NCBI GenBank assembly: GCA_025370845.1
Contig: JAMXFF010000016.1
Span: 67,919 to 120,125, forward strand
Source of the DNA: Laspinema palackyanum D2a
GTDB taxonomy: Bacteria > Cyanobacteriota > Cyanobacteriia > Cyanobacteriales > Laspinemataceae
Direction: 5' to 3'
DNA length: 52,207 bases
Below the pieces are notes generated by a model. It did not search any database. It was not told where the DNA came from and saw only the letters and a program-made list of their open reading frames with translations. Shown in pieces: positions 1 through 52,207 of this stretch. The translations under genes were made by a program, and so were the position numbers. How positions within the stretch are numbered: the first letter of the stretch is position 1; every line of letters starts with the position of its first letter.

Positions 1-125
1 AGTCGTTCTCTTCAATTGTTCGTAGTAACGACTTCAGTCGTTCTCTTCAATTGTTCGTAGTAACGACTTCAGTCGTTCTCTTCAATTGTTCGTAGTAACG
101 ACTTCAGTCGTTATCCGATCGCCCA
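1..125. repeat. 35-bp palindromic tandem repeat array, cut by window edge
   Basis: Units of 35 bp start at 1, 36, 71 and 106. Each holds the core TTCGTAGTAACGACTTCAG followed by TCGTT, so AACGACT and AGTCGTT form a palindrome. The same core returns at 15881-16366, 18671-18868, 37020-37218 and 51091-51117. There are no variable spacers, so it is not a CRISPR. The array probably continues to the left of the window. Confidence 0.9.
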
Positions 126-297
126 GCATTCAGGGAGTGCCAGCCTCTTACTCTAGTCTGAACGAGCAAGATGTGATGCCTCCGGCACGCTTCGCGAACG
201 CACTCTTTTCATAAGCATTTCTATAATCCATAATAAGATTTGTACCACAACCGGCGATGCCGGTGCCTGCTTGATCGGATTGGATTAACCCGCAACC
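126..297. other. Intergenic region with a dispersed repeat (about 160-203)
   Basis: About 160-203 carries a GAGCAAGATG...GCCTCCGGCA...CTTCGCG..CGCACTC block. A diverged copy lies at about 51143-51185. This looks like one of the small dispersed repeats of the genome. No gene is seen here. Confidence 0.5.
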
Positions 298-1377
298 ATG
301 AGACAAAAAATCTGGATTCTGCTGCTGTGCCTGCTGAGTGCGATCGCCATCATCTTAGTGAGTCTGACTCGCCATCCCTCCCCCGTATCCTTTGACCCAC
401 CACCGGATGCTCCTCTCTCACAGCAACCCGCAAATCCAGTCCCCACCCGTCCCGAACCCAGTCCCCTGAGCATGAAATTCAGGCGTGCTCCCGTAGTTGT
501 CCCCGATCGCCTGATGGCAGATTTAGAAGCATTAGCCTTTGATCGCTCAACCCCAGATAGCCGAGAACAGTCCCGAGAGTATATCCGCAGTCGCCTCGTA
601 GCAGCAGGATGGACACCGCAATCTCAACCCTTTGCAGACGGAATCAACCTGATTGCCAAAAAACCGGGTAGGAATCCCGAAGCGGGAAGTATCCTCCTCG
701 GCGCACATTATGATACTGTTCCCGGTTCTGCCGGTGCCAGTGATAATGGCAGTGGGGTGGCGGTGTTGTTAGAAGTGGCGCGACTGTTGCAGGACCGACA
801 AACCGAGCGATCGCTAGAGTTGGCCTTTTTTGACTTAGAGGAAATCGGATTACATGGCAGTTTTGCCTTTGCCAGCGATCCGAACTTAGTGGCGGACTTG
901 CGCGGTGCGATCGTGGTGGATATGGTGGGATATGCTTGTTATCAAGTGGGATGTCAGGATTATCCCAGTCAACTTCCGATTCAACCGCCAAGCGATCGCG
1001 GTGATTTTATTGCCGTTATTGGAGATACGGAACATTTACCCCTGCTGGAAGTGTTCCAGATGGAAACGGCGGCTGATTTACCCCCGGTTTATACTTTGCC
1101 CGTTCCCTTTAAAGGCTTGTTAATTCCCGATACCCTACGAAGTGATCATGCTCCCTTTTGGTATCATGGGATTGGGGCGGTTTTAGTGACGGATACAGGG
1201 AATTTGCGATCGCCTCACTACCATCAACCCAGTGATACCCCCCTTCAGATTGATCGGCCCTTTTTTATCGGTTCTGCACAACGGATTGCCGATGCGATCA
1301 TGACATTATTAGAGAGTCAGGGAAGTTTAGAAACTAACTCGATTCGGACTGAGGCTTTCTTTGGAGATGTAAGCTGA
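298..1377 (+). CDS. M28-family zinc aminopeptidase, membrane-anchored or secreted
   Basis: This is a 359-residue protein with an N-terminal hydrophobic segment (about residues 5-23) that should act as a signal peptide or anchor, followed by a proline-rich spacer to about residue 60. The M28 metal-site pattern is visible: GAHYDTVPG (about 135), DNGSGVAVLLE (about 149), the EE pair in DLEEIGLHGS (about 180), VVDMVGY (about 205) and SDHAPFW (about 281). Known M28 enzymes bind two zincs and remove N-terminal residues from peptides or release glutaminyl groups. Export to the periplasm or thylakoid lumen is inferred from the N-terminus. It lies alone upstream of tldD, so no specific substrate can be given. 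Confidence 0.88.
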   Translation: MRQKIWILLLCLLSAIAIILVSLTRHPSPVSFDPPPDAPLSQQPANPVPTRPEPSPLSMKFRRAPVVVPDRLMADLEALAFDRSTPDSREQSREYIRSRLVAAGWTPQSQPFADGINLIAKKPGRNPEAGSILLGAHYDTVPGSAGASDNGSGVAVLLEVARLLQDRQTERSLELAFFDLEEIGLHGSFAFASDPNLVADLRGAIVVDMVGYACYQVGCQDYPSQLPIQPPSDRGDFIAVIGDTEHLPLLEVFQMETAADLPPVYTLPVPFKGLLIPDTLRSDHAPFWYHGIGAVLVTDTGNLRSPHYHQPSDTPLQIDRPFFIGSAQRIADAIMTLLESQGSLETNSIRTEAFFGDVS

Positions 1378-1468
1378 GCGAATGCCGAGGCAGTACATCG
1401 ACTGCCCCTGCCCGAATGATTTAGATTGGCTATAGAATTAAGGGGAACATTTAACTTGGGAACCCGTT

Positions 1469-2956
1469 ATGTTAGAAGCGCCCACCCAGATCACCCATCA
1501 GGATTTAGCCACTGAAGCGATCGCCTTGATTCGGCAAGCGGGGTGTGAGTATGGGGAGATCCGTCTGTGTCGTTATCGCGATCGCAGTTTAACCGCCCGC
1601 GATCGGTCCTTAAGCAACTTGAGCGATCGCGTGAGTGCCGGATTTGGGGTGCGGGTGTTACATCAAGGGTCTTGGGGATTTGCGGCGAGTCCCCGCAGAA
1701 CCGCAGCAGAAGTTAGACGAATTGTGGCCCTCGCGGTGGAAATTGCCAAAGGCAGTCACCTCACGCAACAGACGCCGGTGAAGTTAGTCCCGGTAGAGGC
1801 ATATCAGGATAGTTATAGGACCCCGATTGCCATTGACCCGTTTACGATTCCTATTGAGGAGCAAGCGGCGTTATTGTTAGAGATTAATGAGCGGTTGTTA
1901 GGGTATGGCGATCGCGGGATTAAAAAAGCTTCGTCTTTCCTACGCTTTACCCAGGAACAGAAAATTTTTGCTTCAACGGAAGGGTCGCTGATCGAACAAA
2001 CGATTTACCGCAGTTATCCAGGATATAATTGTACCGCGATTGCCAATGGAGATGCCCAAAGTCGCAGTTATGAACGGCCTCCCTTGAATTGTGGCTATGA
2101 ACATATTGATAGGGCAGATTTGCTGGGGGAAGTGGACCGCGTGGCAACGGAGGCGATCGCCAAAGTTTATGCTCCCAAGGGCCCTTCAGGAATTAAAACT
2201 ACTTTAATCCTAAAACCCACGAATCTCTTTCTCACTATTCATGAATCCGTCGGACATCCCACGGAACTCGATCGCGTGTATGGTTACGAAGCGAACTTTG
2301 CCGGGACCAGCTTTGCCACCACCGACGGCTTGGGAAGCCTACAATATGCGGCCCCTTGGGTCAATTTCAAGGCCGATCGCACCCAACCGGGGGGACGGGG
2401 AACAATGGGATATGACGATGAAGGAGTTGTATCACAAGAATGGTACGTTGTCAAGGAGGGAATTTTAGTCGATTATCTCACCGATCGCGAGACGGCAGCG
2501 CGACTGGGACGAGGGAGCAGTAATGGATGTGCTTATGCGGATAGTTGGTATAACGTGCCGATGGTGCGGATTCCCAATTTGGGGTTAGAACCGGGACCGG
2601 AAGGGGGGAGTCATACAGCGACTCTCGCCGAAGTGATCGCCGATACCGAAGACGGGATTTTAATTGATGGGATTGGTAGCTATTCCATCGACCAACAACG
2701 GCGAAATTTTCAATTTGGCGGCGATGCCTTTTGGCAAGTCAAAAAAGGAAAAGTTGTGGGAATGTTAAAAGATGTCACCTATCAGGCGATGACTACGGAT
2801 TTTTGGAAAAGTGTGGATGCGATCGGGCCAAAATCTGAGCAGATTCAGTGTGGCACCAATCTCTGTGGAAAAGGAGAACCGATGCAGATTGCCCAAATGA
2901 CTCATGCCTGTGTCCCGGTCAGAGTTAGGGACATTTTCATTGGCGGCCCTTCTTAA
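1469..2956 (+). CDS. tldD: TldD family metalloprotease
   Basis: At 495 residues this has TldD length. The zinc-binding HExxxH motif appears as HESVGHPTE at about residues 258-266, which marks the catalytic subunit of the TldD/TldE heterodimer. That complex degrades unfolded peptides inside its barrel and in other bacteria trims antitoxin CcdA or RiPP precursors such as microcin B17. The partner without the motif is encoded 4 kb downstream (7107-8453) on the same strand. The C-terminus (IQCGTNLCGKGEPMQIAQ) is typical of the family. ATG at 1469 is the natural start. Confidence 0.93.
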   Translation: MLEAPTQITHQDLATEAIALIRQAGCEYGEIRLCRYRDRSLTARDRSLSNLSDRVSAGFGVRVLHQGSWGFAASPRRTAAEVRRIVALAVEIAKGSHLTQQTPVKLVPVEAYQDSYRTPIAIDPFTIPIEEQAALLLEINERLLGYGDRGIKKASSFLRFTQEQKIFASTEGSLIEQTIYRSYPGYNCTAIANGDAQSRSYERPPLNCGYEHIDRADLLGEVDRVATEAIAKVYAPKGPSGIKTTLILKPTNLFLTIHESVGHPTELDRVYGYEANFAGTSFATTDGLGSLQYAAPWVNFKADRTQPGGRGTMGYDDEGVVSQEWYVVKEGILVDYLTDRETAARLGRGSSNGCAYADSWYNVPMVRIPNLGLEPGPEGGSHTATLAEVIADTEDGILIDGIGSYSIDQQRRNFQFGGDAFWQVKKGKVVGMLKDVTYQAMTTDFWKSVDAIGPKSEQIQCGTNLCGKGEPMQIAQMTHACVPVRVRDIFIGGPS

Positions 2957-3369
2957 AGAAGGGTGGAGTCAACTCCCCGAATCCATGAAACCCGGTTGCT
3001 GAATTCATCAAAAATAGAGCAAGTGGTAGGGACTGTTCCCCAGTCCCCATTCTGTGAGTCACCGGGAAGAAAAAGGTCGGTCCTCTGTGGCCAGAAAATA
3101 CCAGAGGCCCGACTCAATTTATCAAAAATTCAAAAAAACAGGGAGACAAGGGCAGAGATTGCGGATAGAATCAGAGTAATAAAACTCGCTTGAGCCCAAA
3201 ATATAGGAGTAACCTGACCCCGAGCAGCAAGCACAAAAAACAATTGGAATAAGACCCAGAGAAATCCTTGCTTTTGAACCTTACCGTCCGGCTATCCCCG
3301 ACGACTATAAAAAAAAGCGGTTTTCTTCAGATTTCCCTTAAAAATGTTATTCAATAAAAACACCGATTG
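2957..3369. other. Intergenic region with a 12-bp inverted repeat
   Basis: This 413-base gap has no convincing gene. An inverted repeat at 3076-3113 (arms GTCGGTCCTCTG and CAGAGGCCCGAC, one mismatch, 14-base loop) could form a hairpin, but no T-run follows. A shorter hairpin (GGGACTG/CAGTCCC) sits near 3030-3050. AT-rich sequence just before 3370 may hold the promoter of the next gene. I saw no recognisable c-di-GMP riboswitch. Confidence 0.5.
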
Positions 3370-6252
3370 ATGCCACAACTAAAACTCAGCGATTCCATAC
3401 TCAATCGCCAAGAACTAGCGTCGTTGGATGTGTTGGTTTCCCCCATCTGGATTTGGGACTTGGACCAAAATCAGGTGTGGTGGGCAAACGCTGCGGCCCT
3501 AACTCTGTGGGGGGTAAAAAGCATAGCAAAACGGCCTGAAGGAACTTGGAGTAACCCATTTGACGAGAATTCAAGCGGGATTGAACTCGACCTAGAACAA
3601 TTAGAGCAGGGTACAACAGTGGTGAAACAATGGACCTTTCAAGCGGATGGTGAACCCGTATCCATTCGATGTGCTTGTTCGGGAATTCGGATTGAATCGG
3701 GAAGAATGGGGGTCTTAGTCGAGGGAATGACGGAGGTCATGAAACGCCATGACTGGGAACTCTGGCGGTCGAATGAAGTGCTCAAGCAGGCAACGGTGAT
3801 GATTTCCCTGTACAAAGCCGATGGCACGATGGTGATGCAAAACCCGGTGGCAAAACGGTGTTATGGGGAGGGAAATAGGGAAAAAAACGCTTGGAAAGAG
3901 CGATTTGTCCAGAGTAGTGATGGGGAACAAGCGTTAGCTTGTCTTGAGAAGGGGAATGTCTTCTATCATGAAACCCAGATGCAAACGTTGCAGGGGGTGC
4001 GCTGGCACGCGGTGGAGATTCGCAATGCCAAGGATCCGGTGACGGGCGATCGCGCGATTTTGGTGAATGAGAAAGATATTACGGAACTCAAGGAAGCGGC
4101 AGTCCAACTCCAACAGCGCGATCGCCTCTTAGAAGGGGTGGCATTAGCAACCTACGCGCTATTAACCGCCCCCAATCTATCTGAGGCGATTTCTAAGGCA
4201 TTAGCTGAATTAGGAAATGCTGCCGGAGTCGATCGCGCCTACCTGGTGGAAAATTACCAAAGTCTGACCGAAGAACATCTGATGCGGATCTGCTGGGAAT
4301 GGGTTGGGGAGGGAATTACTTCCTCGAAGGAGAAACCGGAATTCCAAACCCTTTCTTATGAGGAAAATTTACCGGGATGGTATGAGACCCTCTGTGCCGG
4401 AAAAGCGATCGGTCTCAGGGTTAAAGACTTAAGTGACAATGAACGAAGGCTGTTAGAAGCACAAGGGATTCAATCGATTTTAATCATGCCGATCGCCATT
4501 GAAGGGCGGTTTTGGGGGTTTATTGGCTTTAACGATTGCCATCATCAACGGCAATGGTCCGAAACAGAAGAATCAATTTTGAAAGCGGCAGCGGGAAGCA
4601 TTGGAGGGGCAATCGCCCGCCACCAAGCCGAGTCTAAATTGGCGACCTTGAATGCTCAGTTAGAGGCGATCGTGGAGGAACGCACCGCCAAATTAAAAGC
4701 CGCCAATGATCGACTCCGAGCGGAAATTTCTGAAAAAGCTAAAATCGAAGAAAAATTACGCCATAATGCGTTTCATGATGCCCTAACTGAACTGCCCAAC
4801 CGGACGTTATTTATGCAAGAACTGCGTCAGGAGTGGGAACGGGGGAAACAAAATCCTAACTATTTATTTGCGGTGCTATTTTTGGATCTGGATCGGTTCA
4901 AAGTGATTAATGATAGTTTGGGACATGGGGTGGGCGATCGCCTGTTGATTGAGATTGCCGAACGCCTTCGCAAGACCCTGGCAGTGCGTCCCCATAGTTT
5001 CCGACGCAATGAACACGCGATCGCCCGCCTGGGAGGGGATGAATTTGCTATCCTCCTCAAAGATATCCGCGCCTTACGCACCGCAAGGCGCGTGGCAGAA
5101 CGAATTCACGCTTGCTTAACCCGTCCTTTTGCGATCGAAGGACAAGAAGTGTTTACCAGTGTGAGTATTGGGATTGCTCTGAGTTCCCGGGGTTACGAAC
5201 GCCCCGAGGACCTGTTACGGGATGCGGATATCGTCATGTACCGCGCCAAAGCCCTGGGACGCTCTCGCCATGAGGTGTTTGATACCGCCATGCATGATCG
5301 GGTGGTGCGATTGCTCAAGCTAGAAAATGACCTGCGGCGCGCCTTTTCCGAAGGAGAAAAGCGATCGACCAATCCCCGGTTTTACCTGTCTCCCACCCCG
5401 GATTCACAGAACAATGAGAGTGCAGAAGAATTGGGGATTCAGACCCCATCCCTGCCCTTTAATTCCGTCAAAAAACCCTCCGCTTTTACCTTGCATTATC
5501 AGCCGATTGTTTGCCTAAAAACCGGACGCATTGAAGGATTTGAGGCGCTCTTGCGATGGGAACATCCTGAGTTGGGGTTAGTGCCACCGGGGGAATTTAT
5601 CTCCATCGCCGAGGAAACCGGCTTAATTGCCCCCCTCGGTCAATGGGTACTCCGTGAGGCGTGCCAACAGTTGCGTATCTGGCAAGACCAATTTCCCCAA
5701 TTATTACCCTTAACCGTGGCAGTTAACCTATCGGGACGACAATTTTCCCGGGTTGATTTAATCTCACAAGTGGATCGGATTTTGGCCGAAACCGGGATCG
5801 AGGGCAGTATGTTAAAACTGGAAATTACGGAAAGCGCGATCGTGGATAATCCCGAATTAGCCACGGAAATGCTGTTGCAGCTTAAACAGCGGAAAATTAA
5901 CCTCTGCATGGATGACTTTGGCACCGGCTATTCTTCTTTGAGCTACTTACATCAGTTTCCCCTCGATACGTTGAAAATTGACCGATCGTTTGTGAATCGG
6001 ATTGGAGTGGAGGGAGAAAATTCTGAAATCGTGATGACAATTGTGAGCTTGGCTCACGATTTGGGCATGGAAGTAATTGCCGAAGGGGTAGAAACATCGG
6101 CCCAGTTAGAGAAACTTCAACAACTGGGATGTGCGATGGCTCAAGGGTATCTGTTCTCACCCCCGGTTGATAGTGAACAGGCGACTCAATTGCTCATTCA
6201 GGAAGGAAAATTAGTCACAAAGTTGGTAACATTGGATAGACCCACCGGATGA
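3370..6252 (+). CDS. PAS-PAS-GAF-GGDEF-EAL c-di-GMP turnover protein
   Basis: This is a cytosolic sensor protein of 960 residues. Two PAS-like segments (about 20-240) lead into a GAF domain (about 255-410), a coiled coil (about 415-465), a GGDEF domain (GGDEF near 557) and an EAL domain (EAL near 725). The GGDEF motif is intact, so diguanylate cyclase activity is plausible, but no RxxD inhibitory site is seen just upstream. EAL residues also look intact: EALLRWEH, NLSGRQF, LEITES, DDFGTGYSS, KIDRSF, EGVET and QGYLFSPP. An extra stretch of about 45 residues lies between the two catalytic domains. ATG at 3370 is preferred over the in-frame TTG at 3367. Confidence 0.93.
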   Translation: MPQLKLSDSILNRQELASLDVLVSPIWIWDLDQNQVWWANAAALTLWGVKSIAKRPEGTWSNPFDENSSGIELDLEQLEQGTTVVKQWTFQADGEPVSIRCACSGIRIESGRMGVLVEGMTEVMKRHDWELWRSNEVLKQATVMISLYKADGTMVMQNPVAKRCYGEGNREKNAWKERFVQSSDGEQALACLEKGNVFYHETQMQTLQGVRWHAVEIRNAKDPVTGDRAILVNEKDITELKEAAVQLQQRDRLLEGVALATYALLTAPNLSEAISKALAELGNAAGVDRAYLVENYQSLTEEHLMRICWEWVGEGITSSKEKPEFQTLSYEENLPGWYETLCAGKAIGLRVKDLSDNERRLLEAQGIQSILIMPIAIEGRFWGFIGFNDCHHQRQWSETEESILKAAAGSIGGAIARHQAESKLATLNAQLEAIVEERTAKLKAANDRLRAEISEKAKIEEKLRHNAFHDALTELPNRTLFMQELRQEWERGKQNPNYLFAVLFLDLDRFKVINDSLGHGVGDRLLIEIAERLRKTLAVRPHSFRRNEHAIARLGGDEFAILLKDIRALRTARRVAERIHACLTRPFAIEGQEVFTSVSIGIALSSRGYERPEDLLRDADIVMYRAKALGRSRHEVFDTAMHDRVVRLLKLENDLRRAFSEGEKRSTNPRFYLSPTPDSQNNESAEELGIQTPSLPFNSVKKPSAFTLHYQPIVCLKTGRIEGFEALLRWEHPELGLVPPGEFISIAEETGLIAPLGQWVLREACQQLRIWQDQFPQLLPLTVAVNLSGRQFSRVDLISQVDRILAETGIEGSMLKLEITESAIVDNPELATEMLLQLKQRKINLCMDDFGTGYSSLSYLHQFPLDTLKIDRSFVNRIGVEGENSEIVMTIVSLAHDLGMEVIAEGVETSAQLEKLQQLGCAMAQGYLFSPPVDSEQATQLLIQEGKLVTKLVTLDRPTG

Positions 6253-6645
6253 GTCTGGGTTAAGGGTCTGAAGGAGGGGTTCAATGGCGCGATCGCTAGT
6301 CTTGATAAGCCAAATACACCGCCACTAAAAACTCCTAGGCGGATACCTTTTGAGTCAAAGAACCCTCCATAATCGCCTGTTTAACCTGACTGGCTAATTG
6401 ACGACCCATTTTCCCTCGCGCCTCGGGGTGCGATCGCCTAGGGAATCAACCCTATTATTGCGGCAGGGGACAAGAAACCGAGTTTCTCAGAGAAATTGTC
6501 CTCAAGTTATCATCATTTTGGGCCAGAAACCCAGTTTCTCACCGCTATCGGATGGGAAATCTAAGATTGATAAAGGAAGGCGATCGGGCTGTTTCACCCC
6601 TGTCAGATTGTGGTATTGTAGAGTTATCCCAATTGGTGATTAGCG
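6253..6645. repeat. Intergenic region with AGAAACC..GGTTTCT palindromic repeats
   Basis: The region has no gene I can support. Near 6473-6490 it contains AGAAACCGAGTTTCTCAG and near 6532-6542 AGAAACCCAGTTTCT. Both belong to the short palindrome family that also occurs around 21739-21841, 22326-22388 and 22800-22860. Each can form a small hairpin. Confidence 0.6.
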
Positions 6646-6888
6646 ATGGAAGGATCTGTCAGTATTCATATTCCCCAAAAACTCCTAGAAAGCGCCCAAC
6701 GCCTGAGCAGTCCGGATGAAACTTTAAATGATGTCGTCATCCTGGCATTGGATCGAGAAGTGCGCCGTCGGAAAGGATTAGCTGCCCATCAAAAAATTCT
6801 AGCTCTCAACAAAGAATTACCGCCCCAACCGGATGATACTGAAGTGATTAATCAGATTAGAGAAAGCGAGGGACGAGAGGATTTATAA
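6646..6888 (+). CDS. Small antitoxin-like protein, orphan
   Basis: This 80-residue, charged protein begins with a short beta-like segment (SVSIHIPQKLLESAQRL) followed by helices, which resembles the ribbon-helix-helix or coiled N-termini of type II antitoxins. The C-terminus is acidic and probably disordered (PPQPDDTEVINQIRESEG), again as in antitoxins. No PIN, ParE or RelE partner is found in the 218 bases downstream. It may be an orphan antitoxin, a transcriptional regulator or an uncharacterised conserved protein; the family assignment is an inference. Confidence 0.6.
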   Translation: MEGSVSIHIPQKLLESAQRLSSPDETLNDVVILALDREVRRRKGLAAHQKILALNKELPPQPDDTEVINQIRESEGREDL

Positions 6889-7106
6889 TCATCTTTCGCT
6901 ATCGGGATTTGAGGAGGTCTTTTAATCTCCAATTTTATCTACAATTTAATCTTGCTGACCAATTTATAAACGTTAATTGTTGACTCTAGGCAGGTAAGCC
7001 CTATATCTTGAGTGCCCTTTAAAACCGAAGCAAAAACGAAAATCTACCCACCCCTTATCTCCCCAGATGATAAAATAAACTCTAAGCTCTCAAGTTTAAA
7101 AATTTT

Positions 7107-8453
7107 ATGACCCCAGCAACTGCCCCCATTTTAATGAGTGAGGACCAAGCCTTATCCTTGGTGGAATCGACCCTGAAGCAATCCGAAGCGGATGGCGTAT
7201 TTGTAAGCCTGAGTGAGGGGGAATCTTCCCTGAGTCGGTTTTCTGAAAATCAAATTACCCAAAATATTAGTCGCAGTCGGTTTAATCTGACAATTACCAG
7301 TTATTTTGGCAAGCGGAGTGCTTCCGCATCGACTTCGGAACAGGATCCGGAGGCGATCGCAGAAACAGTGAGGCGATCGCAAGAATTGGCGCGAATTGCG
7401 CCGGAGGACCCGGAATGGGTTCCCCTCCTCGAACCCCAATCCTATGATCGCCGGATTCCAGGTTTTGATGAGGCAACTGCCACAGTTTCTCCCCTGCGGC
7501 GAGGAGAAATGGTTAAAGAAGTTTGTGAGAAGGCAGCACAATCGGGGGTGGAAAGTTCCGGGACCTTGAGTGTTGCTGCCACAAGTCGGGCGATCGGTAA
7601 TTCTCTGGGGGTATTGGCGAGCGATCGCAAAACAGAGGCGGAGTTCAGTGTTACGGCTAAAATTGGTAAAGGTTCGAGTTGGACTTCTCGGACGGCGTTT
7701 GCGATCGATCGCCTCCCGATCGCCGAGATGACCGAACAGGCGATCGCCCGGTCCATTGCCTGCCAATCTCCCCGCAAAATTCAACCTGGTATATATCCCG
7801 TCATCTTTGATGCAGCAGCGTTTGCCGACTTACTCCCTTGGGTCATTTGGAATTTAGATGCAAGGGCGGCAGATGAAGGGCGATCGTTCATGTCTCACAC
7901 CGATGCAGCAGGCAAATCCGCCGGGAATCGTGTCGGAGAAGCCCTGTTTAGCCCCTTGGTCCAAGTCCAGCGTAATCCCGCCCATCCCTTATTGCAATCC
8001 GGCACATTTTTCGAGGATGGATTGAGTAATACCTCCTTGGATATCATCACGGATGGCATTCCCCAAACCCTCTCCTACAGTCGCTATTGGGCGCAACAGC
8101 AGGGCAAACAACCCACGGGGATGATGTATCCGATCGCCATGACGGGTTCCGATGCCAGTCTCGCCGATTTAATTGCCCAAACGCCACAAGGTATCCTAGT
8201 GAGTCGCGCTTGGTATGTGCGCTATATCAATCCGCGCACCTTAGAAGTCACCGGCATGACTCGCGATGGGACATTCTGGATTGAAAATGGGGAAATTGCC
8301 TACCCCATCGAAAACCTGCGTTTTAATCAAAGTTTACCGGAACTGTTGCGGGATGTGGATGCCCTCACAACGGTGCACCGCTTTGGGGGTAGCGTCGTTC
8401 CCGGTGTGCGCGTCAAAGCCTTTAACTTCACCAGTAACACCGATAGTATATAA
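7107..8453 (+). CDS. pmbA: TldE/PmbA family protein, TldD partner
   Basis: The 448-residue protein has the length and pattern of TldE/PmbA: an N-terminal GESSLSRFSENQITQN segment, a central domain, and a C-terminus with FNFTSN. It lacks the HExxxH motif present in the TldD encoded at 1469, as expected of the non-catalytic subunit. Together they would form the TldD/E protease that unfolds and cuts small or unfolded peptides. The two genes share a strand but are separated by the GGDEF-EAL gene and a small gene, so co-transcription is uncertain. ATG at 7107 is preceded by AT-rich sequence with no strong Shine-Dalgarno motif. Confidence 0.9.
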   Translation: MTPATAPILMSEDQALSLVESTLKQSEADGVFVSLSEGESSLSRFSENQITQNISRSRFNLTITSYFGKRSASASTSEQDPEAIAETVRRSQELARIAPEDPEWVPLLEPQSYDRRIPGFDEATATVSPLRRGEMVKEVCEKAAQSGVESSGTLSVAATSRAIGNSLGVLASDRKTEAEFSVTAKIGKGSSWTSRTAFAIDRLPIAEMTEQAIARSIACQSPRKIQPGIYPVIFDAAAFADLLPWVIWNLDARAADEGRSFMSHTDAAGKSAGNRVGEALFSPLVQVQRNPAHPLLQSGTFFEDGLSNTSLDIITDGIPQTLSYSRYWAQQQGKQPTGMMYPIAMTGSDASLADLIAQTPQGILVSRAWYVRYINPRTLEVTGMTRDGTFWIENGEIAYPIENLRFNQSLPELLRDVDALTTVHRFGGSVVPGVRVKAFNFTSNTDSI

Positions 8454-8527
8454 CCTCATCCAGAAAACCTCAAGCGTTAACAGGCAAGGGACCGGAGAGC
8501 AACTTTTCCAGCAACTCTTCAGTCCCT

Positions 8528-8555
8528 CCAAAATTGACCAATTTTGGTTTATAAT
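8528..8555 (+). terminator. Hairpin with short T run, overlapping a -10-like TATAAT
   Basis: CCAAAATT and AATTTTGG form an 8-bp perfect stem with loop GACC, followed by TTTAT. It lies 75 bases after the tldE stop and could end that transcript. A TATAAT at 8550-8555 overlaps its end and could be the -10 element of the DUF1232 gene at 8599, but no well-spaced -35 box is seen. Confidence 0.45.
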
Positions 8556-8598
8556 CGGATTCAGTTGGTTTCTTTAAATTGTTATAAAGTAGGTCTCA

Positions 8599-8910
8599 AT
8601 GAAATTGCCAATATCGATTATTTCTAGCTTATATCGCACAGTCCTCCGCAATCCAAAATATCGGTGGCCCGTTATTTTGGGGAGTTTACTCTATCTGATT
8701 AGTCCGTTTGATATTTCCCCAGATTTCATCCCTATTTTAGGACAAATTGATGATGTGGCTTTGTTGTTTTTATTCGTAGGGGGCATTTCAGAACTACTCA
8801 CCGAATGGATGCAAAGTTTAAATCCCAGTAACGTCCAGGCGGAAGTTCATTCGGAATCCTCCCATCCTGAAACTCAAACCGTTGATGTAGATGCGGTTTC
8901 GGTAGATTAG
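8599..8910 (+). CDS. DUF1232 (YkvA-like) small membrane protein
   Basis: This 103-residue protein has the DUF1232 signature in YLISPFDISPDFIPILGQID (about residues 33-52), followed by a hydrophobic helix (DVALLFLFVGGISELL). The family is a short two-helix membrane domain of unknown function found widely in bacteria and plastids. The C-terminal 30 residues are acidic and low complexity (VQAEVHSESSHPETQTVDVD). Nothing nearby indicates a partner. Confidence 0.85.
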   Translation: MKLPISIISSLYRTVLRNPKYRWPVILGSLLYLISPFDISPDFIPILGQIDDVALLFLFVGGISELLTEWMQSLNPSNVQAEVHSESSHPETQTVDVDAVSVD

Positions 8911-8975
8911 GCGATCGCGTCATCCGGCGAGTTGCTGGTGTTTTGATTGTTCTTTATTTAACTTAGTCATCTATC

Positions 8976-9893
8976 ATGCGTGTGGAATCCCCAACCCAAA
9001 CCCAGTTTTATACCTGGAAAACCTACCGATGCGCTTATCAAGTTCATCATCCCGATGACTCCCAAATTCCCTTAGTGTTAATCCATCCAATTGGAGTGGG
9101 TTTATCCGGTAATTTTTGGTATCGATTTTGCCAAGAGTGGTATCAAGCGGGCAACACCAATCCCATTTACAATCCGGACTTACTGGGATGTGGGGATAGC
9201 GATATGCCTCGGGTGACTTATACCCCCGAAGATTGGGCAGAACAAGTCCTCTATTTTATTAAAACAATTGTTAAAAAGCCGGTAATTATCGTCACTCAAG
9301 GGGCTTTGTTTCCGGTAGCGATTAAATTGGTGCAACTGGACAAAAATTCACCGGAGGGGGAAACTTCGTGGATTCAAAAGCTGGCTTTGTCTGGACCTCC
9401 CGGGTGGAAAATTATGACCCGAGAAGCATCACCCACACAAAACAAACTTCTGTGGAATTTGTTATTTGATACGCCCTTGGGAACGGCTTTTTATCGGTAT
9501 GCCCGCAGTCGCAAGTTTTTAAAATCCTTTTCGATTAAAAACTTGTTTGAAAATTCCAATTCTGTGGATGAGAATTGGCTGGATATGTTGGAAAAAGGGG
9601 CAGCCAATTTGGACACCCGTCACGCGGTGTTTGCCTTTCTGGCTGGATTTTGGCGGGAAGATTATGAACAGGCGATCGCCAGTATTCAGCAACCGACTTT
9701 AGTGGTGATTGGGCAAAATACCTCTAATATTAGTCGGGAAGGATTAAAGGAAACGCCGGATGAGCGATTGGCGGCTTATTTGAATGCCTTACCGAATGGA
9801 AAAGGGGTGAAAATTAATGGGCGAAATGTTTTACCCTATGAAACAACCGCTGAATTTGTCCAGGCGATCGGGCCTTTTATTCGGGAATCATAA
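8976..9893 (+). CDS. Alpha/beta-hydrolase-fold protein lacking the usual catalytic residues
   Basis: The 305-residue protein follows the alpha/beta hydrolase pattern: an oxyanion-loop-like LVLIHPIGVGLSG (about 27-40), NPDLLGCGDSD (about 67-77), and strand-loop-helix where the nucleophile elbow should be. At the elbow the sequence is IIVTQGALFPVA (about 109-120), so the usual GxSxG serine is absent. Near the C-terminus, where GHxPxxE is expected, the sequence reads GRNVLPYETT without histidine. It keeps the fold but may be a non-catalytic or altered member. Such proteins are conserved in cyanobacteria, but I cannot name a function. Confidence 0.8.
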   Translation: MRVESPTQTQFYTWKTYRCAYQVHHPDDSQIPLVLIHPIGVGLSGNFWYRFCQEWYQAGNTNPIYNPDLLGCGDSDMPRVTYTPEDWAEQVLYFIKTIVKKPVIIVTQGALFPVAIKLVQLDKNSPEGETSWIQKLALSGPPGWKIMTREASPTQNKLLWNLLFDTPLGTAFYRYARSRKFLKSFSIKNLFENSNSVDENWLDMLEKGAANLDTRHAVFAFLAGFWREDYEQAIASIQQPTLVVIGQNTSNISREGLKETPDERLAAYLNALPNGKGVKINGRNVLPYETTAEFVQAIGPFIRES

Positions 9894-9997
9894 CCTTAAG
9901 AAATAGGGCGATTGCACTATTTCAGTTCAGGGGAGTATATCAGTCCCGTGGGAATTCCCCACCACTTTCCTGACTGGCATTACAACAATTCATCAAA

Positions 9998-10438
9998 ATG
10001 ACAACAAATAGAACCATGCCATCAGGACAACCCGGAGATGTTCCTCTGGGCAATCCGACCCTAATTAATCCTAATAATGATGAGGAAACAAAGCGATCAC
10101 TACTCCGGGAAAATGAATCGGCAGAAATTATTGCTCGTGCCGGTTATAATATAGAGCAGAACCCAATACCACCCCTGGGAAGCCGACAAAAACCTGACTA
10201 TTTAATAGAAGGACGGATATTTGACTGTTATGCGCCTGAAACGGCTAAGGCATATAATATTGTTCGTTCCATAGCTCATAAAGTGGGAACAGGACAAACC
10301 AACCGAATCATTCTTAATCTTGATGATAGCGCCGTTTCTATCGAGGAAATTCGCAACCAACTGACCAGTACAGTCATTCCAGGCTTAGAAGAAATTTTTA
10401 TCATTAAAGATGATAAAGTTTTTCCGTTCTTTCCTTAA
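9998..10438 (+). CDS. Free-standing CdiA-CT-like tRNA nuclease toxin
   Basis: Residues 38-146 (from RENESAEIIARAGYNIEQNP to the end) match the pattern I know for the C-terminal tRNase domain of contact-dependent inhibition toxins. These have NExAxxLAxxGYxVEQNP, PDYxIxGxxFDCYxP, KxxxGQxxRIxLNLDDS and GLxEIxxIKDxKVxPFxP. PDYLIEG, FDCY and AHK are candidate PD-(D/E)xK-type catalytic positions. There is no two-partner secretion domain, filamentous repeat or signal peptide; the first 37 residues are polar and look disordered. The next gene, 25 bases on, is a probable immunity gene. It may be an orphan toxin module, a transplanted tip, or cargo of another secretion route. Family call moderately firm; activity inferred. 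Confidence 0.75.
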   Translation: MTTNRTMPSGQPGDVPLGNPTLINPNNDEETKRSLLRENESAEIIARAGYNIEQNPIPPLGSRQKPDYLIEGRIFDCYAPETAKAYNIVRSIAHKVGTGQTNRIILNLDDSAVSIEEIRNQLTSTVIPGLEEIFIIKDDKVFPFFP

Positions 10439-10463
10439 TTTATCTTAACATAAGGAGGAGTTT

Positions 10464-11078
10464 ATGTCATTAGAATATGAATTATTAATTGTTACCGATT
10501 GGCAACCCTTGGATATTTTAAACCTGTTGTCACGAGAACTGGAACTAGAGTGGGAAGAGACTCGGTTGTTTGGTCCAGGAATTGTATTGGGGGCTACTCC
10601 CGAAACCTATGATCCTCAATCGATGATGATGGAAAACTTTGGATTTCAGCCAACTTTAGATCTATGGTTTTGGCTGGATTCGCAGGAAAATTACCAACGG
10701 GGAAAGGAGATTTTGCTAGAGGCAACAATGTTGGTCCTGAAGCATCTATCCGGAGATGTAGTTTTGTTGTTTAATTCAGAATATACGGTATTGCAGCGAA
10801 CATCAGGAGTTTTAATTTTTAATCAAAAAATTCTGCTGAGTTCTAAGGATGAACTGGAGAAATTCAAGCAACCCTTTTATATTCAACCTTTGCGTTCGCT
10901 GTTGCTTTATGATCGCCCTACCACGGTTGCAGTTGATCACCCGATTTATTCCCAACTGCAAGTGGTAGCGACGGTACGAGATAAGTCTCCGACTAGATTA
11001 GCCAATGAAGCGATCGCTTTTTACTTGAAGCATATCAAAAATCAAGAGGACCTAAATAATCCCATCGCCTCAGAGTAA
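10464..11078 (+). CDS. Probable immunity protein, SitI3-like, with helical C-terminal tail
   Basis: The 204-residue protein begins SLEYELLIVTDWQPLDILNLL, which resembles the start of SitI3-family immunity proteins. The following beta-rich region (LDLWFWLDSQENYQRGKEILLEAT, VVLLFNSEYTVLQR) is also compatible. A helical tail (SPTRLANEAIAFYLKHIKNQ, about 178-197) looks like an added antitoxin-type helix. It has an excellent Shine-Dalgarno (AAGGAGGAG, about 10451-10459) 25 bases after the toxin stop, giving the toxin-then-immunity order typical of CDI and polymorphic toxin systems. The assignment rests mostly on context and a weak N-terminal resemblance. Confidence 0.55.
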   Translation: MSLEYELLIVTDWQPLDILNLLSRELELEWEETRLFGPGIVLGATPETYDPQSMMMENFGFQPTLDLWFWLDSQENYQRGKEILLEATMLVLKHLSGDVVLLFNSEYTVLQRTSGVLIFNQKILLSSKDELEKFKQPFYIQPLRSLLLYDRPTTVAVDHPIYSQLQVVATVRDKSPTRLANEAIAFYLKHIKNQEDLNNPIASE

Positions 11079-11089
11079 CCCGTAAAAAA

Positions 11090-11124
11090 TAAAACCCTCC
11101 TTGTTCAAAAGGAGGGTATTTTTA
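11090..11124. terminator. Bidirectional rho-independent terminator
   Basis: A 9-bp perfect stem (ACCCTCCTT at 11094-11102, AAGGAGGGT at 11109-11117) has a 6-base loop, an A-rich stretch on the left and TATTTTTAT on the right. It sits between the convergent immunity gene (ends 11078) and ndhJ (ends 11148), so it can serve both strands. Confidence 0.9.
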
Positions 11125-11147
11125 TCCTAGAAATATTTTCCCAAAAC

Positions 11148-11672
11148 TTAATAAGCGTCTTGTAACTCGTAAAATTCTGGGGAAATATAATCCTTCCGCA
11201 ACGGCCAACCGATCCAATCTTCCGGCATCAAAATCCGTTTCAAATTCGGATGTCCTTCATAAACGATGCCATACATATCATAAGATTCCCGTTCCTGGAA
11301 ATCGGCGGCTTTCCAGATCCAGTAGACCGATGGCACGGTGGGATTTTCTCGGGGGAGGAACACTTTGATGCGAACTTCATCCGGGCGATCGGCAAAGTCC
11401 GTGACCTTAATCAAGTGATACATACTCACCAATTCTTGTCCCGGACCTGGATCGTAACCGCACTGACATTGGAGATAATTGAATCCGTAGGCATAGAGCG
11501 CTGTAGATAACGGAATCAAAAATTGGGCATCAACCTTGAGGATTTCTACCCCCAGATGATCCGGTTCTAAGGCTTCATGTTGAAAGCCATTTTCAGTCAA
11601 CCATTTAGAAATTTTGCCCGTGGGGACAATTTTCTCTTCAGAACCTTGACTTTCTTTCTTCTCTTCAGGCAC
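11148..11672 (-). CDS. ndhJ: NAD(P)H-quinone oxidoreductase subunit J
   Basis: The 174-residue protein matches NdhJ, the counterpart of the 30-kDa complex I subunit (NuoC). The conserved C-terminal block [20 protein letters not shown] and [13 protein letters not shown] is plain. NdhJ is part of the peripheral arm of cyanobacterial NDH-1, which takes electrons from ferredoxin for cyclic flow, respiration and CO2 uptake. It is the third gene of ndhC-ndhK-ndhJ; its start overlaps the end of ndhK by 8 bases, suggesting translational coupling. The first 20 residues are charged and poorly conserved. Confidence 0.97.
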
Positions 11673-12402
11673 GTTTTTCCTCCTTCTTCTGACTGGCTTT
11701 GAGGGCGGGGGGTACGGGCATTCCGATCGCCTCGGTTAACTCCTTCGGTGGGTTTTGGCGCGTCGCAGACTGCAAATAAGTCCCCGTCAGAATCGGGTCA
11801 ACCGCCTTCATATTATGTTGGCGAGTGTAGTAGCGGTGGGATTGCTTAATCTGACCCCGTTCCTGGATCGCATCATTGGAGATTTTCTTGCGAAGTTTGA
11901 TGATGGCATCAATCACCGCTTCGGGACGGGGAGGACACCCCGGCATATAGACATCTACCGGAATCAGTTTATCCACTCCACGGACTGCGGTGGGTGAATC
12001 TGCCGAAAACATTCCGCCGGTAATGGTGCAAGCGCCCATTGCGATCACATATTTCGGTTCCGGCATTTGCTCATACAACCGCACCAAAATCGGTGCGTAT
12101 TTCATGGTAATCGTGCCGGCGGTAATGATTAAATCCGCTTGACGAGGGCTGGAACGAGGGACCAAACCGAAGCGATCGAAGTCAAACCGGGACCCGATTA
12201 AGGCGGCAAATTCAATGAAACAGCAGGCTGTCCCGTACATCAGGGGCCAAAGGCTAGAGAGTCTCGCCCAGTTGTGGAGGTCATCAACAGTGGTGAGGAT
12301 GACATTTTCTGAGAGTTCCTGAGTGACTTCCGGTCTGGCGATCGGGTTGATGAGCCGTCCTTCACTCAGATTTGGGGGAGTTGAATTAGATTTCATGACC
12401 AT
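11665..12402 (-). CDS. ndhK: NAD(P)H-quinone oxidoreductase subunit K
   Basis: This 245-residue protein is NdhK, which carries the N2-type 4Fe-4S cluster. The cluster cysteines are seen in [21 protein letters not shown] and [10 protein letters not shown]. It lies between ndhC and ndhJ. The start at 12402 overlaps the last codons of ndhC; an in-frame ATG at 12396 is the alternative. The C-terminal 70 residues after [13 protein letters not shown] are the usual cyanobacterial extension. It belongs to the thylakoid NDH-1 complex with its neighbours. Confidence 0.97.
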
Positions 12403-12755
12403 TCTAAGGCTCCTTTACGCCATGCATACACGAGAGCAATCACAAGGATTGTGATAAAAATGAGGGCTTCAATAAAGGCCAACACTCCGAGTCGGTGGAA
12501 TGCGACAGCCCAGGGATACAGAAACACGGTCTCAACATCAAAGACCACAAAAACCAGGGCAAACATATAGTAGCGGATATTAAACTGGATCCATGCCCCG
12601 CCAATGGGTTCGACGCCGGATTCGTAGGTGGTTCGCCGTTCGGGAGAGGCTGCTTTGGGTCTAACTAATCTCGATGTACTGAGGGCCAGGATCGGGACTA
12701 GGCTGCAAACTAACAGGAAACCCAGGAGATATTCGTAGCCGGAGAGGACAAACAC
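12393..12755 (-). CDS. ndhC: NAD(P)H-quinone oxidoreductase subunit 3
   Basis: NdhC (NuoA homologue) is a 120-residue membrane subunit with three hydrophobic segments (about 5-27, 62-83 and 88-110) and the conserved loop [17 protein letters not shown] (about 40-56). It is the promoter-proximal gene of the ndhCKJ operon on the minus strand. The spacer to the divergent rubA operon contains a MITE-like element starting 183 bases upstream of this start. Confidence 0.97.
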
Positions 12756-12926
12756 AATAAGTAACTCTAGCCAGATAGGACTTGTACGACTGGTTTACAT
12801 TTTTACATAATTGTGGAGGCAGCCGCTAAGAGAACTGCTTGTTTGCGAGGGGTCCACCCAGGGCCAGGTCTTTAAGATAGGACATCCCCAGTTCGTAGTG
12901 ATGACAAACCGGAAAGAAGAGGGTGG

Positions 12927-13287
12927 GGAGTCTGGGTCTTACAAGAGTAGATTTTTTACGCTCATGGTGATTTGCCTTACTATTAACTCCACCTCCGACC
13001 TCCGGTTCCCTCCCCTTGGCAAGGGGAGGGTTAGGGTGGGGTTCTTCTGACGTGGCGATCGCCCCTTTATGGCGGCTGGTCCAACCTCTTTTTTCGTGAT
13101 GCGCGATCGCGCTTGCGCGTGGACCCTCTACCCACCCATTTGTCGTTACGTGGCTTTGCCACGTAACGGAGACCCCACCCTAACCCTCCCCTTGCCAAGG
13201 GGAGGGGACCGGAGGTCGGAGGTGGAGTTAAATGTGAGGCAAATCCCCGGGAATGTAAAAAACCTAGTCTTGTAAGGGAGTCTGGGT
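12927..13287. mobile_element. Complete 339-bp MITE-like element with 11-bp target duplication
   Basis: The element runs from 12938 (CTTACAAG) to 13276 (CTTGTAAG). The outer arms of about 105 bp are inverted repeats of each other: each has the terminal CTTACAAGA.TAG.TTTTTTAC, a shared CTCCACCTCCGACCTCCGG stretch, and a CCCCTTGGCAAGGGG palindrome followed by AGGGTTAGGGTGGGG. It is flanked by the exact direct repeat GGAGTCTGGGT at 12927-12937 and 13277-13287, the expected trace of transposition. It has no credible coding sequence; the centre has hairpins, including CGTTACGTGG/CCACGTAACG. A diverged copy lies at 27241-27742 and a single end at 48398-48496. It lies between ndhC and rubA. Confidence 0.88.
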
Positions 13288-13376
13288 GGGGGCCGATCGC
13301 GAAGGAAGATTTAACCTGGAACCGTTATCAATGGAAAGCGGTTCACTACTATGTCATAATCTTTAACATCGTTTTA

Positions 13377-13742
13377 ATGTTTGGACCTTCCCATCCTTTG
13401 AGTTCGATGAACACTGAAGAAGCCGTTCAACCTCAAGAACTAGATCAGTATGAATGCCGCTCATGCGGCTACGTTTATGAACCCGAGAAGGGAGATGGCC
13501 GTAAAATTGCTCCTGAAACAGCATTTACGGATGTTCCCCTGACTTGGCGCTGCCCGGTTTGTGGGGCCAAACCCACACAATTTAGCAACATTGGACCGAA
13601 AGGGACCGCCTCGGGGTTTAAGGAAAATTACGGTTTTGGGTTTGGGGCCAATACCCTGACTGGGGCGCAGAAAAATATCTTGATTTTTAGTGCCTTGGCA
13701 CTCGGATTCATCTTTTTTCTGAGTTTGTATGGTTTACGCTAA
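13377..13742 (+). CDS. rubA: Membrane-anchored rubredoxin
   Basis: The 121-residue protein has an N-terminal rubredoxin domain with iron-binding CxxCG pairs YECRSCGYVYEP and WRCPVCGAKP, followed by a linker and a C-terminal membrane helix (about 100-118, NILIFSALALGFIFFLSLYG). In cyanobacteria and chloroplasts this rubredoxin is needed for photosystem assembly. Gene order rubA-ycf48-psbE-psbF-psbL-psbJ is conserved and supports a role in building the PSII reaction centre with cytochrome b559. Start ATG 13377 gives 121 residues; an internal ATG at 13407 is an alternative since the first ten residues look non-conserved. Confidence 0.95.
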   Translation: MFGPSHPLSSMNTEEAVQPQELDQYECRSCGYVYEPEKGDGRKIAPETAFTDVPLTWRCPVCGAKPTQFSNIGPKGTASGFKENYGFGFGANTLTGAQKNILIFSALALGFIFFLSLYGLR

Positions 13743-13867
13743 GGAACTGAGTTGCTAGAACCCCTCACCCTAAGCTCAAAGTAACCGCTAACTGCCGGGG
13801 TAACGGCCCTGAGTGCTTTGGGCGTTACGCCCGTTCATGATTGAGAAATAGATAAATTTTGAAGGTG

Positions 13868-14872
13868 ATGGACTCCATCTTAAAAAGTTTGAAACGAATT
13901 GTTGCATTGCTTGCGGTTGTCCTACTCTGTGTCAGTTGCAGCAAGGTCCCCTCTGTAAGTTACAACCCTTGGAATGTCGTCCCTTTACCGACCGAAGCTA
14001 ACCTCAATGACATTAGCTTTACCGATGACCTCCAGCATGGATGGTTAGTGGGCAGTGAAGCGACGCTGCTGGAAACTGCCGATGGAGGCAAAACCTGGGA
14101 ACTCAAGCAGTTAGGCTTGGATGACGAACGTTCTCGCCTGAATTCGGTCAGTTTTGCGGGTTCCGAGGGATGGATCGTCGGTGAACCTTCAATTTTGCTG
14201 CATACTACAGATACAGGAAAATCTTGGGAACAAATTGCACTCAGCGATAAGCTCCCGGGTAGTCCTTTAACGATTATTGCTCTGGGGTCCAATTCGGCGG
14301 AGATGACTACCAATGTCGGGGCGATTTATCGCACCGAAGATGGTGGGAAAACCTGGAAGGCAATGGTAGAAGAGGCGGTTGGGGTGATTAGAAATCTCGA
14401 TCGCTCCCCTGATGGAAAATATATCGCCGTTTCTGCCAAAGGAAACTTCTTCTCGATCTGGGAACCGGGTCAAAGTGCCTGGTCCCCTCATAATCGCAAC
14501 AGTTCCCGACGCATCCAAAATATGGGATTTTCCGCTGATGGTCGTCTGTGGATGTTGGCCCGTGGGGGTCAGTTGCAATTTAGCACTCCAGAGGATCCGG
14601 AAAACTGGGATGAAGCGATCTATCCTGAGTTTTCTACAAGCTGGGGACTGCTGGATTTAGCTTATCGGACCCCAGATGAACTGTGGATTGGGGGCGGAAG
14701 TGGGAATTTACTCCAGAGTACCGATGGCGGCATCACCTGGCAAAAAGACCGTGAAGTAGAGGATGTGCCTTCTAATTTTTATAAGGTTCTGTTCCTGAAT
14801 GAAGAGATGGGTTTTGCGATCGGTCAGCAAGGGATTCTCCTGAAATACGAAGGGACCTCGGAAGCGGCCTAG
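13868..14872 (+). CDS. ycf48: Photosystem II assembly factor Ycf48 (HCF136), lipoprotein
   Basis: This is Ycf48, a seven-bladed BNR-repeat beta-propeller that binds precursor and mature D1 during early PSII assembly and repair. The N-terminus has a lipoprotein signal (LLAVVLLCVSC, with the lipobox cysteine near residue 23), which places it in the thylakoid lumen. Repeated blade motifs are visible: LETADGGKTWE, LHTTDTGKSWE, YRTEDGGKTWKA and LQSTDGGITWQ. Several in-frame starts exist (TTG 13859, GTG 13865, ATG 13868); I chose the ATG. It lies between rubA and psbE. Confidence 0.95.
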   Translation: MDSILKSLKRIVALLAVVLLCVSCSKVPSVSYNPWNVVPLPTEANLNDISFTDDLQHGWLVGSEATLLETADGGKTWELKQLGLDDERSRLNSVSFAGSEGWIVGEPSILLHTTDTGKSWEQIALSDKLPGSPLTIIALGSNSAEMTTNVGAIYRTEDGGKTWKAMVEEAVGVIRNLDRSPDGKYIAVSAKGNFFSIWEPGQSAWSPHNRNSSRRIQNMGFSADGRLWMLARGGQLQFSTPEDPENWDEAIYPEFSTSWGLLDLAYRTPDELWIGGGSGNLLQSTDGGITWQKDREVEDVPSNFYKVLFLNEEMGFAIGQQGILLKYEGTSEAA

Positions 14873-15004
14873 GATTAGGCCCTTAAGAACCAGAAGGGCG
14901 ATCGCAGCAGTTTTAGGATTTTATTCCCTGAACTTGCTTGTGATGGTTTCTGAAGTTTTGTATCATAGATTAAGATTTTGCGCGTTGTTAGAGGAGGAAT
15001 CTGA

Positions 15005-15256
15005 ATGTCTACAGGCTCGACTGGAGAACGTCCGTTTGCTGATATTGTTACCAGCATTCGCTATTGGGTGATTCACAGCCTCACCATTCCGGCCTTATTT
15101 ATCGCCGGTTGGCTGTTTGTGAGCACTGGGTTAGCCTACGATGCGTTTGGCACCCCTCGTCCGAACGAATATTTCAGCCAAGAACGCTTGGAACTGCCGA
15201 TCGTTCAGGATCGCTTTAGTGCGAAAGACCAGATTAACGACTTGATGATTAAGTAA
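15005..15256 (+). CDS. psbE: Cytochrome b559 alpha subunit
   Basis: The 83-residue protein matches PsbE throughout: [20 protein letters not shown] with the haem-ligating histidine, one membrane helix, and the C-terminal lumenal part with GTPRPNEYF and LPIVQDRF. With PsbF it binds one haem in the PSII core. A strong Shine-Dalgarno (GAGGAGG, about 14991-14997) precedes the ATG. It is the first of four closely spaced PSII genes. Confidence 0.98.
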
Positions 15257-15280
15257 ATCAATTTCAGGAGGTAGTCCATC

Positions 15281-15415
15281 GTGACCACAAATCGTTCAAA
15301 CGAGCCAATTTCTTATCCCATTTTTACCGTTCGCTGGATAGCTGTTCATACCCTAGCTGTTCCTACGGTATTCTTCCTGGGTGCGATCGCGGCGATGCAG
15401 TTCATTCAACGATAA
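15281..15415 (+). CDS. psbF: Cytochrome b559 beta subunit
   Basis: This 44-residue gene was found by direct translation. It starts at GTG 15281 behind AGGAGGT (15267-15273) and contains [20 protein letters not shown] with the haem-ligand histidine, then [11 protein letters not shown] to the stop. The second subunit of cytochrome b559 pairs with PsbE. The gap to psbE is 24 bases. Confidence 0.97.
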
Positions 15416-15430
15416 GTTTAGGAGAAGTCA

Positions 15431-15553
15431 ATGCCATCTCGCAGTTCTAATCCCAACAAGCAACCTGTTGAACTTAACCGGACTTCCCTCTACTTGGGCT
15501 TACTTCTGGTCTTCGTTCTCGGGATTCTGTTTTCCAGTTATTTCTTCAACTAA
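15431..15553 (+). CDS. psbL: Photosystem II protein L
   Basis: This 40-residue protein was read from ATG 15431 behind AGGAGA. It includes [19 protein letters not shown] and ends SSYFFN, the PsbL signature. It is a single-span subunit at the PSII dimer interface that affects QA and dimer stability. It lies 15 bases after psbF. Confidence 0.97.
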
Positions 15554-15621
15554 CTGGTGAAGTTTGTCTAGTTTGAGTTGATTTAACCAAATCCGTAATT
15601 TTTAATGGGGAGGCAAGTGTC

Positions 15622-15741
15622 ATGTCTGGAGAAACAAGAATTCCTTTGTGGATTATCGGTACGATCGCCGGGATGGGTGTCCTCACGGTTGTGGGTCTGT
15701 TCTTCTATGGAGCCTACGTTGGTGTAGGTTCTTCGATGTAG
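15622..15741 (+). CDS. psbJ: Photosystem II protein J
   Basis: This 39-residue protein starts at ATG 15622 with GGGGAGG upstream. It reads [19 protein letters not shown] then [14 protein letters not shown], matching PsbJ. It is a single-span subunit near cytochrome b559 that influences QB-site electron flow and oxygen-evolving complex assembly. It is the last gene of the operon and is followed by a terminator. Confidence 0.97.
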
Positions 15742-15796
15742 ATTTCGGTTCTATCTGTATCAAGAGATTAACCTCTAAAATCTAACCATCCCGAAT

Positions 15797-15833
15797 AAAA
15801 ATGCCGCCCACTTTACAGCAGGCGGTATTTTTA
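15797..15833 (+). terminator. Rho-independent terminator after psbJ
   Basis: AATGCCGCC (15800-15808) pairs with GGCGGTATT (15821-15829) with one G-T wobble, and a T run follows. It lies 56 bases after the psbJ stop and would end the rubA-ycf48-psbEFLJ transcript. Confidence 0.88.
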
Positions 15834-15880
15834 TGACCGTTATTCCTAAAAAAACCCACAGCCTCCAATATCCTCTAATG

Positions 15881-16064
15881 TTCGTAGTAACGCCTTCAGG
15901 CGTTATCTTTCTTAGTTCGTAGTAACGCCTTCAGGCGTTATCTTTCTTAGTTCGTAGTAACGACTTCAGTCGTTATCTTTCTTAGTTCGTAGTAACGACT
16001 TCAGTCGTTATCTTTCTTAGTTCGTAGTAACGACTTTAGTCGTTATCTTTCTTAGTTCGTAGTA
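15881..16064 (+). repeat. Five 35-bp palindromic tandem repeats
   Basis: Units start at 15881, 15916, 15951, 15986 and 16021, with a partial unit at 16056. Each is TTCGTAGTAACGNCTTCAG, then NCGTT and ATCTTTCTTAG. The first two have CGCCTTCAGGCG cores, the next two CGACTTCAGTCG and the fifth CGACTTTAGTCG, so both arms of the palindrome change together. Confidence 0.93.
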
Positions 16065-16131
16065 TTTGCAGATATTTGGTGGCGATCGCAACAACCCACC
16101 CCCATCAGGATCCTTCACACGATTGCTTGGG

Positions 16132-16366
16132 AAACGACTAAAGTCGTTACTACGAACCCGGAAACGACTGAAGTCGTTACTACGAACAATTCAGAACGAC
16201 TGAAGTCGTTACTACGAACCCGGAAACGACTGAAGTCGTTACTACGAACGAAGAAAGAGAACGACTGAAGTCGTTACTACGAACCCGGAAACGACTGAAG
16301 TCGTTACTACGAACCCGGAAACGACTGAAGTCGTTACTACGAACAATTCAGAACGACTGAAGTCTT
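16132..16366 (-). repeat. Inverted array of the same palindromic repeat
   Basis: About eight copies in the opposite orientation (AACGACTGAAGTCGTTACTACGAAC) are joined by three alternating linkers: CCCGGA, AATTCAG and GAAGAAAGAG. The last copy near 16350-16366 is truncated. This array faces the direct array at 15881-16064 across about 65 bases, so the whole block could form a large cruciform or stem-loop between the psb operon and the convergent 705-codon gene. Confidence 0.92.
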
Positions 16367-16415
16367 GGGTTAATCAACCCATAATCCTTAATCTCATCAT
16401 TTCCCGTTCCACCCT

Positions 16416-18521
16416 TTATAGAGGCAAACTCGGTGGAGTTGGGGGTGAAATTTGACGTTCAAGGGACACTTTGTGACTCTCGCGTTGGGTTTGCATTTCC
16501 ACGGCGATCGCCTCAAACTGCACCTGCAAACTCCCATAAGGCACCATCAATTCTCGAGTGCCTTCCACATCCCCGAATCCCGTCGGCCAAAATTGAGTTA
16601 ACCAGTGGGGTCCATCCAAAACCGTCCGACTCTGGCGATCGAGTACCCATAATTTCACATAAATTCGCGGTAGCATCTGCGGCAGTTGCACCGTCACTTT
16701 GACCGATCGCCCTGCGCTTAATTCTCCCTTGGGTAAACTCAGGCGCGGTTTGGGAACGGGCTGATCTGCCGGTAACAGTAAGAGGGCTGCCCCTTCTTTA
16801 GCACTAGCAGCAGCAATCGATGCTTCAGCGAGTAACTCATCATCAACGACAATTTCCTGGGCTTCCCAGTCGATTTCCTCGGGTTCCGGAGGCATTCCCC
16901 CTAAGCTTTCTCGGTTGCTTCCCTCTCCTGTCCCTCCTATCTCATCCATCTCAAAGGGATTTTCTTCCGACTCCTCAGAAACCGGAGTAAAACTAATTTT
17001 CAGCCAATCGGACAATTCGCGATCGCCCGCCAAGGCATTCAACCGAGAAAAGAACCGATCCTGTAAATGCAAGGATTGAAACGCTTGATCCACCGGAGAA
17101 GCCTTTTTCGCAGCCCGATCCGGTTCTGATTTCACCTCTGGGGAGGGGGCGGTTGCCTCAGTTTCCGCTGGTGTAGTCGGCAATTCCTGGGGAACTGGCG
17201 CACTTGTGTTCGGGGTTTCCGGTTCTGCCGGGGTGGCGATCGCCGGATCCGGCGGTTTCACTTCCTCTGCTGGCGGTGACGGTTGAGGACGATTAAAGGT
17301 TGGCAAATCCAGGGGTTTCCCAGCTTGGGGTGATTTTGCCTGGGGTTTAACAATCTGTGGCGGCAACACCTGATTTCCCGAGGGTTCAAAGGAAATCGGT
17401 TGACTCTTCTTAATCGTTTCCAGAATTTCATCAAACGAGGCATCGATTTCTTCAACATTCTGCTGATGAATCGATTCCCGAGAATGCTCTAACAGCTTTT
17501 CCTCACTCAAGTCTGGGGAAATCGCCCCGAGTAAGTCATCTAAATCCGCAGTAATGGTAAACGATCGCCGTCTTAACTGAGTCCCACTGCCATCAGACAA
17601 ACTCACCTCTCCTAACAGCAGATGACTGTTTGTCTGTTGTGGAATCTCTACAGGACAAGAAAAGGGCATCGGTAGCGTTCCCGCAGACAGGGGATGTGCC
17701 ACCTCAACAATTTTTGCGCCCGTCTGGGGATTTTGCAGCATCACCCGCAATTCTAAACCGGGAAGGCGATCGCCTATCTTGCCATCAACCGCCTCAATGC
17801 GTCCCTCTAAGGTTAAAACTTTACCCCATTTCACCATATAGGTTTCCCGCTGCAACACCAGTTGCAAGGGCGGCAGTTTTTGAGGCTGTGCCTGGGGTGG
17901 GGAGGGGGGGACCGGAGGAGGACTGGTCCTGGACCCTTCCGCCACAGAGGGGAGGAGATCGGGAAAAGCGTACAATTTGCCCGGGACGGAGGGGTCCGCA
18001 ACGGGTGTGGTAGTTCCTGGGTTCTGTTCCTGTGGCACCCCTGCTGCTTCATCTTCAGCCACTGCTTCAGCAGCAGCTTGGAGGCGATCAGCCCCTTCCA
18101 TGTCCGAAAATTCTTCCTCGCGATCGGATTCCGTTCCCTCCTCGAAACCCGCCGAAGTCAGACCCCCGGAGAAATCGCTATCCCCTTCTTCCTCGATGGA
18201 TAACACCTCAACCCGAATCGAACCCTGAGTCGTTTGGTCCAGAAAACAGGTAAAATCCCAAAATCCCGGCTTGAGACGAGTAAACGGGATCACCACCATC
18301 AAACCCTCTGCATTGGTGCGAGTCCCCCGCTTCTGCATCCGACGCTTCGGCGGAAACTCTTCCGACGATTGATAAATCGCCCGAATCTCCACCGGCACAT
18401 TATTCCGGCTACACCGCGCAACCATGCGATAGCGCCCTTCCAAAATTTCCACTTCCGGAGATTCTACGGAAAGCCACGCGCGATCGCCTTCTTTCTGGAT
18501 CAGAAATTCCCAGTCTTCCAT
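16416..18521 (-). CDS. Large proline- and acid-rich protein of unknown function
   Basis: The roughly 700-residue protein has three beta-rich segments: an N-terminal one (about 5-110, DWEFLIQKEGDRAWLSVES), a middle one (about 220-325, LQLVLQRETYMVKWGKVLTL) and a C-terminal one (about 595-695, LSLPKGELSAGRSVKVTVQL). Long disordered stretches rich in P, E, S and A join them. The layout suggests immunoglobulin-like or beta-sandwich modules on flexible linkers. No signal peptide, membrane span or catalytic motif is seen. It resembles conserved cyanobacterial hypothetical proteins. Start: an upstream in-frame GTG at 18533 is possible; ATG 18521 is used here. Confidence 0.75.
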   Translation of the reverse strand: MEDWEFLIQKEGDRAWLSVESPEVEILEGRYRMVARCSRNNVPVEIRAIYQSSEEFPPKRRMQKRGTRTNAEGLMVVIPFTRLKPGFWDFTCFLDQTTQGSIRVEVLSIEEEGDSDFSGGLTSAGFEEGTESDREEEFSDMEGADRLQAAAEAVAEDEAAGVPQEQNPGTTTPVADPSVPGKLYAFPDLLPSVAEGSRTSPPPVPPSPPQAQPQKLPPLQLVLQRETYMVKWGKVLTLEGRIEAVDGKIGDRLPGLELRVMLQNPQTGAKIVEVAHPLSAGTLPMPFSCPVEIPQQTNSHLLLGEVSLSDGSGTQLRRRSFTITADLDDLLGAISPDLSEEKLLEHSRESIHQQNVEEIDASFDEILETIKKSQPISFEPSGNQVLPPQIVKPQAKSPQAGKPLDLPTFNRPQPSPPAEEVKPPDPAIATPAEPETPNTSAPVPQELPTTPAETEATAPSPEVKSEPDRAAKKASPVDQAFQSLHLQDRFFSRLNALAGDRELSDWLKISFTPVSEESEENPFEMDEIGGTGEGSNRESLGGMPPEPEEIDWEAQEIVVDDELLAEASIAAASAKEGAALLLLPADQPVPKPRLSLPKGELSAGRSVKVTVQLPQMLPRIYVKLWVLDRQSRTVLDGPHWLTQFWPTGFGDVEGTRELMVPYGSLQVQFEAIAVEMQTQRESHKVSLERQISPPTPPSLPL

Positions 18522-18670
18522 CGGTTCCGACACAGATAACCCTTGCCTGAGTTGTTTTTGCCAATTATGTCTGTCAGTTTAACCCACCTAGAGCGCATCT
18601 GGAATCACCCTAACGGTTTGAGTCATCATCACCCCATTTTTATCAGCAAAATCCGACACCATCCCCAGTT

Positions 18671-18868
18671 CGTAGTAACAACTTCAGTCGTTATCCCCTC
18701 ATCCCCTCTTCGTTCGTAGTAACGACTTCAGTCGTTATCCCCTCTTCGTTCGTAGTAACAACTTCAGTCATTATCCCCTCATCCCCTCTTCGTTCGTAGT
18801 AACGACTTCAGTCGTTTCCGGATCCCCTCTTCGTTCGTAGTAACGACTTCAGTCGTTTCCGGATCCCC
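18671..18868 (+). repeat. Array of the TTCGTAGTAACGACTTCAG palindromic repeat
   Basis: Five copies with CCCCTCATCCCCTCTTCG or CCGGATCCCCTCTTCG linkers lie upstream of the desaturase gene. Some copies have mutated cores (AACAACTTCAGTCG and AACAACTTCAGTCATT), which break the palindrome. The rest of the 18522-18913 gap shows no gene. Confidence 0.88.
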
Positions 18869-18913
18869 CAACTCAATTAATTTATCATCAATAAAAAACA
18901 CTCCCCTGCCAAA

Positions 18914-19933
18914 ATGACCGATCGCCTCCCCCAATCCCCTTCTCTAACCCAATCCCTCAACCAAGTCACCGCTGACTTACAATCCATCGATCCAGTCCCG
19001 GGACTGCTGAGATTTACTATCCTCGGATTTCTCAGTCTCAGCACCCTCCTGATAGCCTGGACAACATCCAACCCCATCCTCTTCGCCACCACTGCCACCC
19101 TCGGAGGGTTCCTCTGTGGATTTTGGCTAATTTGCACCCATGATATGACCCATCAAACCCTCACCGGGTGGAAAAAGTGCGATCGCCTGCTTCCCTACCT
19201 CATAAGTTGGCCCCTATTCTGGCCTTACGGAGTTTATGCCACCCTTCATCCCTGGCATCATGCCTGGAATGGCATCAACCTACGGGACCCAGAACGAGTG
19301 CAATGGACCGAACAAGAATATCAACAAGCACATCCCGTGGTGCAATTTTATATTCGTCACCAATGGGCGATCGATATCATCATCTTTGGCGGCATCGGAC
19401 TCATCCTCAAAACCCTCCTCAAAGGACTCCAATTCCAAGAACAAATTCCCCGACTGCGACAACAATTAATCCGGGATATCCTCGGTAGCCTGAGTATTCA
19501 CACTCTGTTATTCACCGGCGCTTATCTACAGGGAAAAGTGCTGCATTATCTGTTGTTGTGGCTGATTTTAGAACGGGCGATCGGACTCGTCATGCAAACC
19601 CGCGACCATATAGAACATTATGGACTCTGGGGAAAATCCACCAACCCTCACCTCACCCAACTCTATGCCGGACGAAATATTGCCACCCATCCCCTAATCG
19701 GATGGTTAATGGGAGGATTGCCTTACCATGCAATTCATCACGCCTTTCCCGGCATCCCCTTTTACCACCTTCCGGAAGCTTGCGATCGCATTCAAACCGT
19801 TTTACAAGACCATGAGTTGCCCCCAATGAAACTAGACCCTGGTTATCTCAAATCTGCTTATCAGTTAGGGAAAAATTCCGTCTTAATTGGTGCAAGTGAT
19901 GACAAGTCTCACAATCAGGTACTCACCCATTGA
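18914..19933 (+). CDS. Membrane fatty-acid desaturase/hydroxylase family protein
   Basis: The 339-residue protein has the di-iron histidine boxes of the membrane desaturase superfamily: HDMTH (about residue 76), HPWHHAWNG (about 112), RDHIEHYG (about 230) and YHAIHHAFPG (about 274). Hydrophobic segments near 33-50, 55-72, 93-108 and 155-215 are consistent with four membrane spans. These enzymes use O2 and ferredoxin or cytochrome b5 to desaturate or hydroxylate acyl chains, sphingoid bases or carotenoids. I cannot tell which substrate applies; it is not an obvious DesA, DesB, DesC or CrtR. Confidence 0.82.
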   Translation: MTDRLPQSPSLTQSLNQVTADLQSIDPVPGLLRFTILGFLSLSTLLIAWTTSNPILFATTATLGGFLCGFWLICTHDMTHQTLTGWKKCDRLLPYLISWPLFWPYGVYATLHPWHHAWNGINLRDPERVQWTEQEYQQAHPVVQFYIRHQWAIDIIIFGGIGLILKTLLKGLQFQEQIPRLRQQLIRDILGSLSIHTLLFTGAYLQGKVLHYLLLWLILERAIGLVMQTRDHIEHYGLWGKSTNPHLTQLYAGRNIATHPLIGWLMGGLPYHAIHHAFPGIPFYHLPEACDRIQTVLQDHELPPMKLDPGYLKSAYQLGKNSVLIGASDDKSHNQVLTH

Positions 19934-20181
19934 ACCAAGACAGTTAAGCGGGAAGTTGTTGAGTGTCATCTCTGGCTCCTGTTGTATTGTATCTACTACT
20001 TTACCTTCTGGGATCGCCCCCCAACGTGCGATTCAAGTAGCGCGATCGATTCGCTTCACACCCTGGCGGATCATCTCACCCGAGTAATCCATCATCTCCG
20101 TAAATTTAGTCGGGTAGAGGGTTTACAGTAGGAAGATTGGGAGACCCAGAGATACTCTTAGTTGGAGCGTAACTCTCTTAA

Positions 20182-20193
20182 AAACGCTATAAT
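20182..20193 (+). promoter_or_regulatory. Possible -10 element of vapBC
   Basis: TATAAT at 20188-20193 lies 24 bases before the vapB ATG. A TTGGAG at 20162 is poorly spaced as a -35 box. Only the -10 box is supported. Confidence 0.35.
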
Positions 20194-20217
20194 TAGCTGA
20201 CCTGACTCAATAAAACC

Positions 20218-20478
20218 ATGAATACAACTCAATTACGCCAAAAAGTCGCCAGCCAACTGAACAACCTCTCACCGGAAAGACTGGCCCTCGTGAGTGAGTT
20301 TCTCGACTCCTTAGAAGCCGCCGAACCCACTCAAGCATCTTCCTTGAGAAAATTGCCCCCGTTAAAAAGAGAGAAAACTGCCAAAAATTTACTCAAATTT
20401 GCCGGAACTTGGCAAGGAGATGACCTGGAAGAATGCCTTAATTCCGTTCAGGAAACTCGCTCAGAAACCCAGTTGTAA
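20218..20478 (+). CDS. vapB: VapB-type antitoxin
   Basis: This 86-residue antitoxin-like protein has an N-terminal helical segment (LRQKVASQLNNLSPERLALVSEFLDSLE) and the C-terminal LLKFAGTWQGDDLEECL block that is very common in cyanobacterial antitoxins paired with PIN toxins. Its stop lies 4 bases before the toxin start. The protein should bind both the VapC toxin, through its acidic C-terminus, and the operator. Confidence 0.85.
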   Translation: MNTTQLRQKVASQLNNLSPERLALVSEFLDSLEAAEPTQASSLRKLPPLKREKTAKNLLKFAGTWQGDDLEECLNSVQETRSETQL

Positions 20479-20482
20479 TATC

Positions 20483-20929
20483 ATGACCTATTTACTGGAT
20501 ACGAACCATTGTAGCTATATTATCAATGGCAACGTTCAAGTCCTTAATGTTTTAAACAATCATGGTAATGAGGTGATTGGAATTAGCATCATTACTTATG
20601 CAGAATTGCTGTATATGGCTGATAAGTCTGCGAAAAAATCCGAAAATATTACAGCAGTAGAAGATTTTTTGGGTCAAGTTGATCTGTATTTTATTGATGA
20701 AGAAACGGCAATTTTTTATAGCCAGATTAAAACAGCAGTGTTTAATCAGTTTGCGCCCAAGGATAAAAATAAGCGGCGTCGCACCAGTATCAGCAACTTA
20801 GGATTTACTGACCATGACCTCTGGATTGTTGCCACAGCAATTCAGCACGGATTAATCCTTGTTTCTGCCGACAGTGATTTTAAGCGCATCAACCAAGTTC
20901 AGGCATTTTCTTGGGAATCATGGATATGA
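20483..20929 (+). CDS. vapC: VapC-type PIN-domain ribonuclease toxin
   Basis: This 148-residue PIN domain keeps the acidic metal-binding residues: D in YLLDTNHC (residue 6), E in ISIITYAELLYM, D in GFTDHDLWIVATA and D in LVSADSDFKRI. Members cleave tRNA or rRNA when released from VapB. I start it at ATG 20483, 4 bases after vapB, because the in-frame sequence upstream overlaps vapB and is not PIN-like. An insertion (FAPKDKNKRRRTSISNLG) before the third acidic residue is a typical variable loop. Confidence 0.9.
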   Translation: MTYLLDTNHCSYIINGNVQVLNVLNNHGNEVIGISIITYAELLYMADKSAKKSENITAVEDFLGQVDLYFIDEETAIFYSQIKTAVFNQFAPKDKNKRRRTSISNLGFTDHDLWIVATAIQHGLILVSADSDFKRINQVQAFSWESWI

Positions 20930-20975
20930 TAAGCGACTGCGGATTTGTCTCTCAGAAAAAATTGGCTTGTCAAGA

Positions 20976-21083
20976 CTAGGCGATCGGCTCATCCAGCAGA
21001 GTCTCTAAACTGTTCTGTTCTTGCATCACAATCTGTACCCGTTGGGTCAAGGTTTGGGGGTCAGGTTTCCAATTTTGGGTGAT
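20976..21083 (-). pseudogene. Short coding remnant, no start
   Basis: The minus strand reads ITQNWKPDPQTLTQRVQIVM then QEQNSLETLLDEPIA and a stop, which looks like the C-terminal end of a real protein. It is preceded directly by an in-frame stop and has no start codon. It lies in the toxin-antitoxin cluster and may be the tail of a lost gene. I do not recognise its family. Confidence 0.35.
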
Positions 21084-21111
21084 TTATAGCATCTTTTCAT
21101 CCTTTAAGTTA

Positions 21112-21406
21112 TCAATCGCTAAACAATTCTTCTAGGTCTTGTCTGCCATGTACAACCCGCAAGATTTCGACTATTTCTCCTCTTACCCGATAAAAAATAA
21201 TGTAGCCATCTAAAGGTAAATCCCGCAAGTCTGCCAATAAATAATCGTAATTTTTTCCCAGATAAGGAAACTGGGTTAAGTATTTACATTTACGGTTAAA
21301 TTCTTGAAAAAAACTGCTCCCCTGCTGTCAGATTTCAGGCTAAAAAATACTCAAAAATCTGGTTCAAGTCTTGACTGGCGGATAGGGAAATCCGGTACTG
21401 ACTGAC
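21112..21406 (-). pseudogene. parE: Broken ParE/RelE-family toxin
   Basis: Reading the minus strand from 21406 gives SQYRISLSASQDLNQIFEYF, LA, an in-frame TGA (21335-21337), NLTAGEQFF, a frameshift at a 7-base A run (21307-21313 on the plus strand), then QEFNRKCKYLTQFPYLGKNY through IIFYRVRGEIVEILRVVHGR and QDLEELFSD. This is a complete ParE/RelE toxin apart from the stop, the frameshift and the missing start codon. The upstream parD appears to run through the former junction. The toxin should be inactive. Confidence 0.85.
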
Positions 21407-21672
21407 TGCGCTTCTCCCTTGGCTTGGTGAAAACGCTCCAGAATTTCTAAAACAAAAGTTTCCCCATCCAAGCCTTCGCCATTATCCAATTCTAAGGCGG
21501 CAGATTGTACTTTAGCGCGAGTTTCGGTGAGCCAGTCTTGGTACTCAGTTTGCAATTTTTCTAGCAATTTAAACGCTGCATTCACCACTTCATCAGGATG
21601 GCTAAAATTGCCCTGGGCTAACTGGGCGGCGATAAACTCCTCTTGTTGCTTGTTTAAGGTAATTTGCATCAC
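21364..21672 (-). CDS. parD: ParD-type antitoxin, C-terminus extended into dead parE
   Basis: The 102-residue protein begins with the ParD ribbon-helix-helix pattern (MQITLNKQQEEFIAAQLAQG then NFSHPDEVVNAAFKLLE) and a helical C-terminal half. The last 13 or so residues (VSTGFPYPPVKT) are read from the first codons of the parE remnant in another frame, so the original stop near the toxin start seems lost. Antitoxins of this type repress their own operon; this one would now be without a toxin here. Confidence 0.8.
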   Translation of the reverse strand: MMQITLNKQQEEFIAAQLAQGNFSHPDEVVNAAFKLLEKLQTEYQDWLTETRAKVQSAALELDNGEGLDGETFVLEILERFHQAKGEAQSVSTGFPYPPVKT

Positions 21673-21738
21673 ATTCTCCAGAAACTTGCTTTCTCGCCAT
21701 TATAGCCCTCGGGTAAGTGATTCTGATGCAGGTAAAGA

Positions 21739-21841
21739 AACCCGGTTTCTAGCCCCCACCCACAACCCAGCAACCCACAGAAACCGGGTTTCTAGCAAAA
21801 TCTCTGCATCCTCCCAGAAATCTAGCGCAGAAACCCGGTTG
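21739..21841. repeat. AGAAACCCGGTTTCT palindromes
   Basis: Three copies of a short palindrome (GAAACCCGGTTTC and GAAACCGGGTTTC) at about 21739, 21780 and 21829 are separated by CCCCCACCCACAACCCAG-like and TCTCTGCATCCTCCCAG-like linkers. They lie between parD and hicA. Related copies occur at 22326-22388, 22800-22860 and 6473-6545. Confidence 0.75.
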
Positions 21842-21858
21842 CTTGCCGCGATCGAGGT

Positions 21859-22068
21859 TTATTGCAGGTCGTCCTCTGTCATCCCAGCATCTTTGAGAAT
21901 CCCTCTTAAGGTTCCAGTCGGTAAATCTCGATTGCTATGGACTGGAATTGAGAGAATAGCCGTAACCCCCTCTTTGGCATAGATATGGTGGCTACCCGTG
22001 ATTCTTTTTAGCTGCCAACCCTGTTGTTCCACAATTTTGCAGAGTGCTTTACCAGAAATCGATTTCAT
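21859..22068 (-). CDS. hicA: HicA-type mRNA interferase toxin
   Basis: The 69-residue protein has the HicA double-stranded-RNA-binding-like fold: SGKALCKIVEQQGWQLKRI, then GSHHIYAKEG with the active histidine, then IPVHSNRDLPTGTLRGILKD. HicA cleaves mRNA and is neutralised by HicB. Its start overlaps the stop of hicB by 4 bases (ATGA). Order here is hicB then hicA. Confidence 0.92.
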   Translation of the reverse strand: MKSISGKALCKIVEQQGWQLKRITGSHHIYAKEGVTAILSIPVHSNRDLPTGTLRGILKDAGMTEDDLQ

Positions 22069-22265
22069 AAAGATAACTCAATTAACTGTTTTTCTGGGGT
22101 GACTTCCTGTTGTTCACTCGCCACTTCCAGCCAACCCTGAACTGCATCTGCAAGCATTTCCAACAACTCTTCATAGCTCGATGCCCAGGTGTGACAACCG
22201 GGAAGGGCGGGGACTGAACCGCACCACACATCATCTTCTTGCCAAATCATTGCTTTAATCTTCAT
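22065..22265 (-). CDS. hicB: HicB-type antitoxin
   Basis: The 66-residue protein is a short HicB with the partially degraded RNase H fold: KAMIWQEDDVWCGSVPALPG, CHTWASSYEELLEMLADAVQ and WLEVASEQ. It lacks a separate C-terminal DNA-binding domain, as many cyanobacterial HicB proteins do. It is translated before hicA with a 4-base overlap. Confidence 0.9.
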   Translation of the reverse strand: MKIKAMIWQEDDVWCGSVPALPGCHTWASSYEELLEMLADAVQGWLEVASEQQEVTPEKQLIELSL

Positions 22266-22325
22266 CGTTTGTCTCTAATGGCTATCTAATCAGGATTTTA
22301 GCCCATCCGTTAACTCTTCACCCAT

Positions 22326-22388
22326 AAACCCGGTTTCTGCCATAACCTTTGCCTCCTCACCCAAATCTGGCTCAGAAACCCGGTTTCT
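22326..22388. repeat. AGAAACCCGGTTTCT palindrome pair
   Basis: Two half-palindromes (AAACCCGGTTTCTGCCATAA near 22326 and CAGAAACCCGGTTTCTTGCC near 22371) flank CCTTTGCCTCCTCACCC. A closely similar unit (GCCGGTTTCTGCCATAACC then GTTGCCTCCTCACCCC) recurs near 22804-22840, either side of the AbrB-type gene. Confidence 0.7.
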
Positions 22389-22425
22389 TGCCCCCACTCA
22401 CAATCGCCTTTCAACTGTAATCCTG

Positions 22426-22674
22426 CTATTGCTCCTGAATTCCTGTGCTAATTGCAGATTCCATATCCTCTAGGGTTTTGGGGGAACCTTGAACCTTCAA
22501 ACACCCCGCCACTTGATTTAAAGTCGTGGGAGGAAAAGGCGGTTTGGGCTGAATCAGAATCCCTTTTCCCGTATCAGTCAAGATGATTTCTGTCCCCACG
22601 TCCAAGAGATCGGTCTTCCGCATTTCGGGGGGAATCATAACCTGTCCTGTTTCCGAGACTTTGGCAATTTCCAT
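22426..22674 (-). CDS. AbrB/SpoVT-type antitoxin-like protein, orphan
   Basis: The 82-residue protein starts with a swapped-hairpin AbrB domain: IAKVSETGQVMIPPEMRKTD then LLDVGTEIILTDTGKGILIQ. The second half (LNQVAGCLKVQGSPKTLEDM) is the toxin-binding tail usual in VapB antitoxins. No toxin gene follows on this strand before hicB, so it appears to be an orphan or the survivor of a VapBC pair. It probably binds DNA. Confidence 0.82.
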   Translation of the reverse strand: MEIAKVSETGQVMIPPEMRKTDLLDVGTEIILTDTGKGILIQPKPPFPPTTLNQVAGCLKVQGSPKTLEDMESAISTGIQEQ

Positions 22675-22863
22675 CGGTGAATCAGTTAAGATTGTTGGGA
22701 AATTCTAACTCAGTTGGATGTTCGACCGTGATGGTAATGCTTCTGGCATTCTTTCTACATTAGCTTAGAGATCACGTTTCTTGTCCCCACCCATATCCCA
22801 GAAAGCCGGTTTCTGCCATAACCGTTGCCTCCTCACCCCAATCGGGTTAAGAAACCCCCTTTC

Positions 22864-25137
22864 TCAACCCCTCAACCCCTCCAACCGCAGAAAATGCACC
22901 CGCACCCCACTATGCCTCGCCGCCAGGGTCACCCCATCTAGTGCAACCGCACAGGAATACATCCTAGAATCTCCTGTAAACGTTGCTAACACTTTCCCCA
23001 TCGCCAAGTCCCACACTTTCAGTGTGTTATCCCATGAACCGGAAACGGCAATTTTGCCATCGGGGGTGATGGCGACGGCATTTACCCCGCTACCATGTCC
23101 GGTGAGACAGTGCAATTCCTTTCCCGCTTCCAAGTCCCACACTTTCAGGGTCTTATCATCTGAACCGGAAACGGCGAATTTGCCGTCGGGGGTGATGACC
23201 ACTGCTTTTACCTTGTTACTATGCCCTCTGAGACAGTGCAATTCCTTTCCCTCTGCCAAATCCCACACTTTCAGGGTATTATCCAGTGAACTGGAAACGG
23301 CGATTTTTCCATCGACGGTGATGGCCATTGCTGTGACCGATTTATTATACCCAGTGAGACGCTGCAATTCCTTTCCCTCTGCCAAGTCCCACACTTTCAG
23401 GGTATTATCCAGTGAACTGGAAACGGCGATTTTTCCATCGGGGGTGATGGCCACTGCTCTTACCTCGTCACTATGCCCTCTGAGACAGTGCAATTCCTTT
23501 CCCGCTTCCAAGTCCCACACTTTCAGGGTCTTATCACCTGAACCGGAAACGGCGATTTTTCCATCGGGGGTGATGGCCACTGCCCATACCCTGCCATTAT
23601 GCCCTCTGAGACAGTGCAATTCCTTTCCCGCTTCCAAGTCCCACACTTTCAGGGTCTTATCCTTTGAACCGGAAACGGCGATTTTTCCATCAGGGCTGAT
23701 GGCCTCTGCTCTTACAAACTTACTATGCCCGGTGAGACCGTGCAATTCCTGTCCCCCTGCCAAGTCCCACACTTTCAGGGTCTTATCCTTTGAACAGGAA
23801 ACGGCGATTTGGCTATCGGGGGTGATGGCCACTGCTTTTACCTTGTTACTATGCCCTCTGAGACAGTGCAATTCCTGTCCCGCTTCCAAGTCCCACACTT
23901 TTAGGGTCTTATCATCTGAACCGGAAACGGCGATTTTGCTATCGGGGGTGATGGCTACTGCTGTGACCTTGTTACTATGCCCGGTGAGAGAGTGCAATTC
24001 CTGTCCCGTTTCCAAGTCCCACACTTTCAGGGTCTTATCATCTGAACCGGAAACGGCGATTTTTCCCTCGGGGGTGATGGCTACTGCCCATATCGAGGCA
24101 TTATGCCCAGTGAGACAGTGCAATTCCTGTCCCGTTTCCAAGTCCCACACTTTCAGGGTCTTATCCGATGAACCGGAAACGGCGATTTTTCCCTCGGGGG
24201 TGATGGCTACTGCCCATATCGAGGCATTATGCCCAGTGAGACAGTGCAATTCCTGTCCCGTTTCCAAGTCCCACACTTTCAGGGTCTTATCCGATGAACC
24301 GGAAACGGCGATTTTTCCCTCGGGGGTGATCGCCACTGCTCTTACCCCGCCATTATGCCCGGGGAGACGGTGCAATTCCTTTTTGCCATCGGGGGTGATG
24401 GCCACTGCCCATACCGAGGCATTATGCCCGGTGAGACAGTGCAATTCCTTTCCCTCTGCCAAGTCCCACACTTTCAAAGTCTTATCATCTGAACCGGAAA
24501 CGGCAATTTTTCCATCGACGGTGATGGCCACTGCTGTGACCGATTTATTATGCCCGGTGAGACAGTGCAATTCCTGTCCTTCTGCCAAGTCCCACACTTT
24601 CAAAGTCTTATCATCTGAACCGGAAACGGCGATTTTTCCATCGGGGGTGATCGCCACGGCCCATACCGTGCAACTATGCCCAGTGAGGGTGCGAATTAGT
24701 GGCCCCCCTGGGGGGGTAAGGTTGGCAGTGAGGGGTCGAAACCAGGTGTTTCCGCGCCATTGTTTTGCCTGTTGCAGTAGAACAACGATCTCTGGCTTAT
24801 CAAATGACAGCAACCTCCCCAGAAGTTGCCCCGCCAGTTGGGTTTTATCCGCTTCTAAAACATGAGCCGACAGGCGCAACGCCCCAGCGATTAATTCTAG
24901 GGTTTCCCTCTGTTCTGGGGTCAGCAATATATCCGAACTCGTCGCCAAATCGTAATCTTCAATTAAGGCTTGCATCCCCAACTCCGCCAATTTTGCTTGG
25001 ATAAAGTCAAAATCGGTGAGCAGCTGGTGCAGCCGTGTAGTTTGGGCGGTGTCGCGCAAATTTCCTGGCAAGGTTTCTAACAGCCACCGTCCGTCTTCTC
25101 TTGGTATTTTGGCTAATCGGTCTTTGAGTTCACCCAT
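22864..25137 (-). CDS. WD40-repeat protein, effector or sensor half of a split STAND protein
   Basis: This 757-residue protein starts with a helical segment (about 1-140, MGELKDRLAKIPREDGRWLL) like the superhelical region between the ATPase and WD40 of STAND proteins. A very regular WD40 array of 42-residue units follows. I count 13 full repeats, one truncated unit (residues about 235-256, which jumps from AVAITPDGK to KELHRLPGH) and a degenerate final blade. Units are near-identical (KTLKVWDLEAGQELHCLTGH), a sign of recent homogenisation. In STAND proteins the WD40 part senses a ligand and holds the ATPase off. The ATPase half is the next gene upstream, 83 bases away and in another frame. 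Confidence 0.9.
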   Translation of the reverse strand: MGELKDRLAKIPREDGRWLLETLPGNLRDTAQTTRLHQLLTDFDFIQAKLAELGMQALIEDYDLATSSDILLTPEQRETLELIAGALRLSAHVLEADKTQLAGQLLGRLLSFDKPEIVVLLQQAKQWRGNTWFRPLTANLTPPGGPLIRTLTGHSCTVWAVAITPDGKIAVSGSDDKTLKVWDLAEGQELHCLTGHNKSVTAVAITVDGKIAVSGSDDKTLKVWDLAEGKELHCLTGHNASVWAVAITPDGKKELHRLPGHNGGVRAVAITPEGKIAVSGSSDKTLKVWDLETGQELHCLTGHNASIWAVAITPEGKIAVSGSSDKTLKVWDLETGQELHCLTGHNASIWAVAITPEGKIAVSGSDDKTLKVWDLETGQELHSLTGHSNKVTAVAITPDSKIAVSGSDDKTLKVWDLEAGQELHCLRGHSNKVKAVAITPDSQIAVSCSKDKTLKVWDLAGGQELHGLTGHSKFVRAEAISPDGKIAVSGSKDKTLKVWDLEAGKELHCLRGHNGRVWAVAITPDGKIAVSGSGDKTLKVWDLEAGKELHCLRGHSDEVRAVAITPDGKIAVSSSLDNTLKVWDLAEGKELQRLTGYNKSVTAMAITVDGKIAVSSSLDNTLKVWDLAEGKELHCLRGHSNKVKAVVITPDGKFAVSGSDDKTLKVWDLEAGKELHCLTGHGSGVNAVAITPDGKIAVSGSWDNTLKVWDLAMGKVLATFTGDSRMYSCAVALDGVTLAARHSGVRVHFLRLEGLRG

Positions 25138-25220
25138 TGTTCAACTGAGGACTGGTAAGGTTTACGAGGGTGGGGCTATCTATCCCCCCAAGGCCCCTTA
25201 AAAAGAGGGGCTTTTTGGTG
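25138..25220. repeat. Hairpin-forming spacer between the two STAND halves
   Basis: The 83-base spacer contains GCCCCTCTTTTTAAGGGGCC and GGGGGGATAGATAGCCCC on the minus strand, a sequence of the kind found in small cyanobacterial dispersed repeats. The arms can form a stem-loop and it may act as a terminator or attenuator. Frames either side differ by two bases, and the upstream frame meets TAA at the first codon of the spacer. Confidence 0.55.
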
Positions 25221-26993
25221 TTAATCCTGACCATAAAGCATTTCCCATGATTTATCCGCAATTTGCTTTTGTATCGGGGTCACCAAAGATTCAACCTCCT
25301 GCACGATATCCTGACGATAGAGAAAATCGTTAAAACTCTTGTGATAAATGCTGTACAGGGGTTTTTGACCCGGTTGGCGTTGGATGCGGAGAAACTGCAC
25401 CCACTCATTCAGTATCCCCTGTACCGTCAGAGAAATTTCTCCCGCCAATTCCGACAGCAGCCTACAAGAAATCGGCTTATTGGTTTTAGTTAAGAAGTAG
25501 ATAATCTTCAGCTTGGTTATCGGTAACGGCTGGGTATTCATCCCCATCCGTTGCCAATGCTGCACATAATACTGCTCCAAACCCTTGGGCAAGTTGTCCA
25601 AATTCAAATTCGCATATTTCCCCCGCTCAATATCATCCAGAACATACTTTAAATACATAAAATTAGTTTCGCTATTCTCCGCCAGCACTTGGGTGAATTT
25701 GGCCTCGGTCACCCCTTGGGCAGTTAGCCAGCGTTGGATAGGTTCCCGTTGGCTGCGATAGCGAATAAACCCTCGGATATCTTCTAAATTGGCGGGATAA
25801 TACTCATCGGACATCATATCAAAATTCTGCTGGGGAGCGGAGACCACAAAGGGCAAATACTCCGGGCGTTTGGTCAGGATGAAATAGACGCCATTGGGTA
25901 AAGTTGCGGGGAGATAGAGGACATTGGAACCCGGATTTTGGCTGGTTAAGTTCACCTCATCTAAGGCATCGACGGCAATCACTAAACGGTCAGTTTTCGC
26001 CGCCGCTTCTGTTAATAATTTGCTCAAAAAGTTGCCATTGCGGGTATTATCCGGATGCAGGGGTAAGTCGTAGGCTAACCCATAGCGTTCAATCAGTTGA
26101 GCGCAGATACTTTTGAGGAAATCATCGGTGCTGGTGCGGTTTTCGGACAGGATATTAAAATAAGCCAGACATCCGGTTTGCTGCACATATTGCGCTAACA
26201 AGGCACTTTTGCCCACCCCGGGGTCTGCTTCTATGATAAAATAACCCTTGGCTTGGGTCTGGCAAAATTGCTGAATGGCCTCAAATACAAATTCTCTGCC
26301 AAAAAATTCCTGGGTTTTTTCCTGAATAAAAGCGGCAAAATCCGCAGGCACTGGACTCGGGCCTTTTAAGGTTCTCAGCAATTGATTAAACTGTTCATCT
26401 AACCCCTGACAAGAGGCGATAAAGGTATCCACTCCTTCATCGAGTCTCGTCCGAATTTGCTGGAGTTCCTCGTTAGTCTGGCTGACCCCCCCTCGGATTT
26501 GGGTGAGCAAGTCGTGGGTTAAGGTATTAAACACCACGGGATTATGCTTGATTTCCAGGCGAAAATAATGCACCAATCCTGGGAGATATAAATTCTTAAA
26601 TGCTTGCTGTAAGACGGGAGGCGCTTCTCGCAACCACTGGTGTTCCTTTTCTAGGCGCTGCATCAAGTTCTGTGCGATCGCTTGCTGTTGGGGTCGCTGC
26701 AAACTCCCCTCAATTCCCGGTGACTGTCCCGCCTCGACTAGGGTTAAGATTTGTTGACCATCGTCTGTGATTTGCCCTATTCGTGTTATAATCACTCGGT
26801 GAGATTTGTCCCATTCCGGTGAATTTTGACAATAGGCGCGAATATCTTTTAAGCTGCGCTGATGCGCTTTGAGCAGTGCTTGCTCAATATCATGATTGTG
26901 TTCCCCAGCTTTGCGCTTCGCCCACTCCCAACATTTGGGCGCGGCAACTCCTAATGCCGTATTGGCAAATAACCCTAGAATATTAATTAACAT
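25221..26993 (-). CDS. NACHT/STAND NTPase, N-terminal half of a split protein
   Basis: The 590-residue protein has an N-terminal helical region (about 1-210) of unknown role, then a P-loop NTPase. Walker A is EADPGVGKS (255-263) and Walker B is LVIAVDALDE (337-346). A winged-helix-like tail follows (about 500-590, LPITKLKIIYFLTKTNKPIS, then YSIYHKSFNDFLY). STAND ATPases oligomerise on ligand binding and trigger an effector; bacterial members act in defence or regulation. It ends just where the sensor repeats would begin, and those lie in the next gene (22864-25137). No catalytic effector domain is evident in the N-terminus. Confidence 0.88.
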   Translation of the reverse strand: MLINILGLFANTALGVAAPKCWEWAKRKAGEHNHDIEQALLKAHQRSLKDIRAYCQNSPEWDKSHRVIITRIGQITDDGQQILTLVEAGQSPGIEGSLQRPQQQAIAQNLMQRLEKEHQWLREAPPVLQQAFKNLYLPGLVHYFRLEIKHNPVVFNTLTHDLLTQIRGGVSQTNEELQQIRTRLDEGVDTFIASCQGLDEQFNQLLRTLKGPSPVPADFAAFIQEKTQEFFGREFVFEAIQQFCQTQAKGYFIIEADPGVGKSALLAQYVQQTGCLAYFNILSENRTSTDDFLKSICAQLIERYGLAYDLPLHPDNTRNGNFLSKLLTEAAAKTDRLVIAVDALDEVNLTSQNPGSNVLYLPATLPNGVYFILTKRPEYLPFVVSAPQQNFDMMSDEYYPANLEDIRGFIRYRSQREPIQRWLTAQGVTEAKFTQVLAENSETNFMYLKYVLDDIERGKYANLNLDNLPKGLEQYYVQHWQRMGMNTQPLPITKLKIIYFLTKTNKPISCRLLSELAGEISLTVQGILNEWVQFLRIQRQPGQKPLYSIYHKSFNDFLYRQDIVQEVESLVTPIQKQIADKSWEMLYGQD

Positions 26994-27090
26994 CAGCTAA
27001 CCCCTCCCCTGACAGACCGAACTGGATTTCGTTTTGATTTTACTCCATTTGACGTAGATTTAGGAGTTTTGTAGGACCGATATCTGTGGA

Positions 27091-27209
27091 CGGGCGATTC
27101 TCGAATCGCGGCTACATTTTGGGTTTAATGGTTTCGGGCGCTTCGCGAATCGCCGCTACATTTCGGGTTGAATTATTTCGGGCGCTTCTCGAATCGCGGC
27201 TACATTTGG
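27091..27209. repeat. Three copies of a GGGCGCTTCTCGAATCGCGG repeat
   Basis: Copies start near 27091, 27135 and 27179, each CGGGCG(C/A)TTC(T/G)CGAATCGC(G/C)GCTACATTT, with about 44-base spacing and TTTAATGGTTT or TTGAATTATTT linkers. The core has a dyad (CGATTCTCGAATCG). The copies lie in the gene-free 26994-27793 stretch. Confidence 0.8.
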
Positions 27210-27240
27210 CGTTTAGTACACCAGACTCGCGATATATCCC

Positions 27241-27742
27241 CTTACAAGAGTAGGTTTTTTACGTTCAGGGGGATTTGCTGACATTTAAGATTACTTCCGG
27301 TCCCCTCCCCTTGGCAAGGGGTAGGGCTGTTTCATTCTCAAGGTCAAATTACTTTTTTGCTTGTTCGTAAGCTTTATCTGGCAGGGGATACAGCCGTTAT
27401 TTCCTAATTTTCAACCTAAAAGTAGGAAATAAGGACGAAAACCCTTGGGCTGTAACGCTTACGGGGTAAGGAAAATTTTAGAATGAAACAGCCCTGCTTG
27501 GCAAGGGGAGGGTTAGGGTGGGGTCCTCTTGACGTGCATCGCACGTCAAGAGGAATGAGTTGGTGGAGGGTCCTACGGGTGGCGATTCCCTACGGGATAG
27601 CTCCGCTTACCGCGCGTCATGAAGAAAAAGGTTTCTCCAGCCTCCATACGGGTACTTAACCCGTTAAGAGCTCGTGACGGGGCGATCGCCTCCAAGAGGG
27701 AACCCCACCCTAACCCTCCCCTTGCCAAGGGGAGGGGACCGG
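27241..27742. mobile_element. Second copy of the CTTACAAG MITE family, interrupted
   Basis: The left end CTTACAAGAGTAGGTTTTTTACG (27241-27263) matches the left end of the 12938-13276 element, and the AGGGTTAGGGTGGGG and CCCCACCCTAACCCTCCCC arms are at about 27508-27524 and 27705-27721. The right terminal CTTGTAAG is missing; similarity fades after GGGGACCGG (27742). The left arm is split by a nested element at 27323-27495. Internal palindromes include CCTCTTGACGTG/CACGTCAAGAGG near 27526-27553. Confidence 0.75.
27323..27495. mobile_element. Nested 173-bp MITE-like element with 16-bp inverted ends
   Basis: The ends are AGGGCTGTTTCATTCT at 27323 and its exact complement AGAATGAAACAGCCCT at 27480-27495. 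The element splits the CCCCTTGGCAAGGGG palindrome of the host MITE. The 12-mer CTTGGCAAGGGG is present on both sides (27310-27321 and 27497-27508), as a target duplication would leave. One extra base lies between each direct repeat and the element. It has no coding capacity and is probably a non-autonomous insertion-sequence derivative. Confidence 0.8.
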
Positions 27743-27793
27743 AAAGGTAAACAACCCTGGGTTCTCCACAACTCACTTCGGTGGTACTCGCCC

Positions 27794-29158
27794 TTAAACC
27801 AAAGCGGGTTGAGGGACGGAAATCGCTTCGCCGGATAAACTGAAGGCGCGGGATTCGGTAATCTTCACCTGGACTAACTGTCCCTTCAACTGATTGATAT
27901 CTCCGGTGAAGAAGGTGAGGCGGTTGCCGCGTGTTCTCCCCATGACTTGAGTGGGGTCTTTGGCATTTTGCTCCTCGACTAGGACCTCTTCAATTCGCCC
28001 GAGATACCGTTGCGATCGCTCGGCGGCTTTGATAGATACTAAGTGATTCAACCGTTGCAGGCGATCGCTTTTCACCTCTTCACTCAACTGATTCTCCCAC
28101 ACCGCCGCTGGTGTCCCCGGACGTGGGGAATAGGCTGCGGTATTGAGCATATCAAAGCTAATCTCTTCTAACAGTTTTAGCGTATTTTCAAACTGTTCCT
28201 CGGTTTCCCCAGGGAACCCGACGATCGCATCGGCACTGATAGAAGCATCGGGCATATAGTGGCGAATCATATCGATAATTCGGCGATATTTTTCCTGGGT
28301 ATAACCCCGCGCCATCGCCTTCAATACGTCATTATCCCCGGATTGAAAGGGGATATGAAAATGTTCGCAAACCTTTGGTAATTCCTGACAAGCCCGAATT
28401 AATCTCTCGGTGAAATAGCGGGGGTGAGAGGTGGCAAAGCGAATCCGTTCAATTCCCGGGACATCATGCACGAAATAGAGCAAATCCGTGAGGGTATGTA
28501 AATTTCGTCCTTCCGGTGTGGTTCCCGGTAAATCTCTGCCATAGGCGTCGATATTTTGACCGAGTAAGGTCACTTCTTTGTATCCCTGGCGTCCGAGTTC
28601 TTCCATTTCGGCGCGGATTGCTTCTGGGGTGCGGGATTGTTCGATGCCACGCACCGAGGGGACAATGCAATAGGTGCAGCGTTCGTTACAGCCGTAAATC
28701 ACGTTCACCCAGGCGGTAACTTGGCTCTCCCGGCGCGGTTTGGTGATATCCTCCATGATATGCACCGCCTCGGTCGCTACCACTTGGTTCCCGGCGAACA
28801 CCTGTTCGAGCAAATCCTCTAGGCGGTTGGCGTGTTGGGGTCCCATGACCATATCTAATTCGGGCACCCGGCGCAGGAGTGCTTCTCCTTCCTGTTGTGC
28901 CACGCATCCGGCAACGATTAGGGTGAGGTTGGGTTGTTGGAGTTTGCGTTTCGCTTGCCTGCCTAGGTAGGAATAAACTTTATGCTCGGCATTATCCCGA
29001 ATTGAGCAGGTATTGTAGAGGATGAGGTCGGCTTGGTTGGGGTCTTCGGAAAACTGGAACCCCATATTTTCCAGGATACCTGCCATGCGTTCGGAGTCAG
29101 CTTTGTTCATCTGACAGCCGAAGGTGGTGATGTGGTAACGACGAGGACTAGAGGACAT
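27794..29158 (-). CDS. miaB: tRNA-2-methylthio-N6-dimethylallyladenosine synthase
   Basis: The 454-residue protein has the MiaB order: N-terminal UPF0004 domain with its cysteines ([22 protein letters not shown]), radical-SAM core with [11 protein letters not shown] (about 155-165), and a C-terminal TRAM domain (about 380-445, EEVLVEEQN then [11 protein letters not shown]). It adds a methylthio group to i6A37 of tRNAs that read UNN codons, using two 4Fe-4S clusters. It is divergent from the methyltransferase gene at 29331. Confidence 0.96.
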
Positions 29159-29330
29159 AAGGTGCTATTTTTCGCAAATGAACGGGCCTTTTGGGTCAAT
29201 GGCAGTCTGGCACTCGACCGGCTATGGGCGGCGATCGCCCCGGGGAAAGCCATGACTCGGATGCAAACATAAACTATTATTATAAAGCTTGCCGTCAATT
29301 TTATCCACTAGGAATGGAAATCAAAACCCT

Positions 29331-30002
29331 ATGATTCAGGAGCGATCGCAATATAAGGAAACTTGGAACAACCTCGCCGCCAATATGGATGAGGCGAAAC
29401 TCTATGTCGCCGGACATACGGATGAAGCCGAATTAGACCGCACGGGACTGAATACGGTCAATCGAATTGAGAATTTTGTCGGCATCCAACCGGAAGATAT
29501 TTGTTTAGAAATTGGCTGCGGGGTGGGTCGAGTTGGCAAGTTTTTAAGTCCCCAATGTCAGAAATGGATTGGCACGGATATTTCGGCGAATATGCTCCAA
29601 TATGCGGCGCAACGTCTAAAAGGATTGGAGAATATTGAATTAATTGAATTGAGTGGGGTTGGATTACAAGAAATTGCGGATAATTCCATTGATTTGGTTT
29701 ATTGTACGGTGGTATTTATGCACCTGTATGAGTGGGACCGCTATCAGTATTTGAAAGAAGCATTTCGAGTGTTAAAGTCCGGGGGACGCTGCTTTTTTGA
29801 TAATGTGGATTTGACTTCCAGTCATGGATGGGACGTATTTATGGCGGGGTATTCTTATCCGATTGACCAACGTCCGGCTTACTTGAGTATGTGTTCCACG
29901 GGGGAGGAATTAGAAACTTATGCGAGGCAGTCGGGCTTTTCCGAGATTAAAATCCATCGTTGGGGAGATGCCCGAGTTGGGGTGACGGGGATAAAACCGT
30001 GA
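29331..30002 (+). CDS. Class I SAM-dependent methyltransferase
   Basis: The protein of about 223 residues shows Rossmann methyltransferase motif I (CLEIGCGVGRVGKFLS, about 50-66), an acidic loop (WIGTDISANML, about 75-85) and motif IV (SIDLVYCTVVFMHLYEWD, about 112-129). This is the Methyltransf_11/25 pattern, small-molecule or protein methylation. The substrate is unknown. ATG 29331 is preferred over ATG 29289 because the extra residues are not methyltransferase-like. Confidence 0.88.
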   Translation: MIQERSQYKETWNNLAANMDEAKLYVAGHTDEAELDRTGLNTVNRIENFVGIQPEDICLEIGCGVGRVGKFLSPQCQKWIGTDISANMLQYAAQRLKGLENIELIELSGVGLQEIADNSIDLVYCTVVFMHLYEWDRYQYLKEAFRVLKSGGRCFFDNVDLTSSHGWDVFMAGYSYPIDQRPAYLSMCSTGEELETYARQSGFSEIKIHRWGDARVGVTGIKP

Positions 30003-30127
30003 TGATGGAATTCATTAATGACCCTGAATTCTATTGTAAACCTCATGGAAGCGGTGGGTTTGAACCTACAGTTTGGAGGGGAACGGTCAAAAAGTAAGCC
30101 TTCTGAGATGTTAGAGCAAGAATTAAG

Positions 30128-31015
30128 ATGAACCCAGTTTTGCAAGAAATAAAAGCGACTTTAATTAACCTGGTTGGTCAAGGCGTGGCCCTGGCTCCAG
30201 CAATTTTGATTGCGTTGGTTGTTTTGGGCATTACTTGGTATGCTGCCAATGTGGTCCGTCGTCTAACGATGGCGGCAGGACGGCGAGTTGTAAAGAATAG
30301 ATCGCTCCGAATGTTGATGGTTCAAACCGCTTATGTAGCGGCGTGGTCCGTGGGAATAATTGTCGCCTGCGTTCTAGCATTTCCCGGTTTAGGCTTGGGA
30401 GATATCATTGGGTTACTGGGGTTAAGTTCTGTTGCTATTGGGTTTGCCTTTCAGGATATTTTTAAAAATTTCCTAGCGGGAATTTTGCTGTTATTGCAGG
30501 AACCCTTTAGACTCGGAGACCAAATTGTTGTGGAAGGATATGAGGGAACGGTGGAGGAAATTGCCATTCGTTCTACGCAAATTCGTACCTATCAAGGGGA
30601 AAGAGTTGTTATTCCGAATGCGGTGGTTTTTACGAATGTGGTGCAAGTCAAAACGGCGTTTTCTCATCGGCGCACGGATTTAGAAATTGGGGTGGATTAT
30701 AATACCCCGTTACCCGAGGCAGTAGATACGATGTTAAAGGCGGTGTCCCAAGTTCCAGGAGTGCTATCGAAACCGGAACCAGAAGTGGATATTGTGGGGT
30801 TTGGAGAGAGTTCAATTGATATGATGGTGCGCTATTGGACGGAACCGGAGCGACCCTCAGTGCGACGGACTCAAACGCAAGTGGCGATCGCCTTAAAAGC
30901 GGCTTGCGATCGCGCCAATATCAATATTCCCTATCCCATCCGCACCCTGTATTATTATGACCAAGAAAAGTTTGCGGATAATAGTCCCAGTTCGGGAAAT
31001 GGCGATCGCATTTAG
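30128..31015 (+). CDS. mscS: MscS-family mechanosensitive ion channel
   Basis: The 295-residue protein has three membrane helices (about 18-40, 62-85 and 88-118); the pore-lining third helix contains GLGDIIGLLGLSSVAIGFAF then QDIFKNFLAGILLLLQEPF. The cytosolic beta domain (GDQIVVEGYEGTVEEIAIRS, VVIPNAVVF) and alpha/beta vestibule follow. MscS channels release solutes under hypo-osmotic stress. It converges with the NACHT gene at 31035, with only 19 bases between the stops. Confidence 0.94.
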   Translation: MNPVLQEIKATLINLVGQGVALAPAILIALVVLGITWYAANVVRRLTMAAGRRVVKNRSLRMLMVQTAYVAAWSVGIIVACVLAFPGLGLGDIIGLLGLSSVAIGFAFQDIFKNFLAGILLLLQEPFRLGDQIVVEGYEGTVEEIAIRSTQIRTYQGERVVIPNAVVFTNVVQVKTAFSHRRTDLEIGVDYNTPLPEAVDTMLKAVSQVPGVLSKPEPEVDIVGFGESSIDMMVRYWTEPERPSVRRTQTQVAIALKAACDRANINIPYPIRTLYYYDQEKFADNSPSSGNGDRI

Positions 31016-31034
31016 GTCAATAAAGGTGAGCGTT

Positions 31035-33497
31035 CTAGTTTCCGCGTAGCATTCGTCCTTGGATGACTTTCCAGGTGGCGGGGGTGACTTCCGATGCTGC
31101 ATGATAGCAGCGGACAATCAACCCATTGGCATAAAAATAATCCCCTAATGCCTGATTTTCCTCGGGGGATAGTTTGAGGCGATCGCTGGACAAATTGAGA
31201 GCATTTAACCAAGTTTGACGAATGCGATCGCGAAACTCATAATGCACTTGATAGGCGGAATTGGTATCGGGAATCTCCGGTTGCAGGGATTGCAACGCGG
31301 CGATCGCCTCCTGGCAATCTTTGAAAATTCCCACCTCTTCTACCAATCGAGTTAGAATACTAACAAACGCCAAATCTCGGGCGCGATCCAGGGCAAAATT
31401 GTTGGGAGCATCTAGTAAACAATCCAGATCCAGAACCAGTTGACGAGCGCGATCGCGAGCCAATTTTCGCGCCAGTTCCCGAGTCAGTTCCCCCGCCGAT
31501 TTTTCCACATCCAAGGGGCGATCGCAAATAAACGCCAGATTTTTGGTAAAATCCTCCGCCAACCGGCCTGCACGAGTGATCAGTTCAGATAAATTAAACC
31601 CCAAAATTTCGCAGAGACTCAAAGCCACATTTTCCGGAGATTCTACTTTCCCCCTCTGCTTCAATTGCTCACCGAGGCTATCCGTAGGATAGGGATTTTC
31701 CCGGGATAAATCTGGTTCTAAGGTGGCGTTTAAAACCAGCACCAAAAACAGCGCCGCAGTCCTTTTAGCCGCTGGGGAAAGCGTGCCACTATTCTCCTCC
31801 GTGGATTCAGAGGCCCATCGCAAAAGCGATCGCAACTTACTGGTTTTCAGGTACTTTTGAGCCGCTGATTCCATTAAAATCAGTAATTTATCCGCCGTGG
31901 GATGGCGAATCCCTGACACAAATAAAAAGATTTCTTGCCAGTGGCGCAAGGTCAGATTTTTAGCCGAAATTTGAGCAGCTAAATAATAGGTATCGATATA
32001 AATAGCGGTAAAATATTCTTGCCAAGTTACTTGAGTGAAGGCAAAGCGATCCGGCCCAATTTGCAGCAGTAAACCGGACCGCAAGGCGATTTTTTCCAGC
32101 ATTTTTTCAACCCGATAGCGGGTCTCCCCAATGTTAGGGGTTAGGGATACCGCTGGATTTTTGTTCGAGGGATGATTGGCCTTTTCATTCGGATTCGTGG
32201 GAACCGTCAGCAAGGAGTTTTTACGCCCGGGGGTTAAAGGGGGTGAATTTTTGTTAGAATTTTCTGTGGCGTTAGCATTAACATTAGTGGGTACAGAAAA
32301 GGGAAAATACTCATCTTTATGTAAATCTAACAAATGCACGGGAATCCGACTGCTCAAGTCAGCACCGGAAAAAACTGCCCGCTCGGCGATCGCACTTCGG
32401 AAGGCTAATTGAGCCAGCCACAATTTTGCTAATTCCCGATTCATTTCCGGATTCGGTGAGACATCCGGAGCCGTGGCAATGTTTCCCGCAGCTTCCAGTA
32501 AAATGTGAGAGGTTCGGAGATAAAGCGTTGCCCGATTTTCCGGTAGAGAGTGAGTCCGGTCATACATCAAGCAAAGCAAGGTAAGTGAGAGGGGAGACTC
32601 GGATAAGGATCGGGCGTGAGCATTTTCTGGTCGTTCTAAATCGGTCAGAAGTGAGTCACCACTGGGGGTTGTAGCGGAGGGGGTATTATACCACTGTCGG
32701 ATCAAACTCGTTTGTTGTGCTTCGTCTAACGGGGCGATCGCCACCGGATGAAAGCTGCGCCAGTCATGGTTAAAGACCCCGGCGCGAGAACAAGCTACAT
32801 AGCGATTTTTGGGATAAGTTTCCATAAACCCTTCCAGACGAGCGATCGCCTCAGTAATCACAAACGAGGGAATAGTATGCAAATCATCCAGTAAAATTAA
32901 ACATCGACCTTGAGCGAGTGCCTCTCGCACCAGTCGATCCGCAGCGGGAAAACTACAGCGCCGAAACTCATCAGCGATCGCCGTTTCAATTTCCCCCTCC
33001 CCACCATTCAAGGCTTTAATCGGGATAAACACCGGAATATACCCGCGCCGGACCACCCCCCCGAACCGGGTTCCCCGGAGGGCTTCTAGGCCGATTTTCC
33101 TGAGTAAGAGAGACTTTCCGGAACCGGGGGAACCCCAGATCATCACCCCATCCCGTTCATTAACAACGGCGATCGGGGATTTAAGGGTAGACTCCACGGA
33201 AGAAGCATTCGGGTTCGTCGTTTCAGGTTCATCCATCTCCCTCACCTGCATCTCCACATAGAGAGATTCTAACGGCACTGGATCGCGAGTTCCTAACAGA
33301 TCAATCGTGGCATACCGTTGGAGATAGAGGTTGACATAAGTCTCCGAGGCAGCAGAGATCGCCTCCTTGGTTTTTTTATCCGGAGTTCGGGGAAAAATGC
33401 CCAATAATTTACTCTTATCTTCCAACAGCGTATCTGTAGCAATTTGAGCAATACTGGTAGCGGCATCCGCAACAATCGTTTTTCGGGGAATCATCAT
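31035..33497 (-). CDS. NACHT-domain ATPase, possible antiphage/STAND protein
   Basis: The 820-residue protein has a short helical N-terminus (about 1-85), then a NACHT P-loop: Walker A WGSPGSGKS (about 121-129), Walker B CLILLDDLH (199-207), and a sensor-like CSRAGVF (about 235). A helical C-terminal half follows (about 330-820), with a low-complexity insert (NVNANATENSNKNS, about 425-440) and a charged region rich in RAREL repeats (about 675-720). No LRR, TPR or WD40 sensor is obvious. Similar cyanobacterial NACHT proteins belong to the STAND class implicated in antiphage defence; a defence role here is inferred from family and neighbours (DUF262-HEPN remnant, toxin-antitoxin genes). Confidence 0.82.
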   Translation of the reverse strand: MMIPRKTIVADAATSIAQIATDTLLEDKSKLLGIFPRTPDKKTKEAISAASETYVNLYLQRYATIDLLGTRDPVPLESLYVEMQVREMDEPETTNPNASSVESTLKSPIAVVNERDGVMIWGSPGSGKSLLLRKIGLEALRGTRFGGVVRRGYIPVFIPIKALNGGEGEIETAIADEFRRCSFPAADRLVREALAQGRCLILLDDLHTIPSFVITEAIARLEGFMETYPKNRYVACSRAGVFNHDWRSFHPVAIAPLDEAQQTSLIRQWYNTPSATTPSGDSLLTDLERPENAHARSLSESPLSLTLLCLMYDRTHSLPENRATLYLRTSHILLEAAGNIATAPDVSPNPEMNRELAKLWLAQLAFRSAIAERAVFSGADLSSRIPVHLLDLHKDEYFPFSVPTNVNANATENSNKNSPPLTPGRKNSLLTVPTNPNEKANHPSNKNPAVSLTPNIGETRYRVEKMLEKIALRSGLLLQIGPDRFAFTQVTWQEYFTAIYIDTYYLAAQISAKNLTLRHWQEIFLFVSGIRHPTADKLLILMESAAQKYLKTSKLRSLLRWASESTEENSGTLSPAAKRTAALFLVLVLNATLEPDLSRENPYPTDSLGEQLKQRGKVESPENVALSLCEILGFNLSELITRAGRLAEDFTKNLAFICDRPLDVEKSAGELTRELARKLARDRARQLVLDLDCLLDAPNNFALDRARDLAFVSILTRLVEEVGIFKDCQEAIAALQSLQPEIPDTNSAYQVHYEFRDRIRQTWLNALNLSSDRLKLSPEENQALGDYFYANGLIVRCYHAASEVTPATWKVIQGRMLRGN

Positions 33498-33847
33498 ATT
33501 AAAAATTTGGGTCTAATCTGGGATTAGCCCGATTATAAACTTAATGTTTGATAGTCTTATTCTCGCAAAAATTAGAAGATTCGACAAGAGACCCAAAAAG
33601 CGTTGTGGGTGTCGGTTGAATCTGACCCCCGGTTTATGGAAATCCCGAGGATTGATAGGTTGGCGCTAATAGGGGGGGTCCAGGAATGCTGCTATCTCCC
33701 AGGCATCGTCCCGGGGGACCCACCCGATTTTGCGGTACTTTCCAAATTGAGGGATTGACAGGGATGGATCCTGACCACTCTCTCACTCCCTCCCTGATAA
33801 TTAACCGGCTATAGAACATGATTCAGTATCACAATTTTCATTCAGAT
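33498..33847. other. Gene-free spacer
   Basis: No gene, clear hairpin or dispersed repeat is seen in this 350-base region between the NACHT gene and the HEPN pseudogene. It contains GC-rich runs (GGGGGGGTCC, CCCGGGGGACCC) and some AT-rich sequence that could include the NACHT promoter near 33520-33560. Confidence 0.4.
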
Positions 33848-34560
33848 TTATGTTTTATACCTTTGATTGTCAATGTAATTTTCAATATTTTTTAATACTT
33901 GTTCTAAATAGCTCACTATCTTTTCTTTATCTTCAAGCAACTTGCTCCACAGTATTTGATTGGAAGCCTCAGAAAAAGAAACATTCCCATGAGCCAAGTC
34001 ACAGCGAATCTTGACCACAAAATTAAGCACAGGATTGATAATTTTTCCGAAAATGGCAAAGATCCAAAAACTCCGTAGCTTTCCATCAGCCCTTTAATAG
34101 TCTGAGCATCTAAGTTACCTGAAATTGGAATATTATTCGGGTCCAAAGTAACGACTGTATTATCTAAAACTACTTTAATAGCTTCCTGAAGATTGTCTGC
34201 GATCGTCTCTTTCTTAATCGTTACATCTCGCAAACTTTTACTCAAATCGTTGAGCAACCACAATTTCTGAATTTTGGGATGGAGCTCTTGGTAGGTTAAT
34301 TGCTCAATTTCAATAGCATCGTGGATAGCCATGATTCCATTTCTAATAGAAGACTCAATTAAATTATAAAGGAGTAAATAGCAATGAGATTTTAAAATTT
34401 TTTGTAGTTCTATATCCACGGTATAGGGACCCGTAGGAAAAATTATCGAACGCCCAGAACCCGATCCAAGTTTGTCAATTTCATCGACTTTATCTACTAA
34501 GTCAAAATACTTGTCAACTTCAGCCACTCTCCTCTGAAACTCTCGGATAAACATTTTCAT
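33848..34560 (-). pseudogene. Frameshifted MAE_28990-type HEPN protein
   Basis: The first frame (from 34560) reads MKMFIREFQRRVAEVDKYFD through LLYNLIESSIRNGIMAIHDA to SGNLDAQTIKGLMESYGVF, the known pattern of MAE_28990/MAE_18760 HEPN proteins. That frame then loses similarity, while the -1 frame gives the missing part: INPVLNFVVKIRCDLAHGNV, SFSEAS and a final helix to 33848. The HEPN RNase signature RxxxxH (RCDLAH) is only in the second frame. The shift lies near a five-base A run (34066-34070 on the plus strand). It reads as a one-base deletion, unless ribosomal slippage restores it. The adjacent DUF262 gene is also damaged. Confidence 0.82.
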
Positions 34561-34728
34561 AGACCGTGATTGATAATCGGATTTTTTAGCGCTTCGATTC
34601 TTTGTAGAGTCTTCTCGGGTTGGGCTGTGTGAAAAGGAACAACTGGGTTGGTGAAAGTCAGGAATCAGCAGAGCATCTACATCGAATCCATTACGGTCAG
34701 ATTGTTAGCAAAAATCAGCCTGTTTTTG

Positions 34729-35256
34729 TCAGTCTATAAGGACACCAGGCTTATTGATTCGATTGTATATCTCCTTTCTAACTTTTTCATCTCCTTTCTC
34801 TGACAAAACAGTGGTTAGGATTGAAGTATTTGTAAATTTTCTCTGCCGTGAGGGTGCCAAATCTTTAAAGTAAAAATTATTCAGCGAATCTAACACCGTT
34901 AAGTTTTCTAATCGCAACTGATTCGTCATGAAAGCCGCTAAAGTCCTGACTCTTTCAACCCCATCAACAATTTCCAATCTCTCGGTATTTTCAATTTCAG
35001 CCACCAATATTGAAGGCACAGGCAAACCCAGCAGAATAGATTCAATGAACTGAGATTGACGTCTAACATCCCAATTCATTTCTTGATGATACTCAGGCAC
35101 GTAAATCTTACTGCAACCCTCCTCATCTTTTTCTAAAAAATGGAGAACGATCAGTTCGATGGGGTAGGCTCGTGTATCATAATCTATGGCTCGCCGGTGA
35201 GTATCAATTTGTTCTTCAGATATAAGGATCTGCTCGGTTTTTACTGTGTTAGACAT
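34729..35256 (-). pseudogene. Truncated DUF262 protein (N-terminal half only)
   Basis: The 175 residues match the start of DUF262 (GmrSD/ParB-like nuclease) proteins: YVPEYHQEMNWDVRRQSQFI, ESILLGLPVPSILVAE, LEIVDGVERVRTLAAFM and EIYNRIN. DGxxR and the Q/R pattern of the ParB-like fold are visible. Usual members are about 350 or more residues; here the frame ends a few codons after RINKPGVLID. The 168 bases that follow before the HEPN gene show no continuation. DUF262 plus MAE_28990-type HEPN is a recurrent cyanobacterial pair, so this looks like the other broken half of one locus. Confidence 0.78.
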
Positions 35257-35632
35257 AGGACTTTAGTCTAGTATTGATTGGATTGACATCACTCTATCTA
35301 TATCTTTGAAACCTACTAGCCAACTAATCTATTTGGATGGCAGATTATGACTGGCCCCTCAGTTTCAGTAGTTTGTCTTTATGAAAAATGGACTTTTTTA
35401 GTTTAACATACACTGGAACAGTCTAACTTGAGGTCAGAAAGGCTCTAACTTGTCTTGACAAGAAGAATGTTTTGGTGATTGGCAATCAAGTTGGAAGAGA
35501 CCCGTTTTGCCGTAGAGTTTTTCAGAAACCCATTGCTGCGGCTTGAGAAAATCAATGAGGAAGGACTGAAGTGGAAACCCGCACAGGCAGGCTTCCACGG
35601 GTTAATCCCTAAATCCTTCGCGATCGCAAGTC
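35257..35632. other. Gene-free spacer between DUF262 and ispH
   Basis: No convincing gene lies here. The plus-strand frame from 35479 is open but its C-terminal two-thirds overlaps ispH on the other strand and its composition is not protein-like. AT-rich sequence at 35270-35440 may carry the promoter of the DUF262 gene. Confidence 0.4.
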
Positions 35633-36838
35633 TTAAACGACTGCCACAGATTTACTGGCAAAAATCTTCTCGATCGCCTCTTCGACTACCTTATCTGGTG
35701 TTGAGGCACCGGACGTCACGCCAATCACCAGGGGTCCTGACGGTAGCCAATTTTCCGCGATTTCCAACTCTTGGTACAGCGGTTTATGTTCGATGCGATT
35801 TCCCGGGAGAATCCGGCTGGCACTATCAATATGATAAGACGGAATTCCTCGGTCGATCGCAATTTGTTGTAACTGCGTCGTATTCGAGGAATTATACCCA
35901 CCAATTACCACGATCGCATCCACTTGATCCTCAACCAAATCTAACATCGCATCTTGACGTTCTTGGGTGGCATCACAGATGGTATTAAACGCCAGAAAAT
36001 GCTGATTTAATTCTGCCGGACCATATTTTCTCATCATCGTCTTTTCAAACAACTTGCCCATTTCTTCCGTCTCACTTTTGAGCATCGTGGTTTGATTGGC
36101 AATGCCAACTTGTGCTAAATCCCGGTCCGGGTCAAATCCGGCGGAAACAGCCTTACTGAATTTAGCCATAAATTCAGCCTTATCCCCACCGTTGAGAATA
36201 TAATTGGCAACATATTCTGCTTCGGCCATATTCAGGACAATTAAATAAGTTCCCGCAAAAGAACTGGTTGCCAGAGTTTCTTCATGCTTGTATTTGCCAT
36301 GAATAATGGAAGTGTAATTGCCTTTTTTATGCTTTTCTACACTATTCCAAACTTTAGAAACCCAAGGACAGGTAGTGTCTACAATGGTGCAGCCTTTTTC
36401 ATTGAGCAACTGCATTTCTTGAACCGTAGCACCAAAAGCCGGTAAAATGACCACATCCCCGGCTTGAACCACTTCAAAATCTTTTTTTCCTTCCTCAACG
36501 GGGATGAATTCAACATTCATCTCTTGGATATGTTGATTCACGCTGGGATTGTGGATAATTTCATTGGTAATCCAAATGCGTTCCGTGGGAAAATGCTGAC
36601 GAGTTTCGTAGGCGATCGCCACGGCGCGTTCGACCCCCCAGCAAAATCCAAACGCTTGCGCGAGACGAATCGTCACCTCGCCGCGAGTCAAAGTGTAATT
36701 ATTTTCTCGGATTTGCTGAATCAGGGGACTTTGATAAACGGAGTTCATCACCCCGGTTACTTCTTCTTGGTGACCAAATCCCTTGCGATGGTAGTTATCA
36801 GACTTTTGCAGTGCGCGTTTGAAAGCTTTAGTGTCCAT
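35633..36838 (-). CDS. ispH: 4-hydroxy-3-methylbut-2-enyl diphosphate reductase
   Basis: IspH catalyses the last step of the MEP pathway, giving IPP and DMAPP for carotenoids, phytol and quinones. The three cluster cysteines are in [23 protein letters not shown] and [10 protein letters not shown]. Length from ATG 36838 is 401 residues, the usual cyanobacterial size. The frame stays open for another 53 codons upstream, but those residues ([11 protein letters not shown]) are translated from a minisatellite and are not part of the enzyme. The final residues ([10 protein letters not shown]) are typical. Confidence 0.96.
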
Positions 36839-36894
36839 GCCGTGAAATCCTAGCTTCTTTTCTCTTGATTGTAGAAGACTTAGGTTACGGGGAG

Positions 36895-36988
36895 TGGGAG
36901 AGTGGGGGAGATGGGGAGGATGGGGGAGATGGGGGAGATGGGGGAGATGGGGGAGATGGGGAGGATGGGGGAGGATGGGGGAGATATT
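36895..36988. repeat. GGGGGAGAT minisatellite upstream of ispH
   Basis: About ten units of GGGGGAGAT or GGGGAGGAT (9 bp) run from near 36895 to 36988, starting 57 bases upstream of the ispH start. Read on the ispH strand it is a polypyrimidine tract (ATCTCCCCC). A matching inverted array lies at 37222-37276. Confidence 0.9.
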
Positions 36989-37019
36989 CGGTGTCACGAT
37001 TGAAGTTGTTTCTTCTTGT

Positions 37020-37218
37020 TTGTAGTAACGACTTTAGTCGTTGCTCTCGTGTGATGGCGATCGCCATCACACGAGTAATCGGAGGGTCTACCGCCTGTCT
37101 GCTTGGGGACTGGAGGCAGGGCCTGATATGGGCGTTACTTGGCATCCGCCAAGTAACGCGGAAACGACTAAAGTCCTTACTACGAACAAAAGAGAACGAC
37201 TGAAGTCGTTACTACGAA
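37020..37218. repeat. Palindromic repeats and hairpins between the minisatellite arms
   Basis: One direct and two inverted copies of the TTCGTAGTAACGACTTCAG family lie at about 37018-37042 and 37161-37218. Between them are two strong palindromes: CGTGTGATGGCGATCGCCAT onward to CACACG (about 37049-37075), and GCGTTACTTGG/CCAAGTAACGC (about 37132-37160). Confidence 0.85.
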
Positions 37219-37221
37219 CTT

Positions 37222-37276
37222 CCCCATCCTCCCCATCCTCCCCATCTCCCCCATCTCCCCCATCTCCCCCATCCTC
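37222..37276. repeat. Inverted arm of the minisatellite
   Basis: Units CCCCATCCT and CCCATCTCC repeat from 37222 to about 37276, complementary to the array at 36895-36988. The two arms are separated by about 230 bases of palindromic repeats. Together they could form a long imperfect stem. The array ends within a few bases of the stop of the SGNH hydrolase gene. Confidence 0.88.
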
Positions 37277-37281
37277 CATCC

Positions 37282-38160
37282 TCAAATTGGATCAAACACC
37301 ATCAAGGCAGTCCGCCAGACTAAGTAACCTTGCTCGTTGAGATGTAACCCGTCAGTGGTTAATTCGAGGCGGAGATTGCCTTGGGAGTCGGCGAAGAGGG
37401 GGTAGAGGTCCAGGAACTCAACCCCTTCCTCGGAGGCGATCGCAGCGAGTTCGCGATTGATGTCGCGGATCTGCTCATTGGGGATCGTCAGGAGGCGATC
37501 GCGACCTTCCCAAGTCGAACCGGCCCCACTGTGGGGTAAAATGGATTGGACGACAATCCGGGCATTGGGATGAGCCCAGACCAGATCCCGAACGATCGCC
37601 CGTTGATTTTCCACAACCTCCGACGGTGCAATGCCGCGAATCAGGTCATTAATCCCAATCATCACAAAAATCACCTCGGGGTTGCTCTTGTCAAATAACG
37701 GTAACCGTTTCAACAACCCCGAAGAGACTTCTCCAGAAATCCCTTGATTGAGCCAAGTGCGTTGGGGAGGTAGCAGTTCCGGGGGAAACCAGAGACTGAT
37801 GGAATCTCCAGCGAGAACTCCCAGACGTTCCGGGGGATTAGCCGCGATCGCCTCCGCCTCCCGCTGTAACTGAGCCAACCATTGGTCATAATTCCACTGA
37901 TGACGGGGACCTAACTCAGGCTCCGTGACTGGGGTTTGGGAACCCGAAGCATTCTCAATGGCACTCGAACCATTCCCCTGTAATCCCGACAAATTTTGCA
38001 GATCCGAGGACGAACTTTCAGCGCGGACAATCAGTAAAATGACCGTGAGCATCAAGATCCCATTCGTCGCCAGGGATAACAACGCCCAGGGAGGTATCTT
38101 TGACCAAGACATGGCCGCGAATTTAGACAGAACCGGGTTTGAACGCAAATTTAAACGCAA
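37282..38160 (-). CDS. SGNH/GDSL-family hydrolase, membrane-anchored
   Basis: The 292-residue protein has an N-terminal membrane helix (about 24-44, ALLSLATNGILMLTVILLIV), a polar spacer and an SGNH esterase domain: block I LAGDSISLWFP, block II GISGEVSSGLL, block III IGINDLIRG and block V TDGLHLNEQGY. All four catalytic positions (S, G, N, D/H) are present. Such enzymes deacetylate or hydrolyse esters on polysaccharides or lipids; the extracytoplasmic position suggests an envelope substrate. A second ATG at 38112 is a possible start. Confidence 0.9.
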   Translation of the reverse strand: MRLNLRSNPVLSKFAAMSWSKIPPWALLSLATNGILMLTVILLIVRAESSSSDLQNLSGLQGNGSSAIENASGSQTPVTEPELGPRHQWNYDQWLAQLQREAEAIAANPPERLGVLAGDSISLWFPPELLPPQRTWLNQGISGEVSSGLLKRLPLFDKSNPEVIFVMIGINDLIRGIAPSEVVENQRAIVRDLVWAHPNARIVVQSILPHSGAGSTWEGRDRLLTIPNEQIRDINRELAAIASEEGVEFLDLYPLFADSQGNLRLELTTDGLHLNEQGYLVWRTALMVFDPI

Positions 38161-38257
38161 TGCCGTCGATCGCTACGCAACAATAAATTCCCGACCTACT
38201 CTGCACCTTCAAGCGGACCTTGCCCGGAAGCTTATCCCTACTCGTCGCACCTGCGGG

Positions 38258-38314
38258 CAAAAAAAATGCGGTCAGGAGATACTTCCAGTGTATTAAAAAT
38301 CCTCCTAAGACCGC
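38258..38314 (-). terminator. Rho-independent terminator of amt
   Basis: On the minus strand GCGGTCTTAGGAG pairs with CTCCTGACCGC (one TT bulge), followed by ATTTTTTTT. It lies about 50 bases after the amt stop and ahead of the SGNH gene start. A small extra hairpin (GGTGCAGTTTGCACC) lies just before it near 38341-38356. Confidence 0.85.
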
Positions 38315-38362
38315 AAATATAGCGAATGATTAAAATTTGAGGGTGCAAACTGCACCGATAGG

Positions 38363-39892
38363 CTAGGGACTTCCCCCGGCCATCCCCCGATTATCCTTGA
38401 GGAAGCCACTGTAAGCTTCCATACCATGTTCGGCAATATCCAAGCCTTTCAACTCTTCGTCTTCGCTGACTCGGATACCCAGGAAATATTTGAGCACGAC
38501 CCAGAAAAGAGTGCTCAGCAGAACAGTCATACCGCCAACGGAGGCCACGCCGAGGAATTGGATGCCGAGTTGAGCCAGACTCCCGGTATAGAATAAACCG
38601 CTGTCTACATTAAACAGACCCACGGCTAAGGTTCCCCAGACTCCATTGACGAGGTGAACGGAGGTCGCCCCTACAGGGTCATCAATGTGGATACTGTCAA
38701 AGAAGGTGACAGCGAACACGACCAAAATGCCACCGATGGCCCCGATAATGGCAGAGCCAAAAACCGTGACCCCATTACAACCGGCAGTAATCGCCACCAG
38801 TCCGGCGAGGATGCCGTTGATAATCATGGAAAGGTCAGGTTTACCCAGATACATCCAAGCAACTAGAGTTGCAGCGATACCACCCGTAGCAGCGGCAATA
38901 TTCGTAGTTACAGCAATATGGCCGATGGTGTGGTCAGCCGCCATCGTCGAACCTGGGTTAAAGCCAAACCAGCAGACCCACAGAATCAAGCATCCCAAGG
39001 TGGCGATACTCATGTTATGTCCCGGTAACGCCACGGGACGTCCATCTTGATATTTACCGAGACGTGGCCCAACGAAAGCAGCTCCCATCAGGGCAGCCCA
39101 ACCTCCCACGGAGTGAACTGCGGTGGATCCGGCAAAGTCCATAAAGCCTAAACTGGAGAGCCAGCCCCCACCCCAGACCCAATGTCCGGTCAGGGGATAA
39201 GCAATTCCCACCAGTAAGAGACTGAAGATTAAGAAGTCCACAAACTTAATCCGTTCAGCAACCGCACCGGAAACAATGGTGGCTGCAGTACCGGCAAAGG
39301 CGACTTGGAATAAAAACTTGGCAGCTAGAGGGACTCCAGTCCAGCTTAGAGAATCGAAGACTCCCGAGTAAGCTTCGTTCGTCGCGGGACTGTTGTCCGG
39401 TCCGGCGAGGAAAAAGCCACTAAAGCCGATGAAGGGGTTGCCATCCCCGAACATAAAGCCAAATCCGATCGCCCAGAATGCCACCGTCGCTAAGGCAAAG
39501 ACGATCAGGTTTTTGGAGAGGATGTTGACGGCATTTTTTTGACGGCAAAAGCCGGTTTCCAACATCCCGAATCCCGCGTTCATAAAGATGACCAAGATGG
39601 AGGCAATTACCACCCACATGGTATCCAGAGCGATCCGGAGTTCTTCGGTGTCGGTTAAGGTCTCCGGGAGGGGCCCGGGAGGGGATTGGGCAACGGCAGA
39701 GTAAGCCGATAGCAGTAAAATAATGCTGGCTAGGGGAATGCAGGCTTTCCAGGAAGGGGAGAGTCTCCCAATAGCAGAGGACAATTTTTCAAAAATCGAG
39801 TTCTCCGGGCGCAGGGGGGCATTCCGACGGGAAGAGGGCCGCCTACGATATCTGGGTTTTGATTTCAGGTTGACGTTGAATTTAGAGGTCAT
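38363..39892 (-). CDS. amt: Ammonium transporter, Amt family
   Basis: The 509-residue protein has an N-terminal basic, proline/arginine-rich leader and signal segment ([18 protein letters not shown], about 50-67), then eleven hydrophobic helices with Amt motifs: [37 protein letters not shown] with the first pore histidine, WFGFNPGS, and [20 protein letters not shown] with the second pore histidine. It imports ammonium across the plasma membrane. ATG 39892 is chosen; the frame is open to 40144 but that part is an RNA leader. An NtcA-type promoter (40149-40190) indicates induction under nitrogen limitation. Confidence 0.95.
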
Positions 39893-40142
39893 TGTCGGAC
39901 TTTGCGGTGAATGGGTCAAGCACAGGGAATTGCAAAGAGCAAGTGGGTGCTTTAGAAGTGGAAAGCTGGAGCAGTCGCCTACGTCTGATTGGTCGTAGGT
40001 TGTCCCCCATTTGCACGTTCCAGACTTCGGAGCTGGTGATTTTCTAAAATGACTTACGCTAGGGAACCTCGGATGAGCGCCGAAACCTGACGCAACCGTC
40101 CCTGTTTTCGGAAAAAGCCGACGGATCTCCATGCTCCGAGTC
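39893..40142 (-). ncRNA. Structured 5' leader of amt, candidate cis-regulatory RNA
   Basis: From the predicted start site (about 40142) to the ATG is about 250 nt. On the minus strand it contains nested hairpins: CCGAAA...TTTCGG enclosing GACG-GTTG-CGTC (about 40080-40112), CGCT...AGCG (about 40059-40079), CCAG...CTGG (about 40018-40036) and CCTACG...CGTAGG (about 39977-39998). I compared it mentally with the glnA-type glutamine riboswitch and did not find that core. A regulatory role is inferred. Confidence 0.45.
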
Positions 40143-40148
40143 ACAATG

Positions 40149-40190
40149 ATTGCACCAATTCTGGGAATTTCATTCTGTATCAGAGTTTAC
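40149..40190 (-). promoter_or_regulatory. NtcA-activated promoter of amt
   Basis: On the minus strand GTAAACTCTGATAC (40177-40190) is an exact GTA-N8-TAC NtcA box. It is followed by exactly 22 bases and then TGCAAT (40149-40154), a TAN3T-like -10 box with one mismatch. This is the canonical class II NtcA arrangement in cyanobacteria. Transcription should start near 40142, about 250 bases upstream of the amt start codon. Confidence 0.85.
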
Positions 40191-40315
40191 ATTTATTGAG
40201 ACGCTTGTTTCGGTTGCTGGAGAGAAAAGTCTCCGACTTTTTCCTCAAATGGCGGCTTTTGATGGCTCAAACCTTTCCATTGGCAAGGGTCGGCATTCCT
40301 GGGTCCCTCTGGAAA

Positions 40316-40837
40316 TCAGGGCATCTGAGTTAAGTATTCTTGATAACCCAGTTGATCTAAACGTGCCTGCTTTTCCATCACCGAGTCTTTGAGGCTTTGA
40401 CGGTACTGTTGCACGAGATCCAGCAATCCCGGCTGATGGGTGGCTAAAATTTGCACCGCTAACAATCCGGCGTTTTTGGCATTCCCGATCGCCACGGTTG
40501 CCACAGGAATTCCTCCGGGCATTTGTACAATAGAGTAAAGAGAGTCCACCCCCTGAAGGTGCCGACTGGATACGGGAACCCCAATCACGGGTAAAGGGGT
40601 CAGTGCTGCCACCATTCCCGGGAGATGGGCGGCCCCTCCGGCACCGGCAATAATCACTTTCAGTCCGCGATGATGCGCCTGGGACGCATACTGCACCATC
40701 CGTTCCGGGGTACGATGAGCGGAGACGATCGCCACTTCTACGGGAACCTGAAATTCCTCACAGATGGCGATCGCCTCTTTCATCGTCGGCAGATCCGAAT
40801 CGCTGCCCATAATAATGCCGATTTGGGGTTGACTCAT
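40316..40837 (-). CDS. purE: N5-carboxyaminoimidazole ribonucleotide mutase
   Basis: The 173-residue protein is Pur[17 protein letters not shown] at the N-terminus, [10 protein letters not shown] with the catalytic histidine, [20 protein letters not shown] and [20 protein letters not shown]. It moves the carboxylate of N5-CAIR to give CAIR in purine synthesis. It is divergent from nagA across about 330 bases. The stop lies downstream of the amt promoter region, on the same strand as amt. Confidence 0.96.
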
Positions 40838-41169
40838 TGGATGTTTTAAGATTTTAGATTGGAGATTTCAAATTTTATAAGAAAAATGTTAAATTTGAAG
40901 GTTTAAATTTTAGAGTTTAAAGTTAAAAATTAAGGTAAAGTGGGAGATTTCATATCAAGCGCCTTCTTCAAAGGACTAACTCTCGGAAATTGACCCTTAA
41001 GTTTAAAGGGCATTTAACCCAAATCCACCCATTGCACCAGACTGGGAATCGGACACTACCCTCATTCCCACCCTAAAATTGAACAGCCCAAATCCCTCCG
41101 CTAAACTCTCCTAATCTCTCCTAATCTCTTTTAGATTCGCACTCACCTTTTTGTTTGATAACAACCTCG
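40838..41169. other. Divergent promoter region of purE and nagA
   Basis: AT-rich sequence with imperfect TTTAAATTT and GGAGATTT repeats (40850-40945) adjoins purE. CTCCTAATCTCTCCTAATCTC at about 41106-41126 is a short tandem repeat. No single box can be called with confidence, and there is no gene. Confidence 0.4.
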
Positions 41170-42411
41170 ATGACTCCACTATCACGCCTCCGTACTCTTC
41201 TGCCCATCTCGGGTTGCACCAACTTGGATATTATCAATGCTCAACTTCCCGGTTATGAAGACTTGCACTGGCTGCGAATTGATCAACAGGGTGCGATCGC
41301 GGTGATTCAACCGATGAAAACCGAGAAGCCCCCCCTTCCTTCTGTGGAAAATTTACAGGACATGGCTTTACTTGATGTAGAAGGGGACTGGGTTTCCTTG
41401 GGCGGTGTCGATCTCCAAATTAATGGCGCTTTAGGACTCGCCTTTCCCGATCTAGAATTGGCTGATTTTGACAAACTCCAGGAGATTTGTCAATTTCTCT
41501 GGCAGGAAGGCGTCGATGTTTTTCTCCCCACCCTCGTCACCACTTCGGTGGAAAATATTCAGCGATCGCTGGCTACCCTATCGGCGTTTATCAACAACCC
41601 CGAATATTCCTGTCCCAAGAATCAACGGACGGCTAAAATTGGCGGAGTCCACTTAGAAGGCCCCTTCCTAAATCCGGACAAACGCGGCGCCCATCCTGGA
41701 GAATATCTCCTCCCCCTCACTCTGGAAAATGTCAAGCGGGTTTTAGGAGACTATGCCCAACTGGTCAAAATTATCACCCTGGCACCGGAATTAGACCCCA
41801 GCGGTGAAACCCTAGATTATCTGCACTCCCTGGGAATTACCATCAGTTTGGGTCACTCCCTGGCTACTGCTGAACAAGCCACAGCCGCCTTTAATCGCGG
41901 TGCCAGTATGGTGACTCATGCGTTTAATGCCATGCCGCCGATTCATCACCGACAACCGGGCTTATTAGGGGCGGCGATCGTCCATCCGGAGGTCAAATGT
42001 GGGTTAATTGCCGATGGTGAGCACGTTTCCCCGATTACCATTGAGTTGCTGCTGCGCGCCAGCCACTACTACAAGGGCATTTTTCTCGTCAGTGATGCGC
42101 TTTCTCCCTTGGGACTCCCCGATGGGAAATATCCCTGGGATAGTCGTCAAATTGAAGTGATTAACGGGACCGCCCGCTTAGAAGATGGCACCCTCGCCGG
42201 GACGACTTTGCCCCTGCTGACTGGGGTGCAGAATTTAGTCAAATGGGGACTCTGTGAAGTGGGAGATGCGATCGCCTTGGCAACGAAATCGCCCCGATGG
42301 GCGATCGGCTTACCCCAGTTAAACATTGGTCAACCGGCTTCTTTACTCCGCTGGCATCTCGATGAAGCCGAAAATTTGTTAACCTGGGAGCGACTTGGAC
42401 CCCTGGACTAG
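41170..42411 (+). CDS. nagA: N-acetylglucosamine-6-phosphate deacetylase
   Basis: The protein of about 413 residues shows the amidohydrolase metal sites of NagA: GGVDLQINGALG (about 83-94), GGVHLEGPFLNPDKRGAH (about 158-175), SLGHSLATAEQA (about 231-242), THAFNAMPPIHHRQPG (about 254-269) and LVSDALSPLG (about 313). It deacetylates GlcNAc-6-P in amino-sugar and cell-wall recycling. ATG 41170 is preferred over TTG 41155. No nagB is seen nearby; the next genes are mgsA and chlM. Confidence 0.93.
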   Translation: MTPLSRLRTLLPISGCTNLDIINAQLPGYEDLHWLRIDQQGAIAVIQPMKTEKPPLPSVENLQDMALLDVEGDWVSLGGVDLQINGALGLAFPDLELADFDKLQEICQFLWQEGVDVFLPTLVTTSVENIQRSLATLSAFINNPEYSCPKNQRTAKIGGVHLEGPFLNPDKRGAHPGEYLLPLTLENVKRVLGDYAQLVKIITLAPELDPSGETLDYLHSLGITISLGHSLATAEQATAAFNRGASMVTHAFNAMPPIHHRQPGLLGAAIVHPEVKCGLIADGEHVSPITIELLLRASHYYKGIFLVSDALSPLGLPDGKYPWDSRQIEVINGTARLEDGTLAGTTLPLLTGVQNLVKWGLCEVGDAIALATKSPRWAIGLPQLNIGQPASLLRWHLDEAENLLTWERLGPLD

Positions 42412-42463
42412 CGGCATCAAGCCTCTGGGGGGCCACTTCAAAGCGCCAACCGGATTTAATCTC

Positions 42464-42838
42464 ATGTCCTCAATCATTGCCTTAATCGCCCACGATCGCA
42501 AAAAAGATGAAATGGTCGCCTTTGCTCAAAAGCATTCGGCTATCCTGTCCCACTATCATCTGATTGCCACGGGAACCACCGGGGCCCGAATTAATCAAGC
42601 CACGGGACTCGAAGTCCAACTCATGCAATCAGGACCGATGGGGGGAGATTCTCAAATTGCCGCCCAAGTCGTCGAAGGAACGGTGAAAGCGGTGATTTTC
42701 CTGATTGATCCCCTGTTTGCTCAACCCCATGAACCGGATATTCAAGCACTCCTGCGAATTTGCAATCTCCAGCAAACCCCCCTGGCAACCAATCTGGCAA
42801 CCGCAGAAGCGATTATGCCCAGTTTGTCCCCGGTTTGA
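42464..42838 (+). CDS. mgsA: Methylglyoxal synthase
   Basis: This 124-residue protein matches MgsA: IALIAHDRKKDEMVAFAQKH (His and Asp/Lys of the active site), ATGTTGARI (phosphate loop), SGPMGGDSQIAA and IFLIDPLFAQPHEPDIQALL. It converts dihydroxyacetone phosphate to methylglyoxal and phosphate, a bypass that relieves triose-phosphate stress. I start at ATG 42464; the longer in-frame TTG start would overlap nagA by 17 bases. It is located between nagA and chlM. Confidence 0.94.
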   Translation: MSSIIALIAHDRKKDEMVAFAQKHSAILSHYHLIATGTTGARINQATGLEVQLMQSGPMGGDSQIAAQVVEGTVKAVIFLIDPLFAQPHEPDIQALLRICNLQQTPLATNLATAEAIMPSLSPV

Positions 42839-42942
42839 TGGGTTCAACCGGCAACGGGAAAAGGTCGGGGACTGGCTACTTTTTCATTTGAAAGAATGTG
42901 GTAAGTTAAGAGGCTGGACACAACAGAGCAACAGGCATTCCA

Positions 42943-43629
42943 ATGAACGCAGTAGATGATAAAACCGTAGTCAGGGAGTATTTTAATGCCACCGGGTTCG
43001 ATCGCTGGCGCAGAATTTATGGCACCGAAGAGGTCAATAAAGTTCAGCTGGATATCCGCAAGGGACATCAGCAAACGGTCGATCGCGTCCTGGCGTGGCT
43101 ACAAGCCGACGGCAATTTGCAGGGATTATCCATTTGTGATGCCGGTTGCGGCGTCGGTAGTCTGAGTATTCCCCTCGGACAAGCCGGTGCAATGGTCTAT
43201 GGCAGCGATATTTCCGAAAAAATGGTGGCGGAAGCCTACCAACGGGCGAAGGCCCTGTTCGGTCCCAGCAATACGATTTCTTTTGCAGCCCAGGATTTAG
43301 AATCGTTAAGTGGGCGTTATCATACGGTGATTTGTCTGGATGTGCTGATTCACTATCCCCAGGATAAGGCGGGAGAGATGATCGGCCATCTCTGTTCTTT
43401 GGCACAGGACCGGGTGATTCTGAGTTTTGCCCCGAAAACTGTTGCGCTGAGTGCTTTGAAGAAGGTGGGGGAATTATTCCCGGGTCCGAGTAAAACCACT
43501 CGGGCGTATCAACATCGAGAAGCGGATATCATCGCGATTCTGGCTAAAAATGGCTTTGCGATCGCTCGCCAAGAGATGACCAGCACTCGGTTTTATTATT
43601 CTCGCCTGCTGGAAGCAATTCGGCGCTAA
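42943..43629 (+). CDS. chlM: Magnesium protoporphyrin IX methyltransferase
   Basis: At 228 residues this is the ChlM/BchM length. Features: VREYFNATGFDRWRRIYG (typical N-terminus), SAM motif ICDAGCGVGSLSIPLGQAGA, SDISEKMVAEA, and CLDVLIHYPQDKAGEM. It methylates Mg-protoporphyrin IX at the ring C propionate in chlorophyll synthesis. A nearby nagA is a common arrangement in cyanobacteria, though the metabolic link is not obvious. Confidence 0.95.
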   Translation: MNAVDDKTVVREYFNATGFDRWRRIYGTEEVNKVQLDIRKGHQQTVDRVLAWLQADGNLQGLSICDAGCGVGSLSIPLGQAGAMVYGSDISEKMVAEAYQRAKALFGPSNTISFAAQDLESLSGRYHTVICLDVLIHYPQDKAGEMIGHLCSLAQDRVILSFAPKTVALSALKKVGELFPGPSKTTRAYQHREADIIAILAKNGFAIARQEMTSTRFYYSRLLEAIRR

Positions 43630-43719
43630 CTGAGGAAAAATCCCTCCCAGCCACCCGATGACAAGGGTCAAGACAGTAGGCTAGAATTTCGGGAAATTTT
43701 ACAAAGTCCGGTGGAGTTT

Positions 43720-44148
43720 ATGAAACCGATTAAAACGGTGGCGGCGGGTTTGTTACTGGCTTTTGGATTTTTGTGTCTGATTATGGCTGTCTCGGGGTTA
43801 GTGGAAACTGATCCCAGGCAGCAAGACGAGGGCAGAGATCTAGCGATCGGAGGATTCGGGATTGGAATTCCAGCAGTGGGGGTGGGCGGATGGTTAGCCT
43901 GGGGTCTCTATCGCGAGGGCAAAAATAAAAAGCTGGCGTTGGATAAGGAGGAAAGCGATCGCCTCCAGGGGATCTTTTTCCAAATGATCCGCGAACGCAA
44001 TGGTCAAATTACGGCCCTGCACTTTGCGATGGAAACTCAGTTGTCTGCTCATCAAGCCAAGCAATATTTAGAAGAACAAGCCAAAGAGTTTAATGCCGAT
44101 TTTGAGGTGAGCGATCGCGGGGATGTGGTCTATCGATTTAAAGTCTAA
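43720..44148 (+). CDS. Small membrane protein with winged-helix-like C-terminus (copy 1)
   Basis: The 142-residue protein has two membrane helices (about 4-26 and 48-70) and a cytosolic C-terminal half (DRLQGIFFQMIRERNGQITA then LHFAMETQLSAHQAKQYLEE). That half looks like a winged-helix or RHH-like module ending AKEFNADFEVSDRGDVVYRF. It is paralogous to the next gene (44263-44691). GGTGGAG just before ATG 43720 is a good ribosome site, so the ATG is chosen over GTG 43711. Function unknown. Confidence 0.72.
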   Translation: MKPIKTVAAGLLLAFGFLCLIMAVSGLVETDPRQQDEGRDLAIGGFGIGIPAVGVGGWLAWGLYREGKNKKLALDKEESDRLQGIFFQMIRERNGQITALHFAMETQLSAHQAKQYLEEQAKEFNADFEVSDRGDVVYRFKV

Positions 44149-44262
44149 AGAGATTGTCTCAATCCCGGAGTATTTCCGGGTTTAAATCGGGGAAGAATGA
44201 AGGATGGGGGAAAGTAGAGTTTATCAAAAATACCGACCTATAAAACCGATTAGATTGAAATT

Positions 44263-44691
44263 ATGAAAGGGTTGAAAAAGTCAGCATCAACACTATTTAT
44301 GCTCCTGGGACTCTCCGTTCTAGGAGTGGCTATGGAGAAGTTAAATAATCCAGATACCCCCGCCCAAGATAGAGAGGAACTCAAAGCCTGCATTCTTTTA
44401 TTGGGCGTCCCTTTTACCCTCCAAGGAGGGGCAATGGCTTGGGGATTGTATCGGGATAACAAGGAAGGTTATCATTTGCACGTTAAACAGGAACGCGATC
44501 GCATTCAGTCGATTTTTTATCAGGTAATCCAGGCCCATGATGGCAAAATTACGGTGATGCGCTTAGCAATGGAAGCCGGATTATCGGTGAAAAAAGCCCG
44601 AAAATTTTTAGATGAAAAAGCCGTGGAATTTGACGCTGATTTTGAAGTCAGCGATCGCGGGGAAATTTACTACTCGTTTAATTTTGGCTAA
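44263..44691 (+). CDS. Small membrane protein with winged-helix-like C-terminus (copy 2)
   Basis: The 142-residue protein resembles the preceding gene: two membrane helices (about 9-24 and 45-65), the shared DRIQSIFYQVIQAHDGKITV block, AMEAGLSVKKARKFLDEKA and FDADFEVSDRGEIYYSF. The gap between the two genes is 114 bases. This is a tandem duplication with clear divergence in the first half. The function is unknown; the DNA-binding-like tail could instead bind protein. Confidence 0.72.
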   Translation: MKGLKKSASTLFMLLGLSVLGVAMEKLNNPDTPAQDREELKACILLLGVPFTLQGGAMAWGLYRDNKEGYHLHVKQERDRIQSIFYQVIQAHDGKITVMRLAMEAGLSVKKARKFLDEKAVEFDADFEVSDRGEIYYSFNFG

Positions 44692-44739
44692 CCTCACACC
44701 CAGTTTGGCAAAAAGACCCCCAATTTAGGAGTGATATCG

Positions 44740-45117
44740 ATGGCGCAACTTTTTATGGTGACTGCCTCCATTTTAGCCGGACTCTCCGTCGCTGCCGGGG
44801 CCTTTGCCTCTCACGCCTTAAAACCTCAACTCAGTGAGAGGTCGATGGAAATTTTTGAGACGGGCGCAAAGTATCAAATGTATCACGCCTTGGCCCTGTT
44901 GTTTGTGGGATTGGTTTTAAGTCAAACTGAAATCCGTTGGCGGATTTGGCTGCGAGTGGCTGGATTTGCCTTCATCGCCGGAGTCTTGCTCTTTTCCGGG
45001 AGTTTATATACCCTCAGTTTATCCGGGATCAAGGCGTTAGGTGCGATTACACCCATTGGGGGTGCAGCCTTTTTACTCGGTTGGGGTTGTTTAGCGGTGG
45101 CAACCTGGAAAATGTAG
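44740..45117 (+). CDS. DUF423 family membrane protein
   Basis: The 125-residue protein is the DUF423/YgdD type: AGLSVAAGAFASHALKPQLS then ETGAKYQMYHALALLFVGL, with four hydrophobic segments. It is a conserved inner-membrane protein of unknown role. SD AGGAG precedes ATG 44740, so the in-frame GTG at 44731 is rejected. Confidence 0.9.
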   Translation: MAQLFMVTASILAGLSVAAGAFASHALKPQLSERSMEIFETGAKYQMYHALALLFVGLVLSQTEIRWRIWLRVAGFAFIAGVLLFSGSLYTLSLSGIKALGAITPIGGAAFLLGWGCLAVATWKM

Positions 45118-45137
45118 GGAAGTGCTGGCATCCCTTG

Positions 45138-45180
45138 GGAAAACCGGCGGAGGAACCCCACCTCTGCCGGTTTTGACTTT
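45138..45180 (+). terminator. Hairpin terminator after the DUF423 gene
   Basis: AAAACCGGCGGAGG (45140-45153) pairs with CCTCTGCCGGTTTT (45161-45174), with one mismatch and a 7-base loop, 23 bases after the stop. The T run belongs to the stem and GACTTTTC follows. Good rho-independent candidate. Confidence 0.75.
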
Positions 45181-45372
45181 TCTACAGGCAAGGGTTGTGA
45201 ACCGTTTGGGATAGCGCCTTGACGTTTTGAATTTTCGTGGATTCAATAGGGAAAGAGAGATGGGTTCGTTGCCGATAATCATCCCAGGGAATCGAACAGT
45301 CCCTGGAATTGAGGCAGCGGGTCCCTGAACTCAACTGGTTCCCCTCTATCCCTCTGACTTCCGGAGTTCAGT

Positions 45373-48171
45373 ATGAAAGTCTGGCTGCACGGTTTGTTTT
45401 CTGTCATTTTCTGGCTATGGAATCTCACATTTTTAGGCATTGTTTATCTGGGTATTTTACCTTGGATAGGCATCCCCTTAATTCGGGCAACCGTTGAGGG
45501 AATCATCCCCCTAGAATTTACCCTGGCAGTCACCGGGGCGATCGCCATTCCCACGGTTTGTACGGGAATTGGGATGAAGTTACGCAAACATCCCTTACAA
45601 CTGATTCGCCTCTTTTATGGCGTCGAAGCACCGTTATTTACCCTCTGCCTGGTACGGTTATTCATGCTGCGAGAAATGACCGCCGCCAGTAACCTGATGG
45701 TGGGAACCGCACTGCTGGCAATGGCTGCATTTGGCCTCGAATTATTCTATGGCTATGCCAAGGGCGATCGCAAGTTAGCTTGGCTACAACTGGCTACTCA
45801 TAGTTTAATGTTATTAATGGGCCTCTATCTAGGCGCATTATTACTCTTCTATGTTGTTCCTTTCACCGTCTTTTTTGCTGGCTACCTGATCCGATTGGAT
45901 TGGGTAGAGGCAATCCTTGATATATTCCGGTATAACTACTGGCAGGCTATCTGGTGGATACCGTTCTCCTCTTTCTTATGGGGATTCAGTGCCACCTTAT
46001 TTATTGCCATGCCATCGGCCCTAGCAACCTTCCACATCTACTCCGGCTACAAAATTATCCAACAATTTGCCACCCAGTATGGACGAAAGTGGGCAATATT
46101 TGGGTCAGGATTCGTAGTGACAGCCTGGATAGTGCTATTTTTGTCATTTCAGCAACAACCTCAAATTCAAGCCTTTAAAAGCTTAGAAAATCCAGCCTCA
46201 ACGGATCGAGAACGGCAAGAATTATTAGCCCAATCTGACTCCATTCGCCAAGGACTGCTCAATGCTTATTTACTCTCCTATCGCTATCTGAGTACCCACC
46301 AAGATAATAATCATATCCGGTTCATGTACCAGGACCTCCTGGACATAGATGAATCGGCGGCGCAAGTCTTGCAAAATTGGTATAATGGATTAATGTCACC
46401 CTTTTTGTACCAAGGGTCACGAGAAGATAGCGAAAAAGCCGCCACCCTTTACGAGCAATTTTTTGATACGCCCATCCAAAAGGGAGAAGCCAAAACCATT
46501 TTACACGCGGCGCAATCTACCTTTAATCGAGAAGAAGCCAAGGCGGGATTACTGAATATTAATGAACAACGAGTTTTGCTGACTCAACAAGAAATTACTG
46601 TCACGGAACGGGGAGATTGGGCGGATGTAGAATTGTATGAGGTGTATGAAAACCAAACCCCTCAAGATGAGGAGGTTTTTTACTATTTTTCCTTGCCTGA
46701 AAGTGCAGTATTAACCGGAGTCTGGTTAAATGAAACTGCCGATCGCAGCGATCGCTATGTCTTCCAAATTTCCCCCCGGGGTGCAGCCCAACAGGTATAT
46801 AATGATCAAGTGCGACGCAGTATTGATCCAGCACTACTGGAACAAGTTGGACCGCGACAATATCGCATCCGAGTGTTTCCCGTCCCCGCCCGCCTCACTT
46901 CCTTTGACAATACTAACCGCCTAGAACAACCGAAACAGCATCTTTGGTTAACTTATAAAGTCATGCAAAGCCCCCAAGGTTGGGCAATGCCACAATTGGC
47001 GGAAAAGCGGAACGTTTTTTGGAACTCCAAAACCCAGCGCCAGTATAACGGAGAAACAGTAAAACGCCTCGGTGATGCTTGGATGCCCGACTTTCTCCCG
47101 GCAACCGATTCGCCCTCGGGAACCGCACATCAGGTTACTTTACCGGGAGATTATCAGATTTCGGCACAACCCCTAACCGAAACGGATTATATCTTACCCC
47201 AAGGGAAACGGATTGCTGTCATCGTCGATCGCTCCTATAGTATGCGATCGCACGCCAAAGAAGTCACAGAAACCGTAAATTGGCTAAAACAAAACGGATT
47301 TGCCGATAACCGTTTTGATAACAACGATGCGGATATCTATTTAACCGCCTCACCCGGTGCGATTCCCCTGCGTTTGGACAATCTCAGTGAGTTGAATCCC
47401 GCCAAAATCACCTATTATGGCAGTCTCAACTATCGGGGAATGTTGCAGCAGTTCCAGGAATTGCAGGGAGATACCACTTATGATGCAGTCGCCTTAATTA
47501 GCGATCGCGGCAGTTATGAATTAGCCAAAGATAGCCCTGATTTGCTCACCCTTTCCAGTCCCTTATGGATGGTCCATTTAGGAGGATTACCCCGGGCGTA
47601 TGATGACGGCACTTTACAAGCGATTCAAGGCACTGGCGGGGGCGTTTCTACGGACCTAGAGGAGGTATTACAGCGCATCGCCACCACTGCAAAATTAGGC
47701 CCATCTACGGTGAGTGTGGTGGATGGATATCGCTGGGTTGTAGAGAAACCGGCAAAAGCAGATCTTGCCAGTTTACCGCAAAAACTAGCCAGTGCAACAG
47801 TTCCAGACAAAGCCGGATTAGACTCATTAGGGGCAAGGCAACTGATTCTCGCTTTATCCAAACAGATGGATGCGGCAAGTATAGCCGATTTAGATGCGAT
47901 TCATGCCATTGCAAAACACTATGAAATTGTCTCCCCTTATTCCTCGGCGATCGTGCTTGTTAACGAGGAACAAAAGCAGCAGTTAAAAGAGGCAGAATCT
48001 CGCAGCGATCGCTTTGAACGGGAAATCGAAGATGGAACCGAACAATTGCAGCAACCGGACGATATGATGAGTGTGCCGGTACCGGAACCTCATCAATGGG
48101 TGGGGATGATTGGGGCGACTGGACTGTTGATTTTTGCCAAGCGCAAATGGGGTAAAAAATCCGTGGGATAA
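45373..48171 (+). CDS. PEP-CTERM family integral membrane protein (VIT and vWA domains)
   Basis: The 932-residue protein has about seven or eight membrane helices in the first 270 residues, a VIT-like beta domain (about 395-495, VYENQTPQDEEVFYYFSLPE), and a vWA domain with MIDAS DxSxS in IAVIVDRSYSMRS (about 613). A long alpha/beta stretch follows. The C-terminus reads MMSVPVPEPHQWVGMIGATG then a helix and KRKWGKK, a PEP-CTERM sorting signal. This matches the known family of exosortase-linked integral membrane proteins, which I recall as TIGR02921. It implies an exosortase/PEP-CTERM export system elsewhere in the genome. Hairpin terminator at 48182. Confidence 0.9.
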   Translation: MKVWLHGLFSVIFWLWNLTFLGIVYLGILPWIGIPLIRATVEGIIPLEFTLAVTGAIAIPTVCTGIGMKLRKHPLQLIRLFYGVEAPLFTLCLVRLFMLREMTAASNLMVGTALLAMAAFGLELFYGYAKGDRKLAWLQLATHSLMLLMGLYLGALLLFYVVPFTVFFAGYLIRLDWVEAILDIFRYNYWQAIWWIPFSSFLWGFSATLFIAMPSALATFHIYSGYKIIQQFATQYGRKWAIFGSGFVVTAWIVLFLSFQQQPQIQAFKSLENPASTDRERQELLAQSDSIRQGLLNAYLLSYRYLSTHQDNNHIRFMYQDLLDIDESAAQVLQNWYNGLMSPFLYQGSREDSEKAATLYEQFFDTPIQKGEAKTILHAAQSTFNREEAKAGLLNINEQRVLLTQQEITVTERGDWADVELYEVYENQTPQDEEVFYYFSLPESAVLTGVWLNETADRSDRYVFQISPRGAAQQVYNDQVRRSIDPALLEQVGPRQYRIRVFPVPARLTSFDNTNRLEQPKQHLWLTYKVMQSPQGWAMPQLAEKRNVFWNSKTQRQYNGETVKRLGDAWMPDFLPATDSPSGTAHQVTLPGDYQISAQPLTETDYILPQGKRIAVIVDRSYSMRSHAKEVTETVNWLKQNGFADNRFDNNDADIYLTASPGAIPLRLDNLSELNPAKITYYGSLNYRGMLQQFQELQGDTTYDAVALISDRGSYELAKDSPDLLTLSSPLWMVHLGGLPRAYDDGTLQAIQGTGGGVSTDLEEVLQRIATTAKLGPSTVSVVDGYRWVVEKPAKADLASLPQKLASATVPDKAGLDSLGARQLILALSKQMDAASIADLDAIHAIAKHYEIVSPYSSAIVLVNEEQKQQLKEAESRSDRFEREIEDGTEQLQQPDDMMSVPVPEPHQWVGMIGATGLLIFAKRKWGKKSVG

Positions 48172-48181
48172 ACCCCTGTGG

Positions 48182-48210
48182 GGACAAGGCAGCGCCTTGT
48201 CCTTTTCTGT
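48182..48210 (+). terminator. Rho-independent terminator after the PEP-CTERM gene
   Basis: GGACAAGGC (48182-48190) and GCCTTGTCC (48194-48202) form a perfect 9-bp stem with an AGC loop, followed by TTTTCTGTTCT. It lies 11 bases after the stop. Confidence 0.9.
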
Positions 48211-48397
48211 TCTCACCTCTTCTCCTTACTCTGGGCAATGGTTTGATGATTATCCCTCAGTTTTCACCCCAGTGACCGTGATAAATAGCCCAAATGGCAA
48301 GCGATTCCCGTATAACATCTTTTTTGTGACCGCGCATTAAATGAGGCTTTGCACCCTCCAAATTGGCCCAACTTAAATTGGCGATATAGCGACAGAA
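48211..48397. other. Gene-free spacer before the MITE end
   Basis: No gene or clear repeat is seen here. This is the left part of the 452-base gap between the PEP-CTERM gene and the YbjN-like gene. Confidence 0.4.
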
Positions 48398-48496
48398 GAA
48401 CCCCACCCTAACCCTCCCCTTGCCAAGGGGAGGGGACCGGAGGTGAAGTTAATCTTAAGGCAAATTACCTTGAGCGTAAAAAACTTACCCTTGTAA
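48398..48496. mobile_element. Solo right end of the CTTACAAG MITE family
   Basis: The sequence from CCCCACCCTAACCCTCCCC (48401) through CCCCTTGCCAAGGGG to GCGTAAAAAACTTACC and CTTGTAAG (48489-48496) matches the right arm of the complete element at 12938-13276. The left arm is missing. It sits about 130 bases upstream of the YbjN-like gene. Confidence 0.78.
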
Positions 48497-48623
48497 GAGT
48501 GAGGGTTGCCGGAGTAGGGGTCATGGGTAAGTCCTCCAAAATTTATTTCTCCCCTTTCGTAAAATGCCTCTTGTTGACCCGTTCATCCTCTAACGAGCAA
48601 CAATTTGGAATCCAGAGGTTACT

Positions 48624-49178
48624 ATGGCAACGACACTCGCAGAAATTGGACAATACCTGGATAACCGGGGATGGAACTATGATTTGCAAGAGGCAAACTC
48701 GCAGATTATCACGGGATACAAAGCGGAGAATGTTGAGCAATTTCTCATGGTGATTCAGCTACAGGAAGAGGGGGAGTATCTGTCTGTGTTTGTCCCCGAA
48801 CTGTTACAGGTGAAAGATCATGTTTATAAAGGTGTGGTGTTTCAAACCATGCTGGCGATCGCCTGGTCCGTGAAGTTCCTGCGGTGGGAATATGACCCCA
48901 GGGATGGGGAAATCCGCGCCAGTATCGGGTTTGCCTTGGAAGATGCCGCTTTGACCGAACGCCAATTTAACCGGGTCCTGAACGCGCTGATTCATCTGGT
49001 GGATGAGGTGGCAATGCCGCGTCTCCAGGCGGTTTTGGCAACTGGGAATGATCCGGGTGACCCGGAGATGGAACAAGATATCGCTGCTGCACTCGCACAA
49101 TTGCTGCCGGAAGGGAGTTTAGAAGCTCTCCAACCGGCGATCGCCTCCCGTTTGCAGTCCAGATTAGAAGCGGAATAA
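48624..49178 (+). CDS. YbjN-domain protein
   Basis: The 184-residue protein has a YbjN-like alpha/beta fold: QYLDNRGWNYDLQEANSQII, VFVPELLQVKDHVYKGVVFQ, TMLAIAWSVKFLRWEYDPRD and GEIRASIGFALEDAALTERQ. The fold resembles type III secretion chaperones and is found in sensory or chaperone-like proteins. A second YbjN-like domain occurs in the protein at 51258, and the two share RWxxxPxDGEVRI-type sequence. It begins a run of four co-oriented genes with a sigma-like factor and DUF1822. Function unknown. Confidence 0.78.
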   Translation: MATTLAEIGQYLDNRGWNYDLQEANSQIITGYKAENVEQFLMVIQLQEEGEYLSVFVPELLQVKDHVYKGVVFQTMLAIAWSVKFLRWEYDPRDGEIRASIGFALEDAALTERQFNRVLNALIHLVDEVAMPRLQAVLATGNDPGDPEMEQDIAAALAQLLPEGSLEALQPAIASRLQSRLEAE

Positions 49179-49218
49179 TCAGGAATAATTCATATCACCG
49201 GCAGTCAGGAGGTGACCG

Positions 49219-50094
49219 ATGAGCGACTTTCGCATAGACAGTTTCGAGTCCCGGATAAATGGCGATCGCGTAAATCTACCCTTGCCCGAATCCCCTATTA
49301 TCGCTGACAATCATCCCTGTACCCCTCGTCAGCGCGATCGCAATATGGACTCTATCGCCGCACTCTGCAAGGAACTCAACGAACTGGTGCGCCAAGGGTG
49401 CCAGTACCCGCCGCAACATCTCCAGCGGCGGAAAATCATGGACCAAATTGTTCGGAAAATCGAACAGTCTGGCAAACTCTATCTCAAGCGCACTCGGGAG
49501 AACTCCCTGGACTATCCCGATGCCTTACAGCAGACTTGGCTGTATTTTTCCCATAACCTGTACCAAACTTACGACCCCGATCGCCCGGGCAGTTGCCTGA
49601 TACCCTGGTTATGGGAGTATCTGAAAAAACGACTCCTCGACATCGAGATCGGCGACTGTACTCGCACCACAGACCCCGAAACCGGCGAACGGAAGCGCCG
49701 GAAAATTTTCTACGCGCCACCTGTGGCAGACTCCGAGGGAAACTTAATCAATCCCCTGGACTTTATCCCTGCACCCAACGATCCCAAACCCCTGCTCGAT
49801 CGCACCTTAGACTGGGTGAACAGCGACCCTAGCGGCATCCTACAGGGAGTTACCATGCGCGATCGCCAGGATATAACCGCCCAAGTTGTCTTGAAATTGC
49901 TTTTACCTCCCGATTGCCTGAATCAGACCGAAATCGCCAAGCACTTGCACCTGCCACAACCCAGCAGCATCCAAACCTTCTACAAAAAATGCCTGCGCCT
50001 GTTGCTGGAATATTGGGAACTGGACGAACCCCAAATTCAAGCCATCTTGCCACCCAAAAAACCAAGCCAAAAACAACCCCGAGGTGAGTCCTAA
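49219..50094 (+). CDS. Sigma-70-like protein
   Basis: The 291-residue protein looks like a divergent sigma-70 family factor. A helical stretch with YPDALQQTWLYFSHNLYQTY, DPDRPGSCLIPWLWEYLKKR (about 97-140) resembles region 2, and a C-terminal NQTEIAKHLHLPQPSSIQTF, YKKCLRLLLEYW segment (about 232-263) resembles a region 4 helix-turn-helix. Such sigma-like proteins are common in cyanobacteria next to DUF1822 genes. A perfect AGGAGGTGA Shine-Dalgarno precedes ATG 49219. Its stop overlaps the DUF1822 start (TAATG at 50092-50096), implying coupled translation. Whether it binds RNA polymerase is unproven. Confidence 0.75.
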   Translation: MSDFRIDSFESRINGDRVNLPLPESPIIADNHPCTPRQRDRNMDSIAALCKELNELVRQGCQYPPQHLQRRKIMDQIVRKIEQSGKLYLKRTRENSLDYPDALQQTWLYFSHNLYQTYDPDRPGSCLIPWLWEYLKKRLLDIEIGDCTRTTDPETGERKRRKIFYAPPVADSEGNLINPLDFIPAPNDPKPLLDRTLDWVNSDPSGILQGVTMRDRQDITAQVVLKLLLPPDCLNQTEIAKHLHLPQPSSIQTFYKKCLRLLLEYWELDEPQIQAILPPKKPSQKQPRGES

Positions 50095-50906
50095 TGAGTA
50101 CAACCCAGATTCGAGAACAACCGATAGACGACTTCAGTATCACCATTCCCCTCACGGAGGAAGATAGAGACATTGCCGATATCTTTGCCGTCACCCAACC
50201 CAACCCCGAAGCAGCAGAACGAGTGCGCCGTAACACCCTCAGTGTAATTGCCCTCGCCTTTTATTTAGACCTGCACCAAATCGAAACCGATATCACATCG
50301 GGACAACTCTGGAACCGAAAACAACGGCAAACCCAGGATATTGCAGACTTGCCATTACCGGGAATCGGATGGATAGAATGTCGCGCCTTTAGCCCCCACC
50401 AAACCGAAATCCGCCTCCCGCCACACCCCGAACCCCAAAGAATTGGCTATGTGGGAGTCGAACTCAACCCCGACACCCCCGAAACTGCCAAACTCCTGGG
50501 ATTTGTCGCCCCCTCCGACAGCAAAACCCCCCTGGAAACCTTACACCGAGAGCAACTAGGCTCCCTAGACGACCTCCTAGATGTCCTCACCCGCCTAGAA
50601 CTCCTAAAAGCAATCTTAGCCACCCGAGACGACTCACCCCTACCCGAAACCCTGCGCCAAAGAGCCATTACCGAACTGCAACGAGTCTACGCCGCCAGTC
50701 CCGACGAACCCTGGGAATGGGCAGGTTTAGCCGAACAGCGATTATTTGACGACACTCTCACCCGTAACAGTCAAGACCTCATGGTAACAAAAAACCGAGA
50801 AACCCCCACCCAATCAGACCCCGATAAACACCGCCTCCACCAGCGCTCATTTTTAGAGTCAGTCCTAGAAGAAATGGACGAACAATGGCGCAAATTAACC
50901 GAATAA
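50094..50906 (+). CDS. DUF1822 family protein
   Basis: The 270-residue protein is of the cyanobacterial DUF1822 type: SITIPLTEEDRDIADIFAVT, NTLSVIALAFYLDLHQIETD, LPLPGIGWIECRAFSPHQTE and GYVGVELNPDTPETAKLLGF. It shares one base with the stop of the sigma-like gene, so they are translationally coupled. The biochemical role is unknown. In cyanobacteria DUF1822 genes often neighbour sigma-like and CHAT/TPR or CHASE2 genes; here a YbjN-TPR gene follows. Antitoxin, anti-sigma or scaffold functions are possible but unsupported by sequence. Confidence 0.82.
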   Translation: MSTTQIREQPIDDFSITIPLTEEDRDIADIFAVTQPNPEAAERVRRNTLSVIALAFYLDLHQIETDITSGQLWNRKQRQTQDIADLPLPGIGWIECRAFSPHQTEIRLPPHPEPQRIGYVGVELNPDTPETAKLLGFVAPSDSKTPLETLHREQLGSLDDLLDVLTRLELLKAILATRDDSPLPETLRQRAITELQRVYAASPDEPWEWAGLAEQRLFDDTLTRNSQDLMVTKNRETPTQSDPDKHRLHQRSFLESVLEEMDEQWRKLTE

Positions 50907-50943
50907 CTCCAGTCGCAACAAACGGCGGGGGTTAAAACCCCAT

Positions 50944-51090
50944 AGCAACAAACGGCGGGGGTTAAAACCCCCGCCTAATAGCTAAAGTCGTCTAAAGACG
51001 ACTGCAAGTCTTATCCCGTGGTGTTTTTAGTCGGTTTTTAACCGACTTGAGCTGTTAGGCGGGGGTTTAAACCCCCGCCGGGTGTTGCTT
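50944..51090. mobile_element. 147-bp element with 40-bp inverted ends around GGCGGGGG palindromes
   Basis: The left end AGCAACAAACGGCGGGGGTT and the right end GGCGGGGGTTTAAACCCCCG onward to GGGTGTTGCTT are inverted copies. Inside are AGTCGTCTAAAGACGACT and AGTCGGTTTTTAACCGACT hairpins. A partial extra copy of the left end (50915-50943) precedes it. This is a small non-coding dispersed element between the DUF1822 gene and the YbjN-TPR gene. Confidence 0.78.
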
Positions 51091-51257
51091 AGTTCGTAGT
51101 AACGCCTTCAGGCGTTATCCCTCTTCCTTCGCGCACACTAGCGAGCAAGATGCAAAGCCTGCGGCATAGCTTCGCTTACCGCACTCCCAAAATACCCGAA
51201 TAACTCCGAGAACCGCTATATCCTCCCCCCCCCCAACCCAAATCACAACCCAAACCC
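51091..51257. repeat. Palindromic repeat copy and dispersed repeat upstream of YbjN-TPR
   Basis: GTTCGTAGTAACGCCTTCAG onward (51091-51117) is one copy of the 35-bp family. About 51143-51185 (GAGCAAGATGCAAAGCCTGC...CTTCGCTTACCGCACTC) is a diverged copy of the block near 160-203. A C-run (CCTCCCCCCCCCC) near 51222-51234 precedes the next gene. Confidence 0.7.
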
Positions 51258-52207
51258 ATGACAACCACACTCAAACAAATCACCCAATTCCTCGACACCC
51301 AAAACTGCACCTATCAAACCGAACCCGAAAACAACCGCATCCACCTCACCAGCGAGGGACTGCCAGTCATCCTCCACCTAGAAGAAAACGGCGAACTCTT
51401 ACGCTGCTTTATTCCGCAACTCCTCACCATCCCAGCAGAACATCCCTACGCCGAAACCGCAATGGCAACCCTGCTGCACCTCGGGAGGGAACTCAAACTC
51501 GTGCGCTGGCAACGGAACCCCTCCGATGGCGAAGTCCGCATCACCACCGAAATCCCCCTAGAAGATGGCACCCTCACCCCCCGCCAGTTCCAACGCACCC
51601 TCACCGGGTTAGTGGATTTAGGAAAACTCGCAAAACAGCGCCTAGAAACCGTATTAACCACCGGAGACGATCCAGGAATGCCAGACCCCTCGGATCCCTC
51701 CACCGCCAATGAGGTCCTCCAATTTCTGCAAGCGCTGATAGAGGCAGAAGTCACCGGAGGGGAGGAATTCGTCCACCCCCTATTATCCGCCCATCTCTCC
51801 TTACTAGACCAACGGTTTGTGGCAGCAATCACCACCCTCGCCCATGCTATCTATGCTCAAGGGGATTTACAACAGTCGGAGATGATGGCGGGATTGATTG
51901 GAAACCTCAGTATCAGCATTCAAGAGTTTCCCGGGGGTAATTTTTTGGAGAATCAGAACATTGCCATTGCCGGTTACCAGTTAGTCTTGGAACGATTTCC
52001 CCGAGAGAGATCTCCCGACAAATACGCCCCAACCCTCACCAATCTGGGGAATGCCTACCGCAACCGCGCTGAAGTGGGAGACAATAGCGCCGAAAACCTG
52101 AGTTGGGCAATTGCTGCCTATCAGGAAGCTCAGGAAATCTACCGCCATCTGAAATTGTTCAAGGATTTGGCAGGCACTCTCAACAACCTGGGGATTGCCT
52201 ACTGCAA
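51258..52207 (+). CDS. YbjN-TPR protein, cut by window end
   Basis: At least 316 residues are visible, with no stop before the edge. The first 150 residues are YbjN-like (LHLGRELKLVRWQRNPSDGE then VRITTEIPLEDGTLTPRQF), a paralogue of the gene at 48624. After a linker the sequence becomes helical with TPR-like units (LGNAYRNRAEVGDNSAENLS, AIAAYQEAQEIYRHLKLFKD, LAGTLNNLGIAYC). Cyanobacterial proteins starting like this often continue with more TPRs and a C-terminal CHAT caspase-like protease; that part is outside the window and cannot be confirmed. Confidence 0.82.
   Translation, partial: MTTTLKQITQFLDTQNCTYQTEPENNRIHLTSEGLPVILHLEENGELLRCFIPQLLTIPAEHPYAETAMATLLHLGRELKLVRWQRNPSDGEVRITTEIPLEDGTLTPRQFQRTLTGLVDLGKLAKQRLETVLTTGDDPGMPDPSDPSTANEVLQFLQALIEAEVTGGEEFVHPLLSAHLSLLDQRFVAAITTLAHAIYAQGDLQQSEMMAGLIGNLSISIQEFPGGNFLENQNIAIAGYQLVLERFPRERSPDKYAPTLTNLGNAYRNRAEVGDNSAENLSWAIAAYQEAQEIYRHLKLFKDLAGTLNNLGIAYC

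Follow-up and report, generated by a model that had tools for sequence, protein, structure and literature searches.

The four genes at the end of the window, the 52,207-nucleotide stretch of Laspinema palackyanum D2a analysed here, probably form a CRISPR-independent, protease-controlled sigma-factor switch. All four lie on the forward strand: an open reading frame for a stand-alone YbjN-like protein of 184 aa (48624..49178), a predicted divergent ECF-type sigma factor of 291 aa (49219..50094), a short DUF1822 protein of 270 aa (50094..50906) and the first part of a YbjN-TPR-CHAT gene (51258..52207), which reaches the window edge. The open reading frames are where the original prediction placed them, and the TAATG overlap between the sigma-like and DUF1822 genes is exact, with TAA at 50092-50094 and ATG at 50094-50096. 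A MITE-like repeat is present between the DUF1822 and TPR genes.

The original prediction anticipated a CHAT domain beyond position 52207, and we found one. Past the window edge the YbjN-TPR gene runs through 100 N into TPRs and a C-terminal CHAT domain (Pfam PF12770, 122.2 bits against a cut-off of 24), ending at L009:9604, or 55185 on the window's scale, so that the TPR protein does carry an effector domain. The gene model draws on the open reading frame, its continuation past the edge and uninterrupted orthologues at two loci, L049 (1275 aa) and L050 (1230 aa). Alignment A7 shows a His (H208/H209) and a Cys (C251/C252) that are invariant across all 17 TPR-CHATs aligned from the clade; they are matched in the window protein by the motifs HHA and CCET, whose His and Cys we take, by position, to be the CHAT catalytic dyad. 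In a quick tree the 21 TPR-CHAT rows formed one group with SH-aLRT 100, apart from 11 other CHATs hand-picked from neighbouring loci. CHAT-domain matches number at least 34 in the window's genome, and 58 of 59 genomes are represented among the CHAT matches listed.

Within the window both YbjN matches fall below the cut-off of 22 for Pfam PF10722 (14.3 bits for the stand-alone protein and 20.5 bits for the YbjN part of the TPR protein), whereas the YbjN domains of two TPR-CHAT orthologues pass it, at 26.8 and 24.1 bits. The stand-alone YbjN falls in the same cluster in all 10 other uncut cassettes; at one locus, L173, it contains an in-frame TGA inside the matched stretch. The gene set itself is conserved. 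Stand-alone YbjN, sigma and DUF1822 genes accompany 11/11 uncut YbjN-TPR-CHAT loci, in two gene orders and two families; a 12th locus, cut by a contig end, was left out of this count. Because orthologues in two genomes (G004 and G006) keep the order seen in the window and 8 further loci carry the same four genes in the other order, the cassette is not a chance arrangement. Looking outward from the protease, sigma and DUF1822 genes lie within 6 kb of 31 of the 48 distinct genes of the TPR-CHAT clade; 4 of the remainder have a module protein but no sigma match, 1 has a sigma match only and 12 have neither. The expectation that DUF1822 neighbours would be non-random was borne out: among 23 DUF1822 genes taken from the matches listed, 18 have a sigma-type gene as neighbour. 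A search of a phage collection for DUF1822 gave no match. In the genetically tractable strain Picosynechococcus sp. PCC 7002, plasmid pAQ6 bears a related set, made up of the sigma and DUF1822 genes RS15030 and RS15035 and a TPR-CHAT gene; the DUF1822 protein of this set is without a detectable module.

The sigma identity claimed for the second protein rests on fold and profile-profile comparison, its profile matches having failed: the window protein has no sigma match in the Pfam or NCBIfam curated models. Within alignment A1 (30 members, window included), TIGR02937 is matched by 5 at E 0.01 and each of four Pfam sigma models by 1. Residues 1-34 form a low-confidence N-terminal tail and the sigma-like part lies within 45-272, where the fold corresponds to sigma regions 2 and 4. 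Profile-profile comparison with hhalign gave 87-90% against all ten sigmas but 21% and 45% against the five short sigmas alone; in the controls against all ten, the top of 20 shuffles reached 0.88%, and alignments of DUF1822, YbjN and CHAT at most 0.20%. In a profile search of solved-structure sequences the best match was the ECF factor SigK (E=0.085), with designed proteins next at 0.12. The protein thus looks like a divergent ECF-type sigma by fold and profile-profile comparison, and RNA polymerase binding and promoter recognition are predicted. In the best sigma tree the 11 YbjN-type sigmas do not form one group, and the DUF1822 tree places the YbjN-type proteins together without support. 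The idea that the YbjN-TPR-CHAT pair recruited sigma-DUF1822 twice was considered and dropped, since a single clade of YbjN-type sigmas stays unrejected (AU test, p 0.40).

The DUF1822 protein is a clear match (Pfam PF08852, 110.5 bits against a cut-off of 25; E=1.2e-31), as originally proposed, although the match covers only profile positions 1-225 of 370 and so falls short of a full-length domain. Alignment A6 and a module profile show that it is without the C-terminal part of full DUF1822 and has a different C-terminal stretch instead. As judged from sequence, an N-terminal DUF1822 domain is followed by a variable linker and a C-terminal helix-like block. Among the 122 rows outside the construction of the module profile, 15 have both the module and a nearby TPR-CHAT, 3 the module only, 2 a TPR-CHAT only and 102 neither. 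At sister loci, proteases of this clade lie next to an XRE-type DNA-binding protein that bears the module, and in L228, L229 and L234 the module is joined to HTH_3 domains. Arg or Lys occurs 9-14 residues ahead of the C-terminal block in 25/26 module proteins, a span picked after viewing the data; the script omitted nine YbjN-type rows from the 26 and misplaced the anchor in some, and the 26 contain close copies (three window-genus rows, L067/L072 and L249/L250). Linker R+K content is about 12%, and roughly half of such sequences would be expected by chance to have one in 6 residues. Because of this expectation and the relatedness of the rows, the linker Arg/Lys is moderate evidence only. In the window the candidate is Arg235 (codon 50796..50798, followed by Glu), a predicted P1 residue.

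We compared the cassette with known systems as described in three papers. The claim that it was undescribed is half true, as neighbourhoods of sigma, DUF1822 and caspase genes, the EACC2-caspase systems, had already been reported (Kaur et al. 2021, eLife, PMC8195603). These share with the window a sigma gene, a DUF1822 gene and a caspase-superfamily protease protein. Their protease, however, has an N-terminal constant module, a caspase domain and a variable C-terminal sensor, whereas in that of the window the CHAT domain is C-terminal, preceded by TPRs and by YbjN at the N-terminus; the window DUF1822 is also short, with another C-terminal tail, and a stand-alone YbjN is added. We scanned 10 third genes of the Kaur kind: 7 matched CHAT and had CHASE2, periplasmic-binding or TPR parts besides, and STAND, NACHT or AAA-type parts occurred in others. 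A profile of the EACC2-type N-terminal part, built here rather than taken from the authors, had no match in the window cassette.

A mechanistic precedent is type III-E CASP/Craspase, where Csx29, a TPR-CHAT protease, cleaves Csx30, an inhibitor of the sigma factor, and the C-terminal end of Csx30 is indispensable (Strecker et al. 2022, PMC10028731). There too, a TPR-CHAT protease adjoins an ECF-type sigma (CASP-sigma) and a third protein, the putative regulator and substrate. In the window, by contrast, DUF1822 stands in the place of Csx30 and a YbjN pair is present; no Cas7-11/gRAMP-like gene was recognised on reading through the ORFs listed for L009 and for the last 8 kb of the window. Proteolysis of a sigma partner is likewise the logic of the DegS-RseA-sigmaE and RsiW-sigmaW switches mentioned in the same paper, but their anti-sigmas are membrane-bound. 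Operons pairing metacaspases with sigma-70 factors, described together with a metacaspase-CHASE2 protein, also place caspase-superfamily genes beside sigma genes (PLoS One 2012, PMC3501461). They differ in that the proteases are metacaspases, in myxobacterial and other operons, and the available part of that paper mentions no CHAT, DUF or YbjN.

The computation supports the genes themselves and their conservation as a set, the fold of the sigma, the retained His/Cys positions and the common module; complex formation, inhibition, cleavage and its site, the direction of the switch, its trigger and the role of YbjN are inferred. The short DUF1822 partner would keep the sigma inactive or work jointly with it. 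The TPR and YbjN parts of the protease would perceive a signal and turn on its His-Cys CHAT domain, which would use the C-terminal module of DUF1822 as its docking site and cleave the linker beside the conserved Arg, so that the sigma is freed or armed. The stand-alone YbjN may act as a cofactor or sensor, pairing with the protease's own YbjN domain. Because the same protease clade meets the same module on an XRE-type protein, the sister loci may share a common logic: a transcription regulator whose tail is cut by a protease. The original idea of a protease-controlled sigma switch is strengthened because the C-terminal module is common to these regulators. The roles raised alongside it, DUF1822 as an anchor, YbjN as a chaperone or sensor and the unit as a defence system, stay hypothetical.

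We favour the switch because of the CHAT domain beyond the edge, its invariant His and Cys, the fold and profile match to sigma factors, the conserved gene set, the single TPR-CHAT group, the tracking of TPR-CHAT by the module and the precedent of Csx29 cutting Csx30 (PMC10028731). It is unlikely that DUF1822 instead stays uncut and serves the sigma as a co-activator or a scaffold for assembly, with the CHAT protein, perhaps itself a death effector, hitting other targets and the genes merely co-regulated. Kaur et al. (PMC8195603) propose caspase autopeptidase activation with sigma as a later step, which would suit such a scaffold, as would the absence of the module from 104 of the 139 gathered DUF1822/module rows, 92 of those 104 having an EACC2-type protein nearby; yet the module tracks the TPR-CHAT clade even where XRE replaces both the sigma and the DUF1822 N-domain.

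We give a low chance to the module being a docking or dimerisation tail only, for example a ligand of the TPR groove, with TPR-CHAT sequestering the sigma-DUF1822 complex uncut. A docking element would fit the YbjN-free and XRE rows, where conservation of the module is highest in its C-terminal block, but would leave aside the invariant CHAT dyad positions and the Arg/Lys kept in most rows of an otherwise variable linker. That the four genes merely hitch-hike on mobile DNA is very improbable: although the cassette island is present in some members of the genus and absent in others, and plasmids carry related sigma-DUF1822 pairs, the same four genes recur in two orders across 11 loci and two families.

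Beyond the cassette, it is possible, though we say so tentatively, that a wide CRISPR-free class of cyanobacterial TPR-CHATs acts through one portable tail of about 90 residues, a docking helix and an Arg-containing cleavable linker, on DUF1822 or XRE-type regulators. A caspase-like protease would then directly rewrite transcription, and the YbjN pair would be the sensor module of one branch. For one TPR-CHAT clade the proposed switch offers candidates for the substrate and for the cut site, as well as a transcriptional output, and DUF1822 gains a testable role. If true, the switch would point to the Csx29-Csx30-sigma arrangement as a single example of a broader logic linking proteases to transcription.

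The original prediction placed four co-oriented genes at the right end of the window (48624-52207), and open reading frames were found there, all in one orientation: a stand-alone YbjN-like gene, a divergent ECF-type sigma gene, a short DUF1822 gene and a YbjN-TPR gene. The predicted sigma/DUF1822 overlap was equally borne out, the sigma stop and the DUF1822 start sharing one base. The window's two YbjN domains share 38% identity. Between DUF1822 and the TPR gene lies a MITE-like repeat (window 50914-51133, core about 50945-51088; matches on both strands); it accounts for most of the 134 genome matches obtained with the query region as a whole. A scaffold gap of exactly 100 N within tandem TPR repeats (window 52208-52307, equivalent to 6627-6726 of L009, the locus running past the window edge) is probably the reason for the window's end and for the frameshifted look of the TPR gene across the gap. 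Behind it, more TPRs are followed by the CHAT domain (Pfam, 122 bits) that the original prediction had envisaged past the edge. The orthologous gene is unbroken in genomes G004 and G006, encoding YbjN, TPRs and CHAT in 1275 and 1230 aa, respectively, and their sigma proteins are 85% and 81% identical to that of the window.

We searched for the cassette using YbjN against 59 genomes (own included) and using a profile of the TPR protein's YbjN domain against 386 genomes of the phylum. The latter identified TPR-CHAT-type genes in 6 of the 386 genomes, and both searches together yielded 12 YbjN-TPR-CHAT genes. Stand-alone YbjN, sigma and short DUF1822 genes surround all 11 that are free of contig-end cuts; the twelfth (L171) is cut by a contig end. 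Gene order is as in the window at three of these 11 loci and is YbjN, YbjN-TPR-CHAT, sigma, DUF1822 at eight, and retention of the same genes in both arrangements speaks for function. At L169, L170 and L172 small ORFs are interspersed among the cassette genes; at L173 the stand-alone YbjN match contains an in-frame TGA. The island is flanked on the left by a TIGR02921-family PEP-CTERM protein with a VIT domain (window 45373-48171; 1085 bits) and on the right by a 554-aa gene, which we take to be ABC1-kinase-like. In G002 and G007, genomes of the same genus, the island is absent and these flanking genes directly adjoin each other, indicating that the island is accessory. Window 43711-44148 and 44263-44691 encode a tandem pair of small membrane-like proteins, similar by eye; the protein at 44263-44691 had no match over cut-off in Pfam/NCBIfam.

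This sigma family is often accompanied by full-length DUF1822 and by a third protein that adds CHASE2, STAND, periplasmic-binding or TPR parts to a CHAT/caspase-type region (CHAT match in 7 of 10 third genes scanned). We read such sets as the EACC2 neighbourhood that Kaur et al. (2021, PMC8195603) described. We sampled 23 DUF1822 genes from among the matches listed, in E-value order (rows 8, 16 and so on to 144, plus 4, 20, 36, 100 and 132; hand count). Among these listed matches, this sigma family adjoins 13 of the 23 genes, a further five have an upstream protein over the Pfam cut-off for sigma region 4, three (L196, L197 and L206) are preceded by a large gene with no sigma match in Pfam, one (L200) has no such upstream gene and one (L195) is cut off. 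The L200 gene (7906-8844), with no recognised sigma or caspase-type neighbour, is an exception to the pairing rule. Some sigma relatives have no recognised DUF1822 nearby (for example, L106, L115 and L120); at L106, L120, L156 and L157 (Nostoc/Fortiea contigs), a ~1950-aa protein follows the sigma-like gene, in DUF1822's place. In the window's own genome, the run L176:6880-13265 on contig C62 places another YbjN next to a sigma region 4 protein (713 aa), a DUF1822 (403 aa) and a CHASE2-caspase protein, and gene runs with YbjN at L177 and L178 resemble it.

TPR-CHATs adjoining short DUF1822 formed a single group (21 rows, SH-aLRT 100) in a quick tree against 11 other CHATs that we picked from neighbouring loci, with the 11 YbjN-bearing TPR-CHATs as a subgroup within it (SH-aLRT 99). 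All 17 aligned TPR-CHATs share an invariant His and Cys. A profile of this clade found 44 strong places (>350 bits) in 59 genomes and, with loci from other searches, gave 48 distinct genes. Sigma and DUF1822 lie within 6 kb of 31 of the 48; four have a module protein (carrying the C-terminal tail of short DUF1822) without a sigma match, one has a sigma match only and 12 have none of these partners. Four of these 12 (L233, L235, L242 and L243) sit at the end of a contig or close to it, the gene next to that of L246 matches sigma region 4 weakly (E=0.0094), and L235, L237, L238, L239 and L241 have a different neighbour of ~300 aa, mutually alike by eye. A ~300-aa protein of the same look (by eye) is also near the clade TPR-CHAT without DUF1822 at L245; that of L237 had no Pfam match. 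These neighbours could possibly be an alternative partner family. The annotated start (5207) of the CHAT gene on Picosynechococcus PCC 7002 pAQ6 (L222:3578-6898) may be too late, as a 1106-aa ORF is open from 3578.

In the last ~90 residues of short DUF1822, a conserved block is followed by a variable linker and then by a helix-like block. The profile built on this module matches short DUF1822 beside TPR-CHAT; the version in the window is divergent (E=0.003 against a profile built without it). The module also occurs mid-protein in long DUF1822 at L249-L251, where a TPR-CHAT and an EACC2-type protein are both close by, and as the C-terminal part of XRE-type HTH proteins at L228, L229 and L234 (HTH_3, E 3e-9 to 5e-9), where a TPR-CHAT is present and there is no sigma match. 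Across 122 rows outside the profile-building set, module and TPR-CHAT within 6 kb occurred together in 15, neither in 102, the module only in three (L072, L084 and L201) and TPR-CHAT only in two (L222 and L247), giving a Fisher p of 1.7e-14 for rows that are related and include L225-L251, fetched for holding TPR-CHAT; some members of the module set were brought in via the divergent YbjN type. At L084 and L201 the module is on long DUF1822 with no clade TPR-CHAT in reach, and the neighbour at L201 is a protein of 1721 aa whose repeats look WD40-like by eye. An Arg or Lys lies in the linker 9-14 residues ahead of the last block in 25 of 26 rows (a span set after seeing the data), and the residue following the Arg is most commonly Glu (16 of 29). 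The sole row without it is L201, which is also without a nearby TPR-CHAT.

In the open-licence papers reached by our searches, we found no description of a TPR-CHAT version of the sigma-DUF1822 system, an absence that is not proof. Metacaspase operons with sigma factors had already been noted in 2012 (PMC3501461, in part), and the available main text of a 2024 survey of cyanobacterial sigmas does not mention CHAT or CHASE2 (PMC11119718). There is a precedent in the available text on Craspase, in which the TPR-CHAT protease Csx29 cuts the sigma inhibitor Csx30, and removal of 20 C-terminal residues from this substrate abolishes cleavage (PMC10028731). A protease acting on the tail is the best explanation for finding together a TPR-CHAT that retains its His and Cys, a sigma factor and a protein paired with that sigma whose detachable tail is also carried by another DNA-binding protein. 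The TPR-CHAT protease would thereby act on the tail of the sigma-paired DUF1822, and likewise on that of the other DNA-binding protein, and the YbjN pair may serve as a putative sensor or gate of the protease.
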